Source: Candidatus Sulfopaludibacter sp. SbA3 (GTDB lineage Bacteria; Acidobacteriota; Vicinamibacteria; Vicinamibacterales; UBA2999). Taken from it: a stretch of DNA of 40,612 nucleotides. The stretch covers positions 1 to 40,612 of the forward strand of contig CAMCNL010000005.1 in assembly GCA_945876205.1 (NCBI GenBank), given 5' to 3'. The notes beneath the pieces were generated by a model that saw only the letters and a program-made list of their open reading frames with translations, did not search any database and was not told where the DNA came from. Made by a program: the position numbers and the translations under genes. This document shows, piece after piece, positions 1 to 40,612 of the stretch. The stretch's first letter is position 1, and each line of letters begins with the position of its first letter.

Positions 1-424
1 GTACAACCGGGCGAACCGGCAGCGCATCGCCGGCAACCTGACGCTGCAGAGCGGCTCGTTCTACAACGGCCACAGGACTGCGCTCGATGTCGCGGCCGGC
101 CGCGTCAACGTCACCGCGAGGTTCTCACTCGAGCCGACCTACACGGTCAACCGGGTCAATCTGGCGGAGGGAAACTTTACGTCCCAGCTCCTCGGATCGC
201 GCGTGACATTCACCTCGACGCCGTTCATGTTCACGAGCGCGCTGGTGCAGTACAACTCGGAATCGCACGCCGTTTCGGCCAACGTGCGGTTGCGGTGGGA
301 ATATCGCCCCGGCAGCGAGCTCTTCGTCGTCTACAACGACGAACGCGACACGTTCGGCCGCCGCTTCCCCGACCTGATGAACCGCGCGTTCATCGTCAAA
401 GTGAACCGGCTGCTGAGATTCTGA
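1..424 (+). CDS. C-terminal part of a DUF5916 family protein (5' end outside window)
   Basis: The frame is open from base 2 and ends at TGA 422-424, giving about 140 residues of C-terminus. Alternating hydrophobic strands and the ending (residues like RWEYRPGSELFVVYNDERD, then NRAFIVKVNRLLRF) are the usual close of DUF5916 proteins, which pair an N-terminal carbohydrate-binding-9-like domain with a C-terminal outer-membrane beta-barrel-like region. The terminal Phe fits an outer-membrane barrel. Substrate is unknown for this family. The gene converges on the quinoprotein gene at 551-2590, with a long hairpin repeat between them. The family call rests on the C-terminal motif alone, since the rest of the gene is outside the window. 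Confidence 0.75.
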   Translation, partial: YNRANRQRIAGNLTLQSGSFYNGHRTALDVAAGRVNVTARFSLEPTYTVNRVNLAEGNFTSQLLGSRVTFTSTPFMFTSALVQYNSESHAVSANVRLRWEYRPGSELFVVYNDERDTFGRRFPDLMNRAFIVKVNRLLRF

Positions 425-451
425 GCTCTCTTCGCGACATCCTCCACTGAG

Positions 452-532
452 ACGACACACCGAGACACCGAGGCACCGAATTTCTTTTCTTCCAAAAGAA
501 GACCTCGGTGCCTCGGTGCCTCAGTGTGTCGT
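452..532. repeat. Long intergenic hairpin built of GAGGCACC-type repeats (family A)
   Basis: Two 28-base arms (452-479 and 505-532) are inverted copies with only two differences. The spacer holds a further short inverted pair (TCTTTT / AAAAGA), so the stem can continue inward. Each arm is itself a tandem of a unit like CACCGAGG. The element lies between two convergent genes and could end transcription from both sides. Single-arm copies of the same unit occur at 8318-8347, 9089-9111 and 14774-14805. On the minus strand both arm differences become G-U pairs, so an RNA from that strand would be fully paired. Confidence 0.8.
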
Positions 533-550
533 GATCAGGAGCAGGCGCCG

Positions 551-2590
551 CTATTCGAGTGCGAAGACGTAGAGTGCGTTGCCCGTCGCCGGGTGGCGGA
601 CGTCGGGCGTGATGGTGCGGGGCACCTGGCGGGGGCTGCCGCCGCCGAGGCCGGTGGTGACGGCGATGTATTGCTTGCCGCCAACGCTGAATGACACCGG
701 GAATCCCTGAACGGACGTGCCGAGACGCGTCTCCCACAGCGGCTTGCCGGTCTTGACGTCAAGGGCGCGGAACTTCCGATCCAGATCGCCAGCGAAGACG
801 AGCCCGCCCGCGGTCGTGAGCGCCGCCGTCAGGAACGGCGACCGCTGCGAGTACGACCACACCTCTTTCATCGTGTTGAGGTCGAAGGCCGCGAGCTTGC
901 CGACGTTGCCGTCGGTGCCGGGCATCTCGAAAAACTTCCGGTCGCCGGCGGTGCCGCCGGATCCTTCCTTGAACTCCACGAGCTTCCCAGACATCTCGAT
1001 GCACGACTGCGCCAGCGGGATCACCAGCATCTGCAACGGCGGGTAGTAGCTCGTTGCATGCCAGTTGTGTCCGCCCTCGGTGCTCGGACATCCGAGCACC
1101 CACTCGCCCACCTTGGCCTGGGTGATATCGGCACGGTAGCGCGGCACGCCGGATTCTCTGTCGATGCTCTGCCAGATATTCTGAAAGATGGTCTCGACGT
1201 GCGAGACGTACTCGCCGCTCTCGCGATCGAGCTTCCACAGGATGCCGGGCTTGCCGATGCTGAAGCTGTACTTGCGGTTACCGATATCCACGAGCACGCG
1301 CTCGTAGACTTCGTCGAGGTCGAGTGATTCACCAGGCGCGTGCTGGAAGTACCACTTCAGCTCGCCGGTATCCGGATCCAGGGCGACGGTCGATCCCGTA
1401 TACAGCGCGCGATCGGACGTCTTCAGTCCGCGGCTCGCCGCCACCCACGGCTTGGCCTGCGCGACGCCCCAGTAGGTGAGGTTGAGATCGGGATCGTAGC
1501 TGCCGGTGATCCACGTCTCTCCGCCCTTGCGCAACATGTCGGGGAGCGTGCCCCAGGTGTCGGCGTTCTTCTCGCCGGCGTAGGGGACGGTGTAGAACTT
1601 CCAGAGCTGCTTGCCGGTCTCGGCGTCATACGCGCTGATGTAGCAGCGATCAAGCTGGTAGCGATCGCAGGCGTTCAGCCCCTGAATGACCTTGCCGTGA
1701 ATGATGATCGGACCGCTGCTGTTACCAAATCCCCTCGACCGCTCCGCGACCTTCACGTCCCAGACCTTGCGGCCGGTGCGGGCCTCGAGCGCCACCAGCC
1801 GCGCGTCGGTCGTCGCGAGGTAGAGCTTGTCGGCGTAGAGCGCCATGCCGCGCATCGCGCCCTGCCCGATGATGGTTTCTGGGCCGACACGGTTTTCCCA
1901 GATCAGCTCGCCGGTCTTGCCGTCAAGCGCCTGCACGACGTTGCCGGTGTTGTAGAGGAAGATGGCGCCATCGTGGACGATCGGGGTCGGCTCGTTGGCG
2001 CCGCCCTCGTTCATCGCCCAGACCCACGCGAGCTTCAGATTCTTGACGTTGGCGGTCGTGATCTCGGTGAGCGGACTGTGACTCCACGACTGGTAATTGC
2101 GCCGCGCCATCAGCCAGTCACCCGCCGGCGGCGTGCGCAGCATCGCGTCGGTCACCGGCGTGTAGTTCTCGACGGTCCCTTCCAGGGTCAGGCCACGAGC
2201 CTCCGGCTCGCGCGCGGCGGGAGCGGCGGGAGCCGCGGCGGCCCCGGCCAATTGCGCTCCGTTCGATTGCAGGATGAACGCCATGATCGCCGCGTACTGA
2301 TCGGCGGGCAGGGTCGGACCGCCCTGCGGCATGTTCTGCTGGATGTAGGCGGAGAGCGCCTGCACGGACAGTGAGCCCCACTTCTCCTGGAAGCTCGGTC
2401 CCCTGAGCGGCGGCGCTTCGCGGCCGTTGAGATCCTCGGAGTGGCAGCTTGCGCAACTCGCCGCGTAAAAGACGCGGCCCGCGGTCGCCTGCGCGGCGGT
2501 GAACCCGACGCCCGGGGCAGGCTGCTGCGCCGCGATCACCACGGCACCAATCATGGTCGCCACCGCCAACACGATCGCGCGCGCAATCAT
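551..2590 (-). CDS. Cytochrome c-containing PQQ-dependent (quinoprotein) dehydrogenase
   Basis: A 679-residue periplasmic quinoprotein, probably oxidising an alcohol, aldehyde or sugar and passing electrons to its own haem. Residues 1-21 form a signal peptide. A small cytochrome c domain follows, with CASCH at 46-50 and a probable Met ligand at 87. From about residue 120 come the repeated PQQ propeller blades (motifs such as [15 protein letters not shown] and [13 protein letters not shown]). The haem domain is N-terminal, the reverse of classical quinohaemoprotein alcohol dehydrogenases. The ATG at 2590 was chosen because it starts the signal peptide and overlaps the stop of the upstream CHRD gene as ATGA, a sign of translational coupling. 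A longer in-frame start at 2785 would only add residues read from inside the CHRD gene. Substrate cannot be told from the sequence. Confidence 0.88.
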
Positions 2591-3021
2591 CGCTTCGCCT
2601 CCTGCAGCGCCAGCCATCCCCACAGGTTGCCGTCGGGAGCTCTCTCGCTGTGCAACTGGATGTAGACGGATTTCTTTTCGAGTGCCTGCACCTGCTGCGG
2701 CGTGAGATCGATCGCGCCCGTCAGCGTCCCGCTGGTGCCGCTGGATACCTTCACGTCCGCAAACGCATCGCCGCGAGAGGCCCACGGCGCAAGGTGCAAT
2801 CGCGCGACGGTGGCCGGCGTGCGGAGGCCGCTGAACTTGCCGTCGATCGTCAACCGGCGCCCGGTCAGCGTCGCGGTGGCCGTTCCCGACCCGCTCACCG
2901 TTGCCTGCTGGTCAGCCATGATCGGCACCGGCGACAGCCGCGCCACGAACGTCTTTGTGGATTGCGCGGCCATGACGGTTGTCATCGCCGCTACACCGAT
3001 CGCGCAGAGGAAGATCTTCAC
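2587..3021 (-). CDS. Secreted CHRD-domain protein
   Basis: A 144-residue protein starting at GTG 3021-3019, with a signal peptide (residues 1-19, ending MAAQ) and a single CHRD domain. CHRD features visible are the central [12 protein letters not shown] segment and the closing [17 protein letters not shown] domains were defined in chordin and also occur alone in exported bacterial proteins, where their role is not known. The stop codon overlaps the start of the quinoprotein gene by four bases, so the two are made from one message and probably act together in the periplasm. A short reading frame with a strong ribosome binding site lies just upstream (3026-3121). Confidence 0.8.
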
Positions 3022-3025
3022 GGTC

Positions 3026-3121
3026 TTACTGGAGGCCTTCGCCCTTCACCATAAGCTGCATGTGCGTCGTCGCGACACCTGCCGCGATCGCCAGCCCCAT
3101 TGCAACACCATTGCTCCGCAT
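3026..3121 (-). CDS. Possible 31-residue small protein or leader peptide
   Basis: An ATG at 3121-3119 follows AGGAGGGG with about four bases of spacing, the strongest Shine-Dalgarno match in this stretch. The frame (MRSNGVAMGLAIAAGVATTH, then a short basic/acidic tail) ends in TAA only four bases before the GTG start of the CHRD gene. The first 20 residues are hydrophobic enough for a membrane insertion or signal segment. It may be a real small membrane peptide or a leader that delivers ribosomes to the weak GTG start downstream. No family is recognised. Confidence 0.4.
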   Translation of the reverse strand: MRSNGVAMGLAIAAGVATTHMQLMVKGEGLQ

Positions 3122-3169
3122 AGCCCCTCCTGAATGGCGAGTCCGCGTCGCCGCCGCGCGTATCTTACG

Positions 3170-4807
3170 CTAAGCGTGGACGCCTGGCGCCTCGTGGCCG
3201 GTCCTCGTGACGTACTCGACATACGACCCGGGATAGAGGTGCGGCTCGGCGTCCTTCCCCGTTTCTCCGCCCAGTTCGATGACCCTGTTACTCAGTGCCC
3301 GCAGGAACGCCCGGTCATGCGACACGAACAGCATCGTGCCATCGAAATTCTTGAGCGATTCGATGAGCATCTCCTTGGTCGCCAGGTCGAGATGGTTGGT
3401 CGGCTCGTCCAGGACGAGGAAGTTCGGCGGGTTGAGCAGCATGCGCGCCATGACGAGGCGCGTCTTCTCGCCGCCCGACAGTGCACGGATCTTCTTGTCG
3501 GTGTCGTCGCCTGAGAACTGAAACGCGCCGGCGAGGTTGCGAAGGGTGCCGATCGACTCGGCCGGGAAATCCTTCTGGAGCTGCTCCTCGATCGTGAGAT
3601 CGGGGTCGAGCAGGTCGAGCGCCTGCTGTGCGAAGTACCCCATCTTGAGGCTGGCGCCGAGCCTCACTTCACCCGAGTCTGGCTGCATCGCCCCGGCAAT
3701 CATCTTCAGCAGCGTCGACTTGCCGGCGCCGTTCTTGCCCATGACGCACCACCGCTCGCCGCGGCGGATCGTCACGTTGAGATGATCGTAGACGACGCGC
3801 CGGCCGTAGGCCTTCGAGACGTCCTCGACGACGACGACCTGGTCGCCTGAGCGGGGTGGCGCGCGGAAGTCGAACTTCACGATCTTGCGCTTCTTCGGCA
3901 GCTCGATCTTCTCGATCTTCTCGAGCGCCTTCACGCGGCTCTGCACCTGCGCCGCCTTGGCGGCGTGGGCGGCAAAGCGCTCGATGAAGCGCTGCTCCTT
4001 GGCGAGCATCGCCTGCTGGCGCGCGTAGGCGGCCTCGCGATTGGTTTCGCGGATGGCCCGCTCGCGCTCGTAGAAATCGTAGTTGCCGGAGTAGACGGTG
4101 ATCTCACCGCCGTCGATCTCGGCGATCTTGCCGACCACGCGGTTCATGAACTCGCGGTCGTGCGACGTCATGAGCAGCGCCCCGGGCAGCGACTTGAGAA
4201 AACCTTCGAGCCAGATGATCGATTCGATGTCGAGGTGGTTGGTCGGCTCGTCCATCAGCAGCACTTCGGGGCGGCCGAGCAGCACGCGCGCCATCGCCAC
4301 GCGCATCTTCCATCCGCCTGACAAGGCGCCGACGTCACCGTCGATCGTCTCGTCCTCGAAGCCGAGGCCGTGCAGCACCTCGCGCGCCTGCGACTCGAGG
4401 CCGTAGCCGCCCTGGTGCTCGTACTCCTCCTGCACCTCGCCGAAGCGCGCGAGGATGCGGTCCATGTCGCCCGCCTGCGCCGGGTCACCCATCGCATGCT
4501 GCAGCGCCTCGAGCTCGTGGTGGAGATCGCCCAGGCGTCCGCTGCCGGCGATCGCCTCGTCGAGCACCGAGCGTCCCGACATCTCCTCGACGTCCTGCCG
4601 GAAATAGCCGACCGTGAGTTTCTTCGGCACCGACACGTCGCCCTCGTCAGGCGATTCCTCGCCCACGATCATCCGGAACAGCGTCGTCTTGCCTGAGCCG
4701 TTGGGACCGACGAGGCCGACCTTCTCGCCCGAGTTGAGCTGGAATGAGGCGTCGACGAAGAGGATCTGCTTGCCGTACTGCTTGCTGATTTTTGAAAACG
4801 AAATCAC
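3170..4807 (-). CDS. ABC-F family ATP-binding protein
   Basis: A 545-residue soluble protein with two ATPase halves and no membrane segment, the ABC-F plan; members act on the ribosome (translation factors, antibiotic protection). First half: Walker A GPNGSGKT at 34-41, signature LSGGWKM at 162-168, Walker B with LLMDEPTNHLD from 183. A charged linker at about 240-320, rich in Arg, Glu and Ala, is the P-site tRNA interaction motif region. Second half: Walker A GKNGAGKST at 357-365, signature LSGGEKTR at 443-450, Walker B FLVLDEPTNHLD from 463. Length is normal. It stands alone, with no resistance gene next to it, so a housekeeping Uup/YbiT-like role is as likely as protection. The subfamily cannot be fixed by eye. 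Confidence 0.92.
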   Translation of the reverse strand: MISFSKISKQYGKQILFVDASFQLNSGEKVGLVGPNGSGKTTLFRMIVGEESPDEGDVSVPKKLTVGYFRQDVEEMSGRSVLDEAIAGSGRLGDLHHELEALQHAMGDPAQAGDMDRILARFGEVQEEYEHQGGYGLESQAREVLHGLGFEDETIDGDVGALSGGWKMRVAMARVLLGRPEVLLMDEPTNHLDIESIIWLEGFLKSLPGALLMTSHDREFMNRVVGKIAEIDGGEITVYSGNYDFYERERAIRETNREAAYARQQAMLAKEQRFIERFAAHAAKAAQVQSRVKALEKIEKIELPKKRKIVKFDFRAPPRSGDQVVVVEDVSKAYGRRVVYDHLNVTIRRGERWCVMGKNGAGKSTLLKMIAGAMQPDSGEVRLGASLKMGYFAQQALDLLDPDLTIEEQLQKDFPAESIGTLRNLAGAFQFSGDDTDKKIRALSGGEKTRLVMARMLLNPPNFLVLDEPTNHLDLATKEMLIESLKNFDGTMLFVSHDRAFLRALSNRVIELGGETGKDAEPHLYPGSYVEYVTRTGHEAPGVHA

Positions 4808-4855
4808 TTTATTGATCGTATCCGGTCGCGGCTGACTTGCCCGCCAGCGAAGCGC

Positions 4856-5764
4856 TCAGTCGGAGATCAGGAGCTCACCCCTGGCGGCGAGCACTGCCTC
4901 GCCGCCGACTTTCACGCTTCTGATCGTATCCGCGTCGCCCTCGATCGCGATGTGAATCCTGCTCGGCCGCTTCATGGCGACGCCCTGCAGGCTGACGATC
5001 TGCTTCGCTGTGGCGTCGGAGACGACCTTGTGGCGCACGAGGTACGAACCGAGCGGACCGCTCGCGCTACCCGTGGCCGGATCCTCGGCAACGCCGGCAC
5101 CCGGCGCGAACATGCGGCTGTAGACCGTCCCATCGGAGCCCGCGGGAAGCATCGCAAAGAGAAAGACGCCGTGATCGCAGCCAGACACGACCGCCAGGCG
5201 GCGCATCGCGGCGCCATCGGTAACCGCGCGATCCACGGCTTCTCGATCGCGAAGCGGGACGAGGACGTACTGCAGGCCGCACGAAACCACCTGGACCGGC
5301 AGCCGCGGCGATAGGTCATCGACGCCAAGACTCAACGCTGCCGCGGCGGTCGCGCGATCCTCTATCGCGGGGCCGAAGACAGGATTCCGCTGCGTCATCC
5401 AGGCGAAGCGCAGGCGGGCTTCATCCCATTCCAGGTCAACGGGCGTCGGTCCGATGCCGAGACCGAAGACGAAACGCTCTGTCCCAGGACGTATCGTTCC
5501 CGCATCCGCGAGGGCAAAGGTGCTGCCGATGACCGGGTGGCCCGCCATCGGCAGCTCCAGGCCGGGCGTAAAGATCCGCATCCGGATGTCGGTGCCAGGC
5601 TGCTCGGCAGGCAGGATGAAGGTTGTCTCCGAGAAATTCATCTCCCGCGCGATCGACTGCATGAGATCGGGTGCGAGGCCGCGGCCGTCCGGGAAGACGG
5701 CCAGTTGATTGCCGGTGAGCGCTGTGTCGGTGAAGACGTCGTACTGAAGAAATGTCCGCGCCAT
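4856..5764 (-). CDS. PhzF family isomerase-like protein
   Basis: A 302-residue protein of the PhzF/diaminopimelate-epimerase fold. The opening FLQYDVFTDTALTGNQLAVF, the catalytic-Glu segment NFSETTFIL (Glu46), LPMAGHPVIGSTFAL and EDPATGSASGPLGSYLV are all family hallmarks. PhzF itself isomerises a phenazine precursor; most genomic members are of unknown substrate, and no phenazine genes are nearby. The ATG at 5764-5762 overlaps by one base the TGA of the upstream small gene (TGATG), so the two are translationally coupled. Confidence 0.88.
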   Translation of the reverse strand: MARTFLQYDVFTDTALTGNQLAVFPDGRGLAPDLMQSIAREMNFSETTFILPAEQPGTDIRMRIFTPGLELPMAGHPVIGSTFALADAGTIRPGTERFVFGLGIGPTPVDLEWDEARLRFAWMTQRNPVFGPAIEDRATAAAALSLGVDDLSPRLPVQVVSCGLQYVLVPLRDREAVDRAVTDGAAMRRLAVVSGCDHGVFLFAMLPAGSDGTVYSRMFAPGAGVAEDPATGSASGPLGSYLVRHKVVSDATAKQIVSLQGVAMKRPSRIHIAIEGDADTIRSVKVGGEAVLAARGELLISD

Positions 5765-6114
5765 CAGTGCTCGCGTCTGGTCTTGAGACGACGGCCGACG
5801 GCGAGGCCGACGTGATAGGCCCCTTCCTGCTGCAGCCAGACATGGCGGGCATGGTTGTCGGCGAGCTCGACGATCAGCATCCGCTGGTCTTCGGGGAGCG
5901 CCGCGGCGATCTGCTCGACGAGCTCCTCCTGGCGGGCGATGTCGACGGGCGCAAACAGCTCGTCTTCGTGCAGCGCCAGCAGCAGCTCCTCGTACTCCTC
6001 CTCGCACTGCTCTTCGGCGTCGGAGAAAGAGGGGATGTGACGGGCCTTCCCGTCGAGATCGAGTTTCTCCGCGCAACGGTCGGCAAGTTCGAGCAGTTCA
6101 TCAGAGGTGGGCAT
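5764..6114 (-). CDS. Small acidic protein of unknown function, coupled to the PhzF-like gene
   Basis: A 116-residue, strongly acidic, probably all-helical protein (for example EEQCEEEYEELLLALHEDEL in the middle), without signal peptide or membrane segment. It ends basic (VGRRLKTRREH). No family is recognised. Its stop overlaps the start of the PhzF-like gene by one base, so they form one operon. The ATG at 6114-6112 has no good ribosome binding site. Upstream lies the hairpin repeat 6144-6219. Confidence 0.6.
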   Translation of the reverse strand: MPTSDELLELADRCAEKLDLDGKARHIPSFSDAEEQCEEEYEELLLALHEDELFAPVDIARQEELVEQIAAALPEDQRMLIVELADNHARHVWLQQEGAYHVGLAVGRRLKTRREH

Positions 6115-6143
6115 CGGTTGATCTTATTCCCGCAACGCGCGTT

Positions 6144-6219
6144 AACCACGAAGGTCACGAAGGTCACGAAGGCCTTCTTGTACAAGAGATTCTTCGTGAT
6201 CTTCGTGATCTTCGTGGTT
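6144..6219. repeat. Long intergenic hairpin built of CACGAAGGT-type repeats (family B)
   Basis: The left arm (6144-6172) holds three copies of a unit like CACGAAGGT, and the right arm (6190-6219) its inverted copies. Arm differences are G against A, which stay paired as G-U if the plus strand is transcribed. The loop contains the small palindrome CTTGTACAAG. The plan matches family A at 452-532 although the unit sequence differs. A larger, more broken relative lies at 34638-34772. It sits between divergent transcription units, so it is probably not a simple terminator. Confidence 0.75.
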
Positions 6220-6233
6220 CAAGATGACTAGAT

Positions 6234-6277
6234 TCAAACAGTTGTTTGATACACTTGTTTCATACCGCTTATGAAAC
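6234..6277. promoter_or_regulatory. Two operator-like palindromes at the start of the broken efflux operon
   Basis: Palindrome 1, TCAAACA-GT-TGTTTGA (6234-6249), has perfect 7-base arms. Palindrome 2, GTTTCATA-CCGCT-TATGAAAC (6257-6277), has perfect 8-base arms and overlaps the start codon of the HlyD remnant at 6271. TetR family repressors typically bind such sites in front of their own operon, and the regulator gene is three reading frames downstream. Binding is inferred, not shown. Confidence 0.55.
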
Positions 6278-6375
6278 GAATCGTTCGACTTGTCATCCTC
6301 CTCGCCCTCGGAGGCGGCATTGGCTACTACGCCTGGCTCCAGAGCCGGCCGCGGCCGCTCGTCCAATGCGAATGA
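6271..6375 (+). pseudogene. 5' remnant of an HlyD-type membrane fusion protein gene
   Basis: ATG 6271 opens a frame with the usual start of an HlyD/RND periplasmic adaptor: a basic N-terminus, one membrane anchor (VRLVILLALGGGIGYYAW) and a short SRPRPLV tail. It then runs into unrelated sequence and stops at TGA 6373-6375 after 34 residues. The family continues for about 300 more residues, so nearly all of the gene is missing. The frame crosses straight into the ABC-2 permease remnant at 6366, marking a deletion junction near 6360-6372. Confidence 0.65.
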
Positions 6376-6719
6376 TGCGAATGTTCGTCGTCATCGTCGC
6401 GACCGCGTTTTGCCTCATCAGCCTGATGTTTCTCATCATGGCGCGGATCACCGACCCGCTGCTGCCGCGCGCCATCTTCGGGGTGCTCAATACGCTCCTC
6501 TACTTCCCGAGCGGCGCGGTGTATCCCACGCAGGGCTTTCCCAACTGGATACGGGTCATTTCCGCCGTCGATCCGTTCACCTACTCCGTGCACGCGTTCA
6601 AGAGCCTCATCCTGAAGAACACCGGCTTCGCGGCGATCAGCGGCGACCTCGCTTACCTGATCGTCTTCTCCGCCGTGGCGATGACGGGGGCTACGCTCCT
6701 CTTCAAGCGGACGTTGTGA
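6366..6719 (+). pseudogene. 3' remnant of an ABC-2 type permease gene
   Basis: About 118 residues corresponding to the last third of an ABC-2 export permease. There is a membrane segment (MFVVIVATAFCLISLMFLIM), the typical LPRAIFGVLNTLLYFPSGAVYP loop region, the PFTYSVHAFKSLILKN segment, and a last membrane helix before a basic end. A full permease has about 370 residues and six helices. The N-terminal part, the ATPase gene and most of the adaptor gene appear to have been lost in one deletion. The stop at 6717-6719 lies two bases from the regulator ATG at 6722, so the original operon end is preserved. The ATG at 6366 may be an accident of the junction. Confidence 0.7.
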
Positions 6720-6721
6720 GG

Positions 6722-7348
6722 ATGAAGGCCGAGGACCAGGAGACGCGCGGCCGGCTGCTGTCAGCGGGCGCCCGTCTGTTTGCCGAGCACGGCTTCGCCA
6801 AGGTGACGGTGCGCGACATCTGCCGGAAGGCCGTGGCCAACGTCGCCGCCGTCAACTACCACTTCGGCGGCAAGGTCGGGCTGTACGACGAGGTGCTGCA
6901 GGCGGCCGTGCGGACGATGCAGTCGACAACCGAGGCGGCGCGCGAGGCTGGCGCGCAACAGCCGCCCGAGCAACAGCTTCGGGCCTACATCGGGGTGTTC
7001 CTGCACCGCGTCGTCGGAAGCGGGCACGACAGCTGGATCCATCAGTTCATGCTGCGCGAGATGTCCGATCCGACGCCGGCCCTCGACATCGTCATCGAGC
7101 AGGTGATCAAGCCCCGAATGGCATACCTGTGCGGCATCATGGCCGAGCTGCTTGGCTGCCCAATCGACGATCCGCGCGTGGCGCGCTGCGCCATGAGCGT
7201 GCACGTGCAATGCCTCTCGCAGATGCATAACCCCGTCGCGTCGCGGATGAGCCCCGCGTTCGAGCGGACGCCCGAGACGCTCGACGCGATGACCGACCAC
7301 ATCGCGAGATTTTCGCTGGCCGGGATTCGCGACATCGCCGGGCCATAA
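6722..7348 (+). CDS. TetR family regulator, CecR/YbiH type
   Basis: A 208-residue repressor. Residues 5-60 form the TetR helix-turn-helix (GARLFAEHGFAKVTVRDICR, then VAAVNYHFGGKVGLYDEVL). The C-terminal ligand domain matches the CecR-type (DUF1956) class by its WIHQFMLREMSDPTPALD segment. In Escherichia coli CecR controls an HlyD adaptor and ABC-2 exporter set (ybhGFSR); here the same gene set is reduced to two remnants upstream. The start lies two bases after the permease stop, so regulator and exporter shared a message. The palindromes at 6234-6277 are its likely operators. With the exporter broken, it may now control only itself or genes elsewhere. Confidence 0.88.
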   Translation: MKAEDQETRGRLLSAGARLFAEHGFAKVTVRDICRKAVANVAAVNYHFGGKVGLYDEVLQAAVRTMQSTTEAAREAGAQQPPEQQLRAYIGVFLHRVVGSGHDSWIHQFMLREMSDPTPALDIVIEQVIKPRMAYLCGIMAELLGCPIDDPRVARCAMSVHVQCLSQMHNPVASRMSPAFERTPETLDAMTDHIARFSLAGIRDIAGP

Positions 7349-7414
7349 CGCCTCCCCACCGTTGGTTCGCGTCGTGTTACGCTCGTGCGGAAAATCTTCC
7401 GGAGGAGTGAGCCC

Positions 7415-8236
7415 ATGTCTTCGAATGTGCGCGTGGCACGACGTGATTTCGTTCGCACCGCTTTCGGCATGCTTGCGGTTGCGCCTCTTGCCGCGCAGGA
7501 TCTGTTCGCGCAAGGCGCGCCGCTGGCGGATCGGATCGAATTCAGACGCCTCGCGGCGGCCAACCGGATCCTTGCGCGCGAGGAGGTCGTCGATGCGTTC
7601 GGGCATGTCAGCATCCGGGATCCCGAGAACCCGAAGCGCTACATCATGGCGCGGTCACGCAGCCCCGAGCTCGTCGAGTTCGGCGACCTGATTCGGTTCG
7701 AGCAGGATGGCCGATCGCTCGATCCCGCCAACCGCACGCCCTACGGCGAGCGCATGATTCATGGCGCGATCTACGAGATGCGCAGCGACGTCCAGGCCGT
7801 CATCCACAACCACGCCTATGCGCTGCTCCCGTTCAGCATCACCGGCCGCACGCTTGAGCCCGTCGTGCACGTAGCGTCAGTGATCGGTTCCAAGATTCCG
7901 CTCTGGGATATCGCCACCACGTTCAACGAGACCGACATGCTGGTGCGGACGATGGACCAGGGACGCGACCTGGCGGCCGCGCTCGGTCCCAACACCTGTG
8001 CGCTGATGCGCGGACACGGTGCGGTGGTGGCCGCATCCACGCTCAAGGAAGCGGTGATCGCGGCGATCTATCTCAAGGTCGACGCGGAGATACAGCTCCA
8101 GGCGATGGCCATCGGCACGCCTAAACGGCTGTCGGAAGGTGAAGTCGAGCGCTCACGCGCAACGCAGTTCTCGCCGCTCGCGCTCGACAGAGCCTGGGAA
8201 TACTTCTGCGCACGGGCCGGCGTCGACCCGATCTAG
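7415..8236 (+). CDS. Tat-exported class II aldolase/adducin-domain protein
   Basis: A 273-residue protein. The N-terminus carries a twin-arginine signal (RVARRDFVRTAFGMLAVAP, residues 6-24). Then comes a class II aldolase domain with the expected zinc ligands in place: Glu112 region (PYGERMIHG), HNH at 131-133 and RGH at 199-201. Cytoplasmic relatives cleave or epimerise sugar phosphates; an exported member suggests another substrate. The ATG at 7415 follows GGAGGAG with good spacing. The gene is monocistronic in appearance, with the repeat-rich 8237-8444 stretch after it. Confidence 0.85.
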   Translation: MSSNVRVARRDFVRTAFGMLAVAPLAAQDLFAQGAPLADRIEFRRLAAANRILAREEVVDAFGHVSIRDPENPKRYIMARSRSPELVEFGDLIRFEQDGRSLDPANRTPYGERMIHGAIYEMRSDVQAVIHNHAYALLPFSITGRTLEPVVHVASVIGSKIPLWDIATTFNETDMLVRTMDQGRDLAAALGPNTCALMRGHGAVVAASTLKEAVIAAIYLKVDAEIQLQAMAIGTPKRLSEGEVERSRATQFSPLALDRAWEYFCARAGVDPI

Positions 8237-8444
8237 ACATTCGGTCCATGGTCACCGCCGCGGTCAAACCAGGACTGCGGCGGCAAGTCGGCGGCGATCG
8301 CGACGATGCTCACCGCTACGACACACCGAGGCACCGAGGCACAGAGACCAACCATGGTTTCCTTCCTTGATGGCCTCTCCCTTTGCTCATCCCTTGCCTG
8401 AGCCTGCACGTCTTCTGGCTGTTGATCTGGCGATGCGCCGGACT
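8237..8444. other. Gene-free stretch with a single family A repeat arm
   Basis: No gene is supported. The stretch holds a family A repeat at 8318-8347 (a unit like CACCGAGG twice), in opposite orientation to the copy at 9089-9111. These two copies bracket the orphan antitoxin and the second holin gene, about 740 bases apart. Confidence 0.6.
8318..8347. repeat. Family A repeat arm
   Basis: Thirty bases matching the left arm of the hairpin at 452-532 (ACGACACACCGAGGCACCGA, then a third partial unit). It is unpaired locally, but is inverted relative to the arm at 9089-9111. Confidence 0.7.
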
Positions 8445-8687
8445 TCATGAACCCAGGAGCAAGAACTGGCGCAACTCGTCGAGGATCGCGGAAGCCGGAC
8501 GGAGACGACCCGCTTCAGCCGACGCCCAGGATGCAGACAGCGCCTCATGCAGCGCTCGGCGTTGCTCGTCAGCAAGGTCATCACCTTCGTCGTCAGCGAC
8601 GAGGTCGATGACCGTCCCATCGGGCAGCGTCGTGGGCTCATCCAAGACCAGGCGACCTTTCTCAACGCGGGCTCTGAGTGGGCTCAT
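8445..8687 (-). CDS. Antitoxin-like protein without a recognisable toxin
   Basis: An 80-residue protein resembling small antitoxins of type II systems that begin with a strand-turn-strand (RARVEKGRLVLDEPTTLPDG), have an acidic middle (LVADDEGDDL) and end in RPASAILDELR. These usually sit directly before a RelE/ParE-type toxin. The stop here overlaps an ATG (8448-8446), as expected for such an operon, but the frame that follows runs into the family A repeat and has no toxin features, so the toxin gene appears lost. The start is 23 bases from that of the divergent holin copy at 8711. Confidence 0.6.
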   Translation of the reverse strand: MSPLRARVEKGRLVLDEPTTLPDGTVIDLVADDEGDDLADEQRRALHEALSASWASAEAGRLRPASAILDELRQFLLLGS

Positions 8688-8710
8688 GTGGCTACTGTAC
8701 GGCGATCTGA

Positions 8711-9055
8711 GTGGGCGGGCAAGCGCTTCAAAGCAAGGCTGTGTGGGTCACAGCGGCTGTGCTTCCCGGGTTTCACGTCAAGGGGTTCAAGAGCGCCGTC
8801 ATCGTCGCGGCGATCTTCGGCCTGCTGAACTTCTTCCTTGGCTGGTTGCTCTTTCTGGTGTTTGCCGTCGCCACCCTGGGGATCGCGTGGCTACTGGCCT
8901 TCATCACGCGATGGATCATCAACGCGCTTCTTCTGAAGCTCACCGATCGACTGACCGATCACCTCAGGATCGACAGCTTCGGATGGGCGCTCGGAGGCGC
9001 TTTCGTGATTTCGCTCGTCGCCGCCATCGTGCAGTGGGTGCTGCCGGGCGTCTGA
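8711..9055 (+). CDS. Second copy of the holin-4 superfamily membrane protein, altered 5' end
   Basis: This 114-residue frame is identical in protein sequence to residues 13-117 of the gene at 13055-13408. Its first ten residues (GTG start, MGGQALQSKA) are unrelated and replace the first half of membrane helix 1. The shared 324 bases differ at seven positions, all silent. A stop codon lies directly before the GTG, and there is no good ribosome binding site, so expression is uncertain. The absence of any amino-acid change argues against long-standing decay. The family (phage holin 4_2, YvlD-like) consists of four-helix membrane proteins of unknown job in bacteria. Confidence 0.6.
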   Translation: MGGQALQSKAVWVTAAVLPGFHVKGFKSAVIVAAIFGLLNFFLGWLLFLVFAVATLGIAWLLAFITRWIINALLLKLTDRLTDHLRIDSFGWALGGAFVISLVAAIVQWVLPGV

Positions 9056-9061
9056 TCGACG
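8738..9061 (+). repeat. Direct repeat, copy A (holin gene segment)
   Basis: These 324 bases align without gaps to 13091-13414 with seven differences (about 98% identity). The match begins inside the coding region and ends six bases after the stop codon. Together with the hemD fragment at 9133-9300 it forms a duplicated holin-hemD block. Confidence 0.9.
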
Positions 9062-9088
9062 TCGCCTGGGCGTCCGGAATTCCTCGCT

Positions 9089-9111
9089 GTCTCGGTGCCT
9101 CGGTGTGCCGT
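9089..9111. repeat. Family A repeat arm
   Basis: The stretch CTCGGTGCCTCGGTGTGCCG and flanks match the right arm of the 452-532 hairpin. An equivalent copy stands in the same position before the intact hemD (14774-14805), so this arm belonged to the duplicated block. Confidence 0.7.
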
Positions 9112-9132
9112 GGGAGCAGACAGCGGGTCGGC

Positions 9133-9300
9133 TTACGGTCGTCGCGCGCCGATGAGATCGGCGCTGCGCTCGGCGGCTTCTCTCACCAGGGACGGGATAC
9201 CTTCCTGGCGCAGCTCTTCGCTGGTGGTTGGTCCAATCGAGGCGACGACGAGGTATTTCAGGCCGGCTCTCACCTCGGCCACGTTCACGATGGTGGACGT
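9133..9300 (-). pseudogene. 3' fragment of hemD (duplicate)
   Basis: Read on the minus strand this gives the last 50 or so residues of the HemD at 14825-15667 (LVVASIGPTTSEELRQEGI, then VREAAERSADLIG), ending at TAA 9135-9133. It lacks a 33-base in-frame segment present in the intact gene. No start and no N-terminal two-thirds are present: similarity fades near 9300, just after the end of the histidine kinase gene. It cannot be functional as a synthase. Confidence 0.8.
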
Positions 9301-9334
9301 GGTCACCAACCTGCGGTGAACCGTCGGAGACCAG

Positions 9335-10993
9335 CTACCGCCGGGGCGCCATCGCCAGACCCACCGCCGCGAGGAGCCGGCCGTCGTCGAACGGCTTGTC
9401 GATATGCCCGACGAATCCGGCCGCCTGCGTCGCCGAATGATCCGCGCTGCTGGCGAAGCCTGACACGGCGATAACCGGGGGATGCTTCTGGTCCTGCAGG
9501 GCGACTAACTCGCGAAGGAACTCGAATCCGTCCATCCGCGGCATTCGCAGATCGCACAGGATCAGATCGATGCCGCCGTCGGCCACCCGGCCGAGCGCCT
9601 CGATGCCGTCCTTGGCCGTCACCACGTCTGCGCCGAATCGTTCGAGCGTGACGCGCAGCGCCTCAAGCGCGTCGTCCATGTCTTCGACGACGAGAATGCG
9701 GAGACCGTCCATCGCCAGGAGATCGCCCGTCGGCGATCTGAGCGGCGCCTCTGTCTCCACCGTTCCCGCGGCGAGTGGGAAGCGCAGGGTCACCTCCGTG
9801 CCGCGGCCGACCCCGTCGCTGGCCACGCTCACGGTGCCTCGATGCGCCTCGGTGAGCTGCTTGATGAGCGCGAGGCCGATCCCGAGACCCGCGTGCGTGC
9901 GCCGGGTGCCCTGCTCCTGCTGTTGGAACATCCCGAACACGAACGGCAGGAAGTCCGGCCCGATGCCCTCTCCGGTGTCACGCACGCGCAGGACACCCTC
10001 TTCGCCTTCTCTCGTGAGCGCGATCGCGATCGAACCGCCGGCAGGGGTAAATTTGATGGCGTTGAGCAGGACATTTCTGAGGATCTGCTGCAAGCGGTCG
10101 CCGTCCGCGCTGATGCACAGCGGTTCTGACGCATCGATGAACTGCACCGCCACGTCCTTCTTTCGTGCGACATCCGCGACCGCGTCCAACGCCGTTTGCA
10201 CCGGATCGCTCAGGCACAGGATCTTGAGATTGAGGAACAGCTTTCCTCGAGTCGCGCGCGTCAGCTCGAGCAGATCTTCAACCAGGCGACTCTGAAGGAG
10301 CGCGTTCCGCTCGATGACCTCGGCCGCGTGGATGACCTTGGGTTCGGTTTGCCGCTTGAGGATGCTGGTCCACCCGAGAATCGGTGTCAGCGGCGTTCGG
10401 AGTTCGTGCGACAGCACCGCCAGGAATTCCTCCTTGGCCGCGGCGCTCGCGGTCAATTCCAGCGCCATCTCGTCCGATCGCCGCCTGAGGCCATTCTCAC
10501 GCAGCAAGGTGTCGCCGAGCACCTGCAGGAGCTCGCCGTGGAGAACCAGCCGTGGCCGAGGAACCGGTTGCTGCGTCCGCGCGACGGTCCACAAGTCCTG
10601 AAAAGGCGTTCCAGTGTCGCGCGCGAGCCGCGCGATGGCCACCGATTCACAGAACGCGACCAGCGCGTATCCGGCCACGAGCGCACCGACGATCTGTCCG
10701 TCGAGCACCAGCGAGACGCCAACCACCGACAGGCACGACCGGGACGTGACGACGACCGCGGGACGGTGGTCACTGGACTGCGCGAGGCATTGCCGGGCGC
10801 AGTCCGCGAACTCCCCAGGATCGTAGCCGTGCTTCTGGAACACGGTGACGATCGGTGAGGCTGGCATGGGCCCGAAGACGATCTGCTCGTTCGCATCGTA
10901 GAGCGCGACACTCAGATGGACGACGGCGCCGTACTTCTCCAGCGCGGGCGCCCACACCGAGAGGTCGAACAGGGTGTCGGTGGGCTGGCCCAT
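9335..10993 (-). CDS. Hybrid histidine kinase with PocR-like sensor and receiver domain
   Basis: A 552-residue cytoplasmic kinase with no membrane segment. Residues about 10-165 resemble the PocR ligand-sensing domain, with several Cys (65, 69, 87) and the core [20 protein letters not shown]. The dimerisation/phosphoacceptor helix has SHELRTPL with His196. The ATPase has an N-box ([10 protein letters not shown], around 306-315), a DTGEGIG G1 box and a [11 protein letters not shown]2 box. A C-terminal receiver has its phospho-acceptor Asp481 ([13 protein letters not shown]) and Lys533. The start lies six bases after the stop of the KaiC-like gene, so the two are co-transcribed. Output through the terminal receiver is unclear, as no DNA-binding response regulator is encoded nearby. 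Confidence 0.88.
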
Positions 10994-10999
10994 TCGGCC

Positions 11000-12532
11000 C
11001 TACGTGACCCGGGGATCCGGCGCGCTGGGATCGGGACTCCGCGCGGGATTGCGCGAGATCAGGTTCAGGTAACTGGAGAACGGACGAACCAGCGCGGCCG
11101 GGATCTGGCGCGGCAGGACGCGCATCCCCTCGCCGTTCACGATCTCGCACTCGTGCGTCGCACGCATGTTCGGGTTCGCGCGCATCTTCGCCACCGTCAT
11201 CCCGAGACGGAACGCGTCGCCCATCTCGATCCAGTTCATCAACAGGATGTTGTCGACGAGCGAGCTCATATGGAAGTCGCCCATCATCGATGCCATCCCG
11301 AGCATCTCCGGGTTCTCGTGGTTGTACACCGTGGCGGTCTGGTACTCCTTCATCAGCGCGACCAGCGCGTGAAAGAAGTCGCGAAACGTGCGTCCCGTGG
11401 TGCCCAGGTTCGAGCCATAGGTGGAGAGACTATCGAACAGCACGCGCCGTGGCTTGAAGTCGGCCATGATCTGCTCGATGTCGTGGAAGTGCCGATCGAT
11501 TTCGATCTCCTGCGGCGTGTCGTACTGCACCCGCACGAGGCCGCCGTCGATGAGCTTCTTGAGATCGATGCCGACGCTGTTGGCGTTGCGGATGATTTGC
11601 CGGACCGGCTCGTCCAGCGAGAGCATCAGGCTGCGCTCCCCGAGACGCGCCCCCTCGGCCAGGTAATGCAGCCCCATCACGCTCTTGCCAACGCCCGAGA
11701 TCCCGGCGACGACGGTCGTGCTCCCGAGCAGGTAGCCGCCGTTCACCAATGCGTCGAGGCCGGGCACACCCGTCGTGACGCGCGTCGTCGGATCGAACGC
11801 GGCGGCCTGGTCACGCTCCTTCCGCGGCGCCTGCACGCGCCGGTACACCTCGATGCCGCAGCCATCGACGATCCGGAACGTATGCCGGCCCATTTGAAAA
11901 TCGTGGCCACGCGACTTGGCAATCTCGAGCGACCGCACCGTGGCGCGGGTCATCTCTTCCGTGCGCAGCCGGATGACCGTGTCGGCAATCGATTCTTCGA
12001 CCAGGGCCAGCCGCCGTTGATCGCTGAACGCCGTCGCCTCAACCGCGAGCACTCCGGTGAGATTCTCGCGTTGCAGCCCTTCGGCGAGCAAGTGAAAGGT
12101 GTCCCGGGTCTCGACACCCCCGCCGTTCCCGGTGACGCCGCCCACAGCCGTCACGCCGTCCACGAAGATGCGCCGGGCGCGTATCTGCGCCGCCTCTTCG
12201 AGCAGCAGGCTGTCTGCCTGTTGCAACTCCTGGGCGAATACCTGGCGGGTCGTGAAGATGATCTTGAGCTTGTGCGCTCGCTCCAATGCGGGAAGATCCC
12301 ACCCCAGCTGCGCTGCATCACGGACGATCTTGTCGGGCGACACCTCGAACAACACGATGATGCCGGGCTCGTCGAACTGCATGGCGCCCTGATACACGAA
12401 CTCGACGCCGAGCGTTGTCTTACCCGTGCCGATCGCGCCTTCGAGGAGAATGAGGTTGCCGCGCGGAATGCCGCCTGACAGGATGGCATCCAACCCGACG
12501 ATGCCGGTCTTGACAAGATCACGGTCTGCCAT
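11000..12532 (-). CDS. KaiC/RadA-like double-domain ATPase
   Basis: A 510-residue protein with two RecA-like KaiC domains. CI: Walker A GAIGTGKTT at 32-40, and FEVSPDKIVRD, in which the second of the two catalytic Glu of cyanobacterial KaiC is Val64. CII: Walker A GISGVGKSV at 277-285, DEP at 307-309, and a segment GDFHMSSLVDN in which Ser423-Ser424 fall where KaiC has its phosphorylated Ser-Thr pair. No KaiA or KaiB gene is present. The ATG at 12532 is preferred to the TTG just before it. The start overlaps the end of the upstream winged-helix gene by 14 bases. Proteins of this group outside cyanobacteria are often paired with histidine kinases, as here. A clock role is not implied. Confidence 0.88.
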   Translation of the reverse strand: MADRDLVKTGIVGLDAILSGGIPRGNLILLEGAIGTGKTTLGVEFVYQGAMQFDEPGIIVLFEVSPDKIVRDAAQLGWDLPALERAHKLKIIFTTRQVFAQELQQADSLLLEEAAQIRARRIFVDGVTAVGGVTGNGGGVETRDTFHLLAEGLQRENLTGVLAVEATAFSDQRRLALVEESIADTVIRLRTEEMTRATVRSLEIAKSRGHDFQMGRHTFRIVDGCGIEVYRRVQAPRKERDQAAAFDPTTRVTTGVPGLDALVNGGYLLGSTTVVAGISGVGKSVMGLHYLAEGARLGERSLMLSLDEPVRQIIRNANSVGIDLKKLIDGGLVRVQYDTPQEIEIDRHFHDIEQIMADFKPRRVLFDSLSTYGSNLGTTGRTFRDFFHALVALMKEYQTATVYNHENPEMLGMASMMGDFHMSSLVDNILLMNWIEMGDAFRLGMTVAKMRANPNMRATHECEIVNGEGMRVLPRQIPAALVRPFSSYLNLISRNPARSPDPSAPDPRVT

Positions 12533-12902
12533 CAACGAGTCCTTCCCCGGTGCGTATCTGCCCCGGTGTCAACGCCAGCCTCAGCGCCAGACGTCCTTCG
12601 CATGTCGATGCCAGCTCCACGATCGCCGCGAGCGGTCCGCCGGTCACGGCGTCTATCGACAACACGTACATCCGCGCCGGGCGTGCCGGGCGCGCCTGGT
12701 TCTGCGCACGGGTCAGGAAGGACGCCGTGAGCAGGACATCCAGCGACCGCGTGACCTCCTTGGGCTGGTAGCCCAGGAGCCTGGCGAGTTGTTCACCGGA
12801 CATCAGCGTTCGCGGGTGCCTGGCAAAGAACACCAGCAGATCGAGGTCGCAGGGACACTGGAGCGCCGGAATATGGCTGAGAAGCGTGGGCGCCTTGTCC
12901 AT
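12519..12902 (-). CDS. Winged-helix transcription factor-like protein
   Basis: A 127-residue protein. Residues about 20-70 form a likely winged helix-turn-helix (HPRTLMSGEQLARLLGYQPK, then EVTRSLDVLLTASFLTR), followed by a basic Pro/Ala turn and a C-terminal helical part (AAIVELASTCEGRLALRLAL). It resembles MarR-type folds without a clear family assignment. The ATG at 12902 was chosen because the upstream extension looks non-coding; a start at 13046 would overlap most of the divergent spacer. The end overlaps the KaiC-like start by 14 bases, so it is the first gene of the signalling operon and probably its regulator. The small palindrome ACCGTACGGT at 12921-12930 lies just upstream and could be its operator. 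Confidence 0.65.
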   Translation of the reverse strand: MDKAPTLLSHIPALQCPCDLDLLVFFARHPRTLMSGEQLARLLGYQPKEVTRSLDVLLTASFLTRAQNQARPARPARMYVLSIDAVTGGPLAAIVELASTCEGRLALRLALTPGQIRTGEGLVDGRP

Positions 12903-13054
12903 TCTGACCTGCAAATGAATACCGTACGGTCGGTCGCTATGGATGTGCGCTTTTGAACAGGGAGTCACATCTCTCCGCCATGCCTCTGTCGAAGGCGCCT
13001 GGCGCTGAGTGGGGAGCGGCTCTACCACGTCACCTGTTTGCGCCACAATACGGT

Positions 13055-13408
13055 ATGAACCTGCTCATCGCCTGGCTGATTCTGTCGCTCGCTGTGTGGG
13101 TCACAGCGGCTGTGCTTCCAGGGTTTCACGTCAAGGGTTTCAAGAGCGCCGTCATCGTCGCGGCGATCTTCGGCCTGCTGAACTTCTTCCTTGGCTGGTT
13201 GCTCTTTCTGGTGTTTGCCGTCGCCACCCTTGGGATCGCGTGGCTATTGGCCTTCATCACGCGATGGATCATCAACGCGCTTCTTCTGAAGCTCACCGAT
13301 CGACTGACCGATCACCTCAGGATCGACAGCTTCGGATGGGCGCTCGGAGGCGCTTTCGTGATTTCACTCGTCGCCGCTATCGTGCAGTGGGTACTGCCGG
13401 GCGTCTGA
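13055..13408 (+). CDS. Holin-4 superfamily (YvlD-like) membrane protein, intact copy
   Basis: A 117-residue protein with four membrane helices in the order N-terminus (LLIAWLILSLAVWVTAAVLP), FKSAVIVAAIFGLLNFFLGW, LLFLVFAVATLGIAWLLAFI and a last helix in FGWALGGAFVISLVAAIVQW. This is the phage holin 4_2 family, common as single chromosomal genes and not tied to phage lysis. It diverges from the winged-helix gene across a 150-base spacer. From base 13091 it is repeated almost exactly at 8738-9061. Confidence 0.85.
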   Translation: MNLLIAWLILSLAVWVTAAVLPGFHVKGFKSAVIVAAIFGLLNFFLGWLLFLVFAVATLGIAWLLAFITRWIINALLLKLTDRLTDHLRIDSFGWALGGAFVISLVAAIVQWVLPGV

Positions 13409-13414
13409 TCGACG
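13091..13414 (+). repeat. Direct repeat, copy B (holin gene segment)
   Basis: The partner of 8738-9061: 324 bases, seven differences, no gaps. The sequence after it (GCGGTCGGCTTGCGGTC, 13421-13437) repeats the last bases of the hemD gene found at 14816-14832, marking the seam at which the toxin-antitoxin pair separates holin from hemD. Confidence 0.9.
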
Positions 13415-13447
13415 GACCGGCGGTCGGCTTGCGGTCACTTCGCTTGC

Positions 13448-13939
13448 CTAGGCATTCGCGGCAGTTCGTCGACGCAGCCGCCGACGACGCGGCAGTCGCA
13501 GCATCGATATGCCTCCGCTCTCACCAATGGCGCCGATGATCGGCCCACGGGTGGCCCGGCAGATCCGCTCAATTCTGGGAAGAGCCTTCACGAATACGGC
13601 AGCTTGTTCGGCCCCGGTGAGATCTGCGGCCGTAAGGACGAATGCGCGGACCCTCGCATTCGTGAGGGCGTCGATCTCCAATTGTCTGCGCCGGATGTGG
13701 CGATCCTTGGTCAGAACGACCCACTCCTTCGCACCGACGATCGGCAGCCAATCGACATCTCTGGTGCCAGCTGGGAAGTGGTCACGCGACAGAACGACTT
13801 GTGCCCCGGTCGCTGTCAGCAAATCAACAAGCAGCCGACCGCCGAGGCATTCGTCAACGAAGTAAGTGAGCGGAGGGACTTTACGCCGCTTCGAGCTCGC
13901 ACCTGATCGCTTCCCAGATTTCTTCTTCCGGGCGGTCAT
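13448..13939 (-). CDS. PIN-like toxin (VapC45 / DUF5615-like)
   Basis: A 163-residue protein with a very basic N-terminus (TARKKKSGKRSGASSKRRK) and then a compact PIN-like domain. Acidic residues sit where PIN nucleases have them: YFVDECLG (Asp-Glu), GTRDVDWLP and VLTKDRHIRRR. The order FVDE, DVDW, LTKD is that of the VapC45/DUF5615 group of ribonuclease toxins. It ends with another Arg-rich tail. The ATG at 13939 lies within the end of the antitoxin gene (59-base overlap), typical of co-translated toxin-antitoxin pairs. A start further in is possible. The target RNA is unknown. Confidence 0.75.
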   Translation of the reverse strand: MTARKKKSGKRSGASSKRRKVPPLTYFVDECLGGRLLVDLLTATGAQVVLSRDHFPAGTRDVDWLPIVGAKEWVVLTKDRHIRRRQLEIDALTNARVRAFVLTAADLTGAEQAAVFVKALPRIERICRATRGPIIGAIGESGGISMLRLPRRRRLRRRTAANA

Positions 13940-14591
13940 AGTCGGCTGCAATTGCGGCTGGCGACTCGCCCGCCTTGAAGCGGTCCGCGACATCTGCTGT
14001 CGTGACTCGCGAGCCAACGATCACCGGACGACCAAACGCGACGAGGGGATCGATAGAGATGATTCGCGGGCTGTCCGTTCCTCGACGGGTGAAGGGGAAC
14101 AATCGCACCGCGAGTCCGTGCTCGTCGCGCTCGATGCGGCGAAGATGCGCTTCGAGAATCTCGACCATCGCGCCTTGCCCCTCTTGCGACGCATTGATGA
14201 GGGTGCCGTATTTCTTCACGAACAGTGACTTCCCGTCGGTCTCCATTGCTTCGTCGACCAAGGGATGTTCGCAGCCAAATCGCGTTCGGAGAAACTCGAG
14301 CGCTGCCCGAACTCTCTTCATGTCGACGCGATGCTCGCGACGGATGGCACCGAGCACATGAAGCTCGAGAATGTTCACGAACGAAAGCATCCCTCGCGCG
14401 TCCGCCGGGCGCACCACCGGCCTTGCGCGCTTTGCGCCGGTTGCAGTCGCGTAGTCGCGGCCATACACCCAGGAGCGAATGGTGTTGTGCGGGATGCGAA
14501 GGTAGTGTGCAGCCTCGACAGTGCTGTAGATAGGGATTTCCCGCGGGTTTCGGCCCCCGTAGAGATCCCAACCGCTTTCCTTCTTCGTCAT
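13881..14591 (-). CDS. DUF433-containing antitoxin (VapB45-like)
   Basis: A 236-residue protein. The N-terminal part has a MerR-like helix-turn-helix (YSTVEAAHYLRIPHNTIRSW, residues about 23-42). A helical middle follows, and the C-terminal DUF433 domain includes PLVAFGRPVIVGSRVTTADV and GESPAAIAADYDRPEEEIWE. This domain order is that of VapB45 antitoxins, which bind their own promoter and block the PIN-like toxin made from the overlapping downstream gene. The ATG at 14591 has a strong GAGGAGG about ten bases before it. Confidence 0.8.
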   Translation of the reverse strand: MTKKESGWDLYGGRNPREIPIYSTVEAAHYLRIPHNTIRSWVYGRDYATATGAKRARPVVRPADARGMLSFVNILELHVLGAIRREHRVDMKRVRAALEFLRTRFGCEHPLVDEAMETDGKSLFVKKYGTLINASQEGQGAMVEILEAHLRRIERDEHGLAVRLFPFTRRGTDSPRIISIDPLVAFGRPVIVGSRVTTADVADRFKAGESPAAIAADYDRPEEEIWEAIRCELEAA

Positions 14592-14824
14592 GTTGGGATG
14601 CCTCCTCACCCGGTGAAATGCCGCCTCTGGCATGCATCGTAGCTTATCGATTGGTACGCAACAAACCGTAACCTGTCGAGCTGGACCGAGCGAAAGTCTA
14701 CTACGTTAGACCTCCGGCCATACCTTCGACCCCGATGGGGACATCAACGCATCGAAAAGCAAGACACCCAAAGTCCTCGGTGTCTCGGTGCCTCGGTGTG
14801 CCGTGTGAGCAAAGAGCGGTCGGC
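14592..14824. other. Spacer with toxin-antitoxin promoter region and a family A repeat arm
   Basis: There is no gene. The part next to 14591 must hold the promoter of the toxin-antitoxin operon; it is less GC-rich around 14640-14710. A family A repeat (14774-14805) stands just before the end of hemD, matching the copy at 9089-9111 in the duplicated block. Confidence 0.5.
14774..14805. repeat. Family A repeat arm
   Basis: The stretch contains TCTCGGTGCCTCGGTGTGCC, the same unit as the right arm of the hairpin at 452-532. It lies directly after the hemD stop on the minus strand. Confidence 0.7.
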
Positions 14825-15667
14825 TTACGGTCGCCGCCCGCCGATGAGATCGGCGCTGCGCTCGGCGGCTTCTCTTACCAGGAATCCCATCTTGGGGTGG
14901 GAGGCTTCGAGGTCGATCTGGATACCTTCCTGGCGCAGCTCTTCGCTGGTGGTTGGCCCGATCGAGGCGACGACGAGGTGCTTCAGGCCGGCTCTGACCT
15001 CGGCCTCCTGGTTCATGGTCGCCGCGACTTTCAACAGATGCACGAGCTGCGTGGCGGTCGTAAAAATCGCCACGTCGAGCTCGCGAGCCGCGATCGCGCG
15101 AACGGCGCCGCGGAGCGGTTCGAGATCTTCAGGAAGCGCCCACCGATAGACCGGCACGCGCGTCACCACGGCCCCACGCTCGTCGAGGCCGGCGAGTAAG
15201 TCAGGATTCGCTGCGCCGTATTCCTGCACGGCGATGCGCTTGCCCTCGAGCGCGTCACCGGTGGCGTCGAGCGCGGCGAGGAGCTCCTTCCACGTATTCG
15301 GCTCCGGCGCAGCCACCCACACCGGCACCTGCCACTCGCGCAGCACCGACAGCGGCTTTGGGCCGCGCACGACGATCTTCGTCCGCCGCAGCGCGGCAAT
15401 GAACGCGTCGCTCGGATGCTTCGTCTGCACGACCTCGAGCAGCGCGCGCGTACCCACACCGGTCAGCAGGATGACGATGTCGAAGGAGCCGGCGAGGAGC
15501 GCATCGGCAAAGGTGAGCGCTTCCGGATTGGATTCGATCGGGACCTCGCGCATCGCCGGCGCCACGGTAGCCGCGCCGCCGTAGGTTTCGATCAGCGAGG
15601 CGATCTCTTTGGCCCGCCGACTCTCCAGGGCAAGGACACGGAGGCCGTTGAAATTAGGCGTGGGCAT
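14825..15667 (-). CDS. hemD: Uroporphyrinogen-III synthase
   Basis: A 280-residue cytoplasmic enzyme that closes and inverts ring D of hydroxymethylbilane to give uroporphyrinogen III, the branch point to haem, sirohaem and cobalamin. The sequence has the two-lobed, poorly conserved HemD pattern: a start with LRVLALESRRAKEIASLIETYGG, ILLTGVGTRALLEV in lobe one, a RIAVQEYG hinge, TRVPVYRW, the VAIFTTATQLVHLL segment and the well-conserved VASIGPTTSEELRQEG. No other haem genes are adjacent. Its 3' end is duplicated as a fragment at 9133-9300. A hairpin (15680-15701) separates it from the upstream molybdenum hydroxylase gene. Confidence 0.88.
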   Translation of the reverse strand: MPTPNFNGLRVLALESRRAKEIASLIETYGGAATVAPAMREVPIESNPEALTFADALLAGSFDIVILLTGVGTRALLEVVQTKHPSDAFIAALRRTKIVVRGPKPLSVLREWQVPVWVAAPEPNTWKELLAALDATGDALEGKRIAVQEYGAANPDLLAGLDERGAVVTRVPVYRWALPEDLEPLRGAVRAIAARELDVAIFTTATQLVHLLKVAATMNQEAEVRAGLKHLVVASIGPTTSEELRQEGIQIDLEASHPKMGFLVREAAERSADLIGGRRP

Positions 15668-15679
15668 TGGGAAAAATGA

Positions 15680-15701
15680 GGCGGGTCCAAAAGGACCCGC
15701 C
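15680..15701. terminator. Perfect hairpin between iorB-like gene and hemD
   Basis: The arms GGCGGGTCC and GGACCCGCC pair over nine bases around an AAAA loop. It lies 3' of the molybdenum hydroxylase gene on the minus strand, as a terminator would, but there is no U-run, so it may instead be a REP-like element. A related hairpin stands at 18732-18757. Confidence 0.55.
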
Positions 15702-15721
15702 CTACGTGCGAGAAGGTGTAA

Positions 15722-17932
15722 CTACGCCCAGCGATAGCCGCTCTTCGCGAGCGGGAGCGATCGGACGCGCTTGCCAGTGGCGATCGCAATCGCGTTGGCG
15801 ATCGCGGGGACCGTTGGCGGCAGCGCGGGCTCGCCCAGGCCGGTGGGCGGATTGTTCGTCTTGTGGAAGAACACGTCCACGGGCGGCGCCTGCGCCATGC
15901 GGGTCGGCTGGTACTCGTTGAAGTTGCCCTGCACGGCACGCCCCGCGGCGATGGTGATCTCCCAGTTCATGATGTGGCTCATCCCCTCGACGACCGCGCC
16001 CTGGCCCTGGTTCGCCGCGGAACTGGGGTTGACGATCTGGCTGCCGATGTCACCGACGACCCAGACCTTGTTCACCTTGACGGTGTTGTTCGCCCCGACC
16101 GTCACCTCGGCCACGTTCGCGAAGTAGCCGCGGTGACTGTACTGGAAGGCCACGCCCATCGCGGTACCCTTCGGGAGCTGCCGCTTGCCCCAGCCTGACC
16201 GATCGCGCACGAGCTCGAGCACGGCGCGCATCCGCGCCGATTCGAAGCCGTCGCCACCCTGCGCGGGCGGCGCGATACCCGGACCCGCGAGCAGATCGAG
16301 GCGGAACTGCAGCGGATCCTTGCCAGCGGCCAGCGCGAGCTCGTCGATGAACGACTGGAACACCCACGAGAACGCGTTGCTGCGCGGCGCGCGCAACGCC
16401 CCCGTCGGCGTGCCCAGCGGCATCAGCGTCGCCTGGAAGTCGAAGTTCGGCACCCAGCGCGCCGGGAACTCCACCGGCAGGATGTTCGCCGAGTTCGAGA
16501 AGCCGTTCATCCCCTGCGCGTTGTCACCGTAGCTGATGAAGTGATTGCGCCACGCGACCACCTTGCCCGACGCGTCGACGCCGGCCTTGAGGAAGTGGAA
16601 GCCGCCCGGCCGATAGTGGTCGTGGCGCATGTCGTCTTCACGCGTCCAGAGCACTTTCACCGGCACGCCAATCTCCTTGGCGATCGCGCACGCCTCACCC
16701 ATGTAGTCGTTGGTGAGCCGGCGGCCGAACCCTCCGCCCGCGCGCTGCAGGTGGATGGTGATGTTCGCCTCGGGAATGCCCAGCGCGGTGGACACGAGCC
16801 CGCGTCCCTGCTGCGGCGTCTGCGTCGGCGCCCAGACTTCCATCTTGCCGTCGCGGTAATGGGCGGTGCAGTTCTGCGGCTCGAGCGGCGCGTGCGAGAT
16901 GAAGGGATACGCGTAGGCCGCTTCGACAACCTTGGCCGCGCCGGCCAGCGCCTGCTCGGCGTCGCCGTGCACGCGGAGCGGCACGGCGGGCTTCTGCGTC
17001 GAGAGCTCCTGCGCGCGGCGCGCGAAGCCTTCGCTGCTCTGCGTGGCGTACTGTCCTTCGTTCCACGTCACCTTCAGCGTCTTGCGCGCCGTCTGCGCCT
17101 GCCACCAACTGTCGGCGACGATCGCGACGCCCGGCATCAGGCCGCGCGTGTCGGTCGTCCCCTTGATGACCAGCACGTGGCGGACGCCCGGCAACGCCTT
17201 CACTTCGTCGACGTTGGCGCTGACGACGGTGCCGCCGAAGACGGGGCACTTCTCGTAGACCGCGTAGAGCATCCCCGGCAGCGTGAAGTCGATGCCGTAG
17301 AGCGGCTGGCCGCGGACGATCTTCGGGTTGTCAACGCCCGGCAGGGGCTGGCCGACGATCGTGAACTGGGCGGCCGGCTTGAACGGCACCGTCGCCATGT
17401 CGGGCGGCGTCATCGTCGCGGCCCTGGTCGAGAGCTGGCCGTAGGTCATCGAGCGGTTCGTCGGGCGATGCATGACCGTGCCCGCCGACGCGTAGCACTC
17501 GGACTCGGGCACGCTCCACGTCTGCGCCGCGGCAGAGACGAGCATGATGCGAATCGAGGCGCCGACGCGGCGCAGCGGATCGTAATTGTTCGGCGTGGCG
17601 GTGCTGCCGCCGGCATTCTGCGGCCCGTACTTCGTCTGATCGAGATCGGCCTGTTCGAGCTTGATTGACTCCCACGGCACCTCGAGCTCCTCGGCGATCA
17701 GCATCGGCATCGAGTTCTTCACGCCCTGCCCGATCTCGGGGTTCTTCGCCATGATCGTGATCACGTTGTCGGGCGTGATCTTGACGAAGGCGTTCGGCAC
17801 GAACGTCACGCCCGCTGCCGGCTGCTGCGCCAGCACGCGGCCGATCGGATCGAGATAGGTGGCGACGAGCATGCCGCCGCCGGCGATGGCGGTGACCTTC
17901 AGGAACGAGCGACGATTGAGCACTGTTTCCAT
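15722..17932 (-). CDS. Molybdopterin-binding subunit of an IorB-type hydroxylase
   Basis: A 736-residue large subunit of the xanthine oxidase family. Residues 1-35 are a Tat signal ([19 protein letters not shown]). Family features include [18 protein letters not shown], the Gly-rich molybdopterin loop [24 protein letters not shown], and the active-site Glu701 in [11 protein letters not shown]. The start NRRSFLK, the domain order and the two-subunit operon match isoquinoline 1-oxidoreductase (IorAB) and membrane aldehyde dehydrogenases, so an aldehyde or N-heterocycle is a plausible substrate. Electrons would go through the Fe-S subunit to a cytochrome. The start lies nine bases after the Fe-S subunit stop. 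Confidence 0.88.
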
Positions 17933-17941
17933 CGCGCCCTC

Positions 17942-18445
17942 CTATTCGTTGACGGACACGCTGGCCCGCGCTGTTTGGGGTGCTCGTGAGGTGGCAATTG
18001 TGGCGGCGCGCTTGATCGCATCGCGGATGCGGTTGTAGGTGCCGCAGCGGCAGACGTTGCCGTTCATCGCGCGGTCGATATCCGCATCGGTCGGCTTCGG
18101 CGTCGTCCGCAGGAGCGCGGCGGCCGACATGATCTGTCCCGCCTGGCAGTAACCGCACTGCGGAACGTCAATCTCCTGCCACGCGACCTGCAACGGATGC
18201 GTGCCGTCCGCTGAGAGACCTTCGAGCGTCGTGATGGCCGCGCCCGCCGCCATAGATACCGGCGTCTGGCAGGCGCGCACGGCCCGGCCGCCGAGGTGCA
18301 CGGTGCATGCACCGCACGCGCCGATGCCGCAGCCGAATTTCGTTCCCTTGAGGTTCAGGACATCCCGGATGACCCACAGCAGGGGCATGTCGGCGGGCAC
18401 GTCGACCGTGGTCGACTTTCCGTTGACGTTCAATGTGTAAGGCAT
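17942..18445 (-). CDS. [2Fe-2S] subunit of the IorA type
   Basis: A 167-residue small subunit. Residues 35-65 carry the plant-ferredoxin-like cluster ([14 protein letters not shown] plus a later Cys), and residues about 105-150 the second cluster (CGYCQAGQ and CRCGTY). It has no signal of its own and would be exported together with the Tat-tagged large subunit encoded next. It is the first gene of the pair. There is a weak GAGAG before the ATG at 18445, and the upstream region also holds the imperfect palindrome CTCTC-7-GAGAG near 18456-18472. Confidence 0.88.
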
Positions 18446-18566
18446 GGCAGTTACTCTCGGTAATAGAGAGGTTTGCGAAGAAAAAGGGTCGAGGCATTAT
18501 GCCGCATAAAGGCTCATTACAGTCTCAGCATGACAGCCTGGACATCTCTGGGCGCACCGCCGAACA

Positions 18567-18592
18567 GGGTTCGACTCCCGCCGCCTCCACCA
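18567..18592 (+). other. tmRNA-like 3' end, probable attachment site remnant
   Basis: The bases contain the T-loop TTCGACT (18570-18576), the CCCGC side of the T-stem, a 7-base acceptor strand CGCCTCC, a discriminator A and CCA (18590-18592). This is the form of the 3' end of many tmRNAs (ssrA). The 5' side of the T-stem is only partly complementary (three of five pairs), and no matching 5' acceptor strand GGAGGCG lies in the preceding 400 bases, so no working tmRNA or tRNA is present here. The 3' end of ssrA is a common integration site, so a leftover attachment site is the best reading. Confidence 0.55.
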
Positions 18593-18629
18593 TTACTAAG
18601 TTGTTGTAATTAAATAACTTAACAAACAG

Positions 18630-18733
18630 CACAAAGCGCGGCGGCTCGCGGCGCGGATGGTGTGCTCCGAGTGCGGGCGGACGAAGTCACCAACGCCATC
18701 GCCTCGGCGATCGACAGCGTCCTGACGAAGTAG
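18630..18733 (+). pseudogene. Short C-terminal coding remnant
   Basis: Following an in-frame TAA, an open frame with coding-like codon use reads about 33 residues, including VLRVRADEVTNAIASAIDSV, and ends at TAG 18731-18733. There is no start codon or ribosome binding site. It is helical and Ala-rich; no family is recognised. It may be the end of a gene from the element that used the site at 18567-18592. Confidence 0.3.
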
Positions 18734-18757
18734 GCCGGGCCCTTTCGGACCCGGCCT
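18732..18757. terminator. Hairpin at the end of the TonB receptor gene
   Basis: The arms AGGCCGGG and CCCGGCCT pair over eight bases with a ten-base loop. It lies seven bases beyond the receptor stop on the minus strand. There is no U-run. Related in layout to 15680-15701. Confidence 0.55.
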
Positions 18758-18763
18758 TCCATC

Positions 18764-21685
18764 CTAGACCGTCACGCGGAAGCCGAGCTGCAGCGAGCGC
18801 GGCGCGAACGCCAGGTTGGTGCTGGCATTCGGCAGCCCGTAGCGCGGGCTGCTGCGGTCGACCACGTACGATCCGTAGTTTGCGCGATCGAACACGTTGA
18901 ACACTTCGAGGATGCCGTCGACCTTGGCCCGCGACGTCAGCGGAATGCTCTGCTGCAGCCGCATGTCGAGCCGGTGAATCGACCCGCGCACGAAGCTGTT
19001 GCGCGGCACGACTGAGCCATCCGCGCAGAGCCGCTGCGTGCCGCCGCGTCCGAATCCGCGCCGGTCGCCGCCGCAGATGGTGTCGTCCCGCTCACCCGAG
19101 CCGAAGAAGTAGAGGCCGCTCGCCTGGAAGCCGCCGCCGACCTGCCAGATGCCGTTGAACACCGCGCGGTGCCGCTGGTCGGTGATGGCGAGCCCGTATT
19201 CGCCGCCGAGGTCCGGCGCCACGGGGAACGGCACCAGGCCGAGGCCGCTCATCGGCTGCGAGGGATCGTCGTTCTTGATCTGCGAGAGCGTGTAGTTGGC
19301 CGATGCCTGCCACCGGTTGCCGAACCGCTTGTTCCACGCCGTCTGCAGCCCGTGGTAGTCCGACTTGCCGGTGAACGCGTAATAGCCGACCAGGCCGAAC
19401 TCCGGGTAGGGAAGGAACGCCCGGTTCGGACCGTTCGCCGCGTACGGAATGTTCAGGCCGGTCGCCGCGTTGTAACCGAGGTTCACCTGGTCGTGGAGGA
19501 TCTTCTCGTCACGGCTGCGGTTATGGATGTAGTCCACTTCCACCGACATGTCGCTGCCGATCTGCCGCTGGAGGCCGAACGAGCCCTGCCAGCTGTTGGT
19601 GAGGGCGGCGAGATCGGACGGCGGCGCCAGTTCCTCGAAATCGCGGAACAGGCACGGCGCGGTGCCGGCGTAGTTGCGCGCCTTCCAGGAATTGAACAGC
19701 GCGGTGTTGACGTCGCAGACGCGCTCCAGCGCCTGCCGGTAGGTGGGCGCCGGCCCGTTGAACGGGTTCGCTGCGAAATCGGGCCGGCCGTCGTTGTCCA
19801 CGGCGATGAAGACGGTGGTGTTGGAACGCGTGGAATGCGTCCACGCGCTGGCGATGATGTCGCTGAAGTAGAGCCCGGCGCCGCCGCGCAGCACGGTGCG
19901 GTCGTTCATCTGGTACGCGAAGCCGAGCCGCGGCTGGATGTTGTTGGCATCCTGCGGCCGCCCGCCCACCATCCATGGCAGGAACTCCTCCTGCTGGTTG
20001 AATGCGTCCCAGATCAGGTCGTAGCGGAGGCCGAGGTTGAGCGTCAGCTTGTCGGTGAGCTTCCAATCATCCTGGGCCCACGCCGCGTACTTGGGCTGAT
20101 TGAACGACACCGGAAACGAATCCGAGATGCCGACGACGTAGCGGCGCGTGATGCTGGAGATGGCCGCGAGGTTCCACGTATCGACGTTGAATGGATCCGG
20201 GAAGAGCTGCTCGATGTTGGCGGGGATCGGTCCGCCGCGTGCGTCGATGCGTCCCATGCAGCTGGTGCAGTTGGCCGAGATCTTCTTGTCCCAGATGAAC
20301 TCGCCGCCGACCTTCAGATCGTGACGGCCTCTGGCGTCATAGGAGAACGAGAAGTCGTCGCGGACGTTGTAGGTGTCCTGGAACCAGTAGCGCGGCCAGT
20401 TGTTGTTGCCGGTGATGTTGAAGCCCGTGAACTGGATGCGCGGGTGGCCGTTGGTGATGCCGCGCGAGGCGAGCGGGTGATTGGACCAGGTCGTCTGGTT
20501 CCGCTCGGTGAAGCCGTAGCCGGCATAACCGACCTTGAAGTCGTTGACGGCTCGCGTGCCCAGCACCGAGACGAATCCTGCCTGCAGGCTGGTGGTGTCC
20601 TGAGTGGTCGAGCCCGATCCCGCCGGGTGATCGCTGCCAAGCTGCGAGAACGGCGCGGCGAAGCGCGTCAGGTTGCCCTTGAGCATGGCGCGGTTCGAGG
20701 GCGACAGCTGGTAATCCAGCCTGCTGGTCGACAGCTTTGTCGTCGTGGTTCCCTGCAGCGTGATGTTGAACCTGGGGAAGGCCGTGTTGGCGATGCTGGT
20801 CTGCGGTGCCCGGTCGTATTCGTAGCTGCCGAAGAAATGCAGCTTGTCGCGGAGAATGGGACCACCCACGGTGCCGCTGTACTGCTGCTCCTTGAAGGGA
20901 ACCTTGACGCCGAGCACCGGGTCTTCCGACCCCCATTTGGCGTTGCGGAAGTAGCCGCCGAAGCTGCCGGCGTAGCGGTTGGTGCCCGAGCGTGTGACGG
21001 CGTTGACCTGGACGCCGGAGGAGCGTCCCTGCGTCGCGTCAAAGCGGTTGGAGATGAACTGGAACTCGGCGATGGCGTCGCGGCTGAATTTCGGCTGGCC
21101 GCCGGGACCGAGGTTGCTGGTCACCTGCTGGCCGTCCATGTTCAGCTGAAACTCGCGCACGTCGCCGCGGTCCTGCACCGGAACGCTGCCCATCGCGGTG
21201 GTCCGGTTGCCCGGTGCGATCAGCGCGAGCGAGGTCCAGTCGCGTCCCTGCACCGGCAGCTCCGACATCTGCTGCGGGTCGATGTTGCTGCCGATCGACG
21301 AGCTGGTGATGTTCAGCAGCGGCGCTTCGGCCGTGACGGTGACGGTCTCCTGCACCGTCGACGGCGCCATCTGCATCGGCACGCTGACCGTCTGGCCGAC
21401 CAGCAGCTGGATGCCGGTGAGCGTCACCGATCTGAACCCCTGCAGATCCGCGGTGACCTGGTAGCTGCCGATCCGCGCCGGCATACGGAAGGCGCCGCGT
21501 TCGTCGGTCACCGTGTTGAAGCGGTTGCCGGTCGCTTCGTGTACCGCGGTGACCGTCACACCGGGCAGCACGCCGCCGGTGGTGTCCGTGACTGTTCCTG
21601 CAAGAGTGGCTTCCTGCGCGAACCCGCTCGCGGGCAGCGCGAGTGCGACGAGGACGAGTACGATCCTGGTGAATCTTCCCGACAT
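18764..21685 (-). CDS. Oar-like TonB-dependent receptor with carboxypeptidase-regulatory N-domain
   Basis: A 973-residue outer-membrane protein. It has a signal peptide (1-24, ending SGFAQ), then a carboxypeptidase regulatory-like domain (about 28-110, starting LAGTVTDTTGGVLPGVTVTA). A plug region has ELPVQGRDWTSLALIAPG and the residues up to RSGTNRYAGSFGGYFRN, and a long beta-barrel rich in aromatic strands runs to the C-terminus. Such receptors are numerous in Acidobacteriota and are thought to take up large or glycan-derived substrates with TonB energy. The ATG at 21685 follows GGAGGATTC and fits the signal peptide. The upstream LVIVD-repeat gene ends 47 bases away in the same direction, so they may share a message. 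Confidence 0.9.
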   Translation of the reverse strand: MSGRFTRIVLVLVALALPASGFAQEATLAGTVTDTTGGVLPGVTVTAVHEATGNRFNTVTDERGAFRMPARIGSYQVTADLQGFRSVTLTGIQLLVGQTVSVPMQMAPSTVQETVTVTAEAPLLNITSSSIGSNIDPQQMSELPVQGRDWTSLALIAPGNRTTAMGSVPVQDRGDVREFQLNMDGQQVTSNLGPGGQPKFSRDAIAEFQFISNRFDATQGRSSGVQVNAVTRSGTNRYAGSFGGYFRNAKWGSEDPVLGVKVPFKEQQYSGTVGGPILRDKLHFFGSYEYDRAPQTSIANTAFPRFNITLQGTTTTKLSTSRLDYQLSPSNRAMLKGNLTRFAAPFSQLGSDHPAGSGSTTQDTTSLQAGFVSVLGTRAVNDFKVGYAGYGFTERNQTTWSNHPLASRGITNGHPRIQFTGFNITGNNNWPRYWFQDTYNVRDDFSFSYDARGRHDLKVGGEFIWDKKISANCTSCMGRIDARGGPIPANIEQLFPDPFNVDTWNLAAISSITRRYVVGISDSFPVSFNQPKYAAWAQDDWKLTDKLTLNLGLRYDLIWDAFNQQEEFLPWMVGGRPQDANNIQPRLGFAYQMNDRTVLRGGAGLYFSDIIASAWTHSTRSNTTVFIAVDNDGRPDFAANPFNGPAPTYRQALERVCDVNTALFNSWKARNYAGTAPCLFRDFEELAPPSDLAALTNSWQGSFGLQRQIGSDMSVEVDYIHNRSRDEKILHDQVNLGYNAATGLNIPYAANGPNRAFLPYPEFGLVGYYAFTGKSDYHGLQTAWNKRFGNRWQASANYTLSQIKNDDPSQPMSGLGLVPFPVAPDLGGEYGLAITDQRHRAVFNGIWQVGGGFQASGLYFFGSGERDDTICGGDRRGFGRGGTQRLCADGSVVPRNSFVRGSIHRLDMRLQQSIPLTSRAKVDGILEVFNVFDRANYGSYVVDRSSPRYGLPNASTNLAFAPRSLQLGFRVTV

Positions 21686-21732
21686 GAATCCTCCTGTATG
21701 GAGTGAAGAGAGCTGATGACGCAATGACTGGC

Positions 21733-23247
21733 CTAGTTGGTGGAGCCCGCTGGATAATTGGCGACGCGGCGCGCGGCGCCAGACAGCTCGATCACGTGCA
21801 TCCCGGTGTTGGCGCGATCCACCACGTAGACGTAGCCGCGGTCGTCGACTTCCACGTTGTTGGATTGAATCGCCACCTTGCAGCGCTTGGCGGCGCCTTC
21901 GCCGACGCAGCGCTCTTCGGTGTTGGCGGTGATCGCCGGGATATAGTACGCAATCTCCTTGATGTTGAGCGGATCGCGGATGTCGAGCGCGCGGAGACCC
22001 GCGTTGAAGTAGGTGACGAACAACACGCGGCCGTAATAAATCGGCGTGAAGTTCTCCGGGGCGGAGTGGGTGCCAAAACGGCCGCCTCGCTCGCAGAAGT
22101 TGCCGCTCGCTTCGGGGACGGTCCAGGTGGTTGCGCCAATCGGACGGTTTTCAAACGTGATGTCCACCATCCGTACGAGCTGGCGCGGCTCCAGGCATTC
22201 CTCCTCGAGCGATTCGCTGATCACCGCCATGAAATCCCGATGCGCCTGCAGCGAGTTGATCGGCACGTCGGAGCCATGTTCGTGGCCGGCACCCGGTCCG
22301 ACCATGGTCGGCGGCAGCTTCTGCTTGGCGAACTCCGGCAGCACGTAGCCAAGCAGCGGCAGCGTCGTGTGCGCGCCCGCGTCCGGCGGCAGGTCGAGCC
22401 GCGAGATCTGCGGATAGAGCAGGTTGGCATCGGTCGGTTCTTTCGGCCCGTTCAGCAGCTTGTCGCGATCGACAATCTGCACGACCCCGGCACGGCTGGT
22501 GCCGTAACCGAAGTAGACGCGGTTGCCCTTGGGTCCGAGCGAGATCGGCCCGTGCAGCTCGGTTGGCACCGGCATGACGGTGGCGCCAGGCTGCTGCCCG
22601 GGCAGCCCGAAGTCGCGAATGAATTTCGGATTCGCCGGATCGCTCAGGTCGAAGATCTTCGTCATCCGCCGCGTGCGCCACGCCGGATCTCCCGAGATGA
22701 CATAGGCGATGCCGGTGTCGCACTCCCACCAGCTCTTGTGCGTGTTACGCAGGCCGCTGAGCAGCGTGAGCAGCTTGGCAGGCTTCGCGGGGTCGCTGAC
22801 ATCCCAGATCTCATGGCCGGAGTTGCCATAGGAGCGAAGCAGGTACGCCTTGCTGCGATCGCCGCGCGGCAGCTCCGTGCCGAGGCAGACGCGCGTCATC
22901 TGCGCGCCGCCCGCTTCGCCCGCTCCCTCTTCGCCGATGATGTGCGCGAGGTACCGCGGCTGCCGAGGGTTCGTCACGTCGACGATCGACGTGCCGTTCT
23001 TCTCGGTCTTCCCGGTCAGCGCGTTCGGCTTCTCGCCGCCATGATGACCGATGTAGGCGATGTAGCGGTTGCCCTGCTTCTTGATGGTGGGCTGGTAGGC
23101 GCTGCGGGCCTGCAGGTCGTTGTAGCCCACCAGTTGCATGTCACGCGACTCTGCGGGGGCTCCGATCTTCTGCTGCTGCGCTGCCAGGACGACGCCGAAT
23201 GCCACGACCCCGAATGAGACGGTCGTCGCTGCGAGCCAAGGTTTCAT
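21733..23247 (-). CDS. Secreted LVIVD-repeat propeller-like protein
   Basis: A 504-residue protein with a signal peptide (1-23, ending VVLAAQ) and repeated units of the LVIVD type: GTSIVDVTNPRQPRYLAHI, EIWDVSDPAKPAKLL, KIFDLSDPANPKFIRDF, ALDIRDPLNIKEIAYYIP and a last VYVVDRANTGMHVIEL. Such repeats fold as a beta-propeller. No catalytic residues are recognisable. Its genome partner here, the TonB receptor downstream, suggests an outer-surface or periplasmic binding role. The ATG at 23247 follows AAGAAGG. Confidence 0.75.
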   Translation of the reverse strand: MKPWLAATTVSFGVVAFGVVLAAQQQKIGAPAESRDMQLVGYNDLQARSAYQPTIKKQGNRYIAYIGHHGGEKPNALTGKTEKNGTSIVDVTNPRQPRYLAHIIGEEGAGEAGGAQMTRVCLGTELPRGDRSKAYLLRSYGNSGHEIWDVSDPAKPAKLLTLLSGLRNTHKSWWECDTGIAYVISGDPAWRTRRMTKIFDLSDPANPKFIRDFGLPGQQPGATVMPVPTELHGPISLGPKGNRVYFGYGTSRAGVVQIVDRDKLLNGPKEPTDANLLYPQISRLDLPPDAGAHTTLPLLGYVLPEFAKQKLPPTMVGPGAGHEHGSDVPINSLQAHRDFMAVISESLEEECLEPRQLVRMVDITFENRPIGATTWTVPEASGNFCERGGRFGTHSAPENFTPIYYGRVLFVTYFNAGLRALDIRDPLNIKEIAYYIPAITANTEERCVGEGAAKRCKVAIQSNNVEVDDRGYVYVVDRANTGMHVIELSGAARRVANYPAGSTN

Positions 23248-23521
23248 GATGCCTTCTTTTGTTTTCGCGGTCGGCGCGCGACCGCAGCCCCTACAAACGA
23301 AATTGAGCTTGGCAAGTCTAGCCCGAAAGAGCCGGTTACGGGAGCCGTTGAGAGGGAATGCCCAGCGCAAGCGCGATGTTCCGTAAGGACTCGTCCGAAC
23401 AGGTAATAGGCCGCTGCGCCGGGAACGATGACAAGCACGCCGGCAGCTGCAGGTCGTAATCGAGCAGCTGAGACATGCCGGAAGCTTACGCCAGTTACAT
23501 CGCCCCGGTTACGTCGGCCCC
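23248..23521. other. Spacer without supported genes
   Basis: A 46-codon frame on the minus strand (23476-23336) has no ribosome binding site and no recognisable features, so it is not called. No repeat or strong hairpin was seen. Confidence 0.5.
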
Positions 23522-24145
23522 TTACTTCGGCACAGCGTGGCACTGGCCTTCGCCGTGGTCGACCACCGTGTCTTCCACCGTGATGAAATCCCACTGGTAG
23601 GCACCGGACCCGAGCGACAGCTTCAGCAGCCCCCACGTCTGGCCGACGATCGACTCCCCGTACTGTGGCGGCGGCGTTCCGAACAGGCGGGCACCACCGG
23701 TGCCGGCGATGATCTGCCGAATGCCGAATTCCTCGTCGCGGCGTCCATCGGGGTCGAGCGGCGGGAAGGCGGCGAAAAAGTGTTCGTGGCCGTTGGCGAT
23801 GACGTCGACGCCGTGCTTGTAGAGCACGTCCCAGAGCCGCTTCATCCGCTGCGCGGCGAAGTGGCCGGATGAGAAGAGCGGCCGATGAAAATACGCCATC
23901 GAGCACTGCGACGGATGCAGCCGCAAGTCGTTTTCCAGCCAGGCGAGTTGCCCGGGGCGCAACCCCTCAGGCAGCTCGCTGTTGAGCGCGACGATGTGCC
24001 AGCTACCGCGATCGTACGAGTAGTAGCCCAGCCCCTTCGGTCCTGTATTTGGAAAGTAGTCGTAATAGTACGGGCTGATTTCGTTCGCTTCGTAGTCGTG
24101 GTTGCCGGGGACCGGGTACGTGAGGACACGGCGCAATGAGATCAA
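23522..24145 (-). pseudogene. Metallophosphoesterase lacking its N-terminus
   Basis: The 207-residue frame gives a normal C-terminal two-thirds of a calcineurin-like phosphoesterase: PVPGNHDYE near its beginning (GNHD motif), SMAYFHRPLFSSG with its metal-binding His, and VIANGHEHFF (GHxH motif). The first metal motifs (DxH and GDxxY), the signal peptide and the leading strands are absent. The only start available is a TTG six residues before the homology begins. Upstream DNA (24146-24713) does not supply the missing part in any frame. Two of the metal ligands are thus missing and the protein should be inactive, unless the N-terminus lies elsewhere after a rearrangement. Confidence 0.65.
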
Positions 24146-24713
24146 GAGCCCTCACACCGGCTGCGGCGCGAGGGCGCATCGGCGCGCCCACGACGATCGC
24201 GATTGCTGCGCTGCCAAATGAGGGATCGATTTGTGGGCGGGCTCGTCGTCTCAAGAGCGAATCCTGGACAATCACCGCCTGAGCGGTGGAGCCATGCTCC
24301 GCAAGATCATGTTCGTGGCGATGGCGCAGAACACCCCATCGAGGCGACCCAGGGCAAGGACCCGCGCGCTTGCCGCCTGCTGAAGTGCTCCGTCCAGGCG
24401 AGCTTCTGACATTAGGTCTCTGGAGGAATCCGCACAGAAAACACAAATCTGCAAAATACCGCAGTTCTCGATGTTGTTGACGAAACCTGAGTGATCAGTG
24501 CTGAACGCCTCCTCCGGATTCCAGCCGACAGCGTTCCTCGCATCCTCGCGTTTCCAGTTGTGCCGCTGGTGCAACTGATAGAGGAACGCCTTCTGGACAT
24601 CCTGCCGTACAGCGCAGCCACGCAAGACACCGGCCGCACGAGCCTGCGGCGAGTGCGGCCTGACTGAGTGATGAAAATGCTGCACTCTCACGCGTCGAGG
24701 TGCCCGTTGTCCT
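24146..24713. other. 568-base region without an intact gene
   Basis: The region contains the remnant noted at 24272-24640 and otherwise nothing supported. Base composition around 24400-24600 is lower in GC than the surrounding genes. It lies between a truncated metallophosphoesterase and the BrkB gene, consistent with a decayed insertion. Confidence 0.5.
24272..24640 (-). pseudogene. Possible decayed gene of foreign composition
   Basis: In one minus-strand frame a stretch of about 115 residues has natural-looking composition (for example LYQLHQRHNWKREDARNAVG, GFVNNIENCGILQICVFC, then LDGALQQAASARVLALGRLD) and ends at 24272. No start codon in good context is seen, and the reading upstream of about 24640 turns into non-coding Arg/Ser-rich sequence. 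No family is recognised. Codon use is less GC-biased than in neighbouring genes, which suggests transfer. Confidence 0.3.
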
Positions 24714-25658
24714 TCACGCCTGCGATTTTTCGACCGCCGCGATGGCGTGTTCCCGCTCGACCGTTTCCGACGCGCGGATGGCATCGAGGTCGGGCTCGGC
24801 GAACACCTCGGGCTGTGGCTCGACGCCGCGGCGATCCGCGTAAACCCGCGTGAACTCGGCGCCAAGCAGCAGGATCTGGCAGGAGTAATACACCCACAGC
24901 AGCACGATCATCACCGAACCCGCCGCGCCATAACTGGAGGCGACGCTGCTCTGGCCCAGATACAGACCAATCAGCTGCTGGCCCGCCATGAAGAGCACCG
25001 CGGTGACAAACGCGCCGGTCGCCACGTCGCGCCGGCGGAGCTCTACGTCCGGCAGGAAGCGAAACAGCAGCGCGAACATCACTGTCACCACCAGCACCGA
25101 CACCAGCAGGTTGACCATCGTCCAGACGATCGGCAGCCCCGGAGCGCCGCGCGCCAGCCACGTGCCGAACGCCGCGAGCGCCGCCGTCACGGCCAGCGAC
25201 ACCATCAGCAGAAAGCCGATCGCCACGACCAGTCCGAACGAACGCACCCGGTCGAGGAGGAACGCGCGGACGTTCACGCCCGGGTTGGCCTTCACCCGCC
25301 AGATGGCGTTCAGCGCGGCCTGCAGCTCGAGGAACGCGCCGGTGGCGGCGACGATGAAGGTGATGCCGCCGACAACGGTGGCGACGATCCCGGCCCGCTC
25401 CTGGCTGGCGCCCTCGAGCAGGCTCTGGATCGCGCGACCGGCGTCGCGTCCCACCAGGTGATCGATCTGGTCGATGATTTCCCCGCGCACCGCCTCTTCG
25501 CCGAACGCCATGCCGGCAACCGCGGTCGCCACAATGAGGATCGGCGCGAGGGCGAAGAGCGTGTAATACGCGACCGACGCGCCCAGCCGCGGGGCGTCAT
25601 CGTCCCACCACGCGCGTAACGCGGTCCCGAATATTCTGACGATCACTGGTGGCCGCAT
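24714..25658 (-). CDS. YihY/BrkB family inner-membrane protein
   Basis: A 314-residue protein with six predicted membrane helices. The start (LRAWWDDDAPRLGASVAYYTLFALAPIL) is the hallmark of the YihY/BrkB family, and the last helices include SYGAAGSVMIVLLWVYYSCQ and LLGAEFTRVYA. Despite the old name ribonuclease BN, the family is not a nuclease and its role is unknown. An acidic tail of about 40 residues follows the last helix. It diverges from the AI-2E-family gene across 90 bases that must carry both promoters. Confidence 0.9.
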   Translation of the reverse strand: MRPPVIVRIFGTALRAWWDDDAPRLGASVAYYTLFALAPILIVATAVAGMAFGEEAVRGEIIDQIDHLVGRDAGRAIQSLLEGASQERAGIVATVVGGITFIVAATGAFLELQAALNAIWRVKANPGVNVRAFLLDRVRSFGLVVAIGFLLMVSLAVTAALAAFGTWLARGAPGLPIVWTMVNLLVSVLVVTVMFALLFRFLPDVELRRRDVATGAFVTAVLFMAGQQLIGLYLGQSSVASSYGAAGSVMIVLLWVYYSCQILLLGAEFTRVYADRRGVEPQPEVFAEPDLDAIRASETVEREHAIAAVEKSQA

Positions 25659-25748
25659 CCTCGATGCTGCGAGTATGCGCGGTCACATCCATGCGGGCTG
25701 TTCAATTCGGAACGCTGGCCGCCCGCCGCGTCGGATACAGTCGCAACC

Positions 25749-27560
25749 GTGGAGATCCCTGTCGAGAGGCGGCAACGCACCACCAAAGCGTGGGTCACGT
25801 TCGCCGGCTGCACGCTGGTGGTGGGGGTGCTGTACGCGGCGCAGGCGGTACTGGTGCCGTTCGCGCTCGCCGTCCTGATCGCGTTCGTGCTGGCACCACC
25901 AGTGACCTGGCTCGAACGGTGGCTCGGCCGCGTGCCTGCCGTGCTCGCGGCGGTCACGCTGGTCTTCGTACTGCTCGGCCTGGCCGGCTGGGGCCTCGCC
26001 TCGCAGGTGACCGGACTGGCGGAAGACCTGCCGCGCTACCGCGTCAACATCCTCGCGAAGATCGCCGACGTCCGCGGCGCCGGCAAAGGCGGATCGGTCG
26101 AGCAACTGCAGAAGACCATCGACGACATCAAGAAGAACCTCGATGGAGCCGAGGGGCCCGCGAGAACTGGCTCGGGGTCGGTCATACTCAGCCCGGAACG
26201 CGTCACCGCCTATTCGAGCTTCATGTGGCTCGGCCCGATCGTCGGTCCGCTCACCACCGCCGGACTCGTGCTGGTGATGGTGATCTTCATGCTGCTCGAA
26301 CGCCGGGATCTCCGCGATCGGCTGATTCGCCTGTTCGGCAACGGCCAGCTCACGGCCACGACCAAAGCGTTCGATGAAGCGGGCACTCGGGTGAGCCGGC
26401 AACTGCTGATGCAGTCGCTGGTGAATCTCACCTACGGGACGGCGGTGGGGCTTGGCCTCTACCTGCTCGGCGTGCCGTATCCATTGGTCTGGGCGGCGTT
26501 TGGCGCGGTGATGCGTTTCATCCCGTACGTCGGCCCGGTGCTCGGCGCCGGCGCGCCGATCCTCGTCAGCCTCGCCGCCCTCGCCGGTTGGGTCGGTCCC
26601 CTGTGGGTGATTGGCCTGTTCGTGGTGCTCGAGCTCTTTACCAACCTCGTTCTCGAAACGGTGCTCTATGCGGGAGCCGCGGGCGTGTCGCAGGTGGCGC
26701 TGCTCGTGTCGGTGGCCTTCTGGACCTGGTTGTGGGGTCCGCTCGGACTGCTCATGGCCACACCGCTCACCGTCTGCGTCGTTGTCCTCGGCAAGCACGT
26801 GCCCGGCCTTGGCTTCGTCGGGATGCTGATGGCCGACACGCCGGCGCTCGCGGCAGACCATGGCTATTACCAGCGGCTGCTGGCGCGCGATCAAAGCGAG
26901 GCGGCCGAGCTGATCGAGCGGCACATCAAGGTTGACGTGCCCGCCTCGGTGTACGACGCGCTGCTGCTGCCCGCGCTCAATTATGCCAAGCGGGATCGGC
27001 TGGAAGAGCGGTTGTCGGCAGAAGAAGAGAACGCCGTGATCGAAGCGACACGCGAACTGGTGTCCGACGCGGCCGAGTGGATCCGCCGCGCCAAGGCAAA
27101 GGTGCCGGTCGTCGGTGGCGAGTCGGACGCCGCCGCAGCGCATCCCCCGCTACGGGTGATCGCATACGCAGCCAACGGCGCCAGCGACGAAGTCGCGTTG
27201 ATGATGCTCGCCAACCTGGTAGACGACCTGCCAATCACGCTCGACATTACGAAGACGCGGCTGCAGGCGTCAGAGCTCGTGGCATTGGTGCAGGAGCAGC
27301 AGGTGTCGCTCGTGTGCATCGCCGATCTGCCGCCAAGTCCCGCGTCAAAGACGCGCTACCTGGTCAAACGACTTCACGCCGCATGTCCCGACGTCCACAT
27401 CCTGGTAGGGCGCTGGGCATCGCCGGGTCTTGCCGACGAGAGTAGCCAACTCCTGCGAGAGGCAGGCGCCACGCTCGTGGCATCGACGCTTGCGGAGACG
27501 CGCGCCCAGCTCAAGGGACTCCTCGAGACCGCACGGCCGCCCGTTGAATGCGCGTCATAA
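25749..27560 (+). CDS. AI-2E family transporter with an extra C-terminal Rossmann-like domain
   Basis: A 603-residue protein started by GTG 25749. Residues 1-360 are the AI-2E transporter (PerM/TqsA) domain: an N-terminal helix pair, a charged loop with an amphipathic helix (90-140), and C-terminal helices with VWAAFGAVMRFIPYVGPVLG and ending GKHVPGLGF. Known members export small molecules or act as Na+/H+ antiporters. About 240 residues follow that most members lack: a helical linker, then an alternating strand-helix domain (about 465-590; LRVIAYAANGASDEVALMML, VSLVCIADLPP, VHILVGRWAS) resembling B12-binding/Rossmann folds but without the DxHxxG motif. The stop is seven bases before the transglycosylase start. 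Confidence 0.85.
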   Translation: MEIPVERRQRTTKAWVTFAGCTLVVGVLYAAQAVLVPFALAVLIAFVLAPPVTWLERWLGRVPAVLAAVTLVFVLLGLAGWGLASQVTGLAEDLPRYRVNILAKIADVRGAGKGGSVEQLQKTIDDIKKNLDGAEGPARTGSGSVILSPERVTAYSSFMWLGPIVGPLTTAGLVLVMVIFMLLERRDLRDRLIRLFGNGQLTATTKAFDEAGTRVSRQLLMQSLVNLTYGTAVGLGLYLLGVPYPLVWAAFGAVMRFIPYVGPVLGAGAPILVSLAALAGWVGPLWVIGLFVVLELFTNLVLETVLYAGAAGVSQVALLVSVAFWTWLWGPLGLLMATPLTVCVVVLGKHVPGLGFVGMLMADTPALAADHGYYQRLLARDQSEAAELIERHIKVDVPASVYDALLLPALNYAKRDRLEERLSAEEENAVIEATRELVSDAAEWIRRAKAKVPVVGGESDAAAAHPPLRVIAYAANGASDEVALMMLANLVDDLPITLDITKTRLQASELVALVQEQQVSLVCIADLPPSPASKTRYLVKRLHAACPDVHILVGRWASPGLADESSQLLREAGATLVASTLAETRAQLKGLLETARPPVECAS

Positions 27561-27567
27561 TGCCTGG

Positions 27568-28614
27568 GTGCGCACTCCTGCACTCGTGCTCGTGTCGCTG
27601 CTCCTCGGGACCCCGATCCTGGCTCAGCAGGACGACGTTCAAGTCCCGCCGCCCACCCCGGCCCCAGCGCCCGCGGTTGCAACGCCAGAGCCGTTTGACG
27701 TCTGGCTGAAAGGCATCGCGGCGGAAGCCCGGGAGCGCGGCTTCAAAGACGATCTGATCGATCGGACGATCACCGGGCTTCAGCCGCTGCCCCGCGTCAT
27801 CGCCAGCGACCGCAGCCAGGCCGAGCTGGTCGTCGGCTTCAACCGCTATCTGCGCTCTCACGTCACCAATGCGATCGTTCGGCGCGGCCGCGACGCGGGC
27901 CGCAGGAATCGAACGCTCCTCGCCCGCGTCGAGGCGCAGTACGACGTCCAGCGCCGCTTCCTGCTGGCCATCTGGGGAATGGAAACGCGCTACGGCGCCA
28001 TCATGGGCCGCACGCCCGTCTTCCAGGCGCTGGCGACGCTGGCCTGGGAAGGGCGTCGCGCCGAGTTCTTCAAGGGCGAGCTCTTCAATGCGCTGACGAT
28101 GGTGTCGAAGGGATACATCGACGCACCAACCATGACCGGATCGTGGGCGGGCGCGATGGGACATCCGCAGTTCATGCCCTCCAGCTACCTCAAGTACGCC
28201 GAAGACTTCGACAAGGACGGACACCGCGACATCTGGCGATCGACCGGCGACACGATGGCGTCAATCGCGAACTACCTGAACAAGTTCGGTTGGGATGATG
28301 GCCAGACGTGGGGCCGCGAGGTCACGGTCACACCGGCCGTGAGGGCGCGGGTGAAGGAACAGATCCCGCAGCGCACCGAGGGGTGCTATGCCAAGCGCAA
28401 CATGTCGGAGCGCCGGCCGCTCACCGAATGGCAGAAGCTGGGCATGAGACTCAAGACCGGCAAACCGCTCCCACGCAGCTCGATCAAGGCGGGGCTGGTG
28501 GAGACCGACGAGCGGAGCTTCCTGGTGTACGAGAACTACGACGCGATCCTCGAATACAACTGCGCGCACTACTACGCGCTGACGGTGGCGCTACTGTCGG
28601 ACCAGCTGCGCTAG
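27568..28614 (+). CDS. MltB-type lytic murein transglycosylase
   Basis: A 348-residue periplasmic enzyme that cleaves peptidoglycan between N-acetylmuramic acid and N-acetylglucosamine, forming an anhydro end. It has a signal peptide (1-20, ending TPILAQ), a Pro/Ala-rich stretch, then the MltB domain with catalytic Glu139 in AIWGMETRYG, the TMVSKGYID segment, SWAGAMGHPQFMPSSYLKYA, DKDGHRDIWRSTGDTMASIA and a C-terminal FLVYENYDAILEYN segment. The GTG at 27568 was chosen because it opens the signal peptide and lies seven bases after the transporter stop. Confidence 0.88.
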   Translation: MRTPALVLVSLLLGTPILAQQDDVQVPPPTPAPAPAVATPEPFDVWLKGIAAEARERGFKDDLIDRTITGLQPLPRVIASDRSQAELVVGFNRYLRSHVTNAIVRRGRDAGRRNRTLLARVEAQYDVQRRFLLAIWGMETRYGAIMGRTPVFQALATLAWEGRRAEFFKGELFNALTMVSKGYIDAPTMTGSWAGAMGHPQFMPSSYLKYAEDFDKDGHRDIWRSTGDTMASIANYLNKFGWDDGQTWGREVTVTPAVRARVKEQIPQRTEGCYAKRNMSERRPLTEWQKLGMRLKTGKPLPRSSIKAGLVETDERSFLVYENYDAILEYNCAHYYALTVALLSDQLR

Positions 28615-28616
28615 AC

Positions 28617-28676
28617 GCGGGGGCTGAAGCCCCCGCGCTACAGGTGACCACGTAGCGCGCAGGCTTCAGTCTGCGC
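28617..28676. repeat. Pair of inverted hairpins between convergent genes
   Basis: Hairpin 1 (28617-28636) has arms GCGGGGG/CCCCCGC with loop CTGAAG. Hairpin 2 (28657-28676) has arms GCGCAG/CTGCGC around the complementary loop region GCTTCAGT. The two are inverted copies joined by GCGCTAC (28635-28641) and GTAGCGC (28652-28658), so the whole 60 bases can also fold as one long stem. It lies between the stops of two convergent genes and could end both transcripts. Confidence 0.7.
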
Positions 28677-28688
28677 TCGCGCGGCTTC

Positions 28689-29150
28689 TTACGTCGCGAC
28701 CTGCGGTGTGAGGATCTCGTCGATCAGGAACAGGTCGGTCAGCAGCGCGCGCACGTGAATCGACGCATTCAGGTTGTCGACCAGCTGCGAGCTGATGGAC
28801 GGCTGCGCGAGCACGAGCTCCACGGCGGCGCGTGCGTCGCCGGCGTCTCGGTCGAGCACGGCGGCGAAGGCGCGGTAGCGGTCGGCGGGTTCGAGAGCCT
28901 CACGCGCGACCACCTGCAGCAGGAGATCCCCAAGTCCGGCCAGGGCCGCCGACGCGCGCGTCAGGTACTCGCGAAGCTGCCCGCCCGACTGGCTCGCGGC
29001 TTCTCCAGCCAATCCCTGCGCGGCGTAGGCCAGCATGAACTCATAGGCCTCTTCAATGACTCCGCAGCGGGCGTGAAATTCGTTCGGAGCGTTCGGTTCG
29101 TTCGAGGCGTTCGGATCGTTCGGTCGTTTCGTTCTGTCGTGTTCGTTCAA
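28689..29150 (-). CDS. Unknown fifth gene of the exported molybdenum hydroxylase operon
   Basis: A 153-residue protein read from a TTG at 29150-29148 that overlaps the stop of the cytochrome b gene. Residues 2-27 are Asn/Pro/Glu-rich and come from the repeat at 29081-29146. From residue 31 the protein is helical (VIEEAYEFMLAYAAQGLAGE, YLTRASAALAGLGDLLLQVV, RALLTDLFLIDEILTP) and has no signal or membrane segment. No family is recognised. Its place after four subunit genes suggests a maturation or assembly factor, which is inference only. A start at the Met in YEFM is a shorter alternative. Confidence 0.6.
   Translation of the reverse strand: MNEHDRTKRPNDPNASNEPNAPNEFHARCGVIEEAYEFMLAYAAQGLAGEAASQSGGQLREYLTRASAALAGLGDLLLQVVAREALEPADRYRAFAAVLDRDAGDARAAVELVLAQPSISSQLVDNLNASIHVRALLTDLFLIDEILTPQVAT
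29081..29146. repeat. Tandem GTTCGG/GTTCGT repeat
   Basis: About ten imperfect copies of a six- to nine-base unit around CGTTCGGA, with no spacers. It overlaps the 5' part of the gene at 28689-29150, where it encodes an Asn-Pro-rich tract, and ends at the stop of the cytochrome gene. Confidence 0.75.
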
Positions 29151-29986
29151 ATGACCTTCTCGCGCGGCGGCTCGCTGACGACCCACCTGTCGGGATCGTG
29201 GTGCTCGAGGTATTGGCGCCTGGTGATGAAGCCGAAGATCATCGACTTGGTGATCCACCGCTTCTCGGGACGAATGGCGAAGTAGACGTGGGCAATGACC
29301 ATCCCGACGAGCGTGACGCCGGCGAGGCCGTGCGTCACGTAGGTGACGCCCCACGTCGAATCGCTGAAGAGATAGGGATTGCGGGTGTAGAACGGCGTCC
29401 GCACGCGCACCATCATGAAGAGGCCGGTGGCGACGACCGACAGCGCGGCCAGCACGATCCCCAGGTGGTAGAGGCGATTGCCGAGCGGATACTTGCCGGG
29501 CTTCGGGCCAGGCACGTCGTGACCGAACTCGCGGAGGATCTCCGCCTTCAATTCGGGAATGTCCTTCGGACCCACCCAGATCGACCAGAAGTCGAGCCAG
29601 AACGTCGCGTGGATGATGTGAAACACGATGGTCGCGGTCAGGACGAGGCCGGCGATCCAGTGCCACGTCACCCAGGCGAACTGGACGCCGACAATCGGCA
29701 GAAAGGCGGTGAGGAGGAGCGTCAACATCGCCGTCGCCATCACCCAGTGGAACACCCGCGCGCCCACGCCATGGCGCCTGATGAGCGGCGGAAGATCCGT
29801 CCGGGCCGCTTCCATCGCATCGGTCTCTTCGGCCTTCCGCTTGCGATGCGCCGACAGCACCATGTAGCTGGCGTGAGCGATGAGGAATGCGACGCCGGCA
29901 AACAGCGACGCCCAGAGCAGATCCCACGAGACGTGCGTGAGAATCTGCTGGCCCCACGGACTACGTCCCCAGGTCAGGATGTCCAA
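29147..29986 (-). CDS. Membrane b-type cytochrome subunit (formate dehydrogenase gamma-like)
   Basis: A 279-residue protein with five membrane segments. The first is an N-terminal anchor (LLWASLFAGVAFLIAHASYMVL). Then come four helices of the cytochrome b561/formate-dehydrogenase-gamma type, carrying His residues in pairs: RVFHWVMATAM, TWHWIAGLVL, FHIIHATF, LYHLGIVLAAL, THGLAGV and IAHVYFAIRPE. Such subunits bind two haems b and pass electrons to the quinone pool. Start TTG at 29986 is the only one fitting the N-terminal helix, and it overlaps the FAD subunit gene by 13 bases. This gives the exported Mo enzyme a route into the membrane. Confidence 0.8.
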   Translation of the reverse strand: MDILTWGRSPWGQQILTHVSWDLLWASLFAGVAFLIAHASYMVLSAHRKRKAEETDAMEAARTDLPPLIRRHGVGARVFHWVMATAMLTLLLTAFLPIVGVQFAWVTWHWIAGLVLTATIVFHIIHATFWLDFWSIWVGPKDIPELKAEILREFGHDVPGPKPGKYPLGNRLYHLGIVLAALSVVATGLFMMVRVRTPFYTRNPYLFSDSTWGVTYVTHGLAGVTLVGMVIAHVYFAIRPEKRWITKSMIFGFITRRQYLEHHDPDRWVVSEPPREKVI

Positions 29987-31023
29987 TCGACGTCCTCCAC
30001 GCCGCGGATGGCGCGCTTCACGAGGTTTCGCATCAGCGGCACTTTGTAGCCGTTGAACGTCAGCGGCTGCGCCCCCTCGATCGCGAGGTTGCCGGCAATC
30101 ACCGCCGTCGCTTCGTTCCGCGGCTTGCCGCGGACGAGATCCTCCACCGCCGCCAGGCGCAGAGGCCTCGCGGCGACGCCGTTGACGACGAGGCGAATGC
30201 GGTCGATGGTGGTGCCCGTGGTCGCCATCGCCGAGGCGACGCTGACGAGCGCGAAGTCCCAGACGTTGCGATCGCGAATCTTCTCGAAATAGAACTGCAC
30301 GCGCCCTGCCCCGCCGGAGCCTTCGGCGGAGGCGGCCCAGGTGCCGGGAATGCGAATCGACGTCAGCAGGCTTCCTGGCTTCAGCACGGTCATGCGGGTG
30401 ATGTCGGTGCCGGGGCCGACGAAGTAGTCTTCCGCGGCGATGACCTGTTCCCCGGCGCCCGTGCGGATCACCATCTGCGCATCGAGCGCGATCAGCGCCG
30501 GCGCCGTATCTGATGGATTCACCGCGACGCAGCGGTCGGCCTCGAGAATCGCGTGCTCGCGATTGATCGCCTGCGGCGTGTCGGCGTAGCAGATGTTGCC
30601 GCCGGCTCGATAGCACGACCAACCGGCGCGGTAGTACCAGCAGCGCGTGTCCTGCGTCACGTTGCCGCCGACGGTGCCCTGATTGCGAATCTGCGGCGAG
30701 GCCGCGGACTCCGCCGCCTCAAGCAGGATGCTGTACCGCTCGCGCACCACCGGATGCCGCACGATCTCGGTGAGCGTGGTCATCGCGCCAATCTCGAGCC
30801 CGCCATCGCCCCACGGCTTGATGCCCTTGAGGTCGGCAATCCCGGAGAGATCGATGACCGCCGCCGGCCGCTTGATGCGGTCCTTGAGCCAATCGAAACT
30901 ATCCAGCCCGCCCGCCAGCAGCCACGCCTCGCCGCCGTACCGTTTGAGCAGCGCCTGGGCATCGGACACCGATGCAGGCTGGAACAACTCAAACGCGGGC
31001 ATCACATCGCGAATCACGGCCAT
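29974..31023 (-). CDS. FAD-binding subunit of a molybdenum hydroxylase, with Cys-rich insert
   Basis: A 349-residue middle subunit of the xanthine dehydrogenase family. FAD-binding features are AGGLDSFDWLKDR in the first loop, LEIGAMTTLTEI and SPQIRNQGTVGGNV in the second, and a closing C-terminal domain with FYFEKIRDRNVWDFALVSV. After GGNVTQDTR comes CWYYRAGWSCYRAGGNICY: three Cys with spacing like the extra [4Fe-4S] site of PaoB and 4-hydroxybenzoyl-CoA reductase beta subunits. The ATG at 31023 follows GGAGAAA and stands ten bases after the large-subunit stop. There is no export signal, so it would travel with the Tat-tagged Fe-S subunit. Confidence 0.87.
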   Translation of the reverse strand: MAVIRDVMPAFELFQPASVSDAQALLKRYGGEAWLLAGGLDSFDWLKDRIKRPAAVIDLSGIADLKGIKPWGDGGLEIGAMTTLTEIVRHPVVRERYSILLEAAESAASPQIRNQGTVGGNVTQDTRCWYYRAGWSCYRAGGNICYADTPQAINREHAILEADRCVAVNPSDTAPALIALDAQMVIRTGAGEQVIAAEDYFVGPGTDITRMTVLKPGSLLTSIRIPGTWAASAEGSGGAGRVQFYFEKIRDRNVWDFALVSVASAMATTGTTIDRIRLVVNGVAARPLRLAAVEDLVRGKPRNEATAVIAGNLAIEGAQPLTFNGYKVPLMRNLVKRAIRGVEDVDWTS

Positions 31024-31033
31024 TGAATTTCTC

Positions 31034-33475
31034 CTACACGTGTGCGCGAAGAGGGTCGTGCATGGGACGGCCGTGTTCGAGTGACATCAAAATGAGATCC
31101 GCCGTCACCGGGGCGCGGCGGAAGATGTCGTCGCCGAGGGCGTCGGAGATCGCGTTCATCACCGATCCGTATCCGGCGCCGACCGGCGGCTCGCCGACTC
31201 CGCGCGCACCGACGGGCGTCTCCGGATCCGCCATGTCCAGCGCCGATGCATTCATCGTCGCCGGGATGTCCAGGATCGTCAGCGGCTTGCTGTAGTGGAA
31301 CCGGCGCGCCAGCGAGTGGCCGTACTTCGGATCGACGACCGACTTCTGGAAGAGGGCGTGCGCGATGCCGAGACAGCTCCCGCCCTTGATCTGCGCGAGC
31401 AGGCTTCGCGGGTTGACCACGGTGCCGACGTCGCCGACGCCGAGATAATCCACCAGCGTCACGTGCCCCGTCTCGACGTCCACCTCCACTTCGGCAAAGC
31501 CGATCACGAATGAATAGGTGACACCGTCGCGGGGATAGTTGTCCTTCGCCACGCCCATCAGGCCGAGACCCGCGAGCCGGGTCGCCGAACCCCTGGTCAT
31601 CGGGTTGATGTCCATCGGCAGCTCATGGCCGTCGTACTTCCCGCCAAGCTCGATGGCGCGCGTCGCTGCCTGCGCGTAGGTCAGGCCACGGCCCGGTGCG
31701 CCCCGCCGATAGACACGCTCATTCCCCAGCTCGTAATCGTCGGGCGACCCGCCGAGATCGCGTGCCGCGATTTCCTGCAGCTTCCGCTTCGCGTCATTGG
31801 CCCCTGCATGATTCGCCCGCGTCATCGCGTGCGTCGTCTGGCTGCCAACGGAGAGGCAGGTCCAGGGCAGGCCCTTGCTCGTGTCGCCCCAGATGACTTC
31901 GACCTTCTGCCACGGCATGGCGAGCTCGTCGGCCGCCACGCGCGCCAGGTCGATGAGCGAGTGCGTGCCGAGGTTGCCGACGCCCGACTGCACGTAGAGC
32001 TTGCCGTCGGGACGGATGGTCATGAGGCTGTCCCACCCGATCGACCCGGCACCGTGCGGTCCGACCGTCACACCAACACCGCGAATCTTCGATCCTTTGC
32101 GCTGGCCGGAGCGCGCCTTGCGCATCGGCCAGTTGAACTGCTCCGCGCCACGCGCGAGCGCCTCCTTGATGAACGCGCTGGTGATGTGCGGCCGCTGGCC
32201 GGTGGGGCCAGCAGGACCGAAGAGTGCCTTGCCCGACGGTGAGTTGATGCTGCGGATCTCGACCTGATCGATGCCGAGCTGACGCGCCGCCTTCGACATC
32301 ACCGGCTCGATGATGCCGTTGGCCTGCATCGGGCCCGGCGACCGCTGCTGCGTGCGCGGCGGCGTGTTGGTCATCATGTTCACGGCGCGCCATCGCATGG
32401 CCGGCGGCTGGTAGATCAGCGAGGCCGCCAGGCCCGCCGAGCGATGATCGCCCAGCGGTCCATAAGCGCCCGTATCCTGGACGATGAAGAGGTCGAGGGC
32501 GGTGATGCGGCCGTCCTTCGCAAAGCCAATCCTGGCGCGGCCGCTCATGTTGGTCCGCGCGCGGCCGATGAAGCTCTCCTCCTCGCGGCTGATGCGCATC
32601 ATCACCGGCGCGTTCGCCTTCTTCGAGAGGATGGCGGGAATCGACATCGACACCGCGCCGCCGCCCTTGCTGCCGAAGCCGCCGCCGGTGTACTCGCAGA
32701 TCAGCACGACCTGCGACGGCTCGAGGCCGCACCAGCGCGCGATCGCCGGCTGCGTCTGCGCGACGCTCTGCGTCGAGGCGTGGATGTAGAGCTTGCCGTT
32801 CTGCCAGTAGGCCATCGCGCTGCGGGTTTCCATCGGGTGATGGCCCGTCGACTGCACGGTGAAGGTCTCGTCGAGCACGAGCGCGGCGTTCGTGAATCCG
32901 GCCTCGAGGTCGCCAAACGCCCATTCCTCGAGCGCCTTGCCCATCGGCAGGTGGCCGGCGTCCTCATCGTTGAAGTCCTGCTCGGTCCACTTCATCGTTT
33001 CGAGCGGCGCGGGCGTCCCGGGAGGGGTATTCGGGGGCGGCGCGCCCCAGGCGTTGCCGTTGGTGCGCGGGTTGTTGCCGCCCGGACGGAGGCTCTGGAG
33101 CGGATCGACGACAAACGGGAGCGGCTCGAGATCGACCAGGATCCGTTCGATCGCTTCGGCCGCCGTGAGCTCGTCCACCGCGGCCACCGCGAGGATCGGC
33201 TCGCCGACATACAGCGGCTCGTTGGTCAGCGCGCGCTCGGCGTTGTTCGGCAGCATCGGCAGGTCGTCCGCCGTGATGATCGCCTTCACGCCGGGCATCG
33301 CCAGCGCGGCGCTCATATCGATGTTGCGCACGCGCGCGTGCGGCATCGGGCTGACCAGGAGCTTCGTGAAGAGCATCCCGTCGGCGCGGAAGTCTTCGGC
33401 GTAGCGCGCCTTACCGGTGACCTTGGCGACGAGATCGACGGGAATGTAATTCTGGCCGACTAACTTGTCCGCCAT
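31034..33475 (-). CDS. Molybdopterin-binding large subunit of a three-subunit hydroxylase
   Basis: An 813-residue subunit of the xanthine dehydrogenase/CoxL family. It begins with the usual VDLVAKVTGKARYAEDF region. It has the first molybdopterin loop GGGFGSKGGG, an active-site region around AVNMMTNTPPRTQQRSPGPM, GVGNLGTHSLIDLARVAADE, and the catalytic Glu762 in ARGVGEPPVG. It lacks the selenium-loop motif of CO dehydrogenases (AYRCSFR), so CO is not the likely substrate. It is closer in architecture to 4-hydroxybenzoyl-CoA reductase or aldehyde types. The start overlaps the stop of the Fe-S gene by one base (TAATG). Confidence 0.88.
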   Translation of the reverse strand: MADKLVGQNYIPVDLVAKVTGKARYAEDFRADGMLFTKLLVSPMPHARVRNIDMSAALAMPGVKAIITADDLPMLPNNAERALTNEPLYVGEPILAVAAVDELTAAEAIERILVDLEPLPFVVDPLQSLRPGGNNPRTNGNAWGAPPPNTPPGTPAPLETMKWTEQDFNDEDAGHLPMGKALEEWAFGDLEAGFTNAALVLDETFTVQSTGHHPMETRSAMAYWQNGKLYIHASTQSVAQTQPAIARWCGLEPSQVVLICEYTGGGFGSKGGGAVSMSIPAILSKKANAPVMMRISREEESFIGRARTNMSGRARIGFAKDGRITALDLFIVQDTGAYGPLGDHRSAGLAASLIYQPPAMRWRAVNMMTNTPPRTQQRSPGPMQANGIIEPVMSKAARQLGIDQVEIRSINSPSGKALFGPAGPTGQRPHITSAFIKEALARGAEQFNWPMRKARSGQRKGSKIRGVGVTVGPHGAGSIGWDSLMTIRPDGKLYVQSGVGNLGTHSLIDLARVAADELAMPWQKVEVIWGDTSKGLPWTCLSVGSQTTHAMTRANHAGANDAKRKLQEIAARDLGGSPDDYELGNERVYRRGAPGRGLTYAQAATRAIELGGKYDGHELPMDINPMTRGSATRLAGLGLMGVAKDNYPRDGVTYSFVIGFAEVEVDVETGHVTLVDYLGVGDVGTVVNPRSLLAQIKGGSCLGIAHALFQKSVVDPKYGHSLARRFHYSKPLTILDIPATMNASALDMADPETPVGARGVGEPPVGAGYGSVMNAISDALGDDIFRRAPVTADLILMSLEHGRPMHDPLRAHV

Positions 33476-34074
33476 TACGCGTTCCTCAGATACTCACCGC
33501 CGCGCATCAGCGACGTGAGGATCTTGTCGTAGTCCTGGCAGCGGCACAGGTTGCCGGAGATGCCGTGGGCGAGCTGCTCGCGCGTGGGATTGGGTTCGGT
33601 CTTGAAGAAACCGACGGCGGCCATCACGAAGCCGGGCATGCAGAAAGCGCACTGGAAGCCCTGCTCGTCGACCACCGCCTGCTGCACGGGATGGAGTGTC
33701 CCGTCGGGGCTCGCGAGACCCTCGATCGTGACGACACTGCGGCCGCGGATGGTGTGCGTGAGCACCGAGCACGAATAGTGCGGCACATCGTCGACCAGCA
33801 CGGTGCAGGCGCCGCACTCGGCGCGATCGCATCCGAGCTTGGTCCCGGTCAGCCCAAGCTTGTAGCGCAGCGTCATCGCCAGCGTTTCCTGCTTCATGAC
33901 GTCGACGCGCCGCGCCTGCCCGTTGATACGCAACGTGATCAGGCGCTCGACGGACCCAGGCGCGGACGTCTGGCCGAAGAGCGGCGCGTTGCCGCGAAAC
34001 AGGTACGCACCGGACGAAGCTACGGCTCCGCCGGCGATCACACCCTTGATGAAATTGCGTCTGGAGACAGACAT
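33475..34074 (-). CDS. Tat-exported [2Fe-2S] subunit
   Basis: A 199-residue small subunit and the first gene of the operon. The N-terminus is a Tat signal (SVSRRNFIKGVIAGGAVASS), unlike cytoplasmic members of the family. Cluster 1 has GCDRAECGACTVLV with a later YSC; cluster 2 has CAFCMPGF and CRCQDY. It hands electrons from the Mo site to FAD. Because only this subunit has a signal, the folded complex is presumably exported as a whole. The 60 bases upstream (34075-34134) hold the operon promoter. Confidence 0.88.
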   Translation of the reverse strand: MSVSRRNFIKGVIAGGAVASSGAYLFRGNAPLFGQTSAPGSVERLITLRINGQARRVDVMKQETLAMTLRYKLGLTGTKLGCDRAECGACTVLVDDVPHYSCSVLTHTIRGRSVVTIEGLASPDGTLHPVQQAVVDEQGFQCAFCMPGFVMAAVGFFKTEPNPTREQLAHGISGNLCRCQDYDKILTSLMRGGEYLRNA

Positions 34075-34134
34075 GGCGTTGATACCTTGGCCGGAACTCT
34101 AAGCTCCGCGACCGTCGGTGTCAACGTTCTTGCT

Positions 34135-34165
34135 GCTTACTGACTGCCTACCGCCTACTGCCTAC
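34135..34165. repeat. Tandem CTACTGC repeat
   Basis: Four imperfect copies of a seven-base unit (as in GCCTACTGCCTACTGC) lie between the operon promoter and the J-domain gene, touching the stop codon of the latter (34162-34164). Confidence 0.6.
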
Positions 34166-34605
34166 TGCAGACCCGTCGCGCCCTGGAGATGCTCGTACGC
34201 CTGGCGCAGGCGGCGAAACAGCGCGGTCAGGCGCTCCTTCTGCTGCTGGGTGCTGCCAGGATGGCGGTCCGGGTGGTACTCGCGTGCCAGCGCCCGGAAG
34301 GCACTCCGCAGCTCCACGTCCGTAAAGTCCGGCGCGAGGTTCGCGCCCAGCCCCACGAGATAGTCGAGCGCGCGCTGCTCAGGCGCCATGAGCGTGCGTT
34401 TCGGCCGAGGACGCGGCGGTGGAGCCTGCCAACGCCTCGAATTGGTGGACGGATGAACCGGCGTGGCCAGGCCGGGATGATTGAAGAAGAAGCCAAGCGG
34501 CGGCGGCGCCGGAAACCCGCCGCGCACGGGCGCGGCAACCTCGGAGACCGGGCAGGCATCGAGCCTTTCCTGAAGAACCTGGCTGAAGTCGAGCCCGCGG
34601 CGCAT
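34162..34605 (-). CDS. J-domain protein with Pro-rich N-terminus
   Basis: A 147-residue protein. Residues 1-72 are Pro/Arg-rich and probably unstructured. Residues 76-145 form a J-domain with helix I (RALDYLVGLG), helix II (ELRSAFRALAREY), the Hsp70-activating HPD at 111-113 and helix III (KERLTALFRRLRQAYEHL). J-domains stimulate the ATPase of DnaK. It lacks the Gly/Phe and zinc-finger regions of DnaJ, so it is a specialised (type III) co-chaperone. The domain is C-terminal, while most simple J-proteins have it first. Confidence 0.78.
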   Translation of the reverse strand: MRRGLDFSQVLQERLDACPVSEVAAPVRGGFPAPPPLGFFFNHPGLATPVHPSTNSRRWQAPPPRPRPKRTLMAPEQRALDYLVGLGANLAPDFTDVELRSAFRALAREYHPDRHPGSTQQQKERLTALFRRLRQAYEHLQGATGLQ

Positions 34606-34637
34606 ATCCTGTCAATCGGCATGGCGGACGGGGACTT

Positions 34638-34772
34638 AAACCACGAAGGTCACGAGCTAGCCACGAAGATCACGAAGCCCAAGAAAGCCTTCGTGCCTTC
34701 GTGGCTTTTCTTCGTGTCTTCGTGGCTATTTCTTCGTGTTCTTCGTGGCTAACCTTCGTAAGCTTCGTGGTT
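34638..34772. repeat. Large CACGAAG-type repeat block (family B)
   Basis: The block has a left part (34638-34680) with units of the form CCACGAAGGTCACGA, and a right part (34687-34772) with at least six inverted units of the form TTCGTGGCT. It can fold as several alternative stems. It lies between the J-domain gene start and the end of the metallohydrolase gene, and is related to the cleaner hairpin at 6144-6219. Confidence 0.75.
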
Positions 34773-34777
34773 GATTT

Positions 34778-36220
34778 CTAGCGGCCGGCCGCCCGGACGA
34801 CGGTCGTGTAGGGGTCGACGCCGCCGTGGACGTGGGCGACCTTCTGGACGTCCAGCTTGAGCCGCGTCACGTTGTCCACCAGGTTGATGGTGTAGGGGCT
34901 GGGCGCCGGCAGCGGCGCGGCCCCGGGGCGCGGCGCGAACGCGTCGGCCTGGATCAGCATCTTCTCCGACGGGATGTAGACCATCAGCAGGCCCTGGGCG
35001 TGCGGATGGTCCTTCACGAGATGGATCTCCAGCGTCATCGTGCCGTCGGTGATGACGCGCTTGTCCTTGACCGTCTCGATGACCGGCGCGCGCGGGTTGC
35101 GCGCCAGGCGATCGGGATTGAGCGTGTGCGGCGCCTTGAAGATCACCTGCTCGTAGTACCGCTTGTGCGTCTCGTGCGTGACGATCGGGACGCCCTCCGC
35201 GACGTACCCGCGGATGCCGCCCGAGTGGTCGGCGTGATGGTGCGTGTTGACCAGGTACTTCACCGGCTTGTTCGGGAACATGCGCTTTGCCTCGGCCAGC
35301 GTGGCCAGCGTGCGCTCGTCGCTTGCCGGACCTTCGACGATGACCGCGTAGTCCTTGAACTCGACGAGGATGCTCTGCGGCGCGCCGAAATTGAGAAACC
35401 AGACGCCTTCGCCGATCTTTTCCGCCTTGATGCTGACCGGCGCCGGAGGCGTCACCGCCGGCGGAGCGCCCTTGCCGATCTCCATCGCCGCCGCGCTGTT
35501 CGGCGTCACCGAGGCGACGTTGACCTCGAGAATCGGGAAGCCGCCCTGCCGCATCACCAGGCGCGACGGGAATTTCACGCCGCCGAAATCCTTGTAGTCG
35601 GAGTAGATCCCCTCGAACAGCGTGTCGCCGGTGAAGCTGACGTCGATCTTCGTCTCGACCCGCTCGACGAGGTTCTGCGCGTTGAGCGTGCCGGTCACCG
35701 CGTATTTGCTGAACGCCGTGAACGACACGAGCGTCTTGCCGCCCGCCTTCGAAACCTTCGCGGTCGCGGCGTTGGCCGCCGCGCCCTTGAGGAAGCCGTG
35801 CGGCGTCAGCCAGAGGTTGACGGCGCCAACCTCCGTGCGTCCATCGACGTTGGTGTTCTGGATGATGTCGCCGGGGATCGGCCGGATGCCGCCCTGCCCC
35901 GTCGCCGGGTTGTATCCGCCGGCGCCGCCGCCGCGGGGCGGGCTCATGTCGTCGATGCGCACGAGTTCCTGCCGCATGGCCGGCACCGTGTAATTCAACA
36001 TCGCCGTGTACTTCGTCACCGTGAAGCGCGGCCACGCACCGCCGGTGATCTCGGCCTGCCCGGTGGGATTGACCGAGCCCGTGCCCGTGTACTGGATGGA
36101 CTGGAGCGTGGACGTCCCCATCGCCTTCGCGGCGGCGTCGATGACGCCGGCCGCATCCTGGCCGACGATCGGCGCGGAGAAGACGGCCGCGGCGAAAACA
36201 ACGAACAGTATTCGACGCAT
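34778..36220 (-). CDS. Secreted metallo-beta-lactamase-fold hydrolase
   Basis: A 480-residue protein with a signal peptide (1-20, ending PIVGQ). Residues 22-255 are an N-terminal domain of the outer-membrane lipoprotein-sorting-like type (IDAAAKAMGTSTLQSIQYTG at its start). A metallo-beta-lactamase domain follows from about 262, with the full metal motif HHHADH (His327-His332), a further His in VTHETHKRYY and DHPHAQGLLMVYIPSEKMLIQADAF. It ends with HVHGGVDP. The substrate is unknown. The ATG at 36220 follows GGAGGCAG. Confidence 0.85.
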   Translation of the reverse strand: MRRILFVVFAAAVFSAPIVGQDAAGVIDAAAKAMGTSTLQSIQYTGTGSVNPTGQAEITGGAWPRFTVTKYTAMLNYTVPAMRQELVRIDDMSPPRGGGAGGYNPATGQGGIRPIPGDIIQNTNVDGRTEVGAVNLWLTPHGFLKGAAANAATAKVSKAGGKTLVSFTAFSKYAVTGTLNAQNLVERVETKIDVSFTGDTLFEGIYSDYKDFGGVKFPSRLVMRQGGFPILEVNVASVTPNSAAAMEIGKGAPPAVTPPAPVSIKAEKIGEGVWFLNFGAPQSILVEFKDYAVIVEGPASDERTLATLAEAKRMFPNKPVKYLVNTHHHADHSGGIRGYVAEGVPIVTHETHKRYYEQVIFKAPHTLNPDRLARNPRAPVIETVKDKRVITDGTMTLEIHLVKDHPHAQGLLMVYIPSEKMLIQADAFAPRPGAAPLPAPSPYTINLVDNVTRLKLDVQKVAHVHGGVDPYTTVVRAAGR

Positions 36221-36303
36221 GACTGCCTCCTCATGCCGGGTCCCCGCCTTCGCGCGTCGCGCTACGGCGCGGCAAGCAGGACCCGGTCTACCACGCATCT
36301 CGA

Positions 36304-36762
36304 TTAGACCGACTGGTGGCGCGCCGTGCTGCTCTTGCTCTCGGAGTCGAGGCCCAACTTCGCGTCGAGGCTCATTTTGCCGGCGCCGAGCACGACGAGC
36401 GCGAGAAGGCCGGTGCCCGCGTCGACCGGATGGGCGCGGCCGCCCTTGAGGCTGCCCGCATTGACGACGTTCTGCGCCGCCGCCACGAACAGGACCGAGA
36501 GGAGAAACATCGCCACCGGGCGCGTGAAGAGGCCGACGAGCAGCAGGATGCCGCCAATCAGCTCACCGAAGGCTGCAAACGCGCCCCAGAAGGTCGGCGC
36601 AAAATTGATCCCGAGCGACGCCATCGCCCTGCCGGTTCCCGCCCAGCCTTCCGGTCCTTCGAGCACTTTCGGAAGTCCGTGGGCAAACACGAATGTGGTT
36701 CCCAATCCGAGGCGGAGGATCAAACCGGCACTACTGGAATACTTACCTAGGGACTTGAACAT
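36304..36762 (-). CDS. DoxX family membrane protein
   Basis: A 152-residue protein with four membrane helices: SAGLILRLGLGTTFVFAHGL, the region FAPTFWGAFAAFGELIGGIL, LLVGLFTRPVAMFLLSVLFV and VDAGTGLLALVVLGAG. The HGLPK motif after helix 1 and GELIGG are family hallmarks. Members include DoxX of archaeal thiosulfate:quinone oxidoreductase and stress-linked membrane proteins; the role here is unknown. The ATG at 36762 has GAGGTGAG right before it; an in-frame GTG two codons upstream is possible. Confidence 0.85.
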   Translation of the reverse strand: MFKSLGKYSSSAGLILRLGLGTTFVFAHGLPKVLEGPEGWAGTGRAMASLGINFAPTFWGAFAAFGELIGGILLLVGLFTRPVAMFLLSVLFVAAAQNVVNAGSLKGGRAHPVDAGTGLLALVVLGAGKMSLDAKLGLDSESKSSTARHQSV

Positions 36763-36840
36763 ACTCACCTCGTTCGGGCTGTTGTGGGACTGCGGGAAAG
36801 ACGGAGCACACGATACGCAGTGCCCCGCCGCCGGTCAAGA

Positions 36841-38361
36841 CTAATTCGTCGCGTTGGTCGCCGCAAGCTGCGCCAGCAGGTCGTCGAGCGCTTTCCTCTC
36901 GAACAGGTGACCGTTGGCGATCACGGCATCGATCCGTCGTGCATTGGCGATCGCGTCGAGCGGGTTCGCGTCGAGGATGACGAAGTCGGCGAGCTTGCCG
37001 GTTTGCACCGTGCCGACGTCCCGCTCGCGCTTGAGCAACCGCGCCGAGCTGCTGGTCGCGGCGACGATCACGTCCGCCGGCGTCAGCCCCGCGTTGTTCA
37101 TCTCGGCCAGGGATTCGTGCAGGCTCCGTCCGGGGATTCTCCAGGCGCCGCCTGAATCAGTGCCGGCCACAAAGTCCACCCCGGCGCGCTTCATGATGAT
37201 GACGATCTCGCGGTTTCGGGCGGTGACGCGCCTGGCGAGCTCCTGATCCCCGGCTGACTGCGGCGGCGGTTCAGTGGCCGCGGCCGCCTGCTGCTGCCAC
37301 CGCGTCCTCAGCGGGTTTGGCACGTAGCGGATCAGGTCGGCACCGCGCTCGCTCTGCACCTTGATGCCGCCGCCCGGCATGAAGGTGGGGCTGAGCCACG
37401 TGTTGTTGCGTTTCAACCGCGCGGCCAGCGCGGCGCATTTCACCGCGTCGTACGACTCGACGGCCATGCGCCGCAGTTCCTGGTTCCTGGTTCCACGTTC
37501 CGGAGGCGGAAGGGCCAGGGCCGCGAGTTGTGCCTTCAGCAACTCGTCTTCGCGCGACGAGCACCCCTCGAGCATCCCGCCCCAGTGTTCGATGCTCCTC
37601 GTCCCCGTGTCCGACATCGTCGCCACCGAGACGCCGGTCGGGACGTGGCCGGTCAGGTAGAGGCCTTGTGCCTTCGCTTCGCTGGCAATCGCGAAGTAGG
37701 CCTCGGGCGTGAGCTCGTTGTGAATCTTGACGTATTCGACGCCGGTCGCCTTGGCCTCGGTCACCGCCGCCTTCGCCTGCGCGGCGCTCGCGACCTGGAA
37801 TGCGCGCGGGATTTCGCCGGCGTTCACCGACCGCCATTCCTCGGCTTCTTCCGTCGCGTCGCGAAACGTCGGCGGCAGCGGCTGGCGCGGGATCAGGCCG
37901 TCCATGTTGCGGCTGCCCATCTCGATGCGCGGACCGAATGCCTCGCCGGCGAGGATCGCCTTCTGGATCTTCTGAAACTGCGGCAGGCCGGCCATGATCC
38001 GCACGCCGGTGACGCCATTGGCGAGCAGCAGCACGTCGCCGTAGGTGTTGAAGCGCGGCACGGCGACCTCGCCGCGCGGGTGCACATGCATGTCCCAGAG
38101 GCCGGGCATGAGGAACTTGCCGCTGCCATCGACGACCTGGGCGCCCTGAGGAATGGCGGCGTTGCCGCCGACCGCCGTGATGCGGTTGCCGGTCACCACG
38201 ACCGTCATGCCGGGGCGCGCGGCCGCACCGGTCCCGTCGATCAGCGTGATGTTGCGAATAATGAGTGCGGGACTTGACGCGCCGAAGCCCGGCGAAGGCG
38301 GCGATTGGGCGTGTGAGACCGCGGACGCAGCGAGCAGGACCGCGACCGCCAGGCCGAGCAT
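36841..38361 (-). CDS. Secreted amidohydrolase
   Basis: A 506-residue metal-dependent hydrolase. It has a signal peptide (1-19, ending SHAQ), a beta-sandwich start, then the TIM-barrel metal ligands: HVH in MPGLWDMHVH (His92, His94), a probable Lys in EYVKIHNEL, GHVPTGVS, SIEHWGG and the Asp in AGTDSGGAW. It ends with the returning sandwich strand GTVQTGKLADFVILDANPLD. Such imidazolonepropionase-like enzymes act on cyclic amides or dipeptides. A short CDS-internal repeat (37472-37498) encodes an ERGTRNQELR segment. It follows a 248-residue secreted protein at a 16-base spacing. Confidence 0.87.
   Translation of the reverse strand: MLGLAVAVLLAASAVSHAQSPPSPGFGASSPALIIRNITLIDGTGAAARPGMTVVVTGNRITAVGGNAAIPQGAQVVDGSGKFLMPGLWDMHVHPRGEVAVPRFNTYGDVLLLANGVTGVRIMAGLPQFQKIQKAILAGEAFGPRIEMGSRNMDGLIPRQPLPPTFRDATEEAEEWRSVNAGEIPRAFQVASAAQAKAAVTEAKATGVEYVKIHNELTPEAYFAIASEAKAQGLYLTGHVPTGVSVATMSDTGTRSIEHWGGMLEGCSSREDELLKAQLAALALPPPERGTRNQELRRMAVESYDAVKCAALAARLKRNNTWLSPTFMPGGGIKVQSERGADLIRYVPNPLRTRWQQQAAAATEPPPQSAGDQELARRVTARNREIVIIMKRAGVDFVAGTDSGGAWRIPGRSLHESLAEMNNAGLTPADVIVAATSSSARLLKRERDVGTVQTGKLADFVILDANPLDAIANARRIDAVIANGHLFERKALDDLLAQLAATNATN
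37472..37498. repeat. Short repeat inside the amidohydrolase gene
   Basis: Repeats of a seven-base unit (GTTCCTG, three copies with a variant fourth) occur in a coding stretch. The minus strand reads GGAACCAGGAACCAGGAAC. It keeps the frame open and falls in a charged loop of the protein. Confidence 0.55.
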
Positions 38362-38377
38362 GAATCGGTTCGTAGCG

Positions 38378-39124
38378 TTACCTCGCCGAGCAGGGCTCGG
38401 GCTTGAAGGTCGCGTTGGCGCCAAGCTTCTTGAAGTGCGTGCTCTGCACGAACGGCTCGCGCAGGTTCTCGGGATCCTTGAGCTCTGACACGACGGTCAG
38501 CCAGAGGTCGCCGTTGGGCGCCGTCATGCGGTGGTAGTACTCGGTCATGGTGGCGTTGCCGCTGTAGGGAACGCCGTTCTTCCGCAGGTATCCCGGGCGC
38601 AGCCGGGTCGTGTCCACCTTCAGCTCGCCGGTGCGCGGCGGGTTCACGGTGTATTGCCACTGGGCCATCGAGTGGCCCTGCCACGACGCTTCGGGTGGCG
38701 GGGGCGCGGCGTTGAAGTGGAACACGCGGGTCTGGTTGCCCGCCTCGAGCTCCATCTTCAACGTCGTGTCGTCCTGCCAACTGATACGAAGGCGGCCAGG
38801 CAGCCGGATGATGCCAGGCGCGCCGTACCCCCTGCACTGCTCACCAGCGGCCTCGTCCCGTGCCGGGTCCCAGCTGTCGGCGAGCTTGCGGCCCGCTGGA
38901 GTCAGCGGCACGCGCAGGTAATCGCCTTTTCTCGGGGTGACCATCCGCTGCGCCCAGTCTTCGCTGATCACCGCCGTATAGGTGCCGGTCATGTCGATCG
39001 CGGGATCGGACTTGGGTGTAGGCGGTGGTCCCTGGGCTCGTCCCCCTCCGCCGCGCTGCGCCTCGATGCGCGCGGCCGCGACCAGCAGCAGCACCGTGAT
39101 GAGTATCAGCCGCGGAGCGCCCAT
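38378..39124 (-). CDS. Secreted protein of unknown function
   Basis: A 248-residue protein with a signal peptide (1-22) followed by a Gly/Arg/Pro-rich start (QRGGGGRAQG) and then a conserved-looking beta-rich domain with two regions: DMTGTYTAVISEDWAQRMVTP and a later TGELKVDTTRLRPGYLRKNG with NATMTEYYHRM. The pattern (TGxWxxxxxEDW, RPGYLRKNG) recurs in acidobacterial secreted proteins of unknown function next to DUF6152 genes. The ATG follows the upstream stop directly, without a gap (TAGATG), so the two are coupled. Confidence 0.65.
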   Translation of the reverse strand: MGAPRLILITVLLLVAAARIEAQRGGGGRAQGPPPTPKSDPAIDMTGTYTAVISEDWAQRMVTPRKGDYLRVPLTPAGRKLADSWDPARDEAAGEQCRGYGAPGIIRLPGRLRISWQDDTTLKMELEAGNQTRVFHFNAAPPPPEASWQGHSMAQWQYTVNPPRTGELKVDTTRLRPGYLRKNGVPYSGNATMTEYYHRMTAPNGDLWLTVVSELKDPENLREPFVQSTHFKKLGANATFKPEPCSAR

Positions 39125-39523
39125 CTAATCGACGACCTCGCCAGCCCGCGCGCCCCAGCCGAATCCATCGGACGCGCGCTTCAGGGTCACCATGTGCAGC
39201 TTGTGGTCGTCCGGCGTGCGCGACGGATTCGCGGTGATGACGACGACGTCGCCGTATTTCAGCGTCGTCCGGGTGACGCCCTGGAAGGTCAGCTGGCCCG
39301 CGCCGCCCCACTCGATCGACCACCGCTGCACGACACCCTTGTCGTCGGGCGCTTCGACGTGCACGAAGGTGTGCGGGTTGCGGAACTGAAACTGCACCAG
39401 CGTCCCTTCGATCTTCACCATCTTGCTGGTGTCGTACTGGGCCGCCTGGGAGTGATGCGCCGATGCGGTCACGCCAAGCAGGCACGCACCGGCCAGGACA
39501 AGAAGCGCCAACTTACGTGTCAT
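39125..39523 (-). CDS. DUF6152 family secreted protein
   Basis: A 132-residue protein with a signal peptide (1-22) ending SAHH, followed by SQAAQYDTSKMVKIEGTLVQ and a FRNPHTFVHVEAPDDKG segment, the signature of DUF6152. It is a small beta-barrel-like exported protein of unknown role. The strand pattern (VQFQFRNPHT) resembles OB-folds. It is translationally coupled to the next gene at 39124, and the preceding metallohydrolase gene ends 21 bases upstream. Confidence 0.78.
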   Translation of the reverse strand: MTRKLALLVLAGACLLGVTASAHHSQAAQYDTSKMVKIEGTLVQFQFRNPHTFVHVEAPDDKGVVQRWSIEWGGAGQLTFQGVTRTTLKYGDVVVITANPSRTPDDHKLHMVTLKRASDGFGWGARAGEVVD

Positions 39524-39544
39524 GAGAGGTTCCTCCTGAGAACA

Positions 39545-40612
39545 CTACTTGTCTTGCTTGCCGCCGAGGGTCTGGTAGACCGCGTCGATGAACGTGTCGG
39601 GAGTCCCGTAGATGCCGTCGAAATCGAGCGTCGGTTTGGCCGCCTTGATCTGGGCCAGCGTCTTGCCGTCTTTCTTCAGATCCTCGATGCGATCGCGGAC
39701 GATCTCAATCATGTTGCGGTAGATCGCGACGTCGGCGGTGTCGCCGAGGCGCCCGTGTCCGCCGATGATCATCGTGCCGCCCTGGTGCCGGCTTTCAGGG
39801 AACGCGATGTCGATCACCTTGTTCAACCCGCCGATCAGCCCGTTCACCGTGCCGCCCTTGGCGACATCGATATTCGGGTAGCGCCCGGGCGTGAAGAGAT
39901 CGCCGGCGCTGATCACATCCGAGTAGCGGAAATGCACGAAGGTATCGGCGTCGGTATTGGCGCCGGGCGCGTGGTACATCTGGATGCCTTCGCCGTTGAT
40001 GTACTGGCTCATCTTGTAGGTCGGAATGTAGTACGTCTCGGTCGGCCACGACCCCTCCGGATACTTGCCGAGGGTCATGCGCTTGAGCATGTTCTCGTGG
40101 CCGATGACGGTCGCCTGAGGTCGCTCGCCCGTGAGGCGCCCGGCTTCGCCGCCGTTGTAGGTCGTGCCGGCCGCGGCAATCTTGGCCGTCCCGCCGTTGT
40201 GGTCGGTGTCAACGGTCGTCTGGATGATCCACCGGATCGGCTTGAGCGGCCTCGGCGACGCGATGATCGCGTTGTACGACGGCCCGGCCCAGCCAAAGGG
40301 CAGAAACGATCCCATGCTTCCCGCCGGGTAGCAGTTGGGTCCGACGCACGTGGTCATCGGCGCTGGAGAGCCAGCCACCATGTGGCCGACCTCATTCACC
40401 TTCTCCAGCATCTTGTCGGCCATCGCCGCCGAACCGGTGTCGACGAGGAGGATGCCGTCGACACCCGCTGAGACGGTGACGTTGCTGCCGCCGCCGAGGA
40501 TCATGAACACGTTTCCACGGATCGGCATGACCTGCAGCGCGGCGCCGCCCTGCTGCGCCCCGCCTCTCTGCTGCGCAGTGGTGAGCGCCCCTGCGATCGC
40601 CACGAGCACGGC
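39545..40612 (-). CDS. Secreted metallo-beta-lactamase-fold protein with altered metal motif (partial)
   Basis: The frame is open at the right edge of the window; about 355 residues are visible, beginning inside a signal peptide (VAIAGALTTAQQ). The fold is recognised from VFMILGGGSNVTVSAGVDGILLVDTG and the motif-like TTVDTDHNGG. The first two His of HxHxDH are replaced by Thr132 and Asp134, counted from the GTG at 40609. Later elements remain: GHENMLKRM, HAPGANTDADTFVHF, a DLFTPGRYP loop and IGGHGRLGD. The protein may bind metal differently or have lost catalysis. Confidence 0.8.
   Translation of the reverse strand, partial: AVLVAIAGALTTAQQRGGAQQGGAALQVMPIRGNVFMILGGGSNVTVSAGVDGILLVDTGSAAMADKMLEKVNEVGHMVAGSPAPMTTCVGPNCYPAGSMGSFLPFGWAGPSYNAIIASPRPLKPIRWIIQTTVDTDHNGGTAKIAAAGTTYNGGEAGRLTGERPQATVIGHENMLKRMTLGKYPEGSWPTETYYIPTYKMSQYINGEGIQMYHAPGANTDADTFVHFRYSDVISAGDLFTPGRYPNIDVAKGGTVNGLIGGLNKVIDIAFPESRHQGGTMIIGGHGRLGDTADVAIYRNMIEIVRDRIEDLKKDGKTLAQIKAAKPTLDFDGIYGTPDTFIDAVYQTLGGKQDK

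Follow-up and report, generated by a model that had tools for sequence, protein, structure and literature searches.

A probable single deletion collapsed a CecR/YbhGFSR-like efflux operon, leaving its operator and TetR regulator

Results

Organization of the locus

The window analysed here is the whole of contig C5 (40,612 nucleotides) from the genome of Candidatus Sulfopaludibacter sp. SbA3, a 391-contig draft of 4.06 Mb with 97.65% completeness; it contains no N bases and no scaffold gap. The locus (Table 1) starts with a promoter-operator region, followed by the 31-residue N-terminus MKRIVRLVILLALGGGIGYYAWLQSRPRPLV of an HlyD-type adaptor, which represents its membrane-anchor start. As the earlier note described, these codons are joined straight onto the last third of an ABC-2 permease, and an intact TetR regulator gene follows. 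The permease remnant matches PF12698 at model positions 243-345 of 347, and has possible restarts at ATG 6366, 6372 or 6375, the last of which gives a protein of 114 aa. This ATG overlaps the stop codon of the hlyD frame in the sequence TGATG. The hlyD half shares 74-77% amino acid identity with the hlyD of relative G011, and the permease half shares 68-81% identity with orthologues in the same order. Since both halves match orthologues, the chimera is not a chance open reading frame.

Table 1. Features of the collapsed efflux operon (positions in the window)
Feature	Position	Strand	Details
Operon promoter position	6224-6253	+	-35-like ATGACT 6224-6229, -10-like GATACA 6248-6253
Operator box 1	6234-6249	+	TCAAACA-GT-TGTTTGA, perfect palindrome; same position in 26 relatives
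Operator box 2	6249-6260	+	ATACACTTGTTT; direct repeat with box 1, 13 bp downstream; ATACANNTGTTT conserved in relatives
Second perfect palindrome	6257-6277	+	GTTTCATA-CCGCT-TATGAAAC, over start codon; absent from relatives
hlyD remnant	6271-6375	+	codons 1-31 homologous (6271-6363), then out-of-frame codons, TGA 6373-6375
Deletion junction	6362-6364	+	hlyD GTC-C / permease [GAT]-CCA; 0-3 nt possible microhomology
ABC-2 permease remnant	6363-6719	+	last ~118 codons, native frame, TGA 6717-6719
TetR regulator gene, intact	6722-7348	+	208 aa; start 2 nt after permease stop (TGAGGATG)

Upstream of the collapsed operon, the minus strand carries a PhzF-like gene and a 116-aa gene (4859-6114). The latter is 74-80% identical to genes adjoining the intact operon in L023, L028 and L030, where it flanks the operon at its tetR end, not at its hlyD end; L028 also carries a PhzF-like gene. 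By sequence comparison, the neighbourhood is thus common to the window and these three loci but rearranged. In addition, an inverted repeat with 38-bp arms made of CTTCGTGATCTTCGTG-type 9-bp units occurs at 6144-6219 and 34662-34747, and on many other contigs of the same genome. With one mismatch allowed, its 16-mer has 75 + 81 genome occurrences, compared to 0 in the reversed control, and it is an abundant REP-like family of interspersed palindromic repeats.

The regulator is a CecR-type TetR protein

The regulator contains two domains that both score above the gathering score, TetR_N (PF00440, 7.5e-13) and CecR_C (PF09209, 1.3e-29), in keeping with the earlier view that it is intact. It thus combines the helix-turn-helix and the ligand domain that define the CecR/YbiH type of TetR regulators. 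Assignment as the E. coli CecR equivalog was rejected, with a score of 49.4 bits for NF008587 against a cut-off of 365, and the predicted protein resembles CecR at the family level, not as an equivalog.

The E. coli CecR is described in two accounts as controlling ybhGFSR and affecting the sensitivity to cefoperazone and chloramphenicol (PMC6790063, PMC7190983, citing Yamanaka 2016). Like the E. coli cecR(ybiH)-ybhGFSR system, the operon to which our regulator belongs links a CecR-type TetR to an HlyD/MFP adaptor, an ABC ATPase and an ABC-2 permease. The two differ in that the E. coli system has its regulator first and has two permeases (PMC7190983), whereas relatives of the window have one permease and tetR last; moreover, the window has lost its pump genes.

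Relatives carry the complete operon

Orthologues of the permease stub were searched for in family, order and phylum surveys of the host genome. Most order-level relatives gave identities of 68-81%, with lower values further out, and a scan of named genomes gave 21 loci, mostly from Acidobacteria and Gemmatimonadota drafts. With the four proteins of G011 as queries for operon order, and only distinct loci on long enough contigs counted, the order hlyD-ATPase-permease was found at 35 of 35 loci, usually with tetR directly after; one hlyD is clipped by a contig end. Pfam assigned the G011 genes to HlyD_D23/HlyD_3, ABC_tran with DrrA1-3_C, ABC2_membrane_3 and CecR_C. These operons therefore have the adaptor, ATPase and permease that make up a YbhGFSR-like efflux operon, compared to 31 adaptor codons, ~118 permease codons and no ATPase in the window.

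Complete hlyD-ATPase-permease-tetR operons in Acidobacteriota/Gemmatimonadota drafts (such as G011:C55, JAHFUI010000070 and JADZED010000081) resemble the window in gene order, tandem operator and permease C-terminus, but the window is short by ~2.7-2.9 kb. The join between hlyD and permease is absent from all 35 loci, and no other short form was found in the family, order and phylum surveys, so that the proposed collapse withstands a comparison which the earlier note had named as able to overturn it. Among candidates for a second short form, G333 was rejected as clipped by its contig end, and G110 (L102), G121 (L105) and L088 as having small internal permease lesions with adaptor and ATPase kept. 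These lesions (L088 ~5004-5206; L102, oriented, ~5836-6472; L105, oriented, ~4345-5005) consist of tens of codons that are missing or duplicated, and may reflect natural decay or errors of assembly. The operon is present in 8 of 43 family genomes and 33 of 162 order genomes, a patchy distribution indicating that in general it is often lost or transferred.

Extent and junction of the proposed deletion

The two halves of the window align to both ends of the relatives' operons, which bears out a single internal deletion in an adaptor-ATPase-permease-TetR operon. Measured on the relatives, the missing length is 2,597-2,860 bp (median 2,715), and 2,852 bp against G011. Alignment to intact relatives places the end of hlyD homology at codon 31 (GTC, 6361-6363) and the beginning of permease homology at the Pro codon CCA (6363-6365). 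As the bases TCC at the junction could derive from either side, the microhomology amounts to 0-3 nt.

Just 3' of the junction lies a direct repeat, ATGCGAATG-ATGCGAATG (6366-6383), which encodes Met-Arg-Met-Met-Arg-Met of the permease. The earlier note had placed the junction within this repeat, at 6365-6380, and suggested that it promoted the deletion; the repeat is real, but the junction precedes it. Slippage or recombination between its copies would fit a repeat only 2-20 nt from the junction. However, both copies are coding sequence of the permease, aligned with Pro-Met-Arg-Met-x-Arg-Met/Leu of intact relatives, which are near-identical at these codons (L111 CCGATGCGGATGATGCGCCTG, L029 CCGATGCGGATGATTCGAATG). 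In the same alignment, the hlyD breakpoint encodes Val-Leu-Thr-Gly-Ile-Val and has no ATGCGAATG-like sequence. Because the repeat is the permease's own sequence and is absent at the hlyD breakpoint, it does not explain the deletion, and we regard this route as highly improbable.

Close copies of the missing parts are absent from the rest of the assembled genome: the best HlyD match reaches 32%, the best ATPases 35-45%, and the permease N-terminus has no match. Translocation of the missing genes was accordingly rejected. The locus is thus most likely a deletion-collapsed operon, with ends homologous to those of the intact operon and a middle that is absent from the assembled genome. A distant HlyD-ATPase-ATPase-permease operon lies on contig C313 (1-4319) of the same genome, with only the start of its permease before the contig end, and the operon may continue on contig C355 (1-3543), which has two distant permease matches. 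Through the C313 operon, the cell may still have a further exporter of broadly this type.

A conserved putative tandem operator overlaps the promoter

Both perfect palindromes that the earlier note reported at the operon start are present, but they differ in conservation. Box 1 is conserved as part of a tandem operator, whereas the palindrome at 6257-6277 is not conserved in the relatives; it was rejected as an operator, is lineage-specific and is probably incidental. The upstream regions of 26 relatives with the same module were aligned with box 1 as the anchor, so the conservation of box 1 follows from the selection of rows; by the pattern used, box 1 was not found at four other loci. Upstream of hlyD, the 26 relatives have TTGAC, then TCAAACANNTGTTT and then NATACANNTGTTT, with TGTTT elements 13 bp apart. 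Box 1 lies between the -35-like and -10-like elements, and the tandem operator overlaps the promoter. We propose that this predicted operator, conserved in position in the relatives, is bound by the TetR upstream of its own operon.

In the window, both boxes retain their half-sites. The -35-like element there has ATGAC, one base off the TTGAC found in 23 of the 26 relatives, and the -10-like GATACA is one base off TATACA, whose first position is T in 21 of the 26; no match to the sigma-70 consensus was found in the window. As each element carries an unusual base, the promoter may be weaker than in the relatives, and the predicted TetR expression is uncertain.

The earlier note raised the possibility that the regulator was kept for other targets, and proposed a search for further copies of the palindromes. 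This search did not favour such targets: the assembled genome has a single instance of the full tandem pattern, even with up to 3 mismatches, and the only other exact copy of AAACANNTGTTT lies inside a coding ORF on contig C52. Single boxes with at most one mismatch number 19, compared to 11 in a reversed control, and second operator copies were rejected as evidence of a regulon. A wider regulon thus left no sign in the genome-wide site search, and the TetR may contact weaker sites.

Age of the probable loss

A stub long free of selection should gather stops, frameshifts and changes at conserved positions. The permease remnant has no stops or frameshifts and keeps 38 of the 39 columns that are invariant in 31 orthologues; its GC3 is 0.90 (0.73-0.98 in others), and its mean dN of 0.192 falls within the range of intact relatives (0.145-0.232). 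Of the 45 TetR columns conserved at >=90%, 43 are kept, also within the range of intact relatives. As neither shows excess decay, the loss was probably recent on the scale of genus-level divergence, an option that had been raised for the locus. No second genome of the host genus was found to date the deletion.

Discussion

Taken together, the locus is most likely the product of a single recent deletion of ~2.7-2.9 kb, which collapsed a CecR/YbhGFSR-like efflux operon and kept the operator and regulator. The ancestor would have been a drug-efflux operon, hlyD-ATPase-permease-tetR, with one promoter and a tandem TetR operator. One deletion would have taken out hlyD from codon 32 onwards, all of the ATPase gene and roughly 250 codons from the start of the permease, by an out-of-frame break of the illegitimate or microhomology type (0-3 nt). 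What remains of promoter strength, together with the operator, would now drive only a 34-aa membrane peptide, a permease stub of 114-117 aa and the repressor. If the promoter fires, the transcript would run from the 34-codon hlyD stub through the TGATG overlap, which may couple translation, to the permease stub and tetR. By binding its own tandem operator, the TetR would mainly repress itself, as there is no pump left to control, and the two stubs would be without function. The regulator would owe its survival to its position 3' of the deletion and to how recent the loss is.

The join might instead be an assembly artefact or a mixed-strain join, in which the complete operon still exists in the population or strain and the assembler skipped ~2.7 kb. 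The genome is indeed a many-contig draft, and drafts L088, L102 and L105 have smaller lesions in the same permease gene, whether natural or made in assembly. For a k-mer assembler to make a false join, the two sites usually have to share k or more bases. However, the breakpoint regions of the relatives (roughly +/-60 nt) share exact stretches of 7-13 nt at the longest, and the junction itself no more than ~3 nt, too little for such a join; moreover, the window is gap-free, and no contig of the assembly carries an orphaned copy of the missing ATPase, of the adaptor or of the permease N-terminus. We therefore consider misassembly unlikely.

The short operon might also be maintained, either as a TetR cassette that regulates itself and carries a small membrane protein, or through a regulator that controls genes elsewhere. 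Its permease stub and TetR frames are intact and conserved and its operator half-sites are kept, and retained function would leave the same conservation pattern; yet a recent loss accounts for that pattern equally well. As the short form is seen in a single genome, has none of the energising parts and is missing the ATPase, the adaptor and most of the membrane domain, retained function is judged very improbable. The absence of a second tandem operator and the count of one-mismatch single boxes (19, against 11 in the reversed control) likewise speak against control of other genes. That the TetR and tandem operator form a minimal circuit, a ligand-sensing autoregulated switch making a permease-derived membrane protein with a new role, would be a shade less probable still. 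The deletion thus remains the preferred reading.

Transcription factors orphaned by operon decay are a general phenomenon, and here too the regulator and operator outlast the genes they controlled. Unlike the usual orphans, this operon is at an early stage: the two ends of the deletion can still be read and have not decayed. No specific match to this kind of event came out of a literature search. The event itself is an ordinary gene loss seen early, and the collapsed operon leaves general views unchanged. For the CecR-type pumps of Acidobacteriota and their relatives, the comparison further yields a conserved tandem operator (TCAAACANNTGTTTNATACANNTGTTT) that is set between a TTGAC -35 and a TATACA -10. 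The locus itself would offer a snapshot of the death of an efflux operon, in which one illegitimate deletion removes the pump, and the 5' operator and 3' regulator remain to control themselves.
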